Shown one piece after another: positions 1 to 64,000 of a stretch of DNA of 64,000 nt. This DNA comes from Corynebacterium coyleae. Its GTDB lineage: Bacteria > Actinomycetota > Actinomycetes > Mycobacteriales > Mycobacteriaceae. The first letter of the stretch is position 1. Each line of letters begins with the position of its first letter. A program made the position numbers and the translations under genes. The DNA lies in contig NZ_CP047198.1 in assembly GCF_030408635.1 (NCBI RefSeq), positions 1,488,001 to 1,552,000 on the forward strand. The letters run 5' to 3'. The notes below the pieces were generated by a model. That model had not been told where the DNA came from and ran no database searches. It was given only the letters and a program-made list of their open reading frames with translations.

Positions 1-1680
1 CTTTCGTACCTCGGTGTGGATCGCACCGTGTGGGCGACCAGTTTTGCTGGCGACGATGGATACGCGCGCGTTGAGTTCGCTGCGTAGCTGAGGGAGTTCG
101 TCAGCTGCAGTTGCACTTTGGGGAGTCTCCTCCACCGGCTGTGTTACCTTCTGCGGCTCCCCGAGTAGCTCTGCTCGTTCACGAGCGCGTCGTTCCTCTG
201 CCCGGCGCGCTTTTTCTTCAGCATCGCGTGCGTCGAGTTGGTCGGCCTGGCGTTTGGCCAGCAGGGTGCGTACTTGCTCGGCGTCGAGGAGGCCGGGCAG
301 TCCGAGGAAGTCTTGTTCCTCTGCAGAGCCGGCGACTGTTGGGGTGCCGTAGGTGGATCCGTCGAAGATCAGCGAGTCGAGCTCCGCCGATGCTCCGATG
401 GTTTCGTATCCGGAGGTTTCGTCGGGTTCGTTTTGGGTGCGGTTGGCCTGCTCGAGCAGTTCGTCGGACCAGCCGGATTCGCGGTGAGGTTTGCCTAGGA
501 CGTGGTCGCGTGAAACCTCCATTTCCTCAGCCAGGCGCAGCAGCACTGGGACGGAGGGCAGGAAGACGGAGGCCGATTCGCCGGGCATGCGGGAACGGAC
601 GAAGCGTCCGATGGCCTGGGCGAAGAACAATGGTGTGGATGCTGAGGTTGCGTAGACGCCGACGGATAGGCGTGGCACGTCGACGCCTTCGGACACCATG
701 CGGACAGCGACCATCCATTCGTCGCGGGATGCCGAGAATTCATCAATGCGGTCGGAGGCGCCTGGTTCGTCGGAAAGAACGAGCGTGACTGGGGTGTTGG
801 AAAGTTTTTCCAGGATCTTCGCGTATGCGCGGGCGGTGGTTTTGTTGGTGGCGATGACTAGTCCGCCAGCGTCTGGCATGTTTGCGCGGACTTTCATCAG
901 GCGGGTGTGTGCAGCATTAAGGACGGCTGCGACCCAGTCACCTTTCGGGTCCAGTGCGGTCTTCCATGCACGTGCGGTTTGTTCGGCGTTCAGTGGTTCG
1001 CCGAGGCGAGCTGAGTACTCCTCCCCTGCTGAGTCTTTCCATTGTGCTTCGCCCGAGTATGCAAGGAACACCACGGGTCGGACGACGCCATCGGCCAGTG
1101 CGTGGGAATAGCCGTAGGTGTAGTCCGATTCTGAGACGAGGTGGCCGGCGCCGTCTTCGACGTAGCGCACGAAAGGGATCTGGGAGTCGTCGGAACGAAA
1201 TGGTGTACCGGTCAGAGCGAGTCGGTGTTCGACGTCGTTGTATGCCTCGTAGACACCATCACCCCAGCTCTTGGAGTCACCTGCGTGGTGGATCTCGTCG
1301 AGAATCACCAGCGTGCGTCGTGCTGAAGCGACAGCATGGTGTTTGAAGGGGTGCATACCTACTTGCGCATACGTGACGACGATGCCGTCGTAGGCGGCGT
1401 TGACTGCCGAAGAGTTGGTGAAGTTTGGGTCCAACGACATTCCGAACCGCTTGGCGGCGTCCGACCACTGGTGCTTGAGGTGCTCGGTTGGTACGACGAC
1501 GATAATGCGCTGGACGGTGCGGTCAGCGAGCAGGGTCGAGGCAAGCGTGAGCGCGAAGGTGGTCTTACCTGCGCCGGGCGTTGCCACAGCCATGAAGTCG
1601 CGTGGCTTGGTACTCAGAAACGAATCGAGGGCCTCCTGCTGCCATTTGCGCAGCGAAGGCCCAGAAGACGCGGCTGTCAC
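1..1680 (-). CDS. DEAD/DEAH-box helicase, superfamily II (C-terminus beyond window)
   Basis: ATP-dependent nucleic-acid translocase of the SF2 class, probably acting in DNA repair or RNA metabolism; substrate unknown. Translating the minus strand from the GTG at 1680 gives an uninterrupted frame of 560 codons that runs off the window start. A Walker A motif (ATPGAGKT) lies near residue 30, a DEIHH Walker B near residue 135, a motif III-like LTGTPF follows, and the helicase C domain has the IGRFVR motif VI. After about residue 380 the sequence becomes Arg/Glu-rich and probably coiled coil. The GTG overlaps the TGA of the upstream DUF3039 gene (GTGA), so the two are translationally coupled. This helicase/DUF3039 pair is common in corynebacteria. 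Confident on family, not on role. Confidence 0.9.
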   Translation of the reverse strand, partial: MTAASSGPSLRKWQQEALDSFLSTKPRDFMAVATPGAGKTTFALTLASTLLADRTVQRIIVVVPTEHLKHQWSDAAKRFGMSLDPNFTNSSAVNAAYDGIVVTYAQVGMHPFKHHAVASARRTLVILDEIHHAGDSKSWGDGVYEAYNDVEHRLALTGTPFRSDDSQIPFVRYVEDGAGHLVSESDYTYGYSHALADGVVRPVVFLAYSGEAQWKDSAGEEYSARLGEPLNAEQTARAWKTALDPKGDWVAAVLNAAHTRLMKVRANMPDAGGLVIATNKTTARAYAKILEKLSNTPVTLVLSDEPGASDRIDEFSASRDEWMVAVRMVSEGVDVPRLSVGVYATSASTPLFFAQAIGRFVRSRMPGESASVFLPSVPVLLRLAEEMEVSRDHVLGKPHRESGWSDELLEQANRTQNEPDETSGYETIGASAELDSLIFDGSTYGTPTVAGSAEEQDFLGLPGLLDAEQVRTLLAKRQADQLDARDAEEKARRAEERRARERAELLGEPQKVTQPVEETPQSATAADELPQLRSELNARVSIVASKTGRPHGAIHTEVRK

Positions 1681-1934
1681 TTGCGGCGCAGCCCCTTATA
1701 GATCCGCTCGCAGTCCGGGCACACCGGAGAGCCGGGCTTTGCTTGTTTTTTCACCGGGAAGGTTTCGCCACACAGGGCGACGACCATTTTGCCGGAAATC
1801 GCAGAGTCGACAATTTGGTCTTTTTTGACGTAGTGGAAAAACTTCGGGGTTCCGTCGTCGGTTGTCGACGAGGTATCTTCCCGCAAATCCGGGCGTTCAA
1901 GTGTCTTCGTCGTCGTGTTCACGCGCTCTATCAT
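1677..1934 (-). CDS. DUF3039 family small protein
   Basis: An 85-residue protein of a family restricted to actinobacteria, with no established function. It begins MIERVNTTTK and has two Cys-containing segments, VVALCGE and a CPDCERIY motif near residues 73-80, which could form a small zinc-binding site. The C-terminus is basic (GLRRK). It lies directly upstream of, and overlaps by four bases, the helicase gene, so a shared transcript and a joint role in nucleic-acid handling are likely. The family call is from memory of the conserved CPDCERIYK motif; the zinc-binding idea is inference. Confidence 0.85.
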   Translation of the reverse strand: MIERVNTTTKTLERPDLREDTSSTTDDGTPKFFHYVKKDQIVDSAISGKMVVALCGETFPVKKQAKPGSPVCPDCERIYKGLRRK

Positions 1935-1950
1935 GCCCCAAATTGAGCGA

Positions 1951-1975
1951 GAGGTTAAGCCGGAGGGCTAACCTC
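1951..1975. promoter_or_regulatory. Inverted repeat GAGGTTA/TAACCTC in divergent promoter region
   Basis: Seven-base arms at 1951-1957 and 1969-1975 are separated by 11 bases, between the divergent DUF3039 and DUF3099 genes and only eight bases before the latter's ATG. The right arm reads GGCTAACCT, a perfect DtxR half site, but the arm spacing is wider than in a standard 19-bp DtxR box. It may be an operator for DtxR or another regulator. Confidence 0.35.
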
Positions 1976-1982
1976 GACGCAT

Positions 1983-2534
1983 ATGAGCACCAATGAGAAC
2001 GTTTCCCCCGATTCTGATCCGCGGGACCGAGCCCGTGACGGGTTGTTCTCTAGTTTGAGCCAGGACGATCAGACGGTTGACGCTCAAGCCGAGGATGTCG
2101 TCGACTCCTCTGTGCCTCACTCGCGTCGGCGTCGTCGCATGGCCCGCGCTTTGATCACAGACGCGGTGACGAGTCCTGAACAAAACCGGCAGTCTCGTGA
2201 GAAGCAGTACGCCATTTTGCAGGGGCTTCGCCTACCGTTCATCCTCGCCGCGATCTGGGCTGCGTGGATGAGCTGGTGGGTGCTGGCGGCAATATTGTTC
2301 GTCGTCTCGGTACCGCTGCCTTGGATTGCGGTGGTGTTGGGCAACGCACAGGGCGAGAAGCGGGATGCACGCTCAAAAAACGTGTACAAGCCTGCGGTAG
2401 TGCGTGAGGAGATTCGGTTGGAGAATTCTCGTCGTACGGCGCTCGAGAGTTCGTCGTCAAGCACGGCAAACGTGCCCGATATCATCGATCACGACGACGG
2501 TGGGGATGATGCAACAGGAGACAACGATGAGTGA
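1983..2534 (+). CDS. DUF3099 family membrane protein
   Basis: A 183-residue actinobacterial protein of unknown function. The N-terminal 50 residues are acidic and hydrophilic. A basic segment (HSRRRRRMARAL) follows, leading into the DUF3099 region with two closely spaced membrane segments at roughly residues 80-118 (LPFILAAIWAAWMSWW and AAILFVVSVPLPWIAVVL). The C-terminal tail is acidic (IDHDDGGDDATGDNDE). This topology suggests a two-helix hairpin in the cytoplasmic membrane with both ends inside. The stop overlaps the start of the methyltransferase gene by eight bases, so the two are co-translated. Function is not known. Confidence 0.85.
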   Translation: MSTNENVSPDSDPRDRARDGLFSSLSQDDQTVDAQAEDVVDSSVPHSRRRRRMARALITDAVTSPEQNRQSREKQYAILQGLRLPFILAAIWAAWMSWWVLAAILFVVSVPLPWIAVVLGNAQGEKRDARSKNVYKPAVVREEIRLENSRRTALESSSSSTANVPDIIDHDDGGDDATGDNDE

Positions 2535-4068
2535 TTCAGTAACGGTAAGCCCGGAGACAGCGAAAACTCTTGCCCAAGCATTGGCAAAGGCCGGTTTTAC
2601 GTCCGCAGGGATTGCTGAGCACCTTGGGCCAGCCGCGACGCAGGCGATGTTTCGCGGTGAGCCTGGAGTAGTGCGCCACGCGTGCCAGGATGGGTCCCGT
2701 TTGTCGCGGTTGATCCGGTTTTTTATCTTGCGCGAGCCATGCACCGCAGCGGAACTCAGTGATGTGCTGTCGCAAGAGCTTGTGCAGCTGCTTATCGACG
2801 ACTGCGTGGTCGCCCCTGCAACCGACAATGCCGAACTTCACATCGCACTCGATGTGCGCCCGCATGCGATCGCAGATAAGGAGCGCTTTGTCTTTTCCGA
2901 TCTCGACGCGTCGATGACCGACATCGTCCCAGGACACGATCATGTTCTCGGCGTTGGCGCCGCTTCCTTATCACTGCTTTCGGCTGCGCCTCAGACACCG
3001 GTGTCGTCTGTTTTGGATTTGGGAACGGGTTCGGGGGTGCAGGCACTTGCACAGGCCCACGTTGCTAAGAGAGTTGTCGCGACAGATGTTCACGGTCGAG
3101 CGCTGGACTTAGCTCGAGCGACGTTTGCTGCCAACGGTGTAGACAATGTGGAACTGAGGCAAGGAAGTTGGTTTGAACCTGTTGCGGGCGAACGGTTCGA
3201 CCGCATTGTGGCCAACCCCCCATTTGTTGTCGGACTGCCCGAGGTGGGCCATGTCTACCGCGATTCAGGCTTGGATCTTGATGCGGCCTCCGAGCTCGTT
3301 GTCTCCGGCGCAGTGGAACATCTTGCCGAAGGTGGCCGTGCTTTCATCCTGGGTTCCTGGGTGCACAGCAAGGATGCGTCCTGGCAGTCTCGGGTGGCGT
3401 CGTGGTTGCCCAGCACAGGAGTGAACGCCTGGGTGCTGCAGCGCGATGTTGTGGATCCGGGGATGTACGTCTCCACGTGGCTTCGCGACGAATCCATCGA
3501 CCCCCGCTCTACTGAAGGCATCGAACGCACCGAACGGTGGCTGGAGCACTTTGCGCAAAATAACGTCACTGGAATCGGGTTCGGGTGGATCGTCTTGGAA
3601 GATATCGGCGATGCCTCAACTGAGGTCACCGCTGAGGAACTATCCCAGCATTTCACTGACCGCTTAGCACCGGAGGTTGAAGAATACTTCCTGCGTAGCG
3701 ATTGGCTGCGTGGAAAATCCTTCGCCGAAGTTCTTGATGCCCAATACATGCTGCGCCCAGGGGTCGCGCTTGAGGAGGTCAGTTTGGCCGACACCGAAAC
3801 CGGTATCGGCTTCGCACCCGAGGTCATCCGTGTGACTCGCACGGACGGGCCACGGTTTACCCATACCGTGGATGCTGGGGTGCTCTCCGTACTTCGTGGG
3901 CTGCACCCGCAAGGCCTTGCGCTTCGCGACGTCACTGGGCTCTACGCTGCTGCCAACGGTATTAACGACGAGGCTGCACTACATGAACTTGAGCAATCCA
4001 GCTCGGCAGCCATAGTTGATCTTGTCCGTCATGGCGTTGTCCTACCCGCAGAAATCGCCGCTATCTGA
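2527..4068 (+). CDS. Class I SAM-dependent methyltransferase (N5-glutamine/rRNA N-methyltransferase-like)
   Basis: A 513-residue methyltransferase. I chose the ATG at 2527 because it overlaps the preceding stop (ATGAGTGA) and gives MSDSVTVSPE; the frame is open further upstream but only inside the DUF3099 gene. The N-terminal 150 residues are a winged-helix-like substrate domain. A Rossmann SAM-binding loop follows (VLDLGTGSGVQAL, about residues 165-177), then the diagnostic VANPPFVVG motif near residue 235, typical of enzymes that methylate the amide or exocyclic nitrogen of Gln, adenine or guanine (PrmC, RsmC, RlmG types). The C-terminal 200 residues form an actinobacterial extension. The actual substrate cannot be told from sequence. 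Confidence 0.85.
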   Translation: MSDSVTVSPETAKTLAQALAKAGFTSAGIAEHLGPAATQAMFRGEPGVVRHACQDGSRLSRLIRFFILREPCTAAELSDVLSQELVQLLIDDCVVAPATDNAELHIALDVRPHAIADKERFVFSDLDASMTDIVPGHDHVLGVGAASLSLLSAAPQTPVSSVLDLGTGSGVQALAQAHVAKRVVATDVHGRALDLARATFAANGVDNVELRQGSWFEPVAGERFDRIVANPPFVVGLPEVGHVYRDSGLDLDAASELVVSGAVEHLAEGGRAFILGSWVHSKDASWQSRVASWLPSTGVNAWVLQRDVVDPGMYVSTWLRDESIDPRSTEGIERTERWLEHFAQNNVTGIGFGWIVLEDIGDASTEVTAEELSQHFTDRLAPEVEEYFLRSDWLRGKSFAEVLDAQYMLRPGVALEEVSLADTETGIGFAPEVIRVTRTDGPRFTHTVDAGVLSVLRGLHPQGLALRDVTGLYAAANGINDEAALHELEQSSSAAIVDLVRHGVVLPAEIAAI

Positions 4069-4089
4069 TCAGAAACAGAGGAATATCCT

Positions 4090-4524
4090 GTGAAAGCCGT
4101 CCTGACCCGCGTTTCCGAGGCTTCCGTCACCGTCGACGGCGACGTTGTCGGCGCTATCAATTGCGCTGAGACAGGCGGAATCCTCGCCCTTGTCGGCGTT
4201 GGCCGCGAAGACGACGAAGAAGCCTGGCAAAAGATGGCCCGCAAAATTGCAGAACTGCGCATTCTCGACGGGGAAAAGTCCGTTGAAGACGTCAATGCTC
4301 CGGTGCTTTTAGTCAGCCAGTTCACGCTTTTAGGCCGCACTGCCAAGGGTCGCCGCCCATCGTGGGGAGACGCTGCCCCTGGCGAAGTTGCGGAGCCAAT
4401 CATCGCAAAGATCGCGTCGGCACTGCGTGAACGCGGAATTCATGTCGAAGAAGGGCGATTCGGCGCCAACATGCAAGTCCAGAGTGTCAACGAAGGGCCG
4501 TTCACCGTGTTGGTAGAAACGTAA
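4090..4524 (+). CDS. dtd: D-aminoacyl-tRNA deacylase
   Basis: Hydrolyses D-amino acids mischarged on tRNA, a cytoplasmic proofreading step. The 144-residue length and the [17 protein letters not shown] start are typical of the DTD fold. The [17 protein letters not shown] segment (residues 77-93) carries the conserved SQFTL motif. The C-terminal NEGPFTV corresponds to the usual NGPVT catalytic loop with a Val-to-Phe change. It starts with GTG after an AGAGGAA ribosome binding site, 21 bases behind the methyltransferase gene, so probably in the same transcript. Confidence 0.93.
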
Positions 4525-4551
4525 CGCTCAGTGAATATAAATGGTGCCCGC

Positions 4552-4578
4552 GGGAACACCTCTTCACCTCGGACCGTT
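4552..4578 (+). promoter_or_regulatory. SigH-type promoter of sigB (GGGAAC-N18-GTT)
   Basis: The -35-like GGGAAC at 4552-4557 and -10-like GTT at 4576-4578 are separated by exactly 18 bases. This matches the corynebacterial SigH consensus as I recall it (GGGAA, 16-20 bases, GTT). sigB is known to be SigH-controlled in C. glutamicum. The start point would fall near 4585, giving a leader of about 58 bases. Confidence 0.75.
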
Positions 4579-4642
4579 GGTCTATCAGATTGCACCGATG
4601 CAACATGAAGTGTTTCACCCCAGTCCGAGGAGGCGTTGTCAC

Positions 4643-5632
4643 ATGACCCAGCCGGATCGTGCCACAGAAAAAGAAGAGAACGTCGACCGCGGTAGCCGAC
4701 GTAATCAGACCAACGACAACCCATCCGCAGACCTTGTACGCGTTTATCTCAACGGCATCGGCAAAACCGCCCTACTCAACGCTGAAGAAGAGGTCGAGCT
4801 TGCCCAACAGATCGAAGTTGGCCTCTACGCTCAGCATCTTCTCGACGACCCGGAGGTGAAACTCACCCGGGCAAAAAAGCGCGACCTGACAATCCTCGCT
4901 AAGCAAGGCCGCAAGGCGCGCGCGCACCTCCTCGAGGCGAACCTGCGCCTGGTCGTATCGCTTGCGAAGCGCTACACCGGCCGCGGAATGCCACTGTTGG
5001 ACCTCATCCAAGAAGGCAACCTCGGCCTTATTCGTGCGATGGAAAAGTTTGACTACGCCAAGGGCTTTAAGTTTTCCACCTACGCCACCTGGTGGATCCG
5101 CCAAGCAATCACGCGAGGTATGGCTGACCAGTCCCGCACAATCCGCCTCCCTGTGCACCTTGTCGAACAGGTCAACAAGCTCTCACGTATTCGTCGCGAA
5201 ATGTATCAATCTCTCGGCCGTGAGCCGACGAACGAGGAACTGTCCGAAGAGTCCGGCATCGAAGAGTCCAAGATCGAAATGCTGCTGCGCCAATCCCGCG
5301 ACCCCGTCAGCTTGGATATGCCGGTCGGTGCAGATGAAGAGGCGCCTTTGGGTGACTTCATCGAGGACGCGGAAGCCACCGACGCCGAAGACGCCGTCGT
5401 GACTACGCTGCGCCATGACGACATTCAAGACATCATTAACGGCCTTGAGCAGCGCGAACAGGATGTCATCCGCATGCGCTATGGACTGACTGACGGTGTG
5501 CCGCGCACCTTGGACCAGATTGGCCGACAGTACGGACTATCCCGGGAACGCGTACGTCAGATCGAACGCGAAGTCATGGCGAAGCTTCGTGTGGGCGAAC
5601 GTGCAGACCGTCTTCGCGATTACGCAATGTAG
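4643..5632 (+). CDS. sigB: RNA polymerase sigma factor SigB (group 2 sigma-70)
   Basis: Non-essential, primary-like sigma factor for general stress and stationary phase. The 329-residue protein starts at the ATG at 4643, preceded by a GAGGAGG ribosome binding site; an earlier in-frame ATG lies inside the SigH-type promoter. Region 1.2 is near residues 30-60. Region 2 with the core-binding and -10 recognition helices ([34 protein letters not shown]) covers about 92-160. Region 4 ends in a helix-turn-helix ([20 protein letters not shown]). There is no long N-terminal region 1.1, which separates it from SigA. The sigB-dtxR-galE order is the standard corynebacterial arrangement. Confidence 0.96.
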
Positions 5633-5655
5633 CCATTAGGAAAAACAACAACTAC

Positions 5656-5690
5656 GCCCAGTGATGGGACTTAGGTCACTATCGCTGGGC
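5656..5690 (+). terminator. Hairpin after sigB
   Basis: GCCCAGTGAT (5656-5665) pairs with ATCGCTGGGC (5681-5690), ten pairs including one G-U, with a 15-base loop. No clear T-run follows, so termination may be partial and dtxR may be partly read through from sigB. Confidence 0.4.
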
Positions 5691-5712
5691 TACAGTATTT
5701 GTCGAACGTTCG
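5691..5712 (+). promoter_or_regulatory. Candidate dtxR promoter with CGAACGTTCG palindrome
   Basis: A TACAGT hexamer (5691-5696) fits the corynebacterial -10 pattern TANANT. Just after it lies a perfect 10-bp palindrome, CGAACGTTCG (5703-5712), where a repressor would block initiation. There is no good -35, as is common in this genus. The regulator is unknown. Confidence 0.35.
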
Positions 5713-5761
5713 TTATAGCAGCAACAGCTGCTGCCTCGTCGAGTGGAAGGAACCAACAACC

Positions 5762-6451
5762 GTGCGTGACCTCGTCGACACCACAGAAATGTACTTGCGA
5801 ACGGTCTACGAGCTGGAAGAAGAGGGCATCACTCCCCTTCGCGCTCGCATCGCTGAACGGCTTGAGCAGTCTGGCCCCACCGTGTCGCAAACTGTGGCAC
5901 GCATGGAGCGCGACGGACTTATCGTTGTTGAGCAAGACCGTTCCCTCTCCCTCACTGAGGAAGGGCGCGCACTCGCAACCGCGGTGATGCGCAAACACCG
6001 TCTCGCGGAACGTCTTCTGACCGACGTGCTGCGCCTTGATATTGAGAAAGTGCACGACGAGGCATGTCGCTGGGAACACGTCATGAGCGAAGAGGTCGAA
6101 CGTCGCCTTGTCGCAGTGTTGGATAACCCCACCCACTCCCCATTTGGTAACCCGATCCCCGCACTGGAAGAGCTGGGAGCACCACAGGGGGTGCCCGAGA
6201 CACGCGGAACTCGAGCGACCGATCTTCGAATCCAGGAACCGACCAGAGCGCGTGTTGTGCAGATTTCGGAAATTCTTCAGGTCCCGTTGACAGACGGTGT
6301 CTCCCTTGCAGGCATCGGTCACTTCGTCGGCCAAGAAGTGACGTTGACTCCATTTGAAGACGGCGCGCTGGAAGTCAAGACCGCCAACGGAGAAACTGTT
6401 GTACTTCCATCTGAGCTAGCACACGCGCTGCGCGTCGAACCGCTCAACTAA
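5762..6451 (+). CDS. dtxR: Diphtheria toxin repressor family, iron-dependent regulator DtxR
   Basis: Fe(II)-activated repressor of iron uptake genes. The GTG start at 5762 follows a GGAAGGAA ribosome binding site and gives [20 protein letters not shown], identical in layout to the C. diphtheriae protein. The winged helix occupies residues 1-73. The metal ligands of both sites are visible at the expected positions: Met10, Cys102, Glu105 and His106 for the activating site, and His79, Glu83 and His98 for the ancillary site. A C-terminal SH3-like domain completes 229 residues. It should control genes elsewhere in the genome through 19-bp boxes. Confidence 0.96.
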
Positions 6452-6470
6452 CGCTTCGAGGAGAAACCCC

Positions 6471-7451
6471 ATGAAACTTGTAGTCACAGGCGGCGCAGGA
6501 TACGTCGGAAGTGTGTGCGCGCAAGCACTGCTTGAAGCAGGCCACGACGTCACCGTTATCGACGATTTCAGCACTGGAAACCGCTACGCTGTCCCTGAGC
6601 AGGCTGTGCTCGTTGAGGGAAACATTGTCGATGTTATCGACGACGTACTGGCTGACGGTGACGTCGATGGCGTACTGCATTTCGCTGCACGCTCGCTTGT
6701 CGGCGAGTCGATGGAGGATCCCGCCAAGTACTGGCATGGCAATGTCGGAGTATCACTCGCGTTGCTCGACGCAATGCGCAAGCACGACGTGAAATCCCTG
6801 GTGTTTTCCTCGACCGCTGCCACCTACGGTGAACCAGACACCGTGCCGATTACCGAAGATGCGCCAACACGTCCAACGAATCCCTACGGCGCCTCCAAGC
6901 TAGCGATTGACCACGCAATCACGTCCTACGCCAATGCGTACGGCCTCGGCGCAACGAGTCTGCGCTACTTCAACGTCGCCGGCGCACACAACGGTGTTGG
7001 TGAAAACCACATCACTGAAACCCACCTCATCCCCATTGTGTTGCAGGTTGCCATGGGCTACCGCGACAAGATCATGATGTACGGCGATGACTGGCCAACA
7101 AACGACGGTACTTGCGTGCGCGACTACATTCACATCCGCGACCTCGCCGACGCCCACATGCTCGCTTTGGAAAACAACACGCCTGGCCAACACAAGATCT
7201 ATAACCTTGGTTCCGGTGCTGGCTATTCGGTGCGAGAAGTTGTGGAGATGTGTCGCGAAGTCACCGGCCATCCCATCCCAGCTGAGGTAGCTCCTCGCCG
7301 TGCAGGCGATCCGGCTGTGCTCATCGCGTCGTCCGAAAAGATCAAAAGTGAGCTTGGTTGGAACCCCACCCGCACAGATCTACGCCGAATCGTCGAGGAC
7401 GCATGGGCGTTCACCCGCGAACTGGGAAGCCGTTCGCACTCGGCGCGTTAA
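6471..7451 (+). CDS. galE: UDP-glucose 4-epimerase
   Basis: Interconverts UDP-glucose and UDP-galactose, feeding arabinogalactan synthesis in this cell-wall type. The 326-residue extended short-chain dehydrogenase has the NAD-binding GGAGYVGS at residues 8-15, the catalytic Ser/Tyr-Lys set ([10 protein letters not shown] and NPYGASKLA) and the substrate loop RYFNVAGA. It starts 19 bases after dtxR with a GAGGAGAA ribosome binding site, so it is co-transcribed. It ends convergently with the DUF4192 gene, overlapping it by four bases. Confidence 0.95.
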
Positions 7452-8593
7452 CCTCCGAATTCGAGCCACGTGTCTCTGCATGCTCGACTGCTCACTTCAA
7501 GAATCTCTTCTGCCTTGCCCGCCAGCATCACTTGCAGCAGCAGATTCGACAGCGCATGACCTGGAACTTCCTCGTCTGCGCACCGCAACGCAGTGCCCGC
7601 CCATGCGTACAAGCGTTGGGAAAGGGCAACCATCGCCCAAAGACACAACGCGTTGGCCCGAATGGCTCCGGTGAAGTTCCTCGCGATACACAACATCACC
7701 GCGGATGCCCCGAACGGGTATGCAAGCGCGTCGACGATTAAGCAGTCGCGCAACCGGCTTCTGCTCAGCATCGCGGCGATAAGTTCGACTTCGTCATCCG
7801 ACTGAAACACATCGCTCAGTTCAACGTATCCATCCCCGTCAATGATCGAATCCGCTGGCGTTGAGACGAAGAGCTCGCAGGCCCGCTCGACGTCCCGGCG
7901 CGCAAGAGCAGGTGCCACTGAGACCAGATCCATTAGGTCAAGGCCTCGTCGATACGCAGCGGGCGCGACCTCGTCGCAACGCACAGCATCGCTGAGCAAT
8001 AGCGGGTCGAAGTGCTCGAACGTATCCGCGCGATCGAGCTCCGGCAGCAAGCCGTTATCGATGTACGGCCGCATCGCCGGCGACGCGATCACCGAAGCGA
8101 CCGTACCCGAAGCGAATGTGTCCTCCCACCCCCAGATCTGTGCGTTCTCCGTCTCGTTGGAGAACGCGAGGCGGTACGGGGTGCCATCAGCGACTTCCGA
8201 AACTAACCAGCACGCGTCGACCAGTGGCACAATCCCCTGATAACTGTCTCGCAACTCCTTAATGGCCTGTTTGACCATCTCCGAATCAGGGACTCGGCTA
8301 ATGATCACGCCAAACGTCGCCACACGTTGCGTTATTGGCAGTTGCTCAAGCATGTTGCGAAGCTGCTCTGTGCTGCCCAAATCAGAGCATAAGTACGGCC
8401 CAACATCCAAGATGTCAGGTTCCCCCGGACGCGCTTGCAAGGTGATCAGCGAAACGGTTTCAGTTGGAAAGTACCCGAGAGTTCCAGGAAGTGATGCAAT
8501 CAAGTGCGCGGGCGATTGCAATGTGTAGGTGTCGTGGTGCGCCGCGCCAGCACCATCCGATGAATGAGTTCCTTGTGGTTGAGTGTCTGTCAT
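7448..8593 (-). CDS. DUF4192 domain-containing protein
   Basis: A 381-residue cytoplasmic protein of an actinobacterial family without known function. I chose the ATG at 8593 ([16 protein letters not shown]) because the conserved domain starts soon after, near residue 30 ([19 protein letters not shown]), a phrase typical of DUF4192. The frame upstream covers the divergent promoter region. The middle contains a [14 protein letters not shown] strand and the C-terminus is Ala/Leu-rich helical. It is transcribed divergently from the PAC2 gene; its tail overlaps that of galE. Confidence 0.85.
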
Positions 8594-8643
8594 AAATATC
8601 AGACGCACTGAAGCAGTGTTCGGTTCCATCCAAAAACATAACG

Positions 8644-8670
8644 GGGAATGTTTTGCTCGCTTCCTTCGTT
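8644..8670 (+). promoter_or_regulatory. SigH-type promoter of the PAC2-family gene (GGGAAT-N18-GTT)
   Basis: GGGAAT (8644-8649) and GTT (8668-8670) are separated by exactly 18 bases, the same geometry as the sigB, hflX and clgR promoters in this window. A start near 8677 would leave a leader of about 37 bases with an AGGAGA ribosome binding site before the GTG at 8714. Confidence 0.65.
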
Positions 8671-8713
8671 GTGGTGGGGGAATCAGCGATACCATTTCAG
8701 GAGATCTACAACC

Positions 8714-9784
8714 GTGACTTACGATCAGCAGATGTACGAGCTTGAGTACCCCTCGCCCACCGTGGACAGCACCTCCCAATCGGGCCCGGCGCTGATTATT
8801 GCCATGCACGGCTACGCCGACGCAGGTCACGCAGTTGAGTCTGCAGCCGACCATCTTAAGGCCGCACTAGAGACCCATACGGTGGCGACGTTTAGCAACG
8901 ACGAGCTCATCGACTACCGCTCACGACGCCCAACGGTGACACTCGCCCATGCTGAAATCGCAGACGTTGCAGACCTGCAACTCGATATGCGGGTCCTGCG
9001 CGACAGCAAGGGCAAGTCTTTCTTGCTCCTGTCCGGGCCTGAACCGGATCTTCGCTGGGAAGCGTTTAGCAATGCAGTCGCCGACCTCGTCGAGCGTTTC
9101 AACGTGGATAAAACGATCTGCCTCTACGCTGCCCCTATGGGCGCGCCACACACTCGCCCCCTTGTGGTATCAGCACACGGCAACGACACCGACCTCGTCG
9201 GCTCGATGTACACCTTCGACGGTATGGTGAGCGTTCCTGGCTCCGCCGCAATTCTCATTGAGCGCGAACTCCACAAGCGTGGGCGAAATGTCGCAGGCTA
9301 CACAGCGCACGTCCCGCACTATGTCGCTGCTTCTCCGTACCCGCACGCAACTTTCCAGCTCTTGCAGTCGGTAGAGGATTCCACCACGTTGACCTTCCCG
9401 CTTGGTTCGTTGGAAGGCGACATGAAGCGGGTCTCCCAGCAACTTGCAGAACAAACGACGAACTCCGCTGAGATCACCCATGTGGTCCAAGCATTGGAGG
9501 AACACTATGACCAGGAGATGGAGGAATACCGTCGCCACCACCCGCAAGCCATGATGCCCGGTGAGGCGCAGATGCCGTCTGGTGAGGAAATTAGCGAGGC
9601 TTTTGAGAACTACCTCACCGCCATAGAGGACCGTGACCGCAACCGTGGTCAACAGCGCAGTCTGCCTCACGATGAGGACACTGATCGGCGCTTGCGTGAC
9701 TACTACTTCATCGACCCCGACGCTGAAGAAGGTGACGGCGACAGTGACGGCGACAGCGAAGGTGACACCGGCGCAACATCCTAA
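8714..9784 (+). CDS. PAC2-family (proteasome assembly chaperone 2-like) protein
   Basis: Actinobacterial relative of the archaeal/eukaryotic proteasome assembly chaperone fold; its job in bacteria is not established. The GTG at 8714, behind AGGAGA, gives MTYDQQMYELEYPSP and 356 residues. The PAC2 domain spans about residues 20-260. Signature segments include ALIIAMHGYADAGHAVE near residue 27, LLLSGPEPDLRWEAF near 105 and PGSAAILIERELHKRGRNV near 178. The C-terminal 100 residues are charged, ending in an acidic Asp/Gly-rich tail. It is followed after 11 bases by the DUF3516 helicase, so the two are probably one transcript under stress control. Confidence 0.85.
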   Translation: MTYDQQMYELEYPSPTVDSTSQSGPALIIAMHGYADAGHAVESAADHLKAALETHTVATFSNDELIDYRSRRPTVTLAHAEIADVADLQLDMRVLRDSKGKSFLLLSGPEPDLRWEAFSNAVADLVERFNVDKTICLYAAPMGAPHTRPLVVSAHGNDTDLVGSMYTFDGMVSVPGSAAILIERELHKRGRNVAGYTAHVPHYVAASPYPHATFQLLQSVEDSTTLTFPLGSLEGDMKRVSQQLAEQTTNSAEITHVVQALEEHYDQEMEEYRRHHPQAMMPGEAQMPSGEEISEAFENYLTAIEDRDRNRGQQRSLPHDEDTDRRLRDYYFIDPDAEEGDGDSDGDSEGDTGATS

Positions 9785-9795
9785 ATGCTGATGGG

Positions 9796-12369
9796 ATGTC
9801 GGGGCGGTCAGCTACGGTGGTGAGCGTGACGCTCACAGACATGCTCTCCGACATTGCCGAAGCACCAGAGTCCCTCTTCGAGGACGTGGTGTGGGACTCG
9901 TTTACCTCCTGGACCGAGTCCCGCAGTATCAGCCTCTACCCTGCTCAAGAGGAAGCTTCGCTAGCGTTGCTCGCTGGCGACAACGTTATCTTGGCTACCC
10001 CAACTGGATCCGGGAAGTCCATGGTGGCCAACGCGGCGCATTTCATTGCTCTCGCCCGTGGACAGCGATCGTTTTACACCGCGCCGATTAAGGCGCTGGT
10101 AAGCGAGAAGTTTTTCGCGCTGTGCGAGATTTTCGGCGCTGAAAACGTCGGCATGATGACCGGTGACGCAACGGTGAACTCCAATGCGCCAATCATTGCA
10201 GCCACAGCGGAGATCGTCGCAAATATCGCACTGCGAGAAGGCGAGCATGCGCGAATCGACCAAGTCGTCATGGACGAGTTCCACTACTACTCCGAGCCGG
10301 AGCGCGGATGGGCCTGGCAGGTTCCGCTCCTCGAGTTGCCAAAGGCACAGTTTCTGCTGATGTCGGCGACACTAGGCGATACTGCGTGGCTCGAGGAGGA
10401 CCTGACGAAACGCACCGGGCGCACCACCACTTATGTGGGCGGCGCTGAGCGTCCCGTTCCGCTGGATTTCCACTATGTGTTCACGCCGGTGCACGAGACG
10501 ATTGAGGAGCTGCTCGCCGACGGCAAGGCACCGATCTACGTTGTGCATTTCTCTCAGCGCGAAGCCACCGAACGAGCGCAGGCGCTGACCAGCATGAAAA
10601 TCATTACGGATGAGGAAAAGCAGCGGATCGCTGAAGAGATTGGCAATTTCCGCTTTACCACCACGTTTGGCAAGACGCTGTCCAAACTTGTGCGTCGTGG
10701 CATCGGAATCCACCACGCAGGCATGTTGCCGAAGTACCGTCGCCTTGTCGAACGGCTTTCCCAAACCGGCTTACTGAAGGTCATCTGCGGTACAGACACG
10801 CTCGGTGTGGGGATTAACGTGCCGATTCGTACAGTGCTCATCACTGGGTTGGCCAAATACGACGGAACTCGCCAGCGCATCTTGAAGTCGCGTGAATTCC
10901 ACCAAATCGCAGGCCGCGCAGGTCGCGCAGGCTACGACACCGAAGGCACTGTAGTGGTGGAAGCACCCGAACACGAGATAGAAAACGTAAAGCTGCGCCG
11001 CAAGGCGGGTGATGATCCGAAGAAACTCAAGAAGATACGGAAGAAATCTGCCCGCGACGGTGAAGTTTCCTGGTCTGAGAACACTTTTGAACGTCTGAAG
11101 GTCGCTGAACCCGAAGAGCTGACAAGCCAGTTCAAGGTGAGCAACTCGATGCTGCTCAACGTGGTGGCACGCCCTGGTGACGGCTACGAGCACATGCGCA
11201 AGTTACTGCGCGACAACCACGACAACCGTGCGAAGCAGAACAGGGACATCCTCACCGCAGTGGAGCTATTCCGTGGGCTGATTAACGCTGGAGTGGTGGA
11301 ACGTACTCCGGACTCTCCCGCGTTTCGCCCATACACGCTGACGCAGGAGCTCGACCGCGACTTTGCGCTAAATCAACCTCTCGCTCCGTTCGCACTGGCG
11401 TTTCTTACCCTGCTGGATCCGGAATCGGATACATACACCCTTGATGTCATCTCAGCATTTGAAGCGATCCTCGACGACCCGAGGCAACTCCTCCAAGCGC
11501 AAGAGAAAGCCGCTCGTGGAGAAGAAATTGCTGCGCTAAAGGCTGAAGGTGTTGACTACACCGAGCGCATGGCGATTATTGAGGATGTCACCTATCCGAA
11601 GCCATTGGCCGACGAGTTGGACGAAGCGTTCGATACCTTCACCCAAGGCAACCCATGGGCGAAGGAGTTCGAGCCGTCGCCGAAGTCTGTGGTGCGGGAC
11701 ATGATCGAGCACGCAATGACGTTCTCCGATCTCATTTCCACATATGGGCTGGCGCGCTCCGAGGGTGTGGTGCTTCGCTACCTCACCGATGCTTGGCGCA
11801 CGCTCTCCTACTCCATCCCCGATGCCTACATGAACGACGAGCTCGAGGACATCGTCGTATGGCTCGGCGAGATGATTCGTCAGGTGGACTCGTCGCTCAT
11901 CGACGAATGGGCGCACATGACCGGAGAAGACGAACCTGTCAGCCAGGAAACCATCGACCGAGAGCTGGCGTTTGGTGTACAAGACCCATCCGCACTGACC
12001 GCCAACCGTCGTGCGTTCACAATCATGGTCCGCAACTACTTCTTCCGAATGGTCGAACTGTTCGCTTATGAGAAAGAAGATGAGTTGGCCGAGATGCTCG
12101 ACTACCTAGAAACAGACGAGCGGGTGGATTGGCCGGGGGCGATGGACGACTACTTCGACGAGTACGACGATGTCGATCTTGGCCCAGACGCACGCGGTCC
12201 TGAATTCTTCCACATCGGTGATCAATCCGGCAGATCCTGGCAGGTCACCCAGATTATTAACGACCCCGAAGGCGACAACGCGTTCCAGATTCACGGTGTG
12301 GTGGATCTCGACGCATCCGATGAAGCGGGTGAGGTTCGGGTCTCCTCGTTGGAGGTTCGGGGGCAGTAG
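9796..12369 (+). CDS. DEAD/DEAH-box helicase with C-terminal DUF3516
   Basis: An 857-residue SF2 helicase related to the Ski2/Mtr4-HelY group, probably an RNA helicase. Helicase core: ATPTGSGKS (residues 67-75), MDEFHYYSEPERG (DEFH, about 156), LLMSATLGD (motif III), the HHAGMLPKYRRLVERL segment, GTDTLGVGINVP (motif V) and QIAGRAGRAG (motif VI, about 370). The region from about 400 to the end is helical and acidic and corresponds to the DUF3516 family. The start is uncertain: the ATG at 9796 and in-frame GTGs at 9817, 9820 and 9826 are all possible, and none has a strong ribosome binding site. Confidence 0.88.
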   Translation: MSGRSATVVSVTLTDMLSDIAEAPESLFEDVVWDSFTSWTESRSISLYPAQEEASLALLAGDNVILATPTGSGKSMVANAAHFIALARGQRSFYTAPIKALVSEKFFALCEIFGAENVGMMTGDATVNSNAPIIAATAEIVANIALREGEHARIDQVVMDEFHYYSEPERGWAWQVPLLELPKAQFLLMSATLGDTAWLEEDLTKRTGRTTTYVGGAERPVPLDFHYVFTPVHETIEELLADGKAPIYVVHFSQREATERAQALTSMKIITDEEKQRIAEEIGNFRFTTTFGKTLSKLVRRGIGIHHAGMLPKYRRLVERLSQTGLLKVICGTDTLGVGINVPIRTVLITGLAKYDGTRQRILKSREFHQIAGRAGRAGYDTEGTVVVEAPEHEIENVKLRRKAGDDPKKLKKIRKKSARDGEVSWSENTFERLKVAEPEELTSQFKVSNSMLLNVVARPGDGYEHMRKLLRDNHDNRAKQNRDILTAVELFRGLINAGVVERTPDSPAFRPYTLTQELDRDFALNQPLAPFALAFLTLLDPESDTYTLDVISAFEAILDDPRQLLQAQEKAARGEEIAALKAEGVDYTERMAIIEDVTYPKPLADELDEAFDTFTQGNPWAKEFEPSPKSVVRDMIEHAMTFSDLISTYGLARSEGVVLRYLTDAWRTLSYSIPDAYMNDELEDIVVWLGEMIRQVDSSLIDEWAHMTGEDEPVSQETIDRELAFGVQDPSALTANRRAFTIMVRNYFFRMVELFAYEKEDELAEMLDYLETDERVDWPGAMDDYFDEYDDVDLGPDARGPEFFHIGDQSGRSWQVTQIINDPEGDNAFQIHGVVDLDASDEAGEVRVSSLEVRGQ

Positions 12370-12398
12370 AAGTGCTCGCATGAAACGGAAAGTTCTAA

Positions 12399-12443
12399 TT
12401 TGCCCCAAAACACATCCACCCCGGCTAGATTGTGTGGGGCAAA
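12399..12443. promoter_or_regulatory. Inverted repeat upstream of dadA (candidate operator)
   Basis: TTTGCCCCA (12399-12407) is exactly inverted as TGGGGCAAA (12435-12443) across 27 bases. It sits between the helicase stop and the dadA start, where a catabolic operon operator or a weak hairpin would be expected. No T-run follows the right arm, so an operator is more likely than a terminator. Confidence 0.4.
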
Positions 12444-12473
12444 CTTTGGTTCTAGCGTGACAAGGAGCACAAC

Positions 12474-13721
12474 GTGACGCGCACAATTGTTGTCGGCGCC
12501 GGCATGACCGGTCTGTCAACCGCATGGCATCTGCAGGAATATGGCCATGAGGTGGAAGTTCTCGAACGCATCGATGTTGCGGCCGGTTCTTCCTGGGGCA
12601 ACGCCGGCTGGTTGGCACCGGGCAAGACGATCCCGCTGTCCAACTCGAGCCTGTGGGCATACGGCCCGACCGCACTGTTTGATAAGCACGCTGCTTTGGA
12701 TGTGCCGGTGCGTTTCGACCCGAAGCTGTGGCGCTTCTGCGCCAACTTCATGGCACACGCGACGGGACGCGCATGGGACAAGACCATGGCTCGCCTCACT
12801 AAGGCAGATATTGCTTCCCTCGCTGCTTTCGACGAGCTCGAAGCAGGTGGTGTGAAGGCCTCCACACATGAGGGTCCGTTCATCATCGGTTTCGAAAACG
12901 AGGGCAAAGCCGCCGGCTTCCTCAAGGAAGTCGAAGGCGCTCAGCGTCACGGCCAAGATATTCCTTTCGAGCAGATCACGCTTGACGACGCCCGCACTGA
13001 CGCCCCGATGCTGACCGAGAAGGTCGGCGCAACCTACCGCATGGGCGGTCAGCGCTTCATCGAGCCGGGTCCGTACTGCCGGGCCATTGCAGATTCGATT
13101 ATCGAGCGCGGTGGCAAGATCACGACGGGTGTTGAGGTCGTAGAGGTCACCTCCACCCGCAAGCCAGCCGTGAAGCTTTCCACCGGGGAGTGGCTGCAGG
13201 CCGACAACGTTGTTTTGGCAACCGGTGCGTGGCTTCCGTCCTTGGCTAAACAGCTTGGTGTGAACACGATGATTCAGGCTGGTCGCGGCTACTCCTTCTC
13301 GGTTGAGACAGCTGAGCCTGCTACCTGCCCGGTGTATCTGCCGGATCCAAAGATCGCCTGCACCCCGTACCAGGGTCGCTTCCGCATTGCAGGCACGATG
13401 GAGTTCCGCGGCCCGGATGAGCCGTTCCAGCCAGGCCGTATTGCCTCGATGATTCACTCGACGAAGCCGTTCTTCCGTGGCATCGACTGGGAAGATCGCC
13501 AGGACGAGTGGGTCGGTTCCCGCCCGGTCACTCCGGACGGTCTCCCACTGGTTGGCGCGACGAAGGTGCCAAACGTGTACACCAACGGTGGTCACGGCAT
13601 GTGGGGCATCATCCTGGGCCCGCTGTCCGGCAAGATGCTGGCAAAGCAGATTGTGACCGGCGAGATCGACGAGACGATCAAGCCATTCGACCCGCTGCGC
13701 GGCCCGTTCGGTGGCCTGTAA
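12474..13721 (+). CDS. dadA: FAD-dependent D-amino acid dehydrogenase (DadA-like)
   Basis: Flavoprotein that oxidises a D-amino acid (or a cyclic imino acid such as D-proline) to the imine/keto acid, passing electrons to the respiratory chain. Of its 415 residues, the dinucleotide fold lies at 5-35 (VVGAGMTGLSTAWHL), the DAO-type SSWGNAGWLAPGK follows near 47, and the C-terminal FAD contacts include RPVTPDGLPLVG and NGGHGMWGI near 350-385. The GTG at 12474 has an AAGGAG ribosome binding site nine bases upstream. It is followed by its own terminator, then putA. The neighbours suggest a role in D-Pro, D-Ala or ornithine-derived catabolism, but the substrate cannot be read from sequence. Confidence 0.85.
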   Translation: MTRTIVVGAGMTGLSTAWHLQEYGHEVEVLERIDVAAGSSWGNAGWLAPGKTIPLSNSSLWAYGPTALFDKHAALDVPVRFDPKLWRFCANFMAHATGRAWDKTMARLTKADIASLAAFDELEAGGVKASTHEGPFIIGFENEGKAAGFLKEVEGAQRHGQDIPFEQITLDDARTDAPMLTEKVGATYRMGGQRFIEPGPYCRAIADSIIERGGKITTGVEVVEVTSTRKPAVKLSTGEWLQADNVVLATGAWLPSLAKQLGVNTMIQAGRGYSFSVETAEPATCPVYLPDPKIACTPYQGRFRIAGTMEFRGPDEPFQPGRIASMIHSTKPFFRGIDWEDRQDEWVGSRPVTPDGLPLVGATKVPNVYTNGGHGMWGIILGPLSGKMLAKQIVTGEIDETIKPFDPLRGPFGGL

Positions 13722-13736
13722 CGCACCAACGTTTCA

Positions 13737-13776
13737 AACCCCGTCACTGCACTATGCATGTGGCGGGGTTATTTTT
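13737..13776 (+). terminator. Rho-independent terminator after dadA
   Basis: AACCCCGTCAC (13737-13747) pairs with GTGGCGGGGTT (13760-13770), 11 pairs with one G-U. The 12-base loop contains ATGCAT, and ATTTTT follows. It implies that putA has its own promoter. Confidence 0.8.
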
Positions 13777-13872
13777 ATCCCCCGTTTTCCCCACCCGTCA
13801 ACGCTGTGCGCTGCAGGTTTCCTCGCACGACTCGTGCGACGGCATCTAATTGCATTGAAAATCGCAGTTGTG

Positions 13873-13917
13873 CCTTATCGTATTGCCTGTCACATTGGTC
13901 AGTTTTGAGTGATAAGG
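13873..13917. promoter_or_regulatory. Inverted repeat CCTTATC/GATAAGG overlapping the putA ribosome binding site
   Basis: CCTTATC (13873-13879) and GATAAGG (13911-13917) are exact complements 31 bases apart. The right arm contains the AAGG ribosome binding site of putA, whose ATG is at 13925. It could be a repressor operator, or an mRNA hairpin that hides the ribosome binding site. Confidence 0.4.
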
Positions 13918-13924
13918 AACACAA

Positions 13925-16900
13925 ATGCCACAACTGAGCACCAACCAGATCGCGCCGTCGAATAGCGATGACCTCGAGGCTGTAATCGAGGCAGCTGTTG
14001 CGCGTGCCTACCACTGGATGGAAGCTACCGCCGAAGCAGACGCCGACGACGCCTCCACCCAGCAGCTCGCCGAGCTGCTTCGCGACGAGAACGGTGTCCG
14101 CTTCACCATGGACTTCGTTGACCGTGTCATGCGTCCCGAAAGCAACCGTGTCGCTGCACAGGCACTGCGCGCGATCACCCGCGGTGTCGATGCCCGATTC
14201 CTCGGCCAGATCAACTCCCTGCTCGTCGGAATTGGTGCGTTCGTCGGCCCATTCCTGCCAAACGTGGTCGTTCCTGCGGCACGTGCCCGTCTACGCCAGC
14301 TCGTTGGCCACCTGGTGCTCGATGCAGAAAGTGACGCGCTGAACAAGCTTCTCGACAACGCAAAAAAGCGTGGCGAGCAGCTCAACTTGAACCTGCTGGG
14401 TGAGGCTGTCCTCGGCGAAAAGGAAGCAACAGATCGTGCAGAACGCACCCTCAACCTGATTAAGAACCCACGAGTTACCTACGTGTCCGTCAAGGCATCG
14501 TCGATGGTGTCGCAGTTGAACCACTGGGATTACGACGAATGCGTTCGATTGGTTAAGGACCGCATCCGTCCGCTCTACCGCGCTGCGCGTGACCGTACCC
14601 CTCAGGTGTTCATCAACATGGACATGGAGGAGTACCACGATCTGCATCTCACGCTGGACGTGTTCACACAGCTGCTCAGCGAGGACGAGTTCAAGGACTA
14701 CCAGGGTGGCATTGTGCTTCAGGCGTACTTGCCGGACACGCTGGGTGCACTCGAGTACCTGGCCGACTTCGCCCAAAAGCGTGTGGCCGACGGTGGCTCC
14801 AAGATCAAGATCCGTCTGGTCAAGGGTGCGAACCTGTCCATGGAACGCCACCACGCTGAGGTGAAGGGTTGGGAGCAGGCTCCGTACCTGACCAAAGATG
14901 AGGTGGACGCCAACTACTACCGCCTGCTGGATTTCATCCTGCGCCCTGAGTTTGCCGATGTTTTGTCGATCGGTATCGCTTCGCACAACCTGTTCACGTC
15001 TGCGTTGGCATACGAGCTGGCACAGCGCCGCGGTGTCACAGCGATGATTGACTCCGAAATGCTGCAGGGCATGTCACCTGCGCAGCAAGAGATCGTGCGC
15101 GGGGTGTACGGCGACCAGATCTTGTACACCCCGGTTGTGGGCCGCGATGACTTCGACGTGGCGGTGAGCTACCTGGTGCGTCGTCTCGAAGAGAACGCCG
15201 CCCCGCAGAACTTCCTGCATGCTCTGTTCGCTCCGAAGACTGAGGACCGTGATCCGATTAAGGAGCAGGAGAACGTCTTCCGCTGGGCTGTCGGCAACCG
15301 TTGGGACGTGCACAATGGCCCGAACCGCACGCAAGACCGTACTACGGAAACTGAGCGCCACGTTGCGCATGCTTCCGCAACGACCGGTCGCTTCCTCAAC
15401 GAGCCGGATACGGATCCTGCGCTTGAGGCGAACCGTGATTGGGCTATCAAGCACCTGAACACTCCACCTTCGATCGACACTGGCGCAGAGATCACCGATC
15501 CGGCTGCTATCCGCGACAACATTGCACGCGCACTCGAGGCACAGAAAGCGTGGGGCGCGCTGTCCGCTAACGAGCGTGCAGCAGTGCTCGAGGCGATTGG
15601 CGACGAGATCGCGCGCCGCCGTGGCGAGTTCATCTCCGTTGCTGCGCACGAGGCTGGCAAGACTGTCGACCAGTCCGACCCGGAGATCTCCGAGGCTATC
15701 GACTTCTGCGATTACTACGCTGATAGCGCCCGTCACCTCGACGACATTGAGGCAGAGTTCGAACCGAACAAGCTCACGGTGGTTGTTCCGCCGTGGAACT
15801 TCCCGGTCGCTATTCCGACTGGTGGTGTCATGGCGGCGTTGGCTGCAGGCTCTGCTGTGATCCTGAAGCCAGCACCGCAGGTGACGCAGTGTGCCAAGCT
15901 GATCGCGGATTGCATCCAGGCAGTCTTCGCTAAGCAGGGCATCGACCCGGATACGGTGCAGTACGTTCGCGCTGACGAAGGCGAAGCTGGCAAAGCATTG
16001 CTTACCGACGACGCCGTGGACGCCATCATCCTCACCGGCGCATCTGAGACCGCCCAGCTGTTTAAGTCGTGGAACCCGCAGCTCAACGTCATGGCGGAGA
16101 CGTCTGGCAAAAATGCCATCATCATCACGCCGTCCGCTGACCCGGATTTGGCTATCAACGACCTGTACTTGTCGGCGTTCGGCCACTCCGGCCAGAAATG
16201 CTCTGCTGCTTCGCTAGCGATCCTCGTCGGCTCCGCGGCCGAGTCTGAGCGTATTCGCGGCCAGCTGCTCGACGCAGCCTCCACCCTCGTGGTCGGCCCA
16301 GGTACCGATCTGTCCACCACGATGAACGGCCTGATCGAGGCTCCGAGCGAGAAGCTGCAGCGCGGCCTGACCCAGCTCGAACCGGGCGAGAAGTGGCTGC
16401 TCCAGCCGAAGAAGCTCGACGACGAGGGCAAGTTCTGGTCCCCGGGTATCCGCGATAACGTCAAGCCAGGCTCCTGGTACCACCAGAACGAGTGCTTCGG
16501 CCCGGTCTTGGGCATCATGCACGCCAAGGATCTCGACGAGGCCATCGAGTGGCAGAACTCCACCGGCTACGGGTTGACCGCCGGTATTCACACCCTTGAC
16601 GGCGACGAGATCAATACCTGGCTCGACCGTGTGGAAGCAGGCAACGTCTATGTCAACCGTGGCATCACCGGTGCGATTGTGCAGCGTCAGCCGTTCGGCG
16701 GTTGGAAGAAGTCCTCGGTTGGACCCGGCGCGAAGGCTGGCGGCCCGAACTATGTGGCGCAGATGGGCACCTGGCGCGACCGTGATGGCGTTGCTCCGTC
16801 GCCGGGCGTAAGCATCTCTGCTGATATTCAGGAGCTGCTGGAGGCGTTCCGCCCGAACGTCGACGCAGAGGACTACGGCTGGCTCTCTCGTGCCGCCGAG

Positions 16901-17356
16901 TACGACCAGCGCGCATGGGACCGCGAGTTCGGCCGCGGTCACGACCACTCTGGTTTGCGCTCGGAGGCAAATATCTTCCGTTACCGCAACACGCTCGAGC
17001 CGGTCGTGATCTACGTCGGTGAGAACTACCGCTTGCGCGATGTCTACCGCCAGCTGCTCGCAGCAGCGATCACCGGTTCTGAGATCCGCGTCGTTGCACC
17101 TGCAGCGATTGCTCCCGATCTGGAGGCTGCTGCGATCACGGTCGATGCGAACCGTGTGGAAGGCACCCCGTCGCGCATCCGCGTTATCGGCGATGCCCCG
17201 GCAGACATCTACGGCGACATCACTACTGCAGTTTTCGATGGCCCGGCGCTCATCGACGGCCGACGTGAGTTGCTCCCGTACCTACTGGAGCAGGCCATCT
17301 CCGCAACCCTGCACCGTTTCGGCGTCATCCATGACCCGGCCGGCATCAGGAACTAG
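13925..17356 (+). CDS. putA: Bifunctional proline dehydrogenase / L-glutamate gamma-semialdehyde dehydrogenase PutA
   Basis: Oxidises L-proline to glutamate in two steps, using FAD (electrons to quinone) and then NAD. At 1143 residues it matches corynebacterial PutA and lacks the N-terminal ribbon-helix-helix repressor domain of enterobacterial PutA. The proline dehydrogenase barrel covers about residues 90-430. The aldehyde dehydrogenase domain covers about 530-1000, with the catalytic-loop Asn in PPWNFPVAIPTGG (near 622), the general base Glu in MAETSGKN (near 722) and the nucleophile Cys759 in GHSGQKCSAA. A C-terminal ALDH-like tail of about 140 residues follows. The permease and ornithine cyclodeaminase genes downstream are in the same direction, with gaps of only 31-35 bases. 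Confidence 0.96.
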   Translation: MPQLSTNQIAPSNSDDLEAVIEAAVARAYHWMEATAEADADDASTQQLAELLRDENGVRFTMDFVDRVMRPESNRVAAQALRAITRGVDARFLGQINSLLVGIGAFVGPFLPNVVVPAARARLRQLVGHLVLDAESDALNKLLDNAKKRGEQLNLNLLGEAVLGEKEATDRAERTLNLIKNPRVTYVSVKASSMVSQLNHWDYDECVRLVKDRIRPLYRAARDRTPQVFINMDMEEYHDLHLTLDVFTQLLSEDEFKDYQGGIVLQAYLPDTLGALEYLADFAQKRVADGGSKIKIRLVKGANLSMERHHAEVKGWEQAPYLTKDEVDANYYRLLDFILRPEFADVLSIGIASHNLFTSALAYELAQRRGVTAMIDSEMLQGMSPAQQEIVRGVYGDQILYTPVVGRDDFDVAVSYLVRRLEENAAPQNFLHALFAPKTEDRDPIKEQENVFRWAVGNRWDVHNGPNRTQDRTTETERHVAHASATTGRFLNEPDTDPALEANRDWAIKHLNTPPSIDTGAEITDPAAIRDNIARALEAQKAWGALSANERAAVLEAIGDEIARRRGEFISVAAHEAGKTVDQSDPEISEAIDFCDYYADSARHLDDIEAEFEPNKLTVVVPPWNFPVAIPTGGVMAALAAGSAVILKPAPQVTQCAKLIADCIQAVFAKQGIDPDTVQYVRADEGEAGKALLTDDAVDAIILTGASETAQLFKSWNPQLNVMAETSGKNAIIITPSADPDLAINDLYLSAFGHSGQKCSAASLAILVGSAAESERIRGQLLDAASTLVVGPGTDLSTTMNGLIEAPSEKLQRGLTQLEPGEKWLLQPKKLDDEGKFWSPGIRDNVKPGSWYHQNECFGPVLGIMHAKDLDEAIEWQNSTGYGLTAGIHTLDGDEINTWLDRVEAGNVYVNRGITGAIVQRQPFGGWKKSSVGPGAKAGGPNYVAQMGTWRDRDGVAPSPGVSISADIQELLEAFRPNVDAEDYGWLSRAAEYDQRAWDREFGRGHDHSGLRSEANIFRYRNTLEPVVIYVGENYRLRDVYRQLLAAAITGSEIRVVAPAAIAPDLEAAAITVDANRVEGTPSRIRVIGDAPADIYGDITTAVFDGPALIDGRRELLPYLLEQAISATLHRFGVIHDPAGIRN

Positions 17357-17391
17357 TCCCCCACTAACCGACACAACCCTGGGAGAACCCG

Positions 17392-18903
17392 ATGACTACG
17401 AAACCACCACCATCGGAAGCATCAACTCGTCCTAAAGCTGGCGTCATTCCTGACGAAGATGCCGGCTTGCAGAAAGGGCTGTCCACCCGTCAGATCAACA
17501 TGATCGCAATTGGCTCGGCGATCGGTACCGGTCTGTTCCTTGGCGCAGGTTCGCGCCTTGAGGCTGCCGGACCGTCGCTAGCCCTGATGTACCTGCTCTG
17601 CGGTTTCATCGGATACCTCATCCTGCGGAGTCTGGGTGAGCTCATTGTCCACCGTCCAACCTCGGGTTCGTTCGTGTCCTACACTCGCGAATTCTTTGGC
17701 GAGAAGGCCGCATACGTCTCGGGCTGGTTGTACTGGTTCAACTGGGCAGCGACCGCCGTTGCTGACGCGACAGCGCTTGCGATCTACATCCGCTGGTTCG
17801 GCCAGTTCTACGGTTGGATTAACGACATTCCGCAGTGGGTCATCGCACTTGCGATCATCGCTCTTGTGACGGGGATGAATCTCGTCTCGGTGAAGTTCTT
17901 TGGCGAGATGGAGTTCTGGTTCTCCCTGATCAAGGTGGCGTTCCTGCTCACGTTCCTCGCGGTCGGCATCTTCATGGTCATCTTCGGCAATCCGAGTGGT
18001 GATCTGACTGGCCTGACGCTCATCTCCGATCACGGTGGCTGGTTCCCGAACGGCGTACTGCCGGCACTGATCGTGATCCAAGGCGTCGTGTTCGCTTACG
18101 CAGGTATCGAGCTGCTGGGCACGACCTCTGGTGAGGCAAAGAACCCCCGTAAGGACATCCCGAAGGCGATTAATGCTGTTGTCTTCCGCCTGCTGGTGTT
18201 CTACTTCGGCTCCGTGCTCCTGCTGTGCATGCTGCTGCCGTACACCCAGTACTCCGGTGACGAGTCACCGTTTGTGACCTTCTTCAACTCCATCGGCGTG
18301 CCGTACGCCGGTCCTATCACTCAGTTGGTGGTCATCACCGCTGCGTTGTCCTCCCTGAACGCCGGCCTCTACTCCACGGGCCGCATCATGTACTCGCTGT
18401 CCAAGGCCGGTTCCGCACCGCAGTGGGCAGGCAAGGTCACCAAGGGTGGTGTGCCCTACGGTGGCATTCTGATGACCACCGGCGTCGCCCTGTTCGGCGT
18501 TGTGCTCAACTACTTCGTGCCGGAGGCAGCGTTCGAGGTTGTGTTGAATATCGCGGCACTTGGCACGATGGCGTCCTGGGCGGCAATTTCCCTGTCGCAC
18601 ATGCGCTTTGTGCGGCTGGCCCGGCAGGGCAAGTACACCCGTCCGGATTACCGCGCACCATTCTCGCCGTTCACCGATATTGTCTCGCTGCTGTTCCTTG
18701 GGCTGGTTGTCGTGCTCATGGCCTTCGACTACCCAATTGGCACCTGGACACTGATTGTGTCACTGCTGATGTGGCCGGCGCTTGCGTTCGGCTGGTTCAA
18801 GGTCCGCGATCGCGTTGAATTCATCTCGCGTTCGCACGTGAACTACGAGCACGTCACTGGTGAACAAGCACCCGACATTGATCCCCCAATCGTTACCCAT
18901 TAA
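17392..18903 (+). CDS. Amino acid permease, AAT family of the APC superfamily
   Basis: Twelve-helix proton/amino acid symporter of 503 residues. The signature GLSTRQINMIAIGSAIGTG (about residues 29-47) and the LGELIVHRPTSGSFVSYTRE stretch near 82 are AAT-family hallmarks, by eye closest to asparagine/serine/proline permeases such as AnsP, CycA and ProY. The hydrophilic N-terminal 25 residues and the C-terminal tail face the cytoplasm. It starts 35 bases after putA with a GGGAGAA ribosome binding site, so its substrate is most likely proline or ornithine, imported for the enzymes encoded beside it. Confidence 0.9.
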   Translation: MTTKPPPSEASTRPKAGVIPDEDAGLQKGLSTRQINMIAIGSAIGTGLFLGAGSRLEAAGPSLALMYLLCGFIGYLILRSLGELIVHRPTSGSFVSYTREFFGEKAAYVSGWLYWFNWAATAVADATALAIYIRWFGQFYGWINDIPQWVIALAIIALVTGMNLVSVKFFGEMEFWFSLIKVAFLLTFLAVGIFMVIFGNPSGDLTGLTLISDHGGWFPNGVLPALIVIQGVVFAYAGIELLGTTSGEAKNPRKDIPKAINAVVFRLLVFYFGSVLLLCMLLPYTQYSGDESPFVTFFNSIGVPYAGPITQLVVITAALSSLNAGLYSTGRIMYSLSKAGSAPQWAGKVTKGGVPYGGILMTTGVALFGVVLNYFVPEAAFEVVLNIAALGTMASWAAISLSHMRFVRLARQGKYTRPDYRAPFSPFTDIVSLLFLGLVVVLMAFDYPIGTWTLIVSLLMWPALAFGWFKVRDRVEFISRSHVNYEHVTGEQAPDIDPPIVTH

Positions 18904-18934
18904 TCCCCTCACACTTTTGAAAGGAACTGCCCAT

Positions 18935-19963
18935 ATGACTCAACTTGTCGACGTCACCAACATGTGCCGCTGGATCGACCACCACGGTGTGGAGAAGATC
19001 ATCGCCGGCATCCTCGAATACATCGAAAAGGACTTCGTCCGCTGGGAGGAATTTGACAAGATTCCGCGCGTGGCCAGCCACACCCCTATCGGTGTCATCG
19101 AACTGATGCCCACCTCCGACTCAATCGAATACGGATTCAAGTACGTCAACGGCCACCCGTCGAACCCGGCTCGTGGCTTCCAGACTGTGACCGCTTTCGG
19201 TTTCCTGGCTGACGTAGACAACGGCTACCCTACGTTTGAAGCCGAGATGACCTTGCTCACCGCACTTCGTACTGCTGCAACCTCCGCAATGGCGGCAAAG
19301 TACCTCGCGCGCAAGGACTCTGAAGTCATGGCGATGATTGGCTCCGGTTCCCAGTCGGAGTTCCAGGCGCTCGGGTTCCGTGCGGCATTGGGTATCGAGA
19401 AGGTCCGCATCTTCGACATCGACCCGGACGCGATGGAGAAGTTCCGCCGCAATATCGAGCCGCTCGGCATCGAGGTCTACATCGCCGACAGCGTTGAGGA
19501 TGCGCTCGAAGGCGCAGACATCATTACGACCTGCACCGCCGACAAGGCGCAAAACACCATCCTGGATTACTCCCTGGTTCGCCCTGGTGTGCACATCAAT
19601 GGTGTGGGTGGTGACTGCCCGGGCAAGACGGAGCTTGATCCGCGCATTCTTGACGACGCCACCGTGTTCGTCGAATTCCCTCCCCAGACCCGCATCGAGG
19701 GCGAGATCCAAAACAAGGGCGAGGACTTCGAGGTCGTCGAACTGTGGAAGGTCATCGCAGGCAAGGTCCCGGGCCGCTCTAGCGATGAGGAGATCACACT
19801 GTTCGACTCGGTCGGCTTCGCAATCGAGGACTTCTCCGCCCTGCGCTACCTGCGCGACTCGACTGCTGGCACCGACTTCCAGACCTATATTGAGTTGGTC
19901 GCCGATCCGGATGATCCGAAGGACCTGTTCTCCCTGACCACCAAGGTGCTCAGCCCCATGTAG
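18935..19963 (+). CDS. ocd: Ornithine cyclodeaminase
   Basis: Converts L-ornithine to L-proline and ammonia using tightly bound NAD. The ATG at 18935 follows AAAGGA and yields 342 residues (an upstream in-frame start lies inside the permease gene). The substrate-binding segment KYVNGHPSNPARG is at residues 69-81, the Rossmann loop GSGSQSEFQ at 136-144 and the catalytic Asp227 in GGDCPGKTEL. That aspartate and the close fit to the Pseudomonas putida enzyme favour a genuine ornithine cyclodeaminase over the related pyrroline-2-carboxylate reductases or ketimine reductases. With PutA it makes a short route from ornithine to glutamate. Confidence 0.9.
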   Translation: MTQLVDVTNMCRWIDHHGVEKIIAGILEYIEKDFVRWEEFDKIPRVASHTPIGVIELMPTSDSIEYGFKYVNGHPSNPARGFQTVTAFGFLADVDNGYPTFEAEMTLLTALRTAATSAMAAKYLARKDSEVMAMIGSGSQSEFQALGFRAALGIEKVRIFDIDPDAMEKFRRNIEPLGIEVYIADSVEDALEGADIITTCTADKAQNTILDYSLVRPGVHINGVGGDCPGKTELDPRILDDATVFVEFPPQTRIEGEIQNKGEDFEVVELWKVIAGKVPGRSSDEEITLFDSVGFAIEDFSALRYLRDSTAGTDFQTYIELVADPDDPKDLFSLTTKVLSPM

Positions 19964-19982
19964 AGCGCTCTGCCTAACGACG

Positions 19983-20028
19983 AAACGCCGCTGGCCCCGA
20001 ACAGAAAGGTTCGGGGCCAGCGGCGTTT
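19983..20028. terminator. Bidirectional terminator between ocd and ahpD
   Basis: A perfect 20-bp stem (19983-20002 with 20009-20028) has an AGAAAG loop. The arms begin AAACGCCG and end CGGCGTTT, so each strand has a short T-run. It serves the convergent ocd and ahpD genes. Confidence 0.85.
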
Positions 20029-20051
20029 AATCGTCGATACGCGCTAGTGGC

Positions 20052-20576
20052 TTAGCGTGCGTCTTCGATAGTGATCGTCTGGGCAACAGCCTGGACAACA
20101 CCGGCAACCTTGATGGACTCCCAGACCTGCTCCTTGGTCAGGCCTTCCTCGCGGACGGTGTTGGCGTGGGCGACGGCGCAGTGCTCGCAACCATTGATGG
20201 TGGAAACGGCGAGCGACCACAGCTCGAAGTCAGCCTTTTCTACCCCCGGCTTGGAGATGATGTTCATGCGAAGGCCGAACTTCACGTTGGCGTAGTCGTC
20301 ACCCAACCAGCCCTTAGCGCGGTACGCGACGTTGTTCATCGCCATGACAGTGGCCGCACCGAAGGCTGCGTCGATGGCCTCCTCGGAGAGGTGTTCCTTG
20401 GCCTCGTCGGTGATCTCGGAGATGACGGTTGCGTTGCGGGTCGCGGCCGCGGAGGCGACGAGCGTGCCCCACAGTTGCTGCTCATTCAGCTCGGTCGAGC
20501 GGGTCAGCGAACCAAGGTTGAGCTTCTGGTCCTTTGCGTACTCGGGAAGTGCGTTGCGCAGGTTATCGATAGACAT
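20052..20576 (-). CDS. ahpD: Alkyl hydroperoxide reductase AhpD (thiol-disulfide partner of AhpC)
   Basis: Reduces oxidised AhpC, and has weak peroxidase activity of its own; it is linked to dihydrolipoamide in mycobacteria. The 174-residue length and the CEHCAVAH motif place the redox pair at Cys130 and Cys133 with the proton-relay His137, the same numbering as the M. tuberculosis enzyme. The start at 20576 ([10 protein letters not shown]) follows AAAGGAT. It lies 86 bases downstream of ahpC on the same strand, separated by a GC-rich hairpin. Confidence 0.95.
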
Positions 20577-20604
20577 ACGTTGATCCTTTCAGTTGGTATG
20601 GGAG

Positions 20605-20639
20605 CGCCCCGCCACTCCAGCGTTAAGGAGCGCGGGGCG
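20605..20639 (-). terminator. Intercistronic hairpin between ahpC and ahpD
   Basis: The outer stem pairs CGCCCCGC (20605-20612) with GCGGGGCG (20632-20639), and an inner stem pairs CTCC with GGAG. There is no T-run. It probably acts as an attenuator or a processing/stability element that lowers ahpD relative to ahpC. Confidence 0.5.
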
Positions 20640-20662
20640 GCACGGAAACTAAAGTTCGGGTG

Positions 20663-21259
20663 CTACTTCAGGGACTCCTGGACCACAGCCATCTTGTCGA
20701 TGTTCTTGGTCGGGTCGTTCTTCTGCCAATCGCAAGCGCAGACCTCTTCAGACTGCAGAGCGTCGAGGACACGCAGGACCTCGTCGACGTTACGGCCAAC
20801 AGCGTCCGGGGTGACGGACACGAACTGGATGATGCCGTCCGGGTCGATGATGAAGGTTGCACGGTCTGCGACACCGTCAGCGTTCTCAACACCGAGGGCG
20901 CGGATCAGGTCGTGGCGGATGTCCGAGAACATCGGGAACGGGATGTCCAGCAGTTCCTCGTGGGTTGCACGCCAGTTGAAGTGCGAGAACTCGTTATCGA
21001 TGGAGCCGCCGAGCACCTGGGTGTCGCGGTCCTCGAACTCCTCGTTGAGCTTGCCGAATGCGGCGATCTCGGTCGGGCAAACGAAGGTGAAGTCCTTCGG
21101 GTAGAAGAAGATGACCTTCCACTTGCCCTCGTACTTATCCAGGGAGACGCGCTCGAAGTAGTCGTCCGGGGAAGCAGCGTTAGCTTCCTTCAGGTTGCCA
21201 CCCTTCAGTGCGAGAAGGTCGAACTCCGGAAAACGCTCTCCAACGGTCATGATCGGCAT
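20663..21259 (-). CDS. ahpC: Peroxiredoxin AhpC
   Basis: Two-cysteine peroxiredoxin that reduces hydrogen peroxide, organic peroxides and peroxynitrite. The ATG at 21259 (MPIMTVGERFPEFDLLALKG) gives 198 residues; the open frame upstream is only antisense to oxyR. The peroxidatic Cys61 sits in DFTFVCPTEI, and resolving Cys174/Cys176 in VCACDW, the three-cysteine pattern of actinobacterial AhpC. A GGAGGAT ribosome binding site precedes it. It is divergent from oxyR and followed by ahpD, its reductant. Confidence 0.96.
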   Translation of the reverse strand: MPIMTVGERFPEFDLLALKGGNLKEANAASPDDYFERVSLDKYEGKWKVIFFYPKDFTFVCPTEIAAFGKLNEEFEDRDTQVLGGSIDNEFSHFNWRATHEELLDIPFPMFSDIRHDLIRALGVENADGVADRATFIIDPDGIIQFVSVTPDAVGRNVDEVLRVLDALQSEEVCACDWQKNDPTKNIDKMAVVQESLK

Positions 21260-21331
21260 GATGATCCTCCAAAAGAATCTGGTCAAACGAATGTGTTTCG
21301 GACGTAAAACAGTATGACACAGTTCGCAGAA

Positions 21332-21341
21332 GGTTGCAACC
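21332..21341. promoter_or_regulatory. GGTTGCAACC palindrome in the ahpC-oxyR divergent region
   Basis: A perfect 10-bp palindrome sits in the 115-base divergent region, about 19 bases before a TACTGT -10-like element for ahpC. That is a suitable place for an OxyR contact. The LysR-type T-N11-A pattern cannot be assigned uniquely here. Confidence 0.35.
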
Positions 21342-21374
21342 AAAAACCTATTAGCCGGTGTAGGATTCATAAGT

Positions 21375-22331
21375 ATGAGCAATCGAGAGTATAAACCGAC
21401 ACTCGCACAGATCCGTACCTTTGTCACGGTTGCAGAACAGAAACACTTTGTGAGCGCAGCAGCGAAACTTGGCATCTCCCAGCCTTCCCTGTCACAGGCT
21501 TTGGCGTCGCTTGAAAATGGTCTTGGCCTGCAACTTATCGAGCGTTCCACCCGGCGCGTGATCGTCACCCCCACCGGTGAAGCGCTGTTGCCATATGCGA
21601 AGGCAACCCTCGACGCTGCCGATGCTTTTCTTGCCCAGTCGCGCGGAGCGCTCGGCGAGCTCGCCGGCCCACTGAACATTGGCATCATCCCTACAATTGC
21701 GCCGTATCTCCTTCCGGGAGTGCTTATTGGGATCGAGGAAAACTACCCGGATTTGGAACCGCGCATCGTAGAAAACCAAACGGATCAACTGTTAAAAATG
21801 TTGCGCGACGGGCAACTCGATCTGGCAGTGCTTGCCACTCCGACGCACGCACCAGGTTTGGAGCAATTGCCGCTTTACGACGAGCCGTTTGTGGCAGTGA
21901 CCAATCCGGACGATCCACTTGCCGGCCGCACCGATCTGGGGCTGGACAGCCTGAAGGACCTCAACCTTTTACTACTGGATGACGGCCACTGTCTCCGGGA
22001 TCAGATTGTGGAGCTGTGCAAGATCGCTGAGGCAACTCCCGGCGCGCGCAAGCATGCTGTGACACGCGCATCGTCACTGACCACGATCGTCCAGTTGGTC
22101 GTGGCAGGGCTGGGGTCAACGTTGATTCCGGCCTCCGCGGTAGGCACTGAGTGCTCTCGCCCCGGAGTCGCTTCCGCAACGTTTGCAAACGGCGTACAGG
22201 CGCAACGCACGGTGAGCTTGGTCTACCGTGCGTCCTCGCAGCGTGTTGCGGAGTTCGAGCAGTTAGGGCGACTCGTGAAGGCTTCGTATGAGCGGGCCCT
22301 GGAATCAGGTAAATCCCTGCTTCCGCGCTAA
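21375..22331 (+). CDS. oxyR: Hydrogen-peroxide sensing LysR-type regulator OxyR
   Basis: Thiol-switch transcription factor. Of its 318 residues, the N-terminal winged helix-turn-helix (ISQPSLSQALASLENGLGLQ) is at 34-53 and the effector domain at 90-310. The two redox cysteines, Cys206 and Cys215 (GHCLRDQIVELC), match the Cys199/Cys208 pair of E. coli OxyR. It is divergent from ahpC-ahpD. In corynebacteria OxyR mostly represses peroxide genes, so it should control ahpC, itself and perhaps catalase or dps elsewhere. hrpA follows after 15 bases. Confidence 0.95.
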   Translation: MSNREYKPTLAQIRTFVTVAEQKHFVSAAAKLGISQPSLSQALASLENGLGLQLIERSTRRVIVTPTGEALLPYAKATLDAADAFLAQSRGALGELAGPLNIGIIPTIAPYLLPGVLIGIEENYPDLEPRIVENQTDQLLKMLRDGQLDLAVLATPTHAPGLEQLPLYDEPFVAVTNPDDPLAGRTDLGLDSLKDLNLLLLDDGHCLRDQIVELCKIAEATPGARKHAVTRASSLTTIVQLVVAGLGSTLIPASAVGTECSRPGVASATFANGVQAQRTVSLVYRASSQRVAEFEQLGRLVKASYERALESGKSLLPR

Positions 22332-22346
22332 GCTCTGCCTCTGGCT

Positions 22347-25300
22347 ATGACTGATCATTCTTCCTCCTCCCCCGCCCCGCCGAAGCCGCAGCTCTACGAT
22401 GCGCTCGATGCTGTACCGATTGCGGATGTTCGACGGTTCCGTAGGCGACTCAAAAATGCGAGCGCGCCGGATGCGCTGCGGGCGATTGGGAAGGATATTG
22501 AGAGGGCACGGGGTGTCGTCGAGAAGCGCGATGCTCTGATCCCTGAAATTACTTACCCGGAAAACCTGCCGGTGTCTGCGCGCCGCGACGACATCATGGA
22601 ACTGGTGCGCGACAACCAGGTCGTTGTTATCGCCGGCGAGACGGGATCGGGCAAGACCACCCAGATTCCAAAGATGCTGCTGGAGATGGGGCGTGGCCGG
22701 CGTGGACTGATTGGACACACGCAGCCGCGCAGACTCGCCGCTCGCACCGTTGCGGAGCGCATCGCCGACGAGCTCGGCCAGGACATCGGTGAATCTGTCG
22801 GCTACGCCATTCGTTTCGACGACAAAGTATCCCCGTCTACTGCGGTCAAGCTGATGACGGACGGCATCTTGCTCACAGAGATGCAGCGCGATCGCTTCCT
22901 CAACGCGTACGACACGATCATTATCGACGAGGCCCACGAGCGCTCACTCAACATCGACTTCCTGCTGGGCTACCTCAAGCGACTGCTGCCCAAGCGGCCG
23001 GACCTCAAGGTGATTGTCACATCTGCGACCATTGACCCGGAGGCATTTGCCAGCCACTTCGCCGACGCCGAGGGCAACCCAGCTCCGATTATCGAGGTCT
23101 CCGGGCGTACTTACCCAGTCGAAATCCGCTATCGACCACTGGTTGAGCAGATTCAGAAAAAAGACGGCTCCATCAAGGAGATTGACACCGACATGATCGA
23201 CGGTGTCGTCGCCGCCTGCAAAGAACTTATGGGTGAGGGCAACGGCGACATTCTGTGTTTCTTCTCTTCAGAGCGCGACATCCGTGACTGCATGGAGGCG
23301 ATTGAGAAGCAGCACTGGCGTGGCGTTGAGGTTGTTCCGCTGTTCGGTCGCCTCTCCAACGCGGAGCAGCACCGTGTGTTCTCCCCACACTCGGGTCGTC
23401 GCATTGTGTTGTCGACAAACATCGCCGAAACGTCTCTGACCGTGCCGGGCATCCACTATGTGGTGGACACTGGCCTGGCGCGTATCTCGAGGTATTCGAC
23501 ACGCACCAAGGTCCAACGTCTGCCTATCGAGGAAATCTCCCAGGCTTCCGCGAACCAGCGTTCGGGCCGATCGGGCCGTACCGCCGACGGCATTGCCATC
23601 CGCCTGTATTCGGAGGAGAACTTCGAAGCGCGCCCAGAGTTCACTGACCCGGAGATTCTGCGCACAAACTTGGCGTCAGTCATCTTGCAGATGATCTCGC
23701 TGCGGCTTGGGGATATCAATGAGTTCCCCTTCATCCAGGCGCCTGACCATAAGGCGGTCCGCGACGGACTTATGCTGCTGCACGAATTGGGGGCGATCTC
23801 GCAAAAAGAACGTGGTGGCGCACCGACCCTCACCAACGTTGGCCGCGATATTTCCCGCATTCCTGTGGACCCCAAGATGGCCCGCATGCTGGTGGAGGCC
23901 AATCGCCTCGGCGTGCTTGATGACGTCACTGTCATCGTCGCAGCCATGACCATCCAGGATGTTCGAGAACGCCCCTTGGAGTACCAGGCCCAGGCCGACC
24001 AAGCACACGCCCGCTTCAAGGACAAAGAGTCCGACTTCCTGTCATCGCTGAAACTGTGGGACTACATCGGCGATTCCCGCGACGAGCTGTCCGGCAACGC
24101 ATTCCGTAAGCGTATGAAGCGCGAGTTCCTCCACTACATGCGCATCCGTGAGTGGCGCGATCTTGTCCGCCAATTGCGCGACGTGGAGCGACAGCTCGGC
24201 TGGTCTCCCGCCGATAGTGTCGCGGGTGAGCGCGATGCAGCTGCAGTCCACCAGTCGCTCTTGACTGGTTTGCTCTCCAATATCGGCGCGCGTGACGGCA
24301 ATTCCAAAGAGTTTCAGGGAGCGCGCGGGACACGGTTTATGGTCTTTCCCGGCTCGTCGCTGGCTAAGCGGCCTCCGGAGTTTCTCATGGCCGCTGAACT
24401 CGTCGAAACGTCACGGCTCTGGGCTCGTGACGTAGCCAAGATCGAACCTGCTTGGGTTGAGCGTGCCGCCGGCGACCTGCTCAAACACTCCTATTCGGAA
24501 CCTGTGTGGTCGCGTAAGCGTTCCGCAGCGATGGTCCACGAAAAATCCATGCTTTACGGCGTGACCATCGTGCGTGATCGGCTTGTTCCCTACCACCGGG
24601 TGGATCCTGCCGCTGCGCGCACAATGTTCATCCGCCACGCGCTGCTGGAGGGCGATTGGAACCGTCACCATAAGTTCATCGACCACAATGAAGCGTTGCT
24701 TGCGGAAGCAGCCGAGGTCGAGGAAAAGGTTCGCCGCCGCGGCCTTGTCGTCGACGAAGATACGTTGTTCGACTTTTACGACGCTCGCCTGCCCGACAAT
24801 GTCACCACCGCTCGCCACTTTGATTCGTGGTGGAAGAAACAGCGTGCGAAAGACAAGCATTATTTGGACTTCGATCCGAACGCATTGCTTGACGACGACA
24901 ACGTTGACGCCTCTGCGACCGCCTTTCCCGAGGCCAAGCGCCAGGGCTCCGTGGAATACGCACTGCGCTACAAGTTCGAACCGGGCGACCCGTTTGATGG
25001 AGTCACTGTCGAGGTACCCGTGCCACTCCTGGCAAACCTTGACCCTGACGGCTTCGATTGGCTCGTCCCAGGCTTGCGCTCTGAACTCGCTGCCGAGATG
25101 ATCCGCACCCTACCGAAGGCGTTACGTAAAACCGTCGTCCCCGCCCCCGACTTTGCGCAGCGTGCACTCGAGGTAATGCCCGAGGACGTCAACACGGACA
25201 TCCCGTTTACTGAAGCGCTCGCCGATGCGCTTCGAAGCGTTGGTGGCCGCGGTATTAACGCCACGGATTTCAACCCCCAGGCGTTGCCACCGCACTTGCA

Positions 25301-26285
25301 GGTTACCTATGCGGCAATCGACCGCCGCGGCAAGATCGTCGACCACGACAAGGATCTCGCAGCGTTAAAACGCCGTCAGGCGGGCAAGATTAAGTCGTCT
25401 GTATCCAAAGCTGGACGCCAATCGGAGTCTGAGTCTGTAAAAAAGTGGACGTCGGACTCGCTCGGCGCTGTACCGGAGACTGTGACCACAACAATCGACG
25501 GTAACGAGGTTGATGCTTACCCAGCACTCGAAGCTACAAAAGACGGTGTCAAGGTCACGGTGCACCCGACGAAGGCTGCTGCCGACGCGTCGATGGTCAC
25601 TGCGACACTGACGTTGCTGTTGCGCGAAATCAGCGTTAATGCGCAGCAGATGACCAAGGGCCTACCGTTGCGCCATAAGGTCGCTGTTGACCGCTATCCC
25701 CATGGCGGAGCAAATGGCCTGGTCGAGGATGCTCGTGTATCGGTGATTCGTGATCTGATGATGTCGCACGGAGGCCCGGTGCGCACTCCGGAGGAGTTCG
25801 ACGCCCTTCTCGCCGAGATTAAGCCACAGGTCTCGGGTGGTGTAAGGCGTGCTGTGGTCAACACTGCTCCAGCGCTTGCCGCGTACGCCGACATTTCGGT
25901 GGAGCTCGATCAGTGGGAGGGGCCTGCGATTGATGACATGCGTTCGCAGCTCGCCTTCTATCTCCCCCGTCACGCGATAACGGTTCATGGGGTGCAGCAC
26001 TTACAGCATTTGCCGCGCTATATCGATGCGATGCGGATCCGGCTGGAGGATATGCGTCTGGACCCGGACCGAGATGCTGACCGCCAGGCAGTTGTCGATG
26101 GGGTGAAACGCTACCTTGCTGATCATATGAAGCGACTTCCCGCACAACGGTCGAAGACGCGGGCCTACAAGGATATTCTTTGGCTCATTGAGGAGTTGCG
26201 GGTCAGTTTGTTCGCGCAGCGACTTGGCACTCCCCGACCGGTCAGCCAGCGCCGGATTGAGAAGAAAATTGATGCGCTGCGCTAG
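22347..26285 (+). CDS. hrpA: ATP-dependent RNA helicase HrpA
   Basis: DEAH-box RNA helicase of 1312 residues; in E. coli HrpA acts on mRNA processing and stalled ribosomes. Motif [14 protein letters not shown], is near residue 97; DEAH ([16 protein letters not shown]) near 195; SAT (VTSATID) near 228; and motif [14 protein letters not shown], near 405. The ratchet and OB-fold regions follow to about 800, and the long C-terminal DUF3418 region makes up the rest. It starts 15 bases after oxyR. Its last bases overlap convergent nrdR by four. Confidence 0.94.
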
Positions 26286-26743
26286 CGATATTCTTCGCGG
26301 TCGCGCCGACGCATAAGCCTGATTTCCGACTCGAAATCGTCGGCACTTTCAAACGACTTATACACAGATGCGAAGCGCAGGTATGCAACCTCGTCAAGCG
26401 CACGAAGTGGCTCGAGTACTGCCAAACCAATCTCGTGAGCAGGAACCTGCGAGCTGCCCTGCGCACGCACGATTTCTTCGACTTCTTGTGCGAGGCGCTT
26501 CAGTGCATCGTCGGAAACGTCCCGACCTTGACATGCACGCCGCACACCAACGATGAGCTTGTCGCGGTCGAACGGCTCACTTACTCCATTACGTTTGACG
26601 ACGGTGAGTACCGCGTTTTCAACAGTGGTGAATCGACCACCGCATTCTGTACATTCACGGCGACGGCGAATTGCAGAGCCTGCTTCGACAAGTCTGGAGT
26701 CAGCGACTCTGGTCTGTTCGTTATGACAGAAGGGGCAATACAT
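26282..26743 (-). CDS. nrdR: Ribonucleotide reductase regulator NrdR
   Basis: Repressor of ribonucleotide reductase genes through NrdR boxes, sensing ATP/dATP. The 153-residue protein starts [17 protein letters not shown] and has a zinc ribbon (CPFC ... CTECGGRF, residues 3-34) followed by an ATP-cone domain ([16 protein letters not shown] at 49-64). Its downstream end overlaps hrpA. It lies 18 bases downstream of divS on the same strand, so SOS induction of divS could read through into nrdR. Confidence 0.95.
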
Positions 26744-26761
26744 AGGGCTCAGACTACCCCT

Positions 26762-27145
26762 CTAGCGGACCACCTCCGAGTCTGCGATGAAAACCGGCTG
26801 GGACGACCCCGGCACCTGGCTTGCATCACTAAACACTCCACCAAACGCAGAGCCGGCTAAAAGCGCTCCAGTCAGCAACGCTGCTAAGACGAAACCTTCC
26901 TTGCCCTCGCGGTGAGATTCGAATGCCTCAGATACATATTCCCGACGTCCATAACCTAGGTTCTCTGTACGCTCACCCTTTCGATCAATAACGTCAAGCG
27001 TTCGAACACCGCTATAAACACCGCTACGATCTCGTCCTGGATTAAGGTCCCACACCTCGACCGGCTGCGCTAACCGAGGCGTCCGAGATACACCGCAATC
27101 GCTCCCATACCCACTGTTCACTGCTGGATTAATCGTTACCGACAT
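26762..27145 (-). CDS. divS: SOS-induced cell division suppressor DivS
   Basis: Membrane-anchored inhibitor of septation during DNA damage, known from C. glutamicum at this exact position. I chose the ATG at 27145 (MSVTINPAVNSGYG, preceded by GAAGGAG) over an in-frame ATG 16 codons upstream inside the SOS-box region; this gives 127 residues. A single hydrophobic segment (GFVLAALLTGALLAGSAFGG) lies at about 85-104, with a short extracytoplasmic tail. I see no LysM domain, unlike the functionally similar YneA of Bacillus. Sequence conservation in the family is low, so the call leans on position and topology. Confidence 0.8.
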   Translation of the reverse strand: MSVTINPAVNSGYGSDCGVSRTPRLAQPVEVWDLNPGRDRSGVYSGVRTLDVIDRKGERTENLGYGRREYVSEAFESHREGKEGFVLAALLTGALLAGSAFGGVFSDASQVPGSSQPVFIADSEVVR

Positions 27146-27187
27146 TTCACTCTCCTTCAATCTCGTGCACCACTGTACGAATGCACT

Positions 27188-27293
27188 CGACATGTTCGAA
27201 TATGTAATCGTTTGTATGTTCGACTCCGCTTACACGTTCGATTTATAGCAAAGCGAGCAAACACTGTCTAGCCCAAAGTGGAAAATATCGAAC
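27188..27293. promoter_or_regulatory. LexA-type half sites in the divS-lexA divergent region
   Basis: GTTCGA occurs at 27194-27199, 27218-27223 and 27236-27241, and TCGAAC at 27288-27293. TCGACATGTTCGA (27187-27199) and the 16-mer at 27208-27223 resemble the corynebacterial SOS box (TCGAA, spacer, TGTTCGA) with degenerate left halves. The arrangement fits autoregulated lexA and SOS-induced divS. Confidence 0.65.
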
Positions 27294-27364
27294 AAACTTG
27301 CCCTCTCTGGTAGGTTCTATGCCTACAGACCTAGAAACAGAGACACGCGGAAAGAAGAAAAGCA

Positions 27365-28048
27365 GTGGCAAAGAAAAAATCTGACGCAGGCAATCTCGAC
27401 ATGAGCACACTTTCAGACAGGCAACGTCGAATCCTTCAGGTCATCCAAGATGCCGTTGTACTCCGCGGCTACCCGCCAAGCATCCGTGAGATCGGCGACG
27501 CTACCGGGCTGCAATCAACCTCATCCGTGGCATACCAGCTCAAGGAACTGGAGAAGAAGGGCTTCCTGCGCCGCGACCCCAATAAGCCGCGTGCCGTGGA
27601 TCTGCGCCACCTGCAACAGACAACCAAACCGAAGCGCAAAACCCCCCAGCAGGACACACCCGAGGACGCGACTCCCGCGCGTTTCGTTCCAGTTTTGGGA
27701 CAAATAGCAGCTGGTGCACCTATCCTGGCCGAAGAAAACGTCGACACCTATTACCCACTTCCTAGCGACCTACTCGGTGATGGCGACGTTTTTATGCTTC
27801 AGGTTGTTGGAGAGTCCATGCGCGATGCCGGCATCCTCAACGGCGACTGGGTTGTTGTACGTTCGCAGCCTGTTGCCGAGGAAGGCGAGTTCGTCGCTGC
27901 ATTGCTTGACGGCGAGGCGACAGTCAAAGAGTTCCACCGCGATTCCACCGGTGTGTGGCTCCTTCCCCACAATGATGCGTTTGCCCCAATCAAGGGCGAT
28001 AGCGCAGAGATCATGGGGCGTGTTATTTCCGTTTTCCGCACTCTTTAG
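27365..28048 (+). CDS. lexA: SOS response repressor LexA
   Basis: Repressor that cleaves itself when RecA forms filaments. The GTG at 27365 gives 227 residues; an internal ATG at residue 13 (MSTLSDRQRRIL) is the alternative start. The winged helix-turn-helix lies at 15-75, and a Pro/Lys-rich linker at 85-100. The cleavage bond is Ala116-Gly117 (QIAAGAP), with the catalytic dyad Ser151 (GESMRD) and Lys188 (TVKEF). It is divergent from divS across SOS-type half sites. Confidence 0.96.
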   Translation: MAKKKSDAGNLDMSTLSDRQRRILQVIQDAVVLRGYPPSIREIGDATGLQSTSSVAYQLKELEKKGFLRRDPNKPRAVDLRHLQQTTKPKRKTPQQDTPEDATPARFVPVLGQIAAGAPILAEENVDTYYPLPSDLLGDGDVFMLQVVGESMRDAGILNGDWVVVRSQPVAEEGEFVAALLDGEATVKEFHRDSTGVWLLPHNDAFAPIKGDSAEIMGRVISVFRTL

Positions 28049-28054
28049 CGGGAA

Positions 28055-28076
28055 TTTGCCCTCCTTTAGGGGCAAA
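28055..28076 (+). terminator. Weak hairpin after lexA
   Basis: TTTGCCC (28055-28061) pairs with GGGCAAA (28070-28076) around an eight-base loop, seven bases after the lexA stop. No T-run follows, so it may terminate only partly. Confidence 0.4.
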
Positions 28077-28152
28077 CCAAACACAATCGCAGACATCCGG
28101 GCATGAATGTCTGAAATACTGAGTACTCCGACCAAAACGTTTGAGGAGTGCG

Positions 28153-28953
28153 ATGTACGCCGAGGAGCGCAAACGCCAGATTGCGTCACTTACTGCTGTG
28201 GAAGGCAGGGTGAGCGTCGCTGAACTCGCGGAAAAGTTCGATGTCACTGCCGAAACGATCCGCCGCGACCTCACCGCACTTCACGCCGATGGGATTGTGC
28301 ACCGCGTACATGGTGGTGCTGTTGCAAACCAAGCGTTTCTCACCTCTGAACTCCCGCTCGATGCCCGGTCTCGTGCGGCATCTGATGCGAAAACCGCGAT
28401 CGCGAAAGCTGCACTGGATTTTCTCCCCCGCCACGACAACGCCGCGATTTTTCTGGATTCTGGCTCTACAACCAGTTACTTTGCACAGTTGCTTTGCGAG
28501 GGCACCCGCGCTCAAGACTGCTCTATCGTGACAAATTCGCTGCCAATCGCCCTGGATCTTTCCTCCGCAGGCCTTGATGGCGTACAGCTTCTTGGTGGGT
28601 CAGTTCGTGCAATTACGCAAGCGGTAGTTGGTGCGACTGCACTTCGAACGTTGGCATTGCTCCGCGCCGATGTCGCATTCATTGGTACCAATGCTCTGAC
28701 GATTGACCACGGCCTATCTACCGCCGATTCTCAGGAAGCAGCCGTGAAATCGGCCATGGTCACAAATGCCCAGAAGGTCGTGGTCTTGTGTGATTCATCG
28801 AAGATCGGCAACGATTACCTTGTCAGTTTCGCACCCCTCGATGCCATCGACATCGTCATTACCGATAGTGGTGCACCTGAGACATTCCTCGAAGATCTCG
28901 AGCGCAATGATATTGAGGTCGTTCTTGCGCCGGTGACATCCAGCACACACTAA
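28153..28953 (+). CDS. sugR: DeoR-family sugar/PTS regulator SugR
   Basis: Repressor of PTS genes (ptsG, ptsF, ptsS, ptsI, ptsH) in C. glutamicum, released by sugar phosphates. The ATG at 28153 follows GAGGAG nine bases upstream and gives 266 residues. The DeoR helix-turn-helix lies at residues 1-55 (RVSVAELAEKFDVTAETIRRD within it), followed by the sugar-phosphate isomerase-like domain with IFLDSGSTTSYFA near 100 and VVLCDSSKIG near 215. It sits directly before fruK and ptsF, which it should regulate. Confidence 0.9.
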   Translation: MYAEERKRQIASLTAVEGRVSVAELAEKFDVTAETIRRDLTALHADGIVHRVHGGAVANQAFLTSELPLDARSRAASDAKTAIAKAALDFLPRHDNAAIFLDSGSTTSYFAQLLCEGTRAQDCSIVTNSLPIALDLSSAGLDGVQLLGGSVRAITQAVVGATALRTLALLRADVAFIGTNALTIDHGLSTADSQEAAVKSAMVTNAQKVVVLCDSSKIGNDYLVSFAPLDAIDIVITDSGAPETFLEDLERNDIEVVLAPVTSSTH

Positions 28954-28955
28954 TT

Positions 28956-28995
28956 CCGATTGTGTGGGATTCGTTGCAAAAACGGATACAATCGG
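28956..28995. promoter_or_regulatory. Inverted repeat CCGATTGT/ACAATCGG before fruK
   Basis: Exact eight-base arms lie at 28956-28963 and 28988-28995, 24 bases apart. They occupy the 55-base gap between sugR and the chosen fruK start. A likely operator for SugR or another fructose-responsive regulator. Confidence 0.45.
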
Positions 28996-29008
28996 ACACA
29001 CTGGTTGT

Positions 29009-29992
29009 GTGAGCAGCACAAAGAACACGGTGCGGGTAGTCACCCTCACCCCAAACCCCAGCATGGATGTGACGGTAAACGTCCCCGTGCTTAAACGCGG
29101 TGAGGTTGCGCGGATTTCCCAGACCCGAAAAGAGGCGGGTGGAAAAGGGGTCAATGTCGCGCACGCGTGTGCCAAAGCGGGCATTCGAACCATCGCGATT
29201 GCCCCCTGTGCCCCCTCCGATCCGTTTGCGGACGTCATCCGTGAACTGCCGGTGCAGTTTCACCCCGTTGCTATCGCGGCATCGGTGCGAACCAATACTG
29301 CGATCGTTGAAGATGACGCAACAACGACAAAGATCAACGAACCAGGAGCGAGGCTTTGCGACGACGAAAAGGCGGCCGTTGAATCAGCTATAGATTCAGT
29401 CGTCGCAGACGCTGAAGCCGTCGTTCTTGCAGGATCGCTTCCCCCTGGTGTCCCAACTGACTGGTACGCAGATCTTGTGGAGCGCATCCGTCGGGTTAAT
29501 GCTGGCGCGCTGGTCGCAGTGGATACTTCCGATGCACCGCTGCAGGCAATTGGTGAGCGACTCGATACGAGCGCGCCGGACGTGTTGAAGCCAAACGCGT
29601 TTGAGCTCGCGCGGCTCACCGGTGGCGACGGCAGCGCATTGGAGCGCAGCGCTTCCGAGGGCGACTACGCCGCCATCGTTTCGGCAGCACAGAAACTGAT
29701 TGACCACGGGGTCAACGAAGTACTGGTCACCTTAGGCGGCGCCGGTGCATGCTTAGTTACTCGCGCTGGTGCGTGGGCGGCGACCCCACCTCCAGTCACG
29801 GTGCTCTCAACCGTCGGCGCTGGTGATAGTTCGTTGGCTGGCTACCTGATGGCACGGATCGCCGGGGATGAACCAGCCGAGTGCCTCCGCCGTGCAGTGG
29901 CGTACGGCTCGGCTGCGGCGTCGCTGCCGGGCACTGGCATCCCCTCTCCTTCCGATATCGACCTTGAACACACTCACGTGTTCCCCGTATAA
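29009..29992 (+). CDS. fruK: 1-phosphofructokinase (PfkB family)
   Basis: Phosphorylates fructose 1-phosphate, made by the fructose PTS, to fructose 1,6-bisphosphate. The 327-residue protein contains VVTLTPNPSMD near residue 10, the substrate motif GGKGVNVAHA near 42 (PfkB signature 1) and STVGAGDSSLAG near 267 (signature 2, catalytic Asp). I used the GTG at 29009; another GTG at 29030 is possible, as neither has a strong ribosome binding site. ptsF follows after 19 bases, so the two form an operon. Confidence 0.9.
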   Translation: MSSTKNTVRVVTLTPNPSMDVTVNVPVLKRGEVARISQTRKEAGGKGVNVAHACAKAGIRTIAIAPCAPSDPFADVIRELPVQFHPVAIAASVRTNTAIVEDDATTTKINEPGARLCDDEKAAVESAIDSVVADAEAVVLAGSLPPGVPTDWYADLVERIRRVNAGALVAVDTSDAPLQAIGERLDTSAPDVLKPNAFELARLTGGDGSALERSASEGDYAAIVSAAQKLIDHGVNEVLVTLGGAGACLVTRAGAWAATPPPVTVLSTVGAGDSSLAGYLMARIAGDEPAECLRRAVAYGSAAASLPGTGIPSPSDIDLEHTHVFPV

Positions 29993-30011
29993 CTGCATGA
30001 AAGAAGACAAC

Positions 30012-32078
30012 GTGAATCAACCTCTCATCACGCCAAAACTTGTCACGCTTGATGCTGACCTTGGCATTTCTCCCTCCGATGTCATTGGCCAGCTCGCTGC
30101 ACGTATCGCAGATTCTGACCGTGCGACTGATGCCGCAGCGGTGGCTGAGGCAGCCGTCGCGCGCGAGGCTAAGGCCGGCACCGGCGTGAACGGACGGGTC
30201 GCTATCCCGCACTGCCGTAGTGCCGCTGTCACCGAACCCACGCTTGCGTTTGCCCGGCTGTCCAACCCTGTTGACTTCAACGGCCCCGACGGTGACGCCG
30301 AGCTGGTGTTTCTCATTGCAGCACCTGAAGGCGGCGGCAAGGCACACTTAAAGATTCTCTCAAAGCTCGCCCGCGCACTTGTCCGCGGCGATTTCGTTGA
30401 TAACCTCCGCTCCGCCGCGTCCGAGCAGGAGATTGTGGATCTTGTGCACGGCGTGGTCAATGCTGAACCGAAGAAGGCTGAACCGAAGAAGGCTGAGCCG
30501 AAGAAGAAGGCCGATGCGGTGGTGTCGTCGCAAAGCAATGCGCCAATTCGTATTGCAGCGGTCACATCGTGTGCGACCGGCATTGCGCACACCTACATGG
30601 CAGCGGATGCACTGACGCAAGCAGCTAGCAAGCGCGACAATGTTGATCTTCGTGTCGAGCCGCAAGGCTCCTCCGGTGGGGATCCGCTCGACCAGGCGTT
30701 TATCGATTCCGCTGATGTGGTGATTTTCGCCCATGATGTCGCTGTTCGCGGAAAGAGTCGCTTCGCGGGTAAGCCCGTGGTCGACAGTCCAGTCAAGCGT
30801 GGTGTCAACGAACCGGACACGATGATCGATGAGGCGATCGCCGCATCGAAGGACCCAAACGCACCTCGAGTAGCTGCAGCGTCGAAGGCAGATAGTGACG
30901 ACACCGCGTCTGCCGCGACACAGAGCTGGCCCAAGCGCATCCAACAGGCGATCATGACCGGCGTTTCCTACATGGTGCCGTTCGTCGCCGCCGGTGGCCT
31001 GCTGTTGGCCCTCGGATTCCTCTTCGGCGGCGCGGACATGGCGAATGGCTGGCAGGCACTGGTCACCGAGCACTCCCCGACTAACCTGCCTGGCAATCAG
31101 ATCACTGTGGACGGCGAACTCATTGCGTTCAGGCGCTCCGGCTGGTTGCTCTACCTCGGCGCAGTGCTCTTCGCCACTGGGCAGATGGCTATGCAATTCG
31201 TCGTGCCGGCACTGTCCGGCTACATCGGCTACGGACTCGCTGGGCGCCCGGGTATCGCACCTGGCTTCGTCGGCGGCGCAATCTCCGTGATGGTCGGCGC
31301 TGGCTTCATCGGTGGCCTGATCACCGGTTTGCTCGCAGGTGTGATCGCGCACTGGATTCAGACGTGGAAGGTTCCGCGCTGGCTGAGCTCGCTCATGCCG
31401 GTGGTGATCATCCCGCTGCTGACATCGCTGATCATCGGCGTACTGATGTTCCTGCTGCTGGGCCGTCCGCTCGGCGCTGTCATGGAAGGACTCACCGCGT
31501 GGCTGGAGTCCATGTCCGGTTCGTCTGCCGTGCTGCTTGGCGTGACTATCGGCTTGATGATGTGCTTCGACCTGGGTGGCCCGGTGAACAAGGCTGCCTA
31601 CCTGTTCGGCACCGCTGGCTTGTCTGCGGGTACCCAGGGTGCGTACGAAATCATGGCCGCGGTAATGATCTCGGGCATGGTGCCGCCGATCGCACTGTCT
31701 ATCGCCACCTTCCTGCGTTCCTCGCTGTTTACCCCGGCTGAGCAGGAGAACGGCAAATCTGCCTGGCTGCTGGGCCTGTCCTTCGTATCTGAAGGTGCGA
31801 TCCCGTTCGCAGCTGCAGATCCGTTCCGTGTGATCCCTTCGATGATGCTTGGCGGCGCAACCGCAGGTGCGGTCTCGATGGCCCTTGGCGTGGGTGCGCA
31901 GGCACCGCACGGTGGCGTGTTTGTGATCTTCGCCTACCACCCGTGGTGGGGCATGCTCGTGGCGTTGGCTGCCGGTGTCGCGGTGGCAACGCTCGCTGTT
32001 GTGGCGCTCAAACAGTGGTGGCCTAACGATGAGATCCGAAAGGCTGCGAAACGCGAGGAAGAACTCGTGTCGGCTTAA
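30012..32078 (+). CDS. ptsF: Fructose-specific PTS enzyme IIABC
   Basis: Imports fructose across the membrane and phosphorylates it to fructose 1-phosphate. From the GTG at 30012 it is 688 residues, the same as C. glutamicum PtsF; an in-frame ATG at 29997 would add five. The IIA domain (1-145) has the phosphorylated His67 in IPHCRS. A Lys/Glu/Pro linker made of three AEPKK repeats joins it to IIB (about 178-275), with Cys187 in VTSCATGIAHTYMA. IIC (about 310-680) is a multi-helix membrane domain with the family's GGPVNKAAY and SEGAIPFAAADP motifs. Confidence 0.95.
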   Translation: MNQPLITPKLVTLDADLGISPSDVIGQLAARIADSDRATDAAAVAEAAVAREAKAGTGVNGRVAIPHCRSAAVTEPTLAFARLSNPVDFNGPDGDAELVFLIAAPEGGGKAHLKILSKLARALVRGDFVDNLRSAASEQEIVDLVHGVVNAEPKKAEPKKAEPKKKADAVVSSQSNAPIRIAAVTSCATGIAHTYMAADALTQAASKRDNVDLRVEPQGSSGGDPLDQAFIDSADVVIFAHDVAVRGKSRFAGKPVVDSPVKRGVNEPDTMIDEAIAASKDPNAPRVAAASKADSDDTASAATQSWPKRIQQAIMTGVSYMVPFVAAGGLLLALGFLFGGADMANGWQALVTEHSPTNLPGNQITVDGELIAFRRSGWLLYLGAVLFATGQMAMQFVVPALSGYIGYGLAGRPGIAPGFVGGAISVMVGAGFIGGLITGLLAGVIAHWIQTWKVPRWLSSLMPVVIIPLLTSLIIGVLMFLLLGRPLGAVMEGLTAWLESMSGSSAVLLGVTIGLMMCFDLGGPVNKAAYLFGTAGLSAGTQGAYEIMAAVMISGMVPPIALSIATFLRSSLFTPAEQENGKSAWLLGLSFVSEGAIPFAAADPFRVIPSMMLGGATAGAVSMALGVGAQAPHGGVFVIFAYHPWWGMLVALAAGVAVATLAVVALKQWWPNDEIRKAAKREEELVSA
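30462..30506 (+). repeat. Three tandem 15-base repeats in the ptsF linker
   Basis: The unit GCTGAACCGAAGAAG occurs at 30462-30476 and 30477-30491, and with one change (GCTGAGCCG...) at 30492-30506. It encodes Ala-Glu-Pro-Lys-Lys three times in the IIA-IIB linker. Such a repeat can change length by slippage without breaking the frame. Confidence 0.9.
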
Positions 32079-32144
32079 GCACAAGGGCGTACACTCGACT
32101 GCAAAACGCATTCTTGAAAAACCGCGTGAAAGGAAAGTTGCATT

Positions 32145-32414
32145 ATGGCTTCGAAGACGGTCAAGGTCGGTTCCACGGTTGGTCTGCACGCTCGTCCGGC
32201 GACGGTGATTGCGGACGCTGCTGGTGAGTACGATGACGAGATCCTGCTTACCCTGGTCGGCGGCGACGAGGACGATGAGACTGATGCTGCGTCCTCGCTC
32301 ATGATCATGGCGATGGGTGCAGAGCACGGCGATGAGGTCATCGTCACCTCTGATAATGCCGAGGCGGTTGAGAAGATCGCCGCACTGATCGCGAAAAATC
32401 TCGACGACGAGTAA
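32145..32414 (+). CDS. ptsH: Phosphocarrier protein HPr
   Basis: General PTS phosphoryl carrier between enzyme I and the sugar-specific enzymes II. It has 89 residues with the phosphorylated His15 in GLHARPAT. The region where Firmicutes have regulatory Ser46 reads DAASSLMIM here. An AAAGGAAAG ribosome binding site precedes the ATG. A TACACT element at about 32091 in the 66-base gap after ptsF could be a separate promoter. Confidence 0.96.
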   Translation: MASKTVKVGSTVGLHARPATVIADAAGEYDDEILLTLVGGDEDDETDAASSLMIMAMGAEHGDEVIVTSDNAEAVEKIAALIAKNLDDE

Positions 32415-32433
32415 AAGCTTCTTGCTTAGCGAC

Positions 32434-32479
32434 GACTACGCCCGGGCAACCACAGTGGTTGCCCGGGCGTAGTCTTTTT
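32434..32479 (+). terminator. Rho-independent terminator after ptsH
   Basis: A 19-bp perfect stem (32434-32452 with 32456-32474) with a three-base loop is followed by TTTTT. It closes the sugR-fruK-ptsF-ptsH region and faces the end of uraA. Confidence 0.9.
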
Positions 32480-32490
32480 GATGGGTGAGG

Positions 32491-33768
32491 TTAGCGGAAC
32501 TGACCTTCACCAATATGGTCGTAAGCCCACCGCATCATCGGATAGATAACGATGATGCCAACGGAGCCGAGGGCGATGCCTTCCAGGGTGACCTGCCCGA
32601 CCTCGAAGGTGAGGTTGCCGATGCCGACAATCAGCGCGACGGCAGCTGCGGTGAGGTTCGCCGGGTCAGTGAAGTCGACCTTGTTGTCCTGCCAGATACG
32701 CACGCCAAGCATGCCGATCAGGCCGTAGAGCACCAAGCACGCGCCACCGAGCACGCCGGCGGGAATGGTGAAGATGACGGCGCCGAACTTCGGGATGAAC
32801 GCGAGGATGATCGCGAAGGTGGCAGCCACCCAGTACGCAGCGGTGGAATACACCTTGGTCGCGGCCATGACTCCAATGTTTTCGGCGTAAGTAGTGGTGC
32901 CGGAGCCGCCGAAGCCACCCGCCAGGGTCGTGGCGATGCCATCGCCGATCAGTGCCCGGCCCTGCATGTGGTCCAGGTTGCGGTGGGTCATCTCGGCGAC
33001 CGCCTTGACGTGTCCGACGTTTTCAGCAATGAGCACAACAAGCACCGGAAGTGTCACTAGCACGGCAGAAAGGTGGAACTCCGGAGTGTGGAACTGCGGC
33101 AGGCCAACCCAGGCGGCGTCACCGATTGTGGCCAGCGCGTCTTCACTCAAGCCACCGCTCAGTGCCGCAAATAACCATCCAACCAGCACACCGATAAGGA
33201 TGGACAGACGCGAAAGCATTCCTCGAGAGGCAACAGTCACGACGACGATGGTCAAAAGCGTTACACCTGCGACTGCTGGCTGTGTTTGCACGTTGCTGAC
33301 CGCTGTCGGTGCGAGATTGAAACCGATAAGTGCCACGATCGCGCCGGTGACCACAGGCGGCATGACGGCGTCGATAACGCGTTTGCCGGCCCATTGCACA
33401 ATCACACCGACAAGGATCAACGCCACACCGGTCAACAGCACGCCACCGAGTTGCGCGCCGATACCGTACTGCTGTGATGCAGTCAGCGGGGCGATGAAGG
33501 CAAAGGAAGAGCCGAGGTAGCTAGGCAACTGGTTCCGGGTGATCAGCAGGAAAATAATCGTGCCGAGGCCAGAAAATAGCAATGTGGTGTTGACCGGGAA
33601 GCCGGTGAGCGTTGGCACCAACAACGTCGCACCGAACATGGCCACTACGTGCTGCATGCCGATGCCGATGGTGCGCGACCACGACAGTCGTTCGTCGGGG
33701 GCAACTACGGCCCCGGGTTTCACACGGCGTCCATCGCCGTGCAGGGTCCAACCAATGGAGTTCGTCAC
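32491..33768 (-). CDS. uraA: Uracil/xanthine permease (NCS2 family)
   Basis: Proton-coupled uracil importer with about 14 membrane segments in 425 residues. The N-terminal [18 protein letters not shown] (about residues 36-53) and the substrate-site loop [15 protein letters not shown] near 245 are characteristic of UraA/Pyr[19 protein letters not shown] near 285 carries the second conserved Glu region. It begins at a GTG. No PyrR-type attenuator is visible upstream. It is divergent from nagB across about 77 bases. Confidence 0.92.
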
Positions 33769-33832
33769 GAGTCTTCATTATGGCCCTCGTACGCCACGCA
33801 TTACTAATCGTGAGCAATGGGACACGAGCGGG

Positions 33833-33848
33833 TAAATTGCTCCCCATG
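33833..33848 (+). promoter_or_regulatory. TAAATT -10 element of nagB (leaderless transcript predicted)
   Basis: TAAATT at 33833-33838 ends seven bases before the nagB ATG at 33846, and no ribosome binding site is present. Transcription would start at or next to the ATG. Confidence 0.45.
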
Positions 33849-34607
33849 GAAATCATCATTCGACGCACCCCTGAGGAAGTCGGCGCATACGCCGCCGATT
33901 GCATCGAGCCGTTCGCCCGCGAAGGCGCAACCATCGGCCTTGCGACCGGTTCCTCCCCCAACCCAACCTACAAAGAGTTGATCCGTCGCCACCGCGAAGA
34001 AGGTTTGAGCTTTGCTCGCTGCAAGGCATTCTTGCTCGACGAGTACTACGGCATTCCCCGTGACCACGAGCAGTCTTACTACTCGACGATCCGCCGCGAG
34101 TTCACCGGCTCTATCGACATTCCGGATTCGTCCGTTGCGTCTCCCGACGGCGAGGCCGCCAACCCCCAGGCAGCAGCTACCTCCTACGACCACGCCATCC
34201 GCCACGCGGGCGGTGTAGATATCCAAATTCTCGGCATTGGCGCAAACGGACACATTGCGTTCAACGAGCCGACGAGTTCGCTGCGCTCCCGTACCCGTCT
34301 CATCGACCTGCATCCACGCACGATCGAGGACAATGCACGCTTCTTCGATTCTGCCGACGAGGTCCCGCGCCAAGCCCTGACACAGGGCATCGGCACCATC
34401 CTTGAGGCACGCCACCTGGTGCTTATCGCCACTGGCCCGGCGAAGGCTAACGCGGTACAAGCACTCGTCGAGGGGCCTCTGTCCGCATCGTGCCCGGCAT
34501 CGGCACTGCAGCTGCACAACGCCGCGAAGGTTGTCGTAGACGAAAGCGCCGCCGAGATGCTCACCGGGGCCGAAACCTACAAGGCGTTCGACCCTTACTG
34601 GCGCTAA
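33846..34607 (+). CDS. nagB: Glucosamine-6-phosphate deaminase
   Basis: Converts glucosamine 6-phosphate to fructose 6-phosphate and ammonia, the last step of amino-sugar use. I chose the ATG at 33846 ([17 protein letters not shown]); the frame upstream overlaps the divergent uraA promoter. The 253-residue protein has the catalytic Asp in FLLDEYYG near residue 65, and [13 protein letters not shown] (131-143) holding the active-site His and the lid Glu. No nagA, nagE or regulator gene is adjacent, unlike the C. glutamicum nag operon, so this copy stands alone. Confidence 0.94.
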
Positions 34608-34640
34608 CACCGGGGTCAACGCCAACCCGAACCGCCAGGC

Positions 34641-36185
34641 TTAGGAGACGACGAACTCCGCATACTGGTCGGCGAGGACACGTGGCAGGCGGACGTCGAT
34701 ACGCGTGCCCTCTGCCTCGTACTCCTCGGAGCGCACTGTGCCCTCCTCGTGCACGCGGCTTACCACATCACCGCGGGTGTAGGGCACGACCATGGTCACG
34801 TGCGCGTCGATGGAGTTGAGGTGCTGCTCGATGCGCGCCTCTAGCTCGTCGATTCCCTCCCCCGTCAGCGCGGACACAAACACCGCGGTGCGGCCGGTTT
34901 TTTCAAAGGCGTGGCGAAGTTCGGCGAGCACGATCGGGTCAGCGTCGTCGATCTTGTTCACCACAACGATCTCCGGCGGCATCTCCTCGCCCGAGTCGCG
35001 TGTGACCTCTGCAAGGACCGCATTGACTGCTTCGATCTGCTTCAGTGGGAACGGATCCGAACCGTCCACGACGTGCAGGACAAGGTCGGCGCCGCTGACC
35101 TCTTCGAGCGTGGACTTAAACGCCTCAACCAGCTGGGTAGGCAGGTGGCGCACAAACCCGACAGTGTCGGTCAGCACTACGTTGCGCCCGTCTGCCAACT
35201 TGGCCTTGCGCGTCGATGGGTCGAGAGTGGCAAACAGCGCGTCCTCCACCAGCACGCCCGCACCCGTCATCGCGTTGATCAACGAGGATTTACCCGCGTT
35301 GGTGTAGCCCGCGATCGCGATCTTCGGGATAGTGGAGCGCTGGCGCTGCGCGCGCTTGATCTCTCGGGCAGTCTCCATATCGCGCAGCTGGTGGCGCAGT
35401 TTGGCCATCTCGGTGCGCAGGCGGCGACGGTCGGCCTCGATACGCGTCTCACCAGGACCACGCAGGCCCACACCGCCGTTGGAGCCAGCACGACCGCCCG
35501 CCTGACGCGACAGGTTGCCACCCCAACCGCGGGTACGGCTGTAGAGGTACTCCATCTGCGCAAGGCTGACCTGTGCTTTGCCCTCTTTACTCTTCGCGTG
35601 CTGGGCGAAGATATCGAGAATTAACATCGTGCGGTCGATCACCTTGATCTTGAGGGCTTCCTCCAGCGCGATCATCTGCGACGGCGAAAGCTCACCATCA
35701 AAAATCACCGTGTCAACGCCGGTAGACAGCACAATCTCACGCAACTCCGCAACCTTGCCGGAGCCGATGTAAGTACCCGGATCAGGTTTGTCGCGCTTTT
35801 GATACAGCATGTCGACGACTTCAGCGCCGGCTGTTTCCGCCAGTGCTGAAAGCTCCCACATGCGAGCCTCAATCTCCGCAAGGGTGCCTTCGGTCCACGC
35901 GCCAACGAGCAAGACCTGTTCGATGCGGAGTTTGCGGTACTCCACCTCGGTGATGTCTTTTTGGTCCTGCGAGCGGATCTCGGTCGACCCGGTCACGGAA
36001 CGAAACGCGTTGCGCTCCTCCAGGTCAAGCGCGCCTACCGTCGGCTCGGATTCGTCAGGGACGGTGTTGTGCCGAAAAGCCTCACGGAGAAGTTCGTCGT
36101 GGGCGCGCTGCTCGGGCGTGGTGTCGTCGTCACGCAAAAAGCGCTCACGGTTACCGCCGAAACGGTCAAGGTGGGGTTCAGTCAT
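34641..36185 (-). CDS. hflX: GTPase HflX, ribosome-associated
   Basis: Splits stalled or heat-damaged 70S ribosomes. The ATG at 36185 follows AAAGGAT and gives 514 residues. The N-terminal HflX domain (about 90-260) includes DPGTYIGSGKVAEL, and the Gly-rich NLSRQAGGRAGSNGGVGLRG precedes the GTPase. G motifs: G1 GYTNAGKSSLI near 300, G3 DTVGFVRHLP near 345 and G4 NKIDDAD near 415. It has a SigH-type promoter upstream, consistent with a role in heat stress. It is convergent with nagB. Confidence 0.95.
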   Translation of the reverse strand: MTEPHLDRFGGNRERFLRDDDTTPEQRAHDELLREAFRHNTVPDESEPTVGALDLEERNAFRSVTGSTEIRSQDQKDITEVEYRKLRIEQVLLVGAWTEGTLAEIEARMWELSALAETAGAEVVDMLYQKRDKPDPGTYIGSGKVAELREIVLSTGVDTVIFDGELSPSQMIALEEALKIKVIDRTMLILDIFAQHAKSKEGKAQVSLAQMEYLYSRTRGWGGNLSRQAGGRAGSNGGVGLRGPGETRIEADRRRLRTEMAKLRHQLRDMETAREIKRAQRQRSTIPKIAIAGYTNAGKSSLINAMTGAGVLVEDALFATLDPSTRKAKLADGRNVVLTDTVGFVRHLPTQLVEAFKSTLEEVSGADLVLHVVDGSDPFPLKQIEAVNAVLAEVTRDSGEEMPPEIVVVNKIDDADPIVLAELRHAFEKTGRTAVFVSALTGEGIDELEARIEQHLNSIDAHVTMVVPYTRGDVVSRVHEEGTVRSEEYEAEGTRIDVRLPRVLADQYAEFVVS

Positions 36186-36234
36186 TACATCCTTTAATGG
36201 AGCTTGAAATGTCCTCTTCATATCTACCCCATTA

Positions 36235-36261
36235 AACGCAGATACGGCCGAGATTCTTCCC
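36235..36261 (-). promoter_or_regulatory. SigH-type promoter of hflX (GGGAAG-N18-GTT)
   Basis: On the minus strand, GGGAAG (36261-36256) and GTT (36237-36235) are separated by 18 bases. The transcript start would be near 36228, giving a leader of about 43 bases to the hflX ATG. The sixth base (G) is the least typical of the four such sites in this window. Confidence 0.55.
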
Positions 36262-36277
36262 CGTGTGCGACTGCGAC

Positions 36278-36294
36278 TATTATCGGGCGCCATG
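36278..36294 (+). promoter_or_regulatory. TATTAT -10 element with predicted leaderless start
   Basis: TATTAT (36278-36283) ends eight bases before the ATG at 36292, and there is no ribosome binding site. This is the usual layout of a corynebacterial leaderless mRNA. Confidence 0.6.
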
Positions 36295-37044
36295 AGCACA
36301 GCAATCAGCAACGACCTCGCCGCAATCGGCTTGAACTTTGAGAAGTGGCAGGACGCTGTGGAAGCCGCCATTGCCACCGACCGTCTCGCAGTCACTGGTG
36401 AAGTGCGCGGCGGCCAGCTGATCCAATACGCCGACCCCTCAGGCGCCCAGCTCAACATTTTGGCAGTTGAGCCGTTCGCTACCTTTGCAGGATTCGATTC
36501 CGTGACCCGCACCTACGCGCACGTCACCCCAATCAACGACGTAGTTGCGCTCGCCGATGTGGTGGACCCACGCGGCAACGCGATGGCATCCCTGACCGTG
36601 AATCTTGCCCAGGGGCCGCTGCTTGTCGACGAGCCCACGCTCCAATGGCAAGAACTCTCCGTGACCGCACTCGCGCTGACAACGGAGCGCTACACCTCAA
36701 CCGATGCCTACCTGGCCCTGCACCCGGGAGCGGTGGTTGGCACGGTAACCTCCCCGGGCGCCGAAGCAGTCGCATCCGGTGCCGCCGCTACCCCGGACGC
36801 ACGCGCCGAATTCTCCGGCCGCGTACTGGATGCGGAATACCGCACCTCCGAACTGACCGGCCAGCGCTTCATCCACGTCTCCGTCGACGCCGCGTTCCCG
36901 TTCGACGTATGCCTGCCCGACGGCGACCTGCCGTCCCGCGACTCCGTCATCGCAGGCACCGCAGTGATGGCCGGCTCCATCCCCACTCGGACCGGTGGCG
37001 GCTGCGGCGGTTGCGGCGGATCCTGCGGTTGCGGCGGCCATTAA
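36292..37044 (+). CDS. Hypothetical protein with Cys/Gly-rich C-terminal tail
   Basis: A 250-residue cytoplasmic protein (no signal peptide or membrane segment) that I do not recognise by function. The N-terminal 220 residues are Ala-rich mixed alpha/beta with a repeated strand pattern (QLNILAVEPFATFAGFD, FPFDVCLPDGDLPSRDSVIA). The last 17 residues hold five cysteines in a GGGCGGCGGSCGCGGH pattern, which looks like a metal-binding tail (zinc, iron or copper). The ATG at 36292 fits a leaderless transcript. A small membrane protein follows 18 bases later. It is divergent from hflX. Confidence 0.8.
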   Translation: MSTAISNDLAAIGLNFEKWQDAVEAAIATDRLAVTGEVRGGQLIQYADPSGAQLNILAVEPFATFAGFDSVTRTYAHVTPINDVVALADVVDPRGNAMASLTVNLAQGPLLVDEPTLQWQELSVTALALTTERYTSTDAYLALHPGAVVGTVTSPGAEAVASGAAATPDARAEFSGRVLDAEYRTSELTGQRFIHVSVDAAFPFDVCLPDGDLPSRDSVIAGTAVMAGSIPTRTGGGCGGCGGSCGCGGH

Positions 37045-37062
37045 TCCCGTAGGGCTTGAACC

Positions 37063-37578
37063 ATGAGTTCACCGGACAAAGACCTCTCACGAGCACTACT
37101 CGGCGCGCTCGTACTCGCCGCCTCAGTAGTGCTTGTCTTGACGTTGAAACTACCCGGTCTGCTCGTGTCTGCCCTACTGATTGTTTGTGCATTCTTCATC
37201 AGCCGACATCTGCAGCCTGACCCCGAAGTGGCAGCAATGCGCTCGTCACTGCAGTACGCGCGCGACGACATCCTCGAAATTCTCGACGCATACGAGAAGC
37301 TCCAAAACGGCGCATCAGCCGCCGACATTGCAGATCGCACGCTGCACTACCCCGCCCTGGCAAACCCAGATAACTCAGTCCCCCAGATCAACGAATTTCT
37401 GCTCCGGGCCTCCTCCGCGCGTCGCTTCATCGAGCGCGTTGACGGTTATCTCGAATCCCCCGGCACCGACAAAACCCAGTTGGAACGCATCTTGATGGTC
37501 GCCGACGAGCGTGCCTTCGAACTCCAGGAGGCCTGGGACGACGCACGCCGGGCCGCAAAAGAGATCGGCCCGGCGTAA
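37063..37578 (+). CDS. Hypothetical two-helix membrane protein
   Basis: A 171-residue protein with a short basic N-terminus and two adjacent membrane segments at about residues 11-28 (LLGALVLAASVVLVLTL) and 31-47 (LLVSALLIVCAFFIS). A cytoplasmic helical domain of about 120 residues follows (SLQYARDDILEILDAYEKLQ near 63-82, probably coiled coil). The family is not recognised. It starts 18 bases after the Cys-tailed gene and is probably co-transcribed with it. It ends four bases from convergent dapF. Confidence 0.8.
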   Translation: MSSPDKDLSRALLGALVLAASVVLVLTLKLPGLLVSALLIVCAFFISRHLQPDPEVAAMRSSLQYARDDILEILDAYEKLQNGASAADIADRTLHYPALANPDNSVPQINEFLLRASSARRFIERVDGYLESPGTDKTQLERILMVADERAFELQEAWDDARRAAKEIGPA

Positions 37579-37582
37579 CGGT

Positions 37583-38383
37583 TTAAAGTTCGCGGGCCAG
37601 CTCTCCACGGAACACGATGGTGGCCGGGCCGGTCATGGTGGCTACACCGTCGTTGAGCTCGACTTTGACGGCACCACCGGGGACGTTGATGGTGACGGCA
37701 CCGTTTTCAATTCCGGCATCTGCAAGCACTGCCTGCGCTGCAGCAACCGTGCCGGTCCCACAGGAGCGGGTCTCCCCGACGCCGCGCTCCCAGACACGCA
37801 TGTGGGCCTCGCCGTCGCGAAGTTCGGTGAGCACCTCGACGTTGACGCCTTCAGGGAAGAACTCGGAGTCGAAGGTCGGGGCGACAAAGTTCATCTCCGC
37901 AAGCCCTTCAGGTGTCAGCCCCGGGATCACGCAGGCGAGGTGCGGATTGCCCACGTCCACGCCGATGCCAGCAAACTGGTTCTCCCCCATCGTCGCGGTG
38001 GATACACCGGTGACTTCCACCGGGCCCATGCCGACGGAGACGACGGCATCGGCCTCATCAGCTTCGAGCACCCGGATGTGCTTCACCCCGGCGCGGGTGT
38101 CCACGTCGAACTCGCGGGCATCTTCAAGCCCCTCGGCGACGAGCACATGGGAGAAGGCACGGATGCCGTTGCCACACATCTCGGCGATGGAGCCGTCGGC
38201 GTTGCGATAGTCCATGAACCACATACCGTCACGTCGGACGACACGCAGCAGGCCGTCACCGCCGACGCCGGCTCGGCGGTCGCACAGGAAGGCGACCTGC
38301 TCAGGGGTGATGTCGAGTTGGTCGTCGACGTCGATCAGGACGACGAAATCGTTTTCGGTGGCATGTGCTTTCAGGAACTTCAC
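37583..38383 (-). CDS. dapF: Diaminopimelate epimerase
   Basis: Converts LL- to meso-diaminopimelate for lysine and peptidoglycan synthesis. The GTG at 38383 overlaps the miaA stop by four bases and gives 266 residues. The two catalytic cysteines are visible in MCGNGIRAF (near 82) and [10 protein letters not shown] (near 217). [14 protein letters not shown] replaces the usual GxGNDF start, with the NDF retained. The miaA-dapF order is conserved across actinobacteria. Confidence 0.95.
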
Positions 38384-39279
38384 GCCAGCGAGTCTAACGC
38401 GAGATCCACCACGCTCGAATCGGCAGCATCGAGCCATACCGTGCGCGGGTCGCGGTTGAACCACGAGCGTTGCCGGCGCACGTAGCGGCGGGTCCCGGTG
38501 ATGGTCTGTTCGAGTGCTTCTTCTTCGGTGAGTTCTCCGTCGAACATGGCGAGAACCTGCGCGTAGCCGATGGCGCGACCGGCGGTGGAATTGCGGACGA
38601 GGCCGTCTGTGACCAGGGCGCGGGTTTCATCGATAAACCCTTGTTCGAACATCATGCGGGTGCGCAGCTCGATGCGGGGGTTGAGCCACTCGGCGTTCGT
38701 GCGCAGGCCAAGGATGCGCGTACCCCAACGTGGAGGTGCATTCTTCGGCGGTTGGGAAGCCTTGAACGGTTTGCCGGTCAATTCGATGACTTCAAGGGCG
38801 CGCACGGTGCGGCGCGGGTCTTTGTCCTCGATGATGCTGGCTGCTTCCGGATCGACCTCGGCGAGTTCGGCGTGCAGCGCGTCGACGCCGATCTCCCCCA
38901 GACGCGCCTCGTAGCGGGCGCGCACGGTGGGGTCGGTGGGTGGGAAGGACCAGGCGTCGATAAGCGACTGCACATACAGCATCGAACCGCCCACCAGCAC
39001 CGGCACCTTGCCACGCGCCATGATCTCCTCAACCGTGGCCACGGCAAGCGTCTGGTACTCCGCGACGGAGGCGGTCTTGGTCACATCCCAGATATCCAGC
39101 AGGTGGTGCGTGATGCCTTCGCGCTCCTCCACCGGCAACTTCGCGGTGCCGATGTCCATACCCCGGTAGAGCTGCATCGAATCCACGTTGACCACTTCCC
39201 CGCCGAACTCGTGCGCAAGCGCAATGCCAAGCGCGGACTTGCCGCTGGCGGTAGGACCTACAACTGCAATGGGGTTCAT
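38380..39279 (-). CDS. miaA: tRNA dimethylallyltransferase MiaA
   Basis: Adds the isopentenyl group to A37 of UNN-reading tRNAs; MiaB, encoded about 9 kb away, then thiomethylates the product. The ATG at 39279 overlaps the upstream stop (ATGA) and has GGAG five bases before it, giving 299 residues; a GTG three codons earlier is the alternative. The P-loop [11 protein letters not shown] is at residues 8-18 with [17 protein letters not shown] at 33-49. The conserved GYAQVL and [10 protein letters not shown] segments are near 245 and 277. Confidence 0.95.
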
Positions 39280-39842
39280 ACGCTCCACTCCGCTACATAC
39301 CGACCGACACCCAGCGTGTCATCAGCATCGATCAACCGCGCATCCTTGCGCTCAAGTGATGCGAGTTCACGCCACATTTCCGGTTCGAGCACCTGCGTAT
39401 CGACGAGCACAGCTTCACCACCGTCCAACCACCGCACAATGGCCTCGTGCGTCTCCGGCGCGCCGGGCACCAAGGCCAGCGGGGCGCGCGGAGTTAACCC
39501 CGCAGGCCCGTCGACGACGACAACGGTGATGGCGGCGGGGTCAGGGTCGTCAATGCGCGAACGTACCTCGCGAACCTCCGGGTCCCCCAGCGCAAACCTG
39601 GCAACCAGCTCACCTAAGTGGTTACCACCACGCACCGTGATGTCAGGGCCTCCCCAGGCACGAAACGAGCCAGTGTGCGCCGTGTACCACCGCTCATCGA
39701 GGCAGCAGACGATATCGATCGGGTGGCTACCTGCAGTTTCCGCCAACGCACGGGTGACGGCCAGGAGGCGCTGCGAGGCGTCGTCGTGAGGCGAGAGCGC
39801 CAACGCAGGCGATCCGGGGATGATCCAAAGGTTTGCTCGCAC
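39276..39842 (-). CDS. Class III extradiol dioxygenase-like (LigB/MEMO fold) protein
   Basis: Protein of about 188 residues between miaA and a DUF349 gene, the position of Rv2728c in M. tuberculosis, whose function is unknown. It begins [20 protein letters not shown] shortly after the start and has [20 protein letters not shown] in the middle. I recall similar proteins being annotated as class III extradiol dioxygenase subunit B-like, but I cannot verify a full metal-ligand set. Start uncertain: GTG at 39842 chosen, GTG at 39863 possible; a longer frame upstream is antisense to the DUF349 gene. Its stop overlaps the miaA ATG. Confidence 0.72.
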
Positions 39843-39972
39843 CCGCCCAACCCTACCTAGCACCCCAATTCGCCCCGCAGTGGTGTGTGTGGCTGTACGA
39901 TCGCTTGCATTGCGCAAAGGCAGCCGCGACGCGCGGCACAGTGCGGCCCATGCCGCGGAAAGGACGACCACC

Positions 39973-41337
39973 ATGACCGAGTCGAACCCCACCAACACAC
40001 CAGGCAAGATCCCATCGCCTGCCGCCATGGCGAAGAAGGGCCCGAAGCCTCGGCCACGCCCGGCCGCGGCGCCTGCCGCCCCGTCAGTGACACCGGCGCC
40101 TGTTCCGGCGCGTACGCCGTCGGATCCGTCGAAGTTTGGCCGTGTTGATGCCGAGGGCAACGTCTTCCTCACCCGCGGCGGCACTGAACGCCAGATCGCG
40201 TCCTGGCAGGCAGGTACGCCCGAGGAAGGCCTCGCACACTACGGGCAGCGTTACGACGACCTGGTTACCGAAGTCGAACTCATCGAGACCCGCCTGCGCG
40301 CTCACCCGGAAGACGCCGATGCGATCCGCAAATCCGCAGAGGCACTCAAGGCATCGCTTGACGGCGCCGCAGTGATCGGCGACCTCGACGCCGTCGAAGC
40401 CCGCCTCGATGCTGCCATCGCCGCATCCGCCGATGCGCGTGAGCAGGCCAAGGAGCAGAAGGCGGAGCGACGTAAGGCAGCGATCGCCCGCAAGGAAGCC
40501 CTCGCCGCCGAAGCCGAAGACCTGGCGGAAAACTCCACCGAATGGAAGCGCGCCGGCGACCGCATCCGCGACATCCTCGAGGAGTGGCGTGGCATCCGTG
40601 GCATCGACCGCGCAACCGATGACGAACTGTGGAAGCGCTACTCCCGCGCCCGCGACAGCTTCAACCGTCGCCGCGGCGCCCACTTCGCCGAGTTGGACCG
40701 CAACCGCGCCCAAGCCAAGAAGGTCAAGGAAGAACTCGTCGACCGCGCCGAAGCGCTCAAGGACTCCACGGATTGGGGCAACACCGCCCGCGCCTACCGC
40801 GACCTGATGACGGAATGGAAGGCCGCCGGCCGCGCCCCACGCGAGGTAGACGACAAGCTCTGGGAGCGCTTCCGCGCCGCCCAGGACCACTTCTTCGAAG
40901 CCCGCAACGCCGTCAACGCGGAACGCGACCGCGAATTCGAGGCCAACGCAGAAGCCAAGGATGCGCTGATCGCCGAATACGACGCGCAGATCGACCCGGC
41001 TAAGGGCCTCGGCGCCGCGAAGGCGAAACTGCGCGAACTGCAGGACAAGTGGGACGAGATTGGCTTCGTTCCCCGTGGCCGCGTCCGCGAGTACGAGAAC
41101 AGGATCGCCCGCATCGAGCAGCGAGTTTCCGACGCCGAAGACTCCCGCTGGCGCAAAACCAACCCTGCCCAGCAGGACAAGGTCAACCAGTTCCAGGTCA
41201 AAGCCGACGACTTTGAGCGCCAAGCCCAAGAGGCCGAGGCTAAAGGCAACGCCGCAAAGGCAGCAACGCTGCGTGAGCAGGCGAAGCAGTGGCAGGAATT
41301 CGCCGACGTTGCCGCGAAGGCTGTGAACGAGGGCTAG
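39973..41337 (+). CDS. DUF349 domain-containing protein
   Basis: A 454-residue, highly charged helical protein. The ATG at 39973 (GGAAAGGA upstream) starts a Pro/Ala/Lys-rich disordered stretch (residues 1-50). FLTRGGTERQIASWQAGTPE near 62 follows, then a long coiled coil, then repeated DUF349 units of about 70 residues each recognisable by DWGNTARAYRDLMTEWKAAG and ELQDKWDEIGFVPRG. DUF349 proteins are widespread in actinobacteria; no biochemical role is established. The GNAT gene overlaps its stop codon by one base, so the pair is translationally linked. Confidence 0.88.
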   Translation: MTESNPTNTPGKIPSPAAMAKKGPKPRPRPAAAPAAPSVTPAPVPARTPSDPSKFGRVDAEGNVFLTRGGTERQIASWQAGTPEEGLAHYGQRYDDLVTEVELIETRLRAHPEDADAIRKSAEALKASLDGAAVIGDLDAVEARLDAAIAASADAREQAKEQKAERRKAAIARKEALAAEAEDLAENSTEWKRAGDRIRDILEEWRGIRGIDRATDDELWKRYSRARDSFNRRRGAHFAELDRNRAQAKKVKEELVDRAEALKDSTDWGNTARAYRDLMTEWKAAGRAPREVDDKLWERFRAAQDHFFEARNAVNAERDREFEANAEAKDALIAEYDAQIDPAKGLGAAKAKLRELQDKWDEIGFVPRGRVREYENRIARIEQRVSDAEDSRWRKTNPAQQDKVNQFQVKADDFERQAQEAEAKGNAAKAATLREQAKQWQEFADVAAKAVNEG

Positions 41338-42404
41338 TGCTCACACCACAGCAGTACGTCCCCCGGCCCAACTCATCGGAGGCAGTGGTCGGGGGTTACG
41401 CATTTTCCGCAACGCTCGCCATCCAAGACATCACCGGTCTTGCCACCTCTGGGGTGTCCGCATCGCACATTGCGAAGCGTCTCGAGCCGTCCGCCGAATC
41501 CGAAGCAATCCTTTTCGCGCTCACCTCCCAACAGGCGCCTCGCCCGGTGACGGATTTGGGCTACCGCGAGCTTTTCGACGACGACCTCGACCACACCGAC
41601 GCCTGGCTCTTCATCTCCCTGCCCCTGCTCGAAGACCGTCGCGTGATCGAAGCGAACTTCACCTTCGACGCCGAGATCGCGCCCCTGCCCGGCGAAGATG
41701 AGCCGTCCGAGCCGTGGGCTGCAGCACTGTCGCTTCTCGACGACCTCTCCACCCGCCTCGAACGTCCCATCCGCCAACTCTGGGTCACACACCTGCCCGA
41801 CGCTCCGGCATCCCCCGCGTTGACCGAAGCCGGCTACACGGCGGCCTTCCGAGAAGACCAGGCCACGTTCGAGATCACCGCACTGGAAGCGCTGCCCGAT
41901 TCTGGGGCCGCCGAGTTTGCAGTCATCGAAGGCCCGGGATTCTTCTCCAAACGCAAAGCAGGCGCCGACGAGGTAGAGCAGTTCTCCCGTCTGCTCACCG
42001 CGGCATCGCGCGACTACCCTCGCGGCGACCTGGTGATGGACACCATCAACTGGGACCTTGAGCGCATCCGCGACGCCGGCGCGAGGCTGCAAGACCGAGG
42101 CGGCTCGCAACTGACCGGACTGGCCTACGTCGACGGCGTCATCGTCGGGCTCTGCGAAGTCGTGCGCTTCCACGCCGACGACCCGAAGGTCTGCGAACTC
42201 GGCCTTGTCTACGTCCTGCCAGAGCACCGTGGCCGTGGCATCGGCAAATCCCTGCTGCGCGCGTCGCTGACCCGCGCCAAAGAGATCTGGGAAGACTTGG
42301 AGACGGTGTACTGCTCCTACCCCGCCGACTCGCCCACGGCGAAGGCCATCATGCGCGGGCTTGACGCCAAGGTGGTTTCGTCCACCACCGCGTGGCAGGT
42401 TTAG
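41337..42404 (+). CDS. GNAT-family N-acetyltransferase
   Basis: A 355-residue protein starting at a GTG that shares its first base with the DUF349 stop codon (TAGTG). The C-terminal third is a GNAT domain, with the acetyl-CoA pyrophosphate loop PEHRGRGIGKSLLRASL (about residues 294-310). The N-terminal two thirds form a degenerate second GNAT-like fold, similar in layout to tandem-GNAT proteins such as mycothiol synthase, but it lacks a clear CoA loop. The substrate is unknown. After the stop lies a gap with duplicated CGATATCGGC motifs. Confidence 0.82.
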   Translation: MLTPQQYVPRPNSSEAVVGGYAFSATLAIQDITGLATSGVSASHIAKRLEPSAESEAILFALTSQQAPRPVTDLGYRELFDDDLDHTDAWLFISLPLLEDRRVIEANFTFDAEIAPLPGEDEPSEPWAAALSLLDDLSTRLERPIRQLWVTHLPDAPASPALTEAGYTAAFREDQATFEITALEALPDSGAAEFAVIEGPGFFSKRKAGADEVEQFSRLLTAASRDYPRGDLVMDTINWDLERIRDAGARLQDRGGSQLTGLAYVDGVIVGLCEVVRFHADDPKVCELGLVYVLPEHRGRGIGKSLLRASLTRAKEIWEDLETVYCSYPADSPTAKAIMRGLDAKVVSSTTAWQV

Positions 42405-42433
42405 CGGTAGGCAACGCGCACACCTCGTAAATA

Positions 42434-42521
42434 CCGATATCGGCGTTTACAGGGTGAGCTGTCACAAAAGCCCAGGTCGCGGATCGGTGGTCACGCTACA
42501 TGACGATATCGGCTTTTGCGG
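42434..42521. repeat. Intergenic duplicated CGATATCGGC motif
   Basis: CGATATCGGC occurs at 42435-42444 and again at 42504-42513, each followed by a TTT-containing tract and GGG, 69 bases apart. The first is part of the palindrome CCGATATCGG. The 144-base gap between the convergent GNAT and membrane-protein genes holds nothing else that I recognise. Confidence 0.6.
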
Positions 42522-42548
42522 GCTTGGGACCCCCCGAGCTTGTACCTG

Positions 42549-43172
42549 TTAGTCCAACGTCTTGCGGTGTCGCTCTGCTGCGCGGGCACGGCGGTCGTCG
42601 ATAAGCAAAGGGTTTTCCTGCTCCCTTGTCGCCGCGCGCTGTGCGAGCGCCACCTCATCCTTGTCTTGCGCTTCGGCGCGCTGCTTCGCGACGGCCACCT
42701 GCTCCTCGTTGCGCGACAGAATCAGCAGGAACACCGTAAACACCACGATCACTACCGCGAGCAGGACCAGGTAGTAGCCGGGACCACGACTAATGCCGGA
42801 GGCGTTGGAGTTGCGCAGCCAGATGCCAAGCACGGAGTAAACCAGCGAGACGGTGGTGACCATCCACGCGGGAACCGCGAGTGCGAAGCGTTGCGTGACC
42901 ACGGCAAGTGTGGTCAGGACACCCACGCCGATAAGCGAGATCCACGCGAAGACGTACTCCGTGAACGCGGTTTGAGCGTCCTTCGCCGCGTCAGTTACGG
43001 CGAGCGCCTGCCACAGCGATGCCCCGCCGACGAACGGCAGGAACAGCGCCACCACGTAGATGGCCACCGCGGCGGCGAGCACCCAGCGCTTTACGCCCAT
43101 GTCCACGGTGGATGCGGCTTTCTTCTCCGCGCGGGCAAGGGATTCGGTATTGGGCTGCGTCATGACAGTCAC
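42549..43172 (-). CDS. Conserved actinobacterial membrane protein (Rv2732c-like)
   Basis: A 207-residue protein with four membrane segments at about residues 30-48, 75-93, 102-119 and 135-155, and a long charged C-terminal cytoplasmic tail (about 160-207) that looks helical (AKQRAEAQDKDEVALAQRA). It is the positional equivalent of Rv2732c, near miaB in mycobacteria; no function is known. The GTG at 43172 is preceded by AGGGG at good spacing, and an ATG three codons later at 43163 is the alternative. Confidence 0.8.
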   Translation of the reverse strand: MTVMTQPNTESLARAEKKAASTVDMGVKRWVLAAAVAIYVVALFLPFVGGASLWQALAVTDAAKDAQTAFTEYVFAWISLIGVGVLTTLAVVTQRFALAVPAWMVTTVSLVYSVLGIWLRNSNASGISRGPGYYLVLLAVVIVVFTVFLLILSRNEEQVAVAKQRAEAQDKDEVALAQRAATREQENPLLIDDRRARAAERHRKTLD

Positions 43173-43204
43173 TGTAGCCCCTAGTACCTGCTATTGATTA
43201 TCCG

Positions 43205-45640
43205 CTACTGCGCGAGCGCCGCAGCCGGCGGAATAGCCGCGGCTCGGCGCGCCGGTAGCACTGCTCCAATCGCCGAAGCTGCGAGCAAGCCCACCACCAG
43301 TGCGGCGAGCGAAGCCCACGGGATCGCTGTCACAACATGGAGCTTCTCGCCTCCTAGTAGCGCATTCGCCCCAGTAACGCCGAAGAGCACTCCGAATACC
43401 ACGCCAATGAGTCCAGCAGCGAGAGCGAGCAGCAATGTCTCAGTCAGAACCATCCCTGTAATTTGGGTGCGCCGGGCTCCAAGGGCACGAAGCAGACCTA
43501 TTTCTCGATAGCGCTCGGTAACTGAAAGCGCAACGGTGTTGGATAGTCCCACTACTGCAATGACCAGCGCTACAGCGAGAAACGCGAGTCCGAGCGCAAC
43601 GAATCGTGTGAGTTCCGCATCCGCCTCGAGGCGTTGGACGGCCGGGCTGTTCAGCGTTGCCACACCGGGTAGCTCGCCAATCGCATCCGCCGCGTCAAGT
43701 GGGTCAGCTCCGGGCACCACCTTCACCCACACGCTGGGTGTAGACACCGCGAATCGTGCAAGATCCGATTGGTGCACGATGCCCATCAGGGGCGCGCCTT
43801 CGATAACCGTGATATCGAAGGGGTGTGCATTGCCAGACTGACGGAGGGTGACGGTGACTAGCCCTGACCCCGCAGTGGTCTCCGGTGTGGGTGGCAAAAT
43901 GATCGTTCCTGGCTCGGGTTCAGGGATGATCGCGTCGCTGCGAAGCACGCTACCTAGCTGCGGGGTCCACGCTGCCACGGTCATCGGACCGTCACTATCC
44001 GGCGATGCAGCGAACTCCGCGTCAAGCACGACGTCTGACACGACGGCAGTATTTGCAACCTGGGGAAGCTGACTCACGCGGTTGCCTAGCTCCACAGGGT
44101 TGTCCGTGTCTCCGGCTGGAGTGACAATGATGTCGGTTGGTGTCGCAGCCTCGACAATTTCGCCCATCGTGGCCTGGGCCGTAGTGCTTCCGGAGAGCAA
44201 CGCTGCCATTAATGTCGCCCCTAGCCACACTGCCGCTGCGGTGGCGTCAGATCGCCCGGGGTGGCGCCGCAGCTGCTCGCTGGCAAGCTCCGCGTGCGCT
44301 CCCCCTCGAGCAATTGCTATCCGGCTGAAACCCAGTGCCGTGCTCGTAAAGATTTGCGCTCCAGGGATCAACAAGCCGGCACATGCGAGGAGCACTCCTG
44401 TGATCACCAGGGCCAGCGACTGAGTGGCCCCGCCGGTGACGGTCACAGCTATCCCGGTGAAGACGAGCAGCACCGCCAACACCGTGCGCGCACCACCCCC
44501 ACCACGAGAACCGCCAGGTGTCCGGACTGCTGGCTCCGTCCGACGAAGGGCTTCGACTGGCGCGACACGAGTTGCCCGTCGAGCCGGCCTTACAGACGAC
44601 AAAAGGCTAGGAAGAACTCCAGCAGCCAATCCAAGCGCGATCAGCCGCATCCAGAATCCCGCATCTGTTGACGCGGCAGGCATCCCCTTCAGCGCCAAAA
44701 CTCCGGCAACCACGCCAAGTGCGATTCCGCCCGCCGAACCAAGTGCGCCGGCGACAGCGGCGTGGGCAATTACCGACGTAAACACCTGGCGTCGCAAAGC
44801 ACCTATGCTCCGCAGTAGCGCAATCTCCCTCGTACGGCGTGCAAGCTGAAGTCTGTAGTTGTTACCCACCACCACGAGCGCAGCAAGTAAGGCGACAGCG
44901 GTAAGCAGACGCAGCGCGAGCATTACAGTTTGTGTGCCAGCTTCGTACTTCGACGCGTTCGCAGCAACGTATTCGCTGCTGCTCTCGACTCGCGCGGTAG
45001 TGCCAAATTGAGCAACTTTCTCGGCAACCTGTGCCCGAACATCGTCGACGCTGCCGCTTACTTGAACAAATGCTGCGTTGCTTCCCGCGATCCCCAACAG
45101 CCGCTGAGCGGCACTGCGCGAACACAGAAGCGTGGGCAGGGACGGCTCCATCGTCGCGCCGGGTTCAGACTCCGCGGTGCCGACAACGACGATGGTTTCG
45201 GAACCGCTGCCGTTATTCTTGAGGTTGATCTCGGCGCCGGGCAGATAACGCATCGGCTTTCCTGGGGTTTCCACAATGACCGACTCTTTGTCACTGGTGG
45301 GCATACGCCCCGCAGTGAGGCGGAACAACGTGTCGTCGAGAAGCGACTGTACTTCGATGGCTGCGCCTATTTCATCGTCGACCACCGCGATACCGGCAGT
45401 CTGTTCTTCGACCTTCTCTACTCCTGGCACTGCCCTGATCCCCCCAATGAGATCTGCGGGTAATGCCGAGTCAGCACCGGTGAGGGTGACAATGAGGTCA
45501 GCGTCGCCGGTTGCGGTGCGCACGGCTCGCTCGAGATCTCCGCGTACACCCGCTTGGAGGAAAACGGTGAATGTCACGAGCGCTGTAGCAAACAGGACAG
45601 CGATTAAGTTCGCTGGCGAAGTGCGAGAGATACGGAGCAC
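43205..45640 (-). CDS. ABC transporter permease, FtsX/MacB-type, duplicated
   Basis: An 811-residue membrane subunit with two FtsX halves. A first helix at about 9-30 is followed by a large extracytoplasmic domain (about 35-235) and three helices (240-350). Two more helices (385-430), a second extracytoplasmic domain (about 470-670) and three C-terminal helices complete it. The FtsX phrases YREIGLLRALGARRTQI and TREIALLRSIGALRRQV appear before the last two helices of each half. This layout is found in lipoprotein, peptide and antibiotic efflux or mechanotransmission ABC systems. The ATPase gene ends one base before its GTG, and a two-component system is encoded divergently. Confidence 0.88.
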   Translation of the reverse strand: MLRISRTSPANLIAVLFATALVTFTVFLQAGVRGDLERAVRTATGDADLIVTLTGADSALPADLIGGIRAVPGVEKVEEQTAGIAVVDDEIGAAIEVQSLLDDTLFRLTAGRMPTSDKESVIVETPGKPMRYLPGAEINLKNNGSGSETIVVVGTAESEPGATMEPSLPTLLCSRSAAQRLLGIAGSNAAFVQVSGSVDDVRAQVAEKVAQFGTTARVESSSEYVAANASKYEAGTQTVMLALRLLTAVALLAALVVVGNNYRLQLARRTREIALLRSIGALRRQVFTSVIAHAAVAGALGSAGGIALGVVAGVLALKGMPAASTDAGFWMRLIALGLAAGVLPSLLSSVRPARRATRVAPVEALRRTEPAVRTPGGSRGGGGARTVLAVLLVFTGIAVTVTGGATQSLALVITGVLLACAGLLIPGAQIFTSTALGFSRIAIARGGAHAELASEQLRRHPGRSDATAAAVWLGATLMAALLSGSTTAQATMGEIVEAATPTDIIVTPAGDTDNPVELGNRVSQLPQVANTAVVSDVVLDAEFAASPDSDGPMTVAAWTPQLGSVLRSDAIIPEPEPGTIILPPTPETTAGSGLVTVTLRQSGNAHPFDITVIEGAPLMGIVHQSDLARFAVSTPSVWVKVVPGADPLDAADAIGELPGVATLNSPAVQRLEADAELTRFVALGLAFLAVALVIAVVGLSNTVALSVTERYREIGLLRALGARRTQITGMVLTETLLLALAAGLIGVVFGVLFGVTGANALLGGEKLHVVTAIPWASLAALVVGLLAASAIGAVLPARRAAAIPPAAALAQ

Positions 45641-45641
45641 G

Positions 45642-46337
45642 CTAATTCACCGACCTGGCGACGTCTCTGGCAATACTGCCATCGCGAAGCTCCACGATTC
45701 GATCAGCCCATTCGGCCACGGCTGCGTCATGAGTGACCATGACGAGAGTTTGGTTGAGCTCATCCGTGAGGCGCCTTAAGAACCGAATGAGGCTCGCACT
45801 CGTAGCTTGGTCGAGAGCACCAGTGGGTTCATCAGCAAAAATGATATCCGGCTGAGTAATCAACGCGCGGGCCACAGCAACGCGTTGCTGCTGCCCTCCC
45901 GAAAGCTCCGCCGGTTTGTGAGTGAGACGGTCCAGCAAGCCCAGCATCCCCACAACGTGATCAAACCAAACCGGATCCGCCGTGCGTTTGGCCATTTTCA
46001 GCGGCAAGACGATGTTGTCTTTCGCGGTGAGTGTTGGAATTAGGTTGAACGCCTGGAAAATGAATCCAATCCGGTCTCGCCGGGTGATGGTGAGCTGGTC
46101 GTCGCGCATCGCAGTGAGCACGTCGCCGTCCAACACGACCTGTCCCGCATCCACGGTGTCCAGGCCTGCAGCACATTGAAGAAGAGTGGATTTTCCAGAA
46201 CCGGACGGGCCCATGATTGCGAGGAACTGCCCACGCGGAACATCCAAGCTCACCTGGTCAAGCGCCCGGACCGCGCCCGCACCGGTGCCGTAGGTCTTTT
46301 CGACTGCGTGTACATGCAGCAAGGGAGGATGTGTCAT
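45642..46337 (-). CDS. ABC transporter ATP-binding protein (LolD/MacB family)
   Basis: A 231-residue ATPase with Walker A GPSGSGKSTLL at residues 41-51, Q-loop FQAFNLIP, the signature LSGGQQQRVAVARAL near 140 and Walker B DIIFADEPTGALD near 162. It was cut to the ATG at 46337 (MTHPPLLHVHAVEK); the upstream frame covers the divergent promoter. It pairs with the 811-residue permease that follows after one base. The LFQAFNLIPTLTA region is typical of the MacB/LolD/HrtA/BceA group, which export or respond to hydrophobic toxic compounds. Confidence 0.93.
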   Translation of the reverse strand: MTHPPLLHVHAVEKTYGTGAGAVRALDQVSLDVPRGQFLAIMGPSGSGKSTLLQCAAGLDTVDAGQVVLDGDVLTAMRDDQLTITRRDRIGFIFQAFNLIPTLTAKDNIVLPLKMAKRTADPVWFDHVVGMLGLLDRLTHKPAELSGGQQQRVAVARALITQPDIIFADEPTGALDQATSASLIRFLRRLTDELNQTLVMVTHDAAVAEWADRIVELRDGSIARDVARSVN

Positions 46338-46447
46338 GGCGACAGTGTCCCTGAGGCCCACGCGTCGCCACATCGGACTGCGGTACACAAACTTCATCTA
46401 CTGCAGGAGGATGTACTGCGTAACGACAACGGAGGACAATACAGAGC

Positions 46448-47677
46448 ATGGTTGAGGATTTCGCTGAACGCGTCAAAACCCGCCCATTAGTATGGGGCTG
46501 CATAGTTGCGACGCTTTCCTTTCCCTTGCTCATGATCGGAGCACTAGCCCGGTATCCGCTCCCCGATGAGTGGCCCAATCTCCTTCTTGCCCTGGCATTC
46601 ACCCTGCCCCTGATATTCCTGTTCGCCATCCCGGAACTCACCGTGATACTCAGCGTCCCCGCGCTCGTGGGGCAGGTGTTTCTGGGGCGGCTTGCGGATG
46701 CCGCAGATCTCACCTCCGGCAACGTCGTCCCGCTCATCGGCTTGTGTTTCATCGCTGTTCGGCGAGGATCGACGCCCACACGCTGGTGGACTGTGGCTTC
46801 CGTGCTTGCGCTGACCGTGCACACGTGGTTCCGGTGGAACAGTTCGGCAACTCGGCCCGCGCGCACAATCGTCGATTGGATCCTCGATCCGATTCCGGTA
46901 TTGCTCATCTCAGCGGTCCCTGTAATCGGTTCAGTGTCGCTTGGTGCCGTCATCCGCATGCACCGAGAGCGCACAGCCATGCTCGCAGTCCAAGCTGCAC
47001 AGACCGAGCGCGACCATCGCCTCACCACCCAACTCGCCGTGGAGCAGGAGCGATCGCGTATCGCCGCAGATCTTCACGACATCCTCGCCCACTCCTTGTC
47101 GGTCATCGCAGTACAGACGGATGCCGCGGCGCATGTGCTCAAGCAGTCTCAGAACTGCCCGCCTGGAGCCTATGAGGCAATCAGTTCCGCGCACGTGGCC
47201 GCTGTGCAGGCACTACAGGACACCCGCAACCTGGTTCGTGCAGTCAGTTCCGAGACCGAAGACCATGCCCCGCAGCCCACCTTGGAGCAATTGCCTGACC
47301 TGGTGCAATCGTGCGACCCCACGGGTAAGCGCTTCGAAATTCGAAGTCCCGACGACCTTGCAAACTCCCCGCTTTTGCCCTCTGCTCAAGTCGCTTTGTA
47401 CCGCATCGTGCAAGAGGCCCTCACGAATGTCATGCGCCACGCCGGTGAAAGTGCCCGAGCGTACGTGGCCGTCACCGAAGTGGGTGAGCACGTCCGCGTC
47501 GAGATCGTCAATAGTGGCGCTGCCCGCCACACCGACGGCGCCCGCGGCATCGGAATTGCGAACATGACCCAGCGAGCTCGAAGCGTCGGAGGGGATCTTG
47601 TTGCAGGCCCACGGGACGAAGGAGGCTTCGCAGTGGTTGCACAGGTGCCAATTGCAGGCCAGGAGGTCAAGGCATGA
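46448..47677 (+). CDS. Sensor histidine kinase (HisKA_3, NarL/LiaS type)
   Basis: A 409-residue membrane kinase. Four to five helices lie in the N-terminal 165 residues with only short extracytoplasmic loops, so the signal is probably sensed in the membrane or through the neighbouring transporter. The dimerisation helix holds the phosphorylated His210 (RIAADLHDILAHSLSVIA), and the ATPase domain has RIVQEALTNVMRHAGE near 320 and GARGIGIANMTQRA near 362. A GGAGGA ribosome binding site precedes the ATG. The response regulator gene overlaps its stop (ATGA). It is divergent from the ABC transporter genes. Confidence 0.92.
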   Translation: MVEDFAERVKTRPLVWGCIVATLSFPLLMIGALARYPLPDEWPNLLLALAFTLPLIFLFAIPELTVILSVPALVGQVFLGRLADAADLTSGNVVPLIGLCFIAVRRGSTPTRWWTVASVLALTVHTWFRWNSSATRPARTIVDWILDPIPVLLISAVPVIGSVSLGAVIRMHRERTAMLAVQAAQTERDHRLTTQLAVEQERSRIAADLHDILAHSLSVIAVQTDAAAHVLKQSQNCPPGAYEAISSAHVAAVQALQDTRNLVRAVSSETEDHAPQPTLEQLPDLVQSCDPTGKRFEIRSPDDLANSPLLPSAQVALYRIVQEALTNVMRHAGESARAYVAVTEVGEHVRVEIVNSGAARHTDGARGIGIANMTQRARSVGGDLVAGPRDEGGFAVVAQVPIAGQEVKA

Positions 47678-48342
47678 TTCGCGTATTGCTTGTCGACGAC
47701 CAGCAGCTGGTACGAACCGGCTTTCGCTTAGTACTTAGCACCGCGCCGGATATCGAGGTGGTCGGCGAGGCTGCAAACGGCAACGAAGCGCTCGAACTGC
47801 TTGAAAGCGGTTTGGAAGTGGACGTGTGCTGCATGGATATCCGCATGCCGCACATGAACGGGTTAGAAGCAACGCGAGCAATCACTGCCGCCGGGTACCA
47901 CACCCGCGTAATTGCCCTAACCACCTTCGATCTCGATGAATACGCCTATGAAGCACTCGCCGCAGGCGCGTCAGGGTTCATGCTCAAGGACTGCGGTGCA
48001 GCAGATCTCATATCGGGGATTAGAACCGTTGCCACTGGCAACGCGATGCTTGCCCCTTCAACCACTGCGCGGGTGATCGATCGGTTCCGCCCACATATGG
48101 CCGCACCGAGTCCTTCAACGCTAGCGGCGAAGTTGTCAGAGGAACTCTCTCCACGCGAGCTCGAGGTGCTCACCGCCATCGCGCGGGGACAGAACAATCA
48201 GGAGATCGCCGCTTCACTGCACATGGCGGAAACAACCGTGAAAAGCCATGTCGGTCGCCTCCTGAGCAAGCTCAACGCGAGGGATAGGGTTCACCTCGTC
48301 ATCATTGCGTACGATGCCGGTCTAACCACTCCGCGGCAGTAA
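47674..48342 (+). CDS. LuxR/NarL-family response regulator
   Basis: A 222-residue regulator. The receiver domain (1-120) has the acidic pocket DD (8-9), the phosphorylated Asp55 (CCMDIRMP) and the conserved Thr/Lys further on (ALTTFD, MLKDCG). The C-terminal helix-turn-helix (about 150-215) contains LSPRELEVLTAIARGQNNQE and AETTVKSHVGRLLSKL. It is coupled to the histidine kinase gene by a four-base overlap. The divergent ABC operon is the obvious target. It is convergent with miaB, with a 15-base gap. Confidence 0.94.
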   Translation: MIRVLLVDDQQLVRTGFRLVLSTAPDIEVVGEAANGNEALELLESGLEVDVCCMDIRMPHMNGLEATRAITAAGYHTRVIALTTFDLDEYAYEALAAGASGFMLKDCGAADLISGIRTVATGNAMLAPSTTARVIDRFRPHMAAPSPSTLAAKLSEELSPRELEVLTAIARGQNNQEIAASLHMAETTVKSHVGRLLSKLNARDRVHLVIIAYDAGLTTPRQ

Positions 48343-48357
48343 TCCGAAGATGCTTCC

Positions 48358-49887
48358 CTAGCTGCCGCAGCAGGCGGAATTTGCTGGAGCGGCGGCGGGC
48401 CGGCCGATCGTCGGCAAGCCAAGCCCCACTCCGACAGGTGCAGTCGTTGGAACTTGGCCCGCCGCCGAATTGTCACCAGCCTTCGTACGACGGTGATGAC
48501 GCACCCCGGAATCCGCGATGAGGAAGTGCGGCTTCGACTCTGTGATGGTGACAGTGACGTAATCGCCCGGGCGGATCTCGCCATCAATGTCACCCTCGAC
48601 CGCAAAGTGCACCAGGCGACCATCACGAGCACGACCCGACATGCGGTGCGTCCGGTCATTCTTACGTCCGCCACCCGCTTGCACAAGCAACTCCTGCTCC
48701 GTGCCGATCAACTTCTCGTTCTCCTCGGCGCTAATTCGATCCTGCAGCGCAAGTAAACGCTCGAAACGCTCCTGCACCACAGCCTTCGGAATCTGCTGCT
48801 CCATCTCCGCAGCCGGCGTGCCCGGACGCGGCGAATACTGGAACGTAAACGCAGAAGTGAAACGAGCCTTCTCCACCACATCAAGCGTGGCCTGGAAATC
48901 CTCCTCAGTCTCACCCGGGAAGCCGACAATAATGTCGGTGGTAATGGACGCGTGCGGAAGCTTCTCACGCACCTCATCCAAAATCCCAAGGAACTTCTTC
49001 GACCGGTACGACCGGCGCATGTCCTTGAGCACCTTGTCGGAGCCCGACTGCAACGGCATATGCAGCTGCGGGCACACGTTCGGAGTCTCCACCATCGCGT
49101 CAATCACATCCGAGGTGAACTCCGCCGGGTGCGGCGACGTAAAACGCACACGCTCCAAGCCCTCGATGTCGCCACAGGCACGCAAGAGCTTGGAGAACGC
49201 AGAACGGTCGCGCTCCATGTCCTCGTCGACAAAGTTCACGCCATACGCATTCACATTCTGACCAAGCAGCGTCACCTCGGACACACCCTGATCGACGAGC
49301 GCCTGCACCTCGGCCAAAATATCGCCCGGGCGACGATCCTGCTCCTTACCACGCAACGACGGCACGATGCAGAACGTACACGTGTTATTGCAGCCCACCG
49401 ACACGGACACCCAACCGGCGTAGGCAGACTCGCGCTTCGCCGGCAGGACAGACGGAAACACCTCGAGCGACTCAACAATCTCTACCTGGGCTTCGTCCTC
49501 CACCCGTGCGCGATCGAGCAACGCCGGCAATGCGGAGATGTTGTGCGTACCGAACACCGCATCAACCCACGGTGCCTTCTCGATCACCGTGTCGCGATCC
49601 TTCTGCGCCAAACACCCGCCGACCGCAATCTGCATGCCCGGATGATTCGCCTTCGTGTTCTTCAACTGTCCGAGCGAGCCATACAGGCGCTGATCAGCGT
49701 TCTCACGCACCGCGCAGGTATTGAAGACCACCAGGTCAGGCTCGGTCCCCTCGTCTGCCGCCACGTACCCAGCATCCTCGAGCAGGCCCGAGAGGCGCTC
49801 AGAATCGTGCACGTTCATCTGGCAGCCGAACGTACGCACCTCATAGGTGCGGGAAGTGGTGTTTTCAGAGGTATTTGCCGTAGTCAC
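48358..49887 (-). CDS. miaB: tRNA-2-methylthio-N6-dimethylallyladenosine synthase MiaB
   Basis: Radical-SAM methylthiotransferase acting on i6A37 of tRNA after MiaA. The 509 residues contain an N-terminal UPF0004 domain ([13 protein letters not shown] near 20, cysteines for the auxiliary cluster), the radical-SAM motif [15 protein letters not shown] (near 167-181) and a TRAM domain near 385-455. The C-terminal 55 residues are a low-complexity extension ending CCGS, unlike the core family. No other gene separates it from recX. Confidence 0.94.
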
Positions 49888-49911
49888 GGCGAGACAGTCT
49901 AACCAGGCGCA

Positions 49912-49948
49912 GCGCCGAGACCTAACTGTGTATAGCCAAACTCGGCGC
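49912..49948. promoter_or_regulatory. Inverted repeat around a -10-like element upstream of miaB
   Basis: GCGCCGAG (49912-49919) and CTCGGCGC (49941-49948) are exact complements around a 21-base loop. On the minus strand the loop holds TATACA, a possible -10 for miaB. The 122-base gap between miaB and recX contains nothing else recognisable. Confidence 0.35.
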
Positions 49949-50009
49949 CATCGGCTGCTTTAAGTCCTTCACTGATTTCAAGGTGGCTAAAGCCGACCAG
50001 ACGCTGGAA

Positions 50010-50594
50010 TCAAGCACTCTCGCACTCGGCGATGCGTTCGTCGAGTGCTTCCCTCCCCAAGTGCATTGCCATCCCCTGGTGAAACCCACGGCGGGCAAGT
50101 GCCCCAACGATCCGGCGCAAAAACTTGTCGTACTCTGCCCGATCCTCGGGTGCGTGTTTCACCTTGCGTGCTGCCTTTTCGGCGACCCCGCGGGCGATGC
50201 GCTCTTCATCGTCGTCAGTAATCTGCTCGAGCGCAGCCGCACGGTCCGCACTCCCCACTCCTTTGTCACGCAGCTCCATATCGAGCGCACGAGCAGACTT
50301 TCCGCGACGCGCAGCGCGCTGACGCACCCACTCAGAAGCAAATGAAGCGTCATTGATCAGGCCGGAAGCGGCGAGGTCGTCGAGGACTTCGTCGACAAGC
50401 GCAGGCTCAAACTCGGCCTTGATCAGCCGACCACGAAGCTCCTCAAGCGAGCGTGCCCGCTGATCCAGCAGCCCTAATGCGCGTTTGCGTACCGGGGCCT
50501 TCGCCTCCTCATGTGCGTGGTCGATGAAACCCGACCCCGGCTCGTACGCCTCGAGAGCAGCTTTGAGGCGCGCAATCTTTTCGGGGTCCGCCAT
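50010..50594 (-). CDS. recX: RecA regulator RecX
   Basis: Inhibits RecA filament extension and ATPase by binding in the filament groove. The 194-residue, mostly helical protein has the RecX repeats ([17 protein letters not shown] near 43-59; [20 protein letters not shown] near 70-89). It starts three bases downstream of the recA stop, so it is co-transcribed with recA and shares its SOS induction. Confidence 0.92.
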
Positions 50595-50597
50595 CGG

Positions 50598-51719
50598 CTA
50601 CTTCTCGTCGGCCTTGGCGTCGTCTTCGTCGTCAAAATCGATGTTGGGCACCATGTCTACGGGATCGTCGGACAAGGCATCGTCGTCAACATTGGCGTAC
50701 TGGCCCACACCGAGCGCGCGGAAGATTTTGTCTTCGATTTCGTCGGCCAGGTCCGGGTTGTCTTTGAGGAACAGACGCGCCTTCTCCTTGCCCTGCCCCA
50801 ACTGGTCGCCCTCATAGGTGAACCAGGAGCCAGACTTCTTCACAATGCCATTTTCCACACCCATGTCGATGATGGAGGACTCACGCGAGATGCCTTCGCC
50901 ATACATGATGTCGAATTCGGCGATCTTGAACGGCGGGGAAACCTTGTTCTTCACAACCTTCATCCTGGTGCGGTTACCGATGGAATCCTGGCCGTCCTTC
51001 AGGGTTTGAATACGGCGGACATCGCAACGCACAGACGCGTAGAACTTCAGCGCCTTACCACCCGTGGTGGTCTCTGGGGAGCCGAACATCACGCCGATCT
51101 TCTCGCGCAGCTGGTTAATGAAAATCGCGGTGGTACCGGAGTTGTACAGCGCACCGGTCATCTTGCGCAGTGCCTGCGACATCAAGCGTGCCTGGAGGCC
51201 AACGTGGGAGTCACCCATCTCGCCCTCAATCTCAGCCTTCGGAGTCAGCGCCGCGACAGAGTCGATCACGATCATGTCGATCGCTCCGGAGCGCACCAGC
51301 ATGTCCGCGATCTCAAGCGCCTGCTCACCCGTATCTGGCTGGGAGACCAGCAGATTGTCGGTATCCACGCCAAGCTTGCGGGCGTAGTCAGGGTCGAGGG
51401 CGTGCTCGGCATCGATGAACGCCGCGATGCCGCCTGCGCGCTGCGCCTCCGCAATCGCATGCAGGGCAACGGTCGTCTTACCGGACGACTCCGGGCCGTA
51501 GATCTCCACGACCCTGCCGCGTGGCCAGCCGCCGATACCAAGGGCAACGTCGATAGCAGTGTTGCCGGAAGAGATTGACTGAATCGGCGGGCGATTCTCG
51601 TCGCCCAAGCGCATGACGGCACCCTTGCCAAAGTCCTTCTCAATCATCGCAAGCGCAGCGTCGAGCGCGTTCTGGCGCGAGTTCGCGGCGGAAGCGGCAG
51701 TCTTCTTCTTCGTTGCCAT
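50598..51719 (-). CDS. recA: Recombinase RecA
   Basis: Strand-exchange ATPase and co-protease for LexA. The ATG at 51719 follows GGAGGAAA and gives 373 residues with no intein. Walker [19 protein letters not shown] is at about 68-85, Walker [16 protein letters not shown] near 142, L2/MAW motif [20 protein letters not shown] near 198, and an acidic C-terminus ([15 protein letters not shown]) completes it. Upstream lies a 201-base gap with an SOS-type box; recX follows. Confidence 0.97.
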
Positions 51720-51896
51720 GTGGTGTTTTCCTCCAAATTGTCGGTGGTGCGACGGTTGCCGCATCCACACTGTGTGTTAGTCCGTGCCTATTAGACGCAC
51801 GCGCCTACCCTTCGGTTCCCTCCAAAACAAGGAAAGTTCCTCGGGGGCGAATACAGGAGCCACTTTAGAATGCGGCTACGACACCGAACACTGTAC

Positions 51897-51912
51897 ACGC
51901 AAACGTGTTCGA
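51897..51912 (-). promoter_or_regulatory. LexA-type box upstream of recA
   Basis: On the minus strand the 16-mer begins TCGAACACG and ends TTTGCGT, matching the left half of the corynebacterial SOS box (TCGAACA) with a weaker right half. It lies 178 bases upstream of the recA ATG and nine bases beyond the DUF3046 stop. The rest of the 201-base gap shows no other clear element. Confidence 0.55.
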
Positions 51913-51920
51913 ACGGGAAT

Positions 51921-52136
51921 TCAAAACCCGGGCCTGTCAATGCCAAGTCGGCGCTCTTCCGGAATGTCAAACGCTTCACAGAGTCCGCGCCACGCCTCGC
52001 GGGGATCGACACCACTTTCGATCATGTCCGCCGCGGTGCGCTCGTAGCCCGGTATCACCTGCGTATCGATAATCCACTTGGCTCGACCCGCGCCAAATTC
52101 GTCCTCGACCAGTTGATGAAACTCCGTCAAACGCAT
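51921..52136 (-). CDS. DUF3046 family protein
   Basis: A 71-residue acidic protein conserved next to recA throughout actinobacteria; function unknown. The sequence MRLTEFHQLVEDEFG at the start and the DPREAWRGLCEAFDIPE segment near 44-60 are characteristic. It is encoded upstream of recA on the same strand, with the SOS-type box between them, so recA may be expressed from both its own and the DUF3046 promoter. It is divergent from bioY. Confidence 0.9.
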   Translation of the reverse strand: MRLTEFHQLVEDEFGAGRAKWIIDTQVIPGYERTAADMIESGVDPREAWRGLCEAFDIPEERRLGIDRPGF

Positions 52137-52166
52137 GACTCAACACGCTACCCGAACACGCGTTAT

Positions 52167-52179
52167 TGAACGGCGTTCA
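52167..52179. promoter_or_regulatory. BioQ-type operator of bioY
   Basis: TGAACGGCGTTCA is a perfect 13-bp palindrome (5-3-5). It agrees with the corynebacterial BioQ consensus I recall, TGAAC-N3-GTTAC. It lies two bases before the TACACT -10 of bioY, so a bound repressor would block RNA polymerase. Confidence 0.8.
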
Positions 52180-52181
52180 GG

Positions 52182-52197
52182 TACACTGCCGCGCATG
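52182..52197 (+). promoter_or_regulatory. TACACT -10 element of bioY (leaderless start predicted)
   Basis: TACACT (52182-52187) ends seven bases before the bioY ATG at 52195, with no ribosome binding site, so the transcript should begin at the ATG. Confidence 0.6.
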
Positions 52198-52761
52198 AGT
52201 AAATCTTCCACCGCGCAGGACATTGCGCTCATCGCCGTCTTCGCGGCCATCATCATCGCTCTCGGCTTCGTCTCCATCCCCGTCGGCGCCGCAGGCGTGC
52301 CTATCGTGTTGCAAAACGCAGCCATCATCCTCGCCGGCCTCGTCCTCGGCTGGCGCCGCGGCCTGTTCACCGCAGGTATCTTCCTCCTGGTCGGCCTCGC
52401 ACTACCCGTGCTTGCAGGCGGCCGCACCGTCATCTCCGCACTCGGCGGCACGACCGTGGGCTACCTTGTGGGCTACCTCGTCTCCGCTACCGTCGCGGGC
52501 CTGATCGCCTACCGTGCGCCATTCCGCCGCAACACCGCAGCTACGATCGGCGTCCTCATCGTCGCCGGCTACGTTGCCCTGTTCTTCCAGTACCTCTGCG
52601 GCGTATTCGGCCTCATGGCCCGCGCTGAGATGTCCTTCGGCGCAGCATGGGCCGCACAGGTGCCATTCCTGCTGCCTGACGCCGGCAAGGTCGCTCTCAT
52701 GATCGCCATCGCAATCGCGGTGCACCAGGCGTTCCCTGACCTGCGCGGTAGTCGTCGATAA
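52195..52761 (+). CDS. bioY: Biotin transporter substrate-binding component BioY
   Basis: S-component of the energy-coupling-factor biotin importer. The 188-residue protein has about six membrane helices. The family's early motif (FVSIPVGAAGVPIVLQNAAI) is near residues 24-43, and GGRTVISALGGTTVGYLVGY near 85 carries the conserved glycine-rich loop. The ATG at 52195 fits a leaderless mRNA. Corynebacteria are biotin auxotrophs, so this operon should be important for growth. bioM and bioN follow at five bases and with a four-base overlap. Confidence 0.95.
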   Translation: MSKSSTAQDIALIAVFAAIIIALGFVSIPVGAAGVPIVLQNAAIILAGLVLGWRRGLFTAGIFLLVGLALPVLAGGRTVISALGGTTVGYLVGYLVSATVAGLIAYRAPFRRNTAATIGVLIVAGYVALFFQYLCGVFGLMARAEMSFGAAWAAQVPFLLPDAGKVALMIAIAIAVHQAFPDLRGSRR

Positions 52762-52766
52762 GCACG

Positions 52767-53456
52767 ATGCCCGTCATCGAATTCAAAGGCGCAGCCGTCA
52801 CCTACGACGGCAACACCGTCCTTCAGCCACTCACCACGCGCCTGAGTGAGCAACGCATCGGCATCATCGGCTCCAACGGTTCCGGCAAATCCACCACCGT
52901 GCGCCTCATCAACGGACTCATCGAACCCACTTCAGGGCAAGTGCTTTACGACGACCTCTCCCCCACCACCCAAGGCCGCGACGTCCGCAAACGCGTCGGA
53001 TTCGTCTTCTCCGACGCCGAATCCCAAATCGTCATGCCACGCGTCTCCGACGACGTCGCCTTCTCTCTTCGCCGCTTCAAACTCCCCCGCGACGAAGTGC
53101 GATCGCGTGTCGACGACGCTCTCGCCCGCTTCGAACTCACCGACCTCGCCGAAAACTCACCGCACACCCTGTCGGGCGGCGAAAAACAGATGCTCGCACT
53201 TGCATCCGTGATGGTGATCGAACCAGACACCATCATCGCAGACGAACCCACGACACTGCTTGACCTGCGCAACCGCAAACGAATCGTGCGCGAACTTAAC
53301 ACACTCGAGCAGCAACTCATCGTGGTCACACACGACCTGGACATGCTGCGCGACTTCGAACGCGTTCTCGTCATCGACGACGGCGCACTCGTCTACGACA
53401 GCAACCCCGCCGACGCCATCGCGTTCTACACCGACCTCATGGATAACAAACCATGA
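52767..53456 (+). CDS. bioM: Energy-coupling factor ATPase BioM
   Basis: ABC-type ATPase that powers BioY. It has 229 residues: Walker A GSNGSGKSTTV at 36-46, Q-loop VFSDAESQIVMP near 87-98, signature TLSGGEKQMLALASVM near 132 and Walker B IIADEPTTLLDLRNR near 158. The Q-loop phrase is typical of CbiO/EcfA proteins. The start is five bases after bioY, and the gene overlaps bioN by four bases. Confidence 0.94.
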   Translation: MPVIEFKGAAVTYDGNTVLQPLTTRLSEQRIGIIGSNGSGKSTTVRLINGLIEPTSGQVLYDDLSPTTQGRDVRKRVGFVFSDAESQIVMPRVSDDVAFSLRRFKLPRDEVRSRVDDALARFELTDLAENSPHTLSGGEKQMLALASVMVIEPDTIIADEPTTLLDLRNRKRIVRELNTLEQQLIVVTHDLDMLRDFERVLVIDDGALVYDSNPADAIAFYTDLMDNKP

Positions 53457-54058
53457 TCCGCGAACTCCCCCTCGGTGTCTACATCCCCGGCGACACACTG
53501 CTCCACCGCATGCAGTCAGCGCTGAAGTTCGTGCTGCTGGTGGTCTTCATCATCGGGGTCACTGTCCTGCCCACCCGGCCCTGGCACGCAGCCGCCGCAC
53601 TCGGGTTTGTGCTGGTGCTCTACTTGTGGGCACGCATCCCAATGAAGATTGCGTGGCGCCAACTCGTGCCACTCCTGCCCTTCCTGATCTTTTTAGGCGC
53701 GTTCATGGTGTGGCAAAACGGCGTCGAATCGGCGGCGACGCTACTCATCGGGCTGCTTGCCACCATCGCGGCGGCGAACCTGCTCACACTGACCACCCCG
53801 GTCCAGGAACTCCTTGACGCCCTCGACCGCGCACTCGCACCGTTGGGACGCACAGGCGAACTCATCTCGCTCACCATTGCACTCACCATTCGCCTGATTC
53901 CGCTGACACTCGCGACCGCGAACGAAGTCCTCGACGCCCGCAAAGCCCGCGGGGCTGGCTTCTCCCTCCTAGCGTTCGGCACTCCCCTGGTCATCCGCTC
54001 CGTGCGGCGGGCGAAGATGATCGGTGAAGCGCTGATGGCGCGCGGCGCCGTGGACTAA
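53453..54058 (+). CDS. bioN: Energy-coupling factor transmembrane protein BioN
   Basis: EcfT-type scaffold subunit that couples BioM to BioY. The 201-residue protein has about five helices and two short Ala-Arg coupling motifs, seen as ARKARGAGF near 161 and MARGAVD at the very C-terminus, where EcfT proteins carry their Ala-Arg-Gly signatures. It is the last gene of bioYMN, followed by a terminator. Confidence 0.93.
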   Translation: MIRELPLGVYIPGDTLLHRMQSALKFVLLVVFIIGVTVLPTRPWHAAAALGFVLVLYLWARIPMKIAWRQLVPLLPFLIFLGAFMVWQNGVESAATLLIGLLATIAAANLLTLTTPVQELLDALDRALAPLGRTGELISLTIALTIRLIPLTLATANEVLDARKARGAGFSLLAFGTPLVIRSVRRAKMIGEALMARGAVD

Positions 54059-54072
54059 CCCCACGCAGCGAA

Positions 54073-54101
54073 AAGGCCCGAAGCGATGTGCTTCGGGCCT
54101 T
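54073..54101. terminator. Bidirectional terminator between bioN and pspA
   Basis: AAGGCCCGAAGC (54073-54084) pairs perfectly with GCTTCGGGCCTT (54090-54101) around GATGT. The two A residues before the left arm give a T-run on the minus strand for pspA. Confidence 0.85.
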
Positions 54102-54113
54102 CGATATTGTTCC

Positions 54114-54938
54114 TTACTCGCCGCGCAGTTCGCGCATGCGCTGCGCAACCGCATCATCGCTGACGTTAGCGTCGGTAGCGGACTGCCCCGGCTCAATCGC
54201 CTGTTTCTTGCCAGCGGTGAGCTCGCCTGCCATCTCCGCACGCAGCTGCTCCAAGCGGCCGTGACCAGCCATCTGGATACCAGCCTGCTCAACCTCAGCC
54301 ATACGACCCTGAATGGAGTTCTGCGCCAACTCGGCGGCACCAAGCGCGTTAGCGTAACGACGCTCAATCTTCTCACGAACCTGATCCAAGTTCGGACCGG
54401 ACGCAGTAATCGAGTTCATCGACTGCATCGTCTCCGAAACCTTCTCCTGCATCTTCGCCTGCTCAAGCTGCGACAGGAGCTTCGAGCGCTCAGCAACCTG
54501 CTGCTGCAAGTGTGCCGCGTTACGCTCCACAGCCTGCTTCGCCTGAGCTGCCTGCTGCAGCGCCTGGTCGTGGAGCTGCTTAGTATCCTCCACACCCTGC
54601 TCAGCGGTGACCAGCTGTGCCGCAAACGCCTCCGCGGCGTTTTCGTACTCCTGTGCCTTCTGCGCGTTGCCCTCGCCGCGAGCTTTATCAGCAAGCTTGA
54701 GCGCCTGGCGGGCATTCGCCTGCAGCTTCTCAACATCCTCGAGGCGACGGTTGAGCTGCATCTCCAACTGACGCTGGTTACCAATCACCGCGGCAGCCTG
54801 CTGCGACAGTGCCTGGTGCTGGCGCTGCGCCTCGTTGATGGCCTGCTCAATCTGGATCTTCGGGTCAGCGTTCTCTTCGATCTTGTTGTCGAAGAGAGCC
54901 ATCAGGTAGTTCCAGAACTTGGAAAAGGGGTTCGCCAT
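54114..54938 (-). CDS. pspA: PspA/IM30 family envelope-stress protein
   Basis: Peripheral membrane protein that polymerises on damaged membranes (ESCRT-III-like). It has 274 residues: an amphipathic N-terminus ([18 protein letters not shown]) and then a long coiled coil from about 25 to 220 with repeated Gln/Ala/Lys heptads. A shorter C-terminal region ([19 protein letters not shown]) corresponds to the 35-kDa antigen extension of actinobacteria. Next to clgR, as in mycobacteria where ClgR and PspA form an envelope-stress unit. It is separated from clgR by 74 bases and may have its own promoter there. Confidence 0.92.
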
Positions 54939-55012
54939 GGCTAATCACCGCGACCTTTCATCTTCATTAGTTAGTGCGTCAAACTCCACCCACAATAGTC
55001 GGGTGAGCTCCG

Positions 55013-55360
55013 TTACGCTTCCGCAGCCGCCGGAGAGGTAACCGCGAGTTCCTCGTTGAAGGAATGCAGCGACATATTCGCCACCGCTTCCAGCAACACC
55101 TCAGACACCGTGGTGTCCAGTGCCTCGCACAGCGCTGCAAGCAGTTCAGAGGACACTTCCTTGCGACCGCGCTCCAACTCCGAGATGTAGCCGGAAGACA
55201 CGCGAGCCTCCTTCGCCAACGTGCGAAGAGTTACGCCCTTATCAGCGCGAAAAGCGCGCAGCGACATACCGAGGGCTTCGCGGAACAGTGGCTCACGCGC
55301 TGGGGCGGATGCAATCGGCAGTTCTACCGGGGCTTCGTAAAGCAGAGTCGTAGTTGTCAT
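55013..55360 (-). CDS. clgR: Transcriptional regulator ClgR
   Basis: Activator of Clp protease (clpP1P2, clpC) and DNA-repair genes in C. glutamicum, itself degraded by Clp. The 115-residue protein has an XRE helix-turn-helix at about 40-95 (LRTLAKEARVSSGYISELER) and ends in SPAAAEA, an Ala-rich tail like those recognised by ClpXP. I took the ATG at 55360. It has a SigH-type promoter whose GTT is only ten bases from the ATG, so the transcript would be leaderless or nearly so despite a GGAGCAG sequence just upstream. Confidence 0.92.
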   Translation of the reverse strand: MTTTTLLYEAPVELPIASAPAREPLFREALGMSLRAFRADKGVTLRTLAKEARVSSGYISELERGRKEVSSELLAALCEALDTTVSEVLLEAVANMSLHSFNEELAVTSPAAAEA

Positions 55361-55370
55361 CAGCTGCTCC

Positions 55371-55397
55371 AACGATCGGTGGTCTAGTTTTGTTCCC
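55371..55397 (-). promoter_or_regulatory. SigH-type promoter of clgR (GGGAAC-N18-GTT)
   Basis: On the minus strand GGGAAC (55397-55392) and GTT (55373-55371) are 18 bases apart. The -35 lies inside the last codons of cinA. SigH control of clgR is known in C. glutamicum. Confidence 0.75.
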
Positions 55398-55923
55398 GAA
55401 CGCCAGTCAGCGCACCAACCAGGGCCGCTTCGACCGCGCGTCGGCGAATCTCGTTGCGCGACCCTGCGAGGACTCGGACAGGGGTCGCATGTCCATCGAC
55501 AAGCGCATACCGGCCCGCTTCCGAATCGAGCAGTTCCGCAGCTTGCGACGACGCCGTCCACTTCGGCCCCGCCAGCCCAATCCACACCGTGCCAGCCGGC
55601 ATACCGTCTTGCGCACCGGGCCCTGCGACGCCAGTAAGCGCAACCGCCCAATCCGTCCCGCACACCTTACGAGCACCGCGCGCCATCTCGCGGGCCACTG
55701 CCGCAGAGACCACGCCTTCTTCCTCAATCAGGTCGGCCGGAACGTGGGCCAACTCGGTTTTGAGCTGCGCCGAGTACGTCACCAAACCGCCGACGAGTAC
55801 GTCGGAAGCACCCGGCACGTCCGCAAGGGTCGCAGCAGCAAGCCCGGCAGTCAGCGACTCGCAAAAAGCGATGGTTTGGTTCCGGGAACGTAGTTCGTCG
55901 ATAAGCAATTGCGCCGTCGTCAT
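55384..55923 (-). CDS. cinA: CinA C-terminal domain protein (nicotinamide-nucleotide amidohydrolase, PncC-like)
   Basis: A 179-residue stand-alone CinA C-terminal domain, the part that deamidates nicotinamide mononucleotide to nicotinate mononucleotide in NAD recycling. The N-terminal MocF-like domain of full-length CinA is absent. Catalytic Ser in FCESLTAGLAAATLADVPGA near 20-39, VGGLVTYSAQLK near 45, ALTGVAGPGAQDGMPAGTVW near 107. It overlaps pgsA by four bases upstream; its 3' end holds the clgR promoter. Confidence 0.9.
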   Translation of the reverse strand: MTTAQLLIDELRSRNQTIAFCESLTAGLAAATLADVPGASDVLVGGLVTYSAQLKTELAHVPADLIEEEGVVSAAVAREMARGARKVCGTDWAVALTGVAGPGAQDGMPAGTVWIGLAGPKWTASSQAAELLDSEAGRYALVDGHATPVRVLAGSRNEIRRRAVEAALVGALTGVREQN

Positions 55924-56480
55924 TTGTTCGCCTTTCCTGCATCAACCAAATACTGCACACCCGTAACCACGGTGACCGCCACCGCGAGCAACATCACCAC
56001 AAACACCGGCGTATCCGCCCATGCGGGCAACGGACACAAGTACAGGCCAACCGCCAGCGACTGCAGGACAGTCTTCACCTTGCCACCCTTCGACGCCGGC
56101 ACCACCAGACCGCGACGCAACATCCACATGCGCCACACCGTGATCCCCAGCTCACGAGCCACGATCACCACAGTGACCCACACCGGCAACGGCCCCGCAA
56201 TATTCAACGTAACCAGCGCAGTAATCATCAACGCCTTGTCCGCGATCGGATCAGCAATCTTGCCGAAATCCGTAATCAGCCCCCGCGCACGAGCAATATC
56301 CCCGTCAAGCTTGTCTGTGATCATCAACGCCACAAACAGGCCAAACGCCCACCACCAGCGCTCCGAAAGCACCAGCCACGCGAACACAGGAATGAACAGA
56401 ATCCGCAGAGACGTCAACACATTCGGCAGATTCCAATTCGACGGCTTATCCGTTTGCATCACGCGATCCACCATACCCAT
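55920..56480 (-). CDS. pgsA: CDP-diacylglycerol-glycerol-3-phosphate 3-phosphatidyltransferase
   Basis: Makes phosphatidylglycerol phosphate, the precursor of phosphatidylglycerol and cardiolipin. From the ATG at 56480 it has 186 residues and about five helices. The CDP-alcohol phosphotransferase motif is visible as DKLDGDIARARG followed by FGKIADPIADKAL, with the four aspartates in register. The start is uncertain: ATGs at 56510, 56480, 56474 and 56459 are all in frame. The divergent YciI gene begins at 56509, so the two promoters overlap closely. Confidence 0.88.
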   Translation of the reverse strand: MGMVDRVMQTDKPSNWNLPNVLTSLRILFIPVFAWLVLSERWWWAFGLFVALMITDKLDGDIARARGLITDFGKIADPIADKALMITALVTLNIAGPLPVWVTVVIVARELGITVWRMWMLRRGLVVPASKGGKVKTVLQSLAVGLYLCPLPAWADTPVFVVMLLAVAVTVVTGVQYLVDAGKANK

Positions 56481-56508
56481 CTCACGCGTTCCACCTAGAC
56501 TGCCCTCC

Positions 56509-56793
56509 ATGAAGTATTTCGCAGCAACCTACACCTACGGCGAGCAAACGCTTGTCGACGACACCCGCCCCGCCCACCGCGAATTCATCTCCTCGCAACT
56601 CGCACTCGGACGCATCGTGGGATCCGGCCCTTTTATCGGCGTCAATCAAGCCCTAATCATCCTGCAACTGCCCGACACTGCCACTGAAGCTGATGCGGCG
56701 GCCGTGCTGGATCAAGACCCATACACGACCGCCGGCGCACTCGCAGCGCGCGAGATCCGGGAGTGGAACCCGGTGATGAATATCTTCGGCTAA
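56509..56793 (+). CDS. YciI-like small protein
   Basis: A 94-residue dimeric alpha+beta barrel protein of the YciI family, sometimes linked to hydrolytic or dehalogenase-like reactions but without a settled role. The start MKYFAATYTYGEQTL and the RPAHREFISSQLALGRIVGS segment (residues 20-39), with the conserved Arg-x-x-His, are typical. The frame stays open 200 codons upstream, but that is antisense to pgsA and cinA. It overlaps the convergent terC stop by four bases. Confidence 0.85.
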   Translation: MKYFAATYTYGEQTLVDDTRPAHREFISSQLALGRIVGSGPFIGVNQALIILQLPDTATEADAAAVLDQDPYTTAGALAAREIREWNPVMNIFG

Positions 56794-57965
56794 GCCTTCC
56801 TACCCCCACGCGCGACATCGAGGTGGGCGGTCTCGCGCGATCCCGTCGCGGTGTGATCGCCCTTGCCAGATGTCGCCGGATCGTCGATCCACTCAACATG
56901 GTGTCCGTGACGGTCGACCTTGCGGCGGTTGCCGTGGTCGTCGAAATCAATGTGGTACTGGTTTTCGTTCGGATCACGGACACCTGCCTTCACGTCAGCG
57001 CGGTCCTTGATCACCGAGGCAATCGCGGTGATCGCGAGCACGCCGACGATGATCAGCAGCGAGGCGACAGTGCCGACCTCCGGCACGTCGAGACCCTCGC
57101 CGCCATTGATGAACGACAGATTGTTCTCGTGCAGCGCGTGCAACAGCAGCTTCACACCAATGAAGCCGAGCACCACCGCGAGGCCGTACGGCAAGTACAC
57201 CAGACGATCCAACAGACCGTTGAGCAAGAAGTAGAGCTGACGCAGGCCAAGCAGTGCGAACGCGTTGGCGGTGAACACCAGGAACGCCTCCTGGGTAATG
57301 CCGTAAATAGCCGGGATGGAGTCGAACGCGAACATCACGTCGATGAACCCGATGGACAGCAGCGCCACAAACAGCGGGGTAACCGCGCGCTTGCCGGCCT
57401 GGGTAGCGGAAACGAGACGGTCTCCGTGGTACGAGCTGGTCACCGGAATAACCTTGCGTAGCGTCTTGACCACCATCATGTCGTTCGGATCCGGATCCTC
57501 TTGGTCCGTCACCTCGTCGTACACCATCTTGATCGCGGTGTAGATCAGGAAGGCGGCGAAGATGTAGAACACGTCCGACCAGGCCTCGATGATCACGGCA
57601 CCCAGCAGAATGAATACGAGACGGCAGATCAGCGCGATCACGATGCCGATCAGCAACACCTTTTGCTGATATGCACGCGGGATCTTGAACGCACCCATGA
57701 TCAGCGCGAACACGAACAAGTTATCTACCGACAGCGACAGCTCAGTGATGTAGCCAGTGAAGAACTGCATGCCGTGTTCGCCGTCCCACAGCCACCACAC
57801 GATCCCGCCGAAAATGCAGGCCATGGTCATGTAGAACAGGGCCCAGCCGCCCGATTCCTTCATCGTCGGCTCGTGCGGGGTACGCACGTGCGAGACGAAG
57901 TCAAAGATGAAAAATCCCAGGATCACCGCAGAGGTGATCAGCCAAATACTTAACGGCACATGCAT
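56790..57965 (-). CDS. terC: TerC-family membrane protein (Alx/MeeF-like, putative Mn2+ exporter)
   Basis: Integral membrane protein of 391 residues with about nine helices. The family motifs ELSLSVDNLFVFALIM (near 73-88) and FIDVMFAFDSIPAIYGI (near 212-228) carry the conserved acidic residues expected to bind metal. The last 80 residues form a His/Asp-rich cytoplasmic tail (DFDDHGNRRKVDRHGHHVEW) that could also bind metal. The ATG at 57965 has GGAGG upstream. Its 5' leader is a yybP-ykoY manganese riboswitch, and TerC relatives (Alx of E. coli, MeeF/MeeY of Bacillus) export Mn2+, so manganese efflux is more likely than tellurite resistance. Confidence 0.92.
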   Translation of the reverse strand: MHVPLSIWLITSAVILGFFIFDFVSHVRTPHEPTMKESGGWALFYMTMACIFGGIVWWLWDGEHGMQFFTGYITELSLSVDNLFVFALIMGAFKIPRAYQQKVLLIGIVIALICRLVFILLGAVIIEAWSDVFYIFAAFLIYTAIKMVYDEVTDQEDPDPNDMMVVKTLRKVIPVTSSYHGDRLVSATQAGKRAVTPLFVALLSIGFIDVMFAFDSIPAIYGITQEAFLVFTANAFALLGLRQLYFLLNGLLDRLVYLPYGLAVVLGFIGVKLLLHALHENNLSFINGGEGLDVPEVGTVASLLIIVGVLAITAIASVIKDRADVKAGVRDPNENQYHIDFDDHGNRRKVDRHGHHVEWIDDPATSGKGDHTATGSRETAHLDVARGGRKA

Positions 57966-57974
57966 GCGTTTAAT

Positions 57975-58000
57975 CCTCCGGTAGCAGAAACGACCGGAGG
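57975..58000 (-). promoter_or_regulatory. Hairpin that hides the terC ribosome binding site (riboswitch expression platform)
   Basis: On the minus strand CCTCCGGT (58000-57993) pairs perfectly with ACCGGAGG (57982-57975), which contains the GGAGG ribosome binding site. The loop is ten bases. The same CCTCC is the 3' strand of aptamer helix P1, so the two structures exclude each other. Confidence 0.8.
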
Positions 58001-58100
58001 TCTCCCCCACCCAAGTGGGCTGTTCGGACCGGGGCCATCACTTTTCGACGACACCGTGTTGACGATCCAGAACACTTCCGGGGTACTCCCCTCCAAGTGG
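57991..58100 (-). ncRNA. yybP-ykoY manganese riboswitch in the terC leader
   Basis: Reading the minus strand from 58100, the leader has the 5' P1 strand TTGGAGG, the conserved L1 core GGGGAGTA, a CGTCAACACGG segment, CCCCGGTC, the L3 core GGGGGAGACC and the 3' P1 strand CCTCC. These conserved pieces occur in the order expected of the yybP-ykoY class, which binds Mn2+ between L1 and L3. It directly precedes a TerC gene, the class's commonest partner. With Mn2+ bound, P1 forms and frees the ribosome binding site, so this should be a translational ON switch. Confidence 0.85.
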
Positions 58101-58105
58101 GTAAC

Positions 58106-58111
58106 ACAATA
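58106..58111 (-). promoter_or_regulatory. Probable -10 element of terC
   Basis: TATTGT on the minus strand at 58111-58106 would start transcription near 58100, exactly at the 5' edge of the riboswitch. A TTCGCG lies 18 bases upstream as a weak -35. Confidence 0.45.
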
Positions 58112-58135
58112 CACACACTTTTTTGGTGTCGCGAA

Positions 58136-58183
58136 TGTGGATAACCACCCCAGTTTGTTGATGCGTCAACGCGGTTATCCACA
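58136..58183. repeat. Inverted repeat of two perfect DnaA boxes
   Basis: TGTGGATAACC (58136-58146) and GGTTATCCACA (58173-58183) are exact 11-bp inverted copies, each containing the DnaA box TTATCCACA. The 26-base spacer includes a smaller dyad, GTTGA-TGCG-TCAAC (58157-58170). It lies between divergent terC and the HNH gene, just upstream of the terC -35 region. Confidence 0.8.
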
Positions 58184-58226
58184 AGGGCCCTGCCGGGCAT
58201 TGCGGAACTGGTTTAACGTGCGAGGC

Positions 58227-59276
58227 ATGAGCCCATTTGAAACCTTCCTCGCGGACCTACCCACGGTGGATAGCCTGCAAGGCTTCAACCGTGCAGCCGC
58301 ACTTGCCAGCCGCTGCCGGCCAGCAACCGTGACCGCCTGGGGCCGCATCCACGACGTCTACTTCGGCGCCACAAAGTGGACCAAGCAGCAGCGCCGAGCC
58401 CTGGAGGCGGCCCGCGCTGGCGCGTTCGATTTGGACCGGCTGTCGTACATTGAAAATCGCCTGACTGCAATCGACGATGAGGGCGAGCGTTGGCGCGTGC
58501 GCCACAAACTCCTCGCCGTCCACGGCAGCTTCGCCGCACTGCGCCAGGCCGCAAAAGACCTCATCCCACCCACGGCGCCGAGGATGCCGAAGGCACAAAT
58601 TACGTTCTCCTGCTCCACCCTTGGGATGCGGACGATGAGGGTCACCGCCTCCGAGCGAGACATCGCGGATCTCGAACACGCACTGCGCCAGCACGTGGAC
58701 AGCTCACGGCCCGCGGCACCACAGATGCTTGACGCGTTCTTGACATTGCTTCGCGACGGCACCTCCATCCCACACGCCGCTCCTCGCCCGATAGTGCTCG
58801 CACCGCTACCTGAGCACATCCGGATCCTCTCCGGCGACGGCGAGGATGTGACCCTCGTACTTACCGACGGCACCACCATGACCGGAGCCGAGTACCTCAA
58901 TCTCACCTTCGGTGAAATCGCCCTGTTCCACCCGCAAGCCGGGGCGGTGAACCTCTACCGGACACAGCGCTTCGCCAACCAAAAACAGCGCGACCTCGCA
59001 CGCCTGCTCATGCCTCGTTGTCCCTTCCCCTCTTGTCGTCATGGAGCTGACTTTTGCGAGATTCACCACATCACGGCCTGGAAGCACGGCGGAGAAACCA
59101 ACATAGATAACCTCGCACCCCTGTGCAGCTACCACAACCGGGTCAACGACGACGACCCTTGGCACACCAGTCGAGGGCGCATCGAAATCATCAACGGCAC
59201 CCCGACATGGGTCTCGCCAAGTGGTGTGCCGGTTCCCGTGACCGAAGCGGGGGCAATGCAGCAACTCTTCGGCTAG
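58227..59276 (+). CDS. HNH endonuclease with DUF222-like N-terminal region
   Basis: A 349-residue protein of the actinobacterial HNH family related to the mycobacterial 13E12 repeat proteins. The helical N-terminal 200 residues contain RLSYIENRLTAIDDEGERWR near 76. The C-terminal zinc-supported HNH domain reads CPFPSCRHGADFCEIHHI, then NIDNLAPLCSYHNRVN (about 267-312), with the His-His, Asn and His of the active site present. I used the ATG at 58227; the frame continues upstream through the riboswitch and DnaA-box region, which is surely non-coding. The biological role of these proteins is unknown, although phage or mobile-element origins have been proposed. Confidence 0.85.
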   Translation: MSPFETFLADLPTVDSLQGFNRAAALASRCRPATVTAWGRIHDVYFGATKWTKQQRRALEAARAGAFDLDRLSYIENRLTAIDDEGERWRVRHKLLAVHGSFAALRQAAKDLIPPTAPRMPKAQITFSCSTLGMRTMRVTASERDIADLEHALRQHVDSSRPAAPQMLDAFLTLLRDGTSIPHAAPRPIVLAPLPEHIRILSGDGEDVTLVLTDGTTMTGAEYLNLTFGEIALFHPQAGAVNLYRTQRFANQKQRDLARLLMPRCPFPSCRHGADFCEIHHITAWKHGGETNIDNLAPLCSYHNRVNDDDPWHTSRGRIEIINGTPTWVSPSGVPVPVTEAGAMQQLFG

Positions 59277-59294
59277 CGGCTACTTAACGACGAA

Positions 59295-59313
59295 AACCCG
59301 CACACGGCGGGTT
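59295..59313 (-). terminator. Terminator of ftsK
   Basis: AACCCGC (59295-59301) pairs with GCGGGTT (59307-59313). On the minus strand the stem is followed by TTTTCG, so it fits the end of ftsK; it may also stop the convergent HNH transcript. Confidence 0.65.
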
Positions 59314-59335
59314 ATTCGACATGCCCTCAGACAGG

Positions 59336-62323
59336 CTAGAAGGCTCCCCCAGTGGGGTTGTACGTGGCGGTGACGGTGCGGGTGTCGCCGTCGGTGCCGC
59401 CAGTGTCACTGCCAGAGTCAGGGCCGTCGGTGGTGGTATCGTCGTCAAGCATGACGTCCTTGGGTGCCTCAGCCGGATCGGCGCCCTTGATCATCCAGAT
59501 GATCGTCTCCAACTCCTCCGGCTTGACCAACACCTCGCGAGCCTTCGACCCCTCAGACGGACCGACCACACCGCGAGATTCCATCAGGTCCATCAGGCGG
59601 CCAGCCTTGGCGAAACCGATACGCAACTTGCGCTGCAGCATCGACGTCGACCCCAGCTGGGAAGTCACCACCAGCTCGACGGCCTCGAGGAGGTCGTCCA
59701 TGTCCTTACCGATGTCGTCGTCAATGACCTTGGCTTCCGCCTGCTTATCCTCCGTGACGTCCTCAACGTAGTCGGGTTCGTCCTGTTGGGACTTCGCAGC
59801 GTCGACAACCGCCTGGATCTCCTCGTCCGAAACGAACGCGCCCTGCATACGCTGCGGCTTGCCGGCACCCTGCGGGATGAACAAACCATCACCCATACCG
59901 ATGAGCTTCTCGGCACCGCCCTGATCCAGAATCACGCGAGAGTCCGTCAACGACGAGGTCGCAAACGCAAGACGCGACGGCACGTTCGTCTTAATCAGAC
60001 CAGTCACCACATCCACGGACGGACGCTGGGTCGCAAGCACCAAGTGGATACCGGCCGCACGCGCCTTCTGCGTGATACGAACGATCGAGTCCTCGATTTC
60101 CTTCGGCGCCGTCATCATCAGGTCTGCCAACTCGTCGACAACACACACGATGAACGGGTACGGACGCATCTCACGCTCCGACCCCGGAGGGGCCGTCAGC
60201 TCACCAGAGCGCACCTTGCGGTTGAAGTCCTTGATATGGCGCACGCGCGCGGACTTCATGTCCATATAGCGCTGCTCCATCTCCTCCACCAACCACTGCA
60301 AGGCTGCGGCCGCCTTCTTCGGCTGAGTGATAATCGGCGTGATCAGGTGCGGGATGCCCTCGTACGGGGTCAGTTCCACCATCTTCGGGTCCACCAGGAT
60401 GAGGCGGACCTCCTCAGGGGTGGCGCGCGTGAGCAACGAGATGAGCATGGAGTTCACGAACGCTGACTTACCGGAACCCGTCGAACCCGCAACCAGCAGG
60501 TGCGGCATCTTCTGTACCGACGACGCGATGAAGTCGCCTTCGATGTCCTTGCCCAGACCGATGAGCATCGGATCGTCCTGCGACGCCACGTTCGGTGCGT
60601 CGAGCACGTCGCGCAGGCGTACCATTTCGCGGTCAGCGTTGGGTACCTCGATGCCGACGGCGGATTTGCCGGGGATCGGGGTGAGCAGGCGGACGTTGTC
60701 GGTGGCCACCGCATAGGCGAGGTTGGACTGCAGGTTGGTGATCTTGGAGACCTTCACACCTGGGCCAAGTTCGACCTCGTAACGGGTCACTGTCGGGCCG
60801 CGGGAGAAGCCGGTGACTTGTGCGTTGACGTTGAATTCTTCGAAGACATCGGTGATGGCTTCGATCATGCGGTCGTTGGCTTCGGTGCGCGTCTTCGGCG
60901 GGTTGCCGGGGATGAGCAGGTCGGTTGAGGGCAGGGTGTAGTCGCCCTGCGGGATCTTGCGTACCTGCTTCGGTGCCGGTGGTTGGGTTTCGGACTTTGG
61001 GGTGGTTGCAGGGATTTTGGAGGCGTCGATGCCGGAGCGTGCGGCGATGGCTTTCGCCATCTGCTCGCGCGAGGTCTCGACGGCATCGGGGGCCACTGCT
61101 TGTCGACGATCCGACGTCTCTTCCGGGCGCTCCAACACCTTCGTCTCGTTGGGGTTGTTGTCGGCGCGGGTCGTCTGCGCTGGTGCCGGCGCTGGCGTCG
61201 GTGCGGGGCGACGCTTCGGACGAGGAACGACCGTGGTCGCCTCCGGTTCTGGTTCTGGTTCGGAGGTGTCGTCGGTGTCGTTGAGGTCGTCCGCAAAGTC
61301 GAACAGGTCGTCGTCTTCGTCCTCGTTGGTGGGGTAACTCTCCATCGGCGTGCGCGGGCGGCGCGGACGAGGCATCAGACGTGGGGCTGGACGCGACGCG
61401 CGTGGGCGTGGGCGGTCGCGGCCTTCTGCAATGTCATCGAGGTCTGCGTCGACGTGCGAGTACGGGTCGTCGTCCTCATCGTCTTCTGCGTTGAGCATGC
61501 CGGTAACGAGGCCCTTGACGTAGTCGTAGGCCTCGCGCACCGTAATACCTGTCGCTTTGAGCGCGCCGTACAGCACGATCAAGCCCAGCAGCGGCACGGC
61601 AACGAACGAGGAAAACCCGGCAGCGAGCAAACCACCGGTGAAGGCACCGATCGCGCCGCCAGCGATCCGGCGGTCTTCCCATGCCGAAGGGTTGCCGGCG
61701 AACACGTGGATGAGGCCAAGCATCGCCACTGCGATGATGCTGAAGCCCAGAGCGGCGCGTGCGCGAACCTCGTCGCTCGCGCGCACGTTAAGCATGAGCG
61801 CAATAGCGACGCCGACGAGCACGACCGGCAGGATCAGCGCACCCGCACCGATCAACCAGTGCGTGCCGGTGGAGATCAAATCCCCGACCGGGCCTGCAAC
61901 ATCGAACCACACCGAGCCACCAATGACCGCGGCCAGGCCGATGAGCACAAGGCCCCAAGCGTCGGCGTGATGCTCGAAGGTGCTGGTGCGGGGCGTGGGG
62001 TCGTCGTCACGCTGTTCGAGCTCGTCGTGGTCGTCGTACTGGTCGCGTCGCGGGCGACGGCGTGAGGTACTCAGATTCTCTTCTTCCTGCTCATGGTGGC
62101 GCGGCTCGCGCCGGAGAAACGAACCGACGCCGCGGGCTGCGGCGCCGAGGGAACTACCGACCACTTTGTACGCAGAGCCGACGCGCTCATCGGCAGTGTC
62201 GGCGGCCACGGTGGAAGAGGTCGGCGGGTGTGTCATCGACACCGGCCCGCCGTAGCGGGTGCCGTCCGCCGAGCGGCGTGAAGAAGACCGCGAGTTACGC
62301 GGTGCGGTGTTTTTGACAGACAT
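59336..62323 (-). CDS. ftsK: DNA translocase FtsK/SpoIIIE
   Basis: Septum-anchored motor that moves chromosome ends during division and activates XerCD at dif. The 995-residue protein has a charged N-terminus (1-130), four membrane helices at about 130-270, a long Pro/Glu/Asp-rich linker (about 290-480), then the RecA-like motor. Walker A is in [16 protein letters not shown] near 645 and Walker B in [14 protein letters not shown] near 757. The C-terminal winged-helix gamma domain (about 895-960, [20 protein letters not shown]) reads KOPS sequences. An ATG start at 62323 fits, although the ribosome binding site is weak. Confidence 0.96.
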
Positions 62324-62390
62324 GGGTGTAACTCTAACGCCTTAAGTCACATTTTCCCCATACGCCACACCAGAGGCGCGGTGTCAAGCG

Positions 62391-63017
62391 TTAAATCTTG
62401 ACATCCAGGCCATCGAGCGCTTCCAATGCGCCGGTCAGTTCAATCTCCGCAGCGTTGCGACCCGATACCCACAACAGCAATTCGCCGGGTGCTCCGCTGA
62501 CGCGCACGACGTCGTCGCCACGCTGTGCCACCCCTGCCTTATCCCCGAGAGTCACCGGCGGCAGGTCCGGCGGTGTCAGAATCACGGGCGCTTGAGCCTT
62601 GCGCAACGTCATCGCGCCGAAGCGCTTCGCCAGCGCCAAAAGCTGCGCGTTCACCGTGCGAGAAAAGTCGCGCGGGCGCACCTCTCCCCCACCCCGGCGC
62701 ACATCCTCGTGGTGAATAAAGTGCTCGGCAGTGTTCATTGCAGCATCGAACGGCTTGATCCACACCGGCGGGCCGGCCGCCCACTCGTTCACCACCTCGG
62801 TGTATGGGCGGGCCTTCACCTTTGAGGTTTCCTTCTCCGTCATACCCGACAGTGCGTCCACGAACATGCCCGGCAACGCCAAGGGCTTCGACTCGCGGAT
62901 CAGCAGGTGTGCGGCCAAGTCGAAGGTGTTCCACCCTTCGTTCAAGGTGGGCGCATCAGGGCCTACCTCAAGGAACAACTCGGCCAGACGTGAGCGTTCT
63001 CGTTGTGCAAAAGACAT
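62391..63017 (-). CDS. TIGR03085 family metal-binding (DinB/mycothiol-dependent-like) protein
   Basis: A 208-residue protein of the actinobacterial TIGR03085 family, related to the DinB/mycothiol maleylpyruvate isomerase superfamily. MSFAQRERSRLAELFLEVGP leads into WNTFDLAAHLLIRESKPLAL (about 30-49), with a His in the metal position, and later NTAEHFIHHEDVRRG (near 104), carrying two more His ligands. A C-terminal sterol-carrier-like domain follows. A mycothiol-linked reaction is plausible but not shown. I chose the ATG at 63017; in-frame ATGs a few codons upstream exist. It lies upstream of ftsK on the same strand, across 67 bases. Confidence 0.85.
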   Translation of the reverse strand: MSFAQRERSRLAELFLEVGPDAPTLNEGWNTFDLAAHLLIRESKPLALPGMFVDALSGMTEKETSKVKARPYTEVVNEWAAGPPVWIKPFDAAMNTAEHFIHHEDVRRGGGEVRPRDFSRTVNAQLLALAKRFGAMTLRKAQAPVILTPPDLPPVTLGDKAGVAQRGDDVVRVSGAPGELLLWVSGRNAAEIELTGALEALDGLDVKI

Positions 63018-63041
63018 GCCAACGAGCATAGCCACGAGCTT

Positions 63042-63467
63042 TTAGAGCAGCTGCGCGCTCCGGAACACGCTAAAGAGATTCTGCTCGATATTGATGAAAA
63101 CTCGGAGTACAGGTGCGAACATCGCCCACGTCTTGTCAGTGGTCACGACCCGACCCGACGCGCCGTAACCCAAATCGGTGACCGTCTGCCCTTCGACGTA
63201 GCACCCCTGCATGCCACCTTTGTAGTGAGCGCACAGGATCTGGTCGCCGTCGAAACGACCCAGCACGCGAATCGCATCGTTATTAGCCGAGTAGTAGTCC
63301 TGATCACCAGGGCGCACAACGTCGTGGCTCATCCAGTATCCGGTGTAGCCCGGATCGTACGGAACCGGTGTCCCCTCCGGCAGCGGATGTGCTCGCTCGT
63401 CGGCAAGTGCAGGCGTGGCTGTGAGAAGGGTCGCGGTGGCGGTGAGTGCTACGAGTGACTTTTTCAT
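63042..63467 (-). CDS. Small secreted protein
   Basis: A 141-residue protein with a clear Sec signal peptide (MKKSLVALTATATLLTATPALA, cleavage after Ala-Leu-Ala near residue 22). The mature part has two cysteines (ILCAHYKGGMQGCYVEG), likely a disulfide, and is rich in Tyr, Gly and Asp. I do not recognise the family. It begins downstream of the RNase J terminator and precedes the TIGR03085 gene. Role unknown; export to the cell envelope or medium is inferred from the signal peptide. Confidence 0.8.
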   Translation of the reverse strand: MKKSLVALTATATLLTATPALADERAHPLPEGTPVPYDPGYTGYWMSHDVVRPGDQDYYSANNDAIRVLGRFDGDQILCAHYKGGMQGCYVEGQTVTDLGYGASGRVVTTDKTWAMFAPVLRVFINIEQNLFSVFRSAQLL

Positions 63468-63482
63468 ACCTCTGAAATAGCA

Positions 63483-63518
63483 AAATCGGGGCCCGGCGTT
63501 ACGGCCAGACCCCGATTT
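63483..63518 (-). terminator. Terminator of rnj
   Basis: AAATCGGGG (63483-63491) pairs with CCCCGATTT (63510-63518). On the minus strand the stem is followed by TTTTGC, fitting the end of the RNase J gene. Confidence 0.75.
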
Positions 63519-63537
63519 GGGGGGTTAACGCAGCGAA

Positions 63538-64000
63538 CTAGCGGGACTCGCGAGTAGCGGCGATTTCTTCCTCAGTCGCGATGTGGTTGTCGGACGACAT
63601 CGGCACAACGGTCGGCAGGATCACAGGCTGACGCTTGTAGTTCTGCTCGATCGCGCGCGAGACCTTGCGGCGAATCTGCTGCACCATGCGGAACGGATCG
63701 TTCTCGCCTTCCGCGGCGAGGTCACCCATGACGGCTTCGACCCCCTCGACGACCTTCTTGTTGAAGTCGCGGTCATCGTCGGAGTAGCCGGTCGTCGATA
63801 CGCGAGGTGCTTCGAGGAGACGACCGGTGGCGTCGTCGATAACGCAGGTAATCGACACGACACCGCCGGATGCCAGCGACGTACGATCGGCGAGCACGTC
63901 CGGGTCGACGTCACCCATGGTCACGCCGTCGACGTAGAGCTGGCCCACCTGGTACTGGCCGGCAACCTTGATGTTGCCCTTGTGCATATCGACGACAACA
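63538..64000 (-). CDS. rnj: Ribonuclease J (C-terminal part; start beyond window)
   Basis: Endo/5'-exoribonuclease used in rRNA and mRNA maturation. Only the last 154 codons are inside the window; the frame continues past 64000, where VVVDMHKGNIKVAGQYQVG is seen. GQLYVDGVTMGDVDPDVLADR and the C-terminal beta-CASP-associated domain (VVSITCVIDDATGRL, RRKVSRAIEQNYKRQPVILP) are typical of RNase J. The gene order rnj ... ftsK is standard in corynebacteria and mycobacteria. Confidence 0.9.
   Translation of the reverse strand, partial: VVVDMHKGNIKVAGQYQVGQLYVDGVTMGDVDPDVLADRTSLASGGVVSITCVIDDATGRLLEAPRVSTTGYSDDDRDFNKKVVEGVEAVMGDLAAEGENDPFRMVQQIRRKVSRAIEQNYKRQPVILPTVVPMSSDNHIATEEEIAATRESR

Follow-up and report, generated by a model that had tools for sequence, protein, structure and literature searches.

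The window analysed here is a 64,000-nucleotide stretch covering positions 1488001–1552000 of a 2.51-Mb Corynebacterium chromosome. On its minus strand lies terC (56790–57965), which encodes a TerC-family membrane protein of 391 amino acids that passed the Pfam cut-off for PF03741 (170.9 bits against 27.8; E=3e-50), and upstream of this gene, on the same strand, a candidate riboswitch element was located at 57975–58094. Relatives of terC were found at E≤1e-30 in 101 of the 101 Corynebacterium genomes sampled, and the nearest named ones, with 92–93% protein identity, include those of C. haemomassiliense and of strains HMSC05H05 and MSK008. A mechanically called HNH open reading frame on the opposite strand (57960–59276, +) begins within the terC leader; its true start probably lies further in, near 58227, so that it would share a divergent intergenic region with terC.

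The sequence-only reading had proposed that the terC leader carries the conserved pieces of the yybP-ykoY riboswitch class, closed by GGAGG/CCTCC, and direct reading of the minus strand between 58111 and 57965 found every one of them, in the proposed order. Upstream of all of them is a −10-like hexamer, TATTGT (58106–58111), conserved in the genus as TANNNT, from which the transcript is predicted to start a few bases before P1. The aptamer then opens with the P1.1 5′ strand GGAGG (58090–58094), all five of whose pairs to the 3′ strand are standard in 100 of 101 genus loci, followed by the L1 5′ strand GGAGTA (58084–58089), a conserved loop of the class that is invariant in an alignment of genus leaders (A1, see below) and identical in the Escherichia coli alx and mntP leaders. 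Next come the P1.2 5′ strand CCCC (58080–58083), whose first pair is CG, UA or AU in A1, and the P3.1 5′ strand TGTTCTGGA (58066–58074). The L3 5′ strand together with the beginning of P3.2, CGTCAACACGG (58054–58064), falls in mostly invariant columns and reads CGTCATTACGA in alx, and the L3 3′ strand CGG (58029–58031), within the directly read segment CCCCGGTC (58034–58027), is invariant in A1. The P3.1 3′ strand TCCGAACA (58021–58028) covaries in A1 and is followed by a variable P4 hairpin region (58009–58019), whose length differs among the aligned leaders and whose putative pairs were left out of the covariance model R1 described below. The segment GGGGGAGACC (58008–57999), also read directly, holds the covarying P1.2 3′ strand GGGG (58005–58008) and the L1 3′ strand GAGA (58001–58004), part of a GAGACC that recurs in alx and mntP. 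Finally, the P1.1 3′ strand CCTCC (57996–58000), the switching strand, can pair with either 58090–58094 or 57975–57979; it lies in the anti-RBS strand CCTCCGGT (57993–58000), whose counterpart is the RBS strand ACCGGAGG (57975–57982), with the Shine-Dalgarno GGAGG at 57975–57979, 9 nt before the ATG at 57965.

These arrangements are rare by chance: the window holds a single copy of the pattern GGGGAGTA...CGTCAnnACGG, which none of 100 shuffles contained, and a single copy of CCTCCGGT...ACCGGAGG, which turned up in 1 of 100 shuffles. The two loop signatures of the class, the L1 motif GGGGAGUA facing GAGACC and the L3 motif (G/A)UCGUCAnnAC facing CGG, are both present in the leader. The folding energy of the leader as a whole was unexceptional (z −1.47; 13 of 200 shuffles folded at least as well) and was dropped as evidence for a riboswitch, so the case is carried by conservation and covariation rather than by stability.

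To describe this conservation, the regions upstream of terC were collected from 101 genus genomes (102 loci) and from 40 named loci, the two sets partly overlapping. Of the 102 loci, 101 carried the element, and each of the 101 Corynebacterium genomes had one such locus. It was missing only from a second terC paralogue (L171 of genome G058), which sits directly upstream of the riboswitch-preceded copy and whose contig ends ~115 bases upstream; no element was seen in those visible bases. Among the named loci, 36 of 40 carried the element, comprising all 31 from Corynebacterium and five of nine others (Micrococcus, Rothia, Glutamicibacter, Arthrobacter sp. S41 and Mobilicoccus), and those lacking it were two Demequina, another Arthrobacter and one Propionibacteriaceae MAG. 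All 101 Corynebacterium loci had a TANNNT box ending 6–16 nt ahead of P1; in a control stretch 100 nt upstream such a box was seen at 2 of 101, and four other control stretches gave 1–4 of 100–101. With a −10-like box just before P1 the transcript should begin at the aptamer, and for C. glutamicum the RNA-seq start is placed 6 bases from the Rfam boundary of the leader in PMC3890552.

The alignment A1 comprises 46 of 94 non-redundant Corynebacterium leaders; the choice favoured short loops, and A1 and R1 therefore hold only a minority of the long-loop and P2-bearing leaders. The aptamer was paired in 88.9% of cells, and both-side changes were found in 107 cells compared with 39.3 in shuffles, with 0 of 500 shuffles as high; for one of the five covariation measures, the number of further pair types, 38 of 500 shuffles were as high, so that it did not stand out clearly. 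The helices of the class were well kept, with 99.1% of cells paired in P1.1, 98.9% in P1.2 and 91.8% in P3.1, and P3.2 was poorly aligned (66.1%). Both-side changes affected 7 of 7 pairs in P3.1, 1 of 4 in P1.2 and 0 of 5 in P1.1 within the genus. The inner pairs of P1.2 were intact (3 of 3) in 97 of 101 genus loci and read TTC/GAA in loci L066 and L068, in which P1.1 is GTAAG/CTTAC; in L065 P1.1 is GCAAG/CTTGT.

Crystal structures of the class usually show a four-way junction that includes a P2 hairpin. No P2 hairpin or four-way junction was found in the window leader, where only 19 nt separate the L1 and L3 motifs, and such a short linker leaves little room for one. The corresponding distance, GGAGTA to CGTCA, is 17–22 nt in 87 of 101 leaders, the distances of 6 or 9 in four leaders being stray CGTCA matches. 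Because the alx leader, with 18 nt, has no more room, P2 was treated as optional and not as defining. Some relatives, for example C. amycolatum (L053), carry an extra hairpin between L1 and L3.

A search with the Rfam covariance model RF00080 was the check proposed in the sequence-only reading, which took the lack of a significant hit as refutation. When the search was run with Rfam 15, in which RF00080 ('Manganese') is the named family of the class, there was no match in the window at the gathering threshold, none even at E≤10 in 501 bases around the terC leader, and none in the whole genome of the strain; taken literally, this outcome contradicts the reading. In the genus, 0 of 101 genomes passed the cut-off and 36 of 101 had some match at E≤10; across 296 Actinomycetota genomes, one passed the cut-off and 24 had a match at E≤0.1. 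As positive controls, we used the mntP and alx leaders of E. coli K-12, both activated by Mn2+ in reporters according to PMC9603457. RF00080 scored mntP at 41.6 bits, below the cut-off of 45, and did not match alx at all when 241 bases were scanned at E≤10. Since alx was missed and mntP fell below the cut-off, the silence of RF00080 on the terC leader says little, and we read it as a false negative of a model insensitive to an alx-like subtype. In a control panel, 2 of 14 genomes passed the cut-off, one of which may be E. coli, and C. glutamicum was matched at E≤10 in one genome search and not in two others. A comparison of 20 genus leaders with the complete Rfam collection at E≤10 returned nine weak matches, all to unrelated families and none to RF00080; in the window, the weak matches to P15 and Ms_IGR-8 were far below gathering, unrelated, and set aside. 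The consensus structure of RF00080 is printed without P1 pairs, which, with the missed alx leader, suggests that the family may need a new seed.

The yybP-ykoY assignment for Corynebacterium was already in print by 2013–2014. Table 2 of PMC3890552 gives the leader of the C. glutamicum terC gene cg2157 as RF00080 with 49.13 bits and an RNA-seq transcript start (2013), along with two more C. glutamicum predictions (43.71 and 49.90 bits) that were unseen in RNA-seq. Two yybP-ykoY motifs appear among the mRNA leaders of a further C. glutamicum study (PMC4046766), and one yybP-ykoY at 49.16 bits is given for C. pseudotuberculosis 1002 (PMC3890534). The cg2157 5′-UTR thus shares genus, gene family and class listing with the window leader, and differs in that it was annotated with an older Rfam model and that its annotation in PMC3890552 comes with neither a switch mechanism nor an Mn2+ test.

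Class membership was evaluated further with R1, a covariance model built from Corynebacterium terC leaders only (46 of 94 non-redundant). In the strain's own genome, R1 scored 108.3 bits at the terC leader and 14.6 bits at the next site. It matched the E. coli alx leader with 36.9 bits (E=3.2e-10), with L1, L3, P1.2 and P3.1 in register, and it recovered 7 of 10 actinobacterial RF00080 loci at E≤0.01. The alx leader has GGGGAGTA, GATCGTCAnnACG, CCGGTC and GAGACC in the same order as the window leader and likewise precedes a TerC-family gene, but its P1 and expression platform differ in sequence and it is longer, with ~200 nt from GGGGAGTA to the ATG. The mntP leader, a translational Mn2+ riboswitch, shares the L1 pieces and is described as having an RBS hidden without Mn2+ (PMC11647493), but has a 28-nt spacer from GGAGTA to the L3 motif, precedes another gene, and scored only 5.9 bits with R1. 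Together, the L1 and L3 motifs, the covarying P1.2 and P3.1 helices and the match of R1 to alx support the proposed yybP-ykoY class. The kinship with alx also raises the question of the signal, because both alkaline pH and Mn2+ change the output of an alx reporter, most strongly in combination (PMC9603457); the same aptamer in Corynebacterium might then read a broader signal, such as alkaline pH together with Mn2+. We regard this as rather unlikely; the sequence, conservation and covariance-model results for Corynebacterium hold no pointer to pH.

Across the phylum, R1 found the element in 57 of 246 genomes (own genome included) and in 45 of 171 genera. A phylum set of 60 loci was formed from the 29 first-given loci and 31 other R1 matches, with the weakest matches left out, and the downstream open reading frames of 40 of the 60 loci were scanned. 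Thirty-two of these encode cation transporters, comprising 18 TerC proteins, eight P-type cation ATPases, four GDT1 antiporters and two Na/Ca exchangers; the remaining eight, which may be wrong picks because the reading frames were chosen mechanically as a long one near the element, comprise one M50 peptidase with a CBS domain, one DUF72 protein, one alpha/beta hydrolase and five without a match. Several unrelated divalent-cation transporters behind one element is how a metal riboswitch should look. The M50 peptidase with a CBS domain, which lies behind an element resembling the Mn2+ riboswitch at L206:1510–2833, is to our knowledge not a known partner of this class.

These results bear on whether the leader senses a metal at all. 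A conserved hairpin that hides the RBS could instead be a thermometer or a protein target and resemble yybP-ykoY by chance, and the RBS hairpin does lie within the predicted minimum-energy fold, while no Rfam family was matched above threshold. Such an element would hardly account for conserved L1, L3, P1.2 and P3.1 pieces that lie away from the RBS, for helices that covary, for a genus-derived model that finds alx, or for the recurrence of the element ahead of several unrelated cation-transporter families; we consider it very improbable.

The expression platform was then examined. The strand CCTCCGGT (58000–57993) can pair with the 5′ GGAGG as P1 or with ACCGGAGG (57982–57975), which holds the Shine-Dalgarno; the 8-bp complementarity of the P1 3′ strand with the RBS strand, proposed earlier together with a hairpin at 57975–58000, was confirmed on the sequence, the hairpin coordinates being exact. 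Within the genus, this hairpin was paired in 96.6% of cells over 46 leaders, with both-side change at 1 of 9 pairs. Because GGAGG is constrained anyway, this is weak evidence, and genus-level covariation was not taken as proof; a phylum-wide cognate test was used instead, in which each stem was scored against the downstream sequence of its own and of other loci, which controls for Shine-Dalgarno bias. Of the 60 phylum loci, 57 could be extracted (L224, L237 and L244 were skipped by rules) and the 55 with enough downstream sequence were used. The mean score was 6.79 for own and 5.40 for other loci, and 0 of 20,000 permutations were as high. This cognate match of the P1 3′ strand with the RBS strand across Actinomycetota, the anti-RBS strand pairing with its own partner, supports the translational switch that had been proposed for the window.

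The anti-RBS stem scored at least 7 of 8 in 31 of the 55 loci, in 19 different stem pairs, exemplified by CCTTCGTC/GACGAAGG, CCTCAGAC/GTCTGAGG and CCTCGAAC/GTTCGAGG. Of the other 24 loci, which scored below 7, some have on visual inspection a shortened or displaced hairpin and others no visible one; the own stem at least equalled every different stem in just 27 of 55 loci. A strict three-way swap, in which P1 and the RBS change in step from GGAGG to GAAGG, was borne out only partly: GAAGG occurs in P1 at 19 loci, and there the best partner strand ended in GAAGG six times, in GGAGG, where a G-U pair preserves the pairing, five times, and otherwise eight times. In Glutamicibacter, Arthrobacter and Micrococcus (L066:2355–2497, L068:2357–2497 and L060:2310–2476), a sequence resembling the 3′ strand of P1 lies in the RBS region: CTTACG in L066 and L068, CTCACG in L060. 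Its potential pairing with the 5′ strand of P1 suggests a different switch wiring there.

The two competing states were compared by predicted ensemble energies from a nearest-neighbour model without tertiary contacts, using 94 of the 101 genus leaders. By this measure, the RBS-hairpin state of the ligand-free window leader lay 11.3 kcal/mol below the P1 state, and it was the more stable one in 94 of 94 leaders (median 17.5, range 7.2–27.6 kcal/mol). A hairpin that is more stable without ligand fits an OFF default. The margin of ~11 kcal/mol means that the choice is probably kinetic and made while the RNA is being synthesized, and, the OFF state being far more stable in all 94 leaders, kinetic trapping would be needed.

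The same hairpin could in principle act on transcription. If output were mainly transcriptional, either the CCTCCGGT/ACCGGAGG hairpin itself or Rho acting on the untranslated leader would halt transcription at low Mn2+. The E. coli mntP riboswitch is linked to Rho in PMC11647493, and among 95 of the 101 genus leaders, 12 have at least five T within 10 nt after the hairpin, as in a terminator, and 26 have at least four. The 12 leaders, which include L133, L131, L145 and L132 and eight further ones, are those in which, judged by their sequence, the hairpin could double as an intrinsic terminator, so termination may be added there. In the window, however, no T-run follows the hairpin (ATTAAACGC), 69 of 95 genus leaders lack a run of four, and the Shine-Dalgarno GGAGG itself sits in the hairpin strand; a mainly transcriptional output thus appears a minority prospect for this leader.

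Collectively, we consider it highly probable that the terC leader works as an Mn2+ riboswitch of the yybP-ykoY class, one of the ON type whose expression platform is translational. The parts of the leader, their conservation and covariation, its class membership by model and the two competing pairings were observed here, and we infer from the class that Mn2+ is the ligand and the inducer, and likewise the docking, the direction of regulation and the kinetic control. In the proposed mechanism, transcription would begin just before P1. At high Mn2+, the ion would bridge L1 and L3 and lock P1.1 (GGAGG/CCTCC), so that the CCTCC strand would be occupied and the terC Shine-Dalgarno left free. At low Mn2+, CCTCCGGT would quit P1.1 and pair with ACCGGAGG, the resulting 8-bp hairpin masking the Shine-Dalgarno. 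Mn2+ would probably act during transcription and keep P1 closed ahead of any invasion by the RBS strand. In line with such a scheme, P1.1 is described as a co-transcriptional fulcrum in a transcriptional Mn2+ riboswitch in a 2024 study (PMC11087558), and the E. coli mntP RBS is reported to be masked without Mn2+ (PMC11647493). The Corynebacterium literature searched gave annotations only, and no earlier description of the P1/anti-RBS switch was found in it. The present analysis contributes evidence that the class assignment holds despite the negative Rfam result, together with phylum-wide support for the switch.

We also think it fairly likely, with less assurance than for the terC leader itself, that these loci represent an alx-like, P2-less Mn2+ riboswitch subtype that is Actinomycetota-wide and mostly missed by the current Rfam model. 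One strand would serve as both P1 and anti-Shine-Dalgarno and co-evolve with the RBS strand, the element would be put to use ahead of genes for TerC, P-type ATPases, GDT1 and Na/Ca exchangers, and in some Corynebacterium the hairpin may double as a terminator.

With regard to the gene, it had been argued from the riboswitch that terC is a manganese homeostasis gene and not a tellurium resistance gene. In favour of this, TerD (PF02342), a ter-system partner, had no match in the strain's own genome, and PMC10550928 ties TerC to Mn, reporting no evidence for tellurite transport. On the other side, a 2025 report (PMC12054061) describes a Klebsiella terC that contributes to tellurite and zinc resistance, so the blanket exclusion of tellurium is not secured. 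We infer an Mn-related function of the window TerC from its type of riboswitch and from what is published on other members of the family (PMC10550928), and the gene is likely not a tellurium gene.

The terC leader offers a compact switch in which both competing helices are legible straight from the sequence. Metal-homeostasis annotation is biased across the phylum, since the present Rfam model overlooks this riboswitch in all 101 Corynebacterium genomes sampled and, when its cut-off is applied, in all but one of the Actinomycetota genomes searched (295 of 296). For Corynebacterium, the finding suggests that a gene present in 101 of 101 sampled genomes, with a family name taken from tellurium, has a role linked to manganese.
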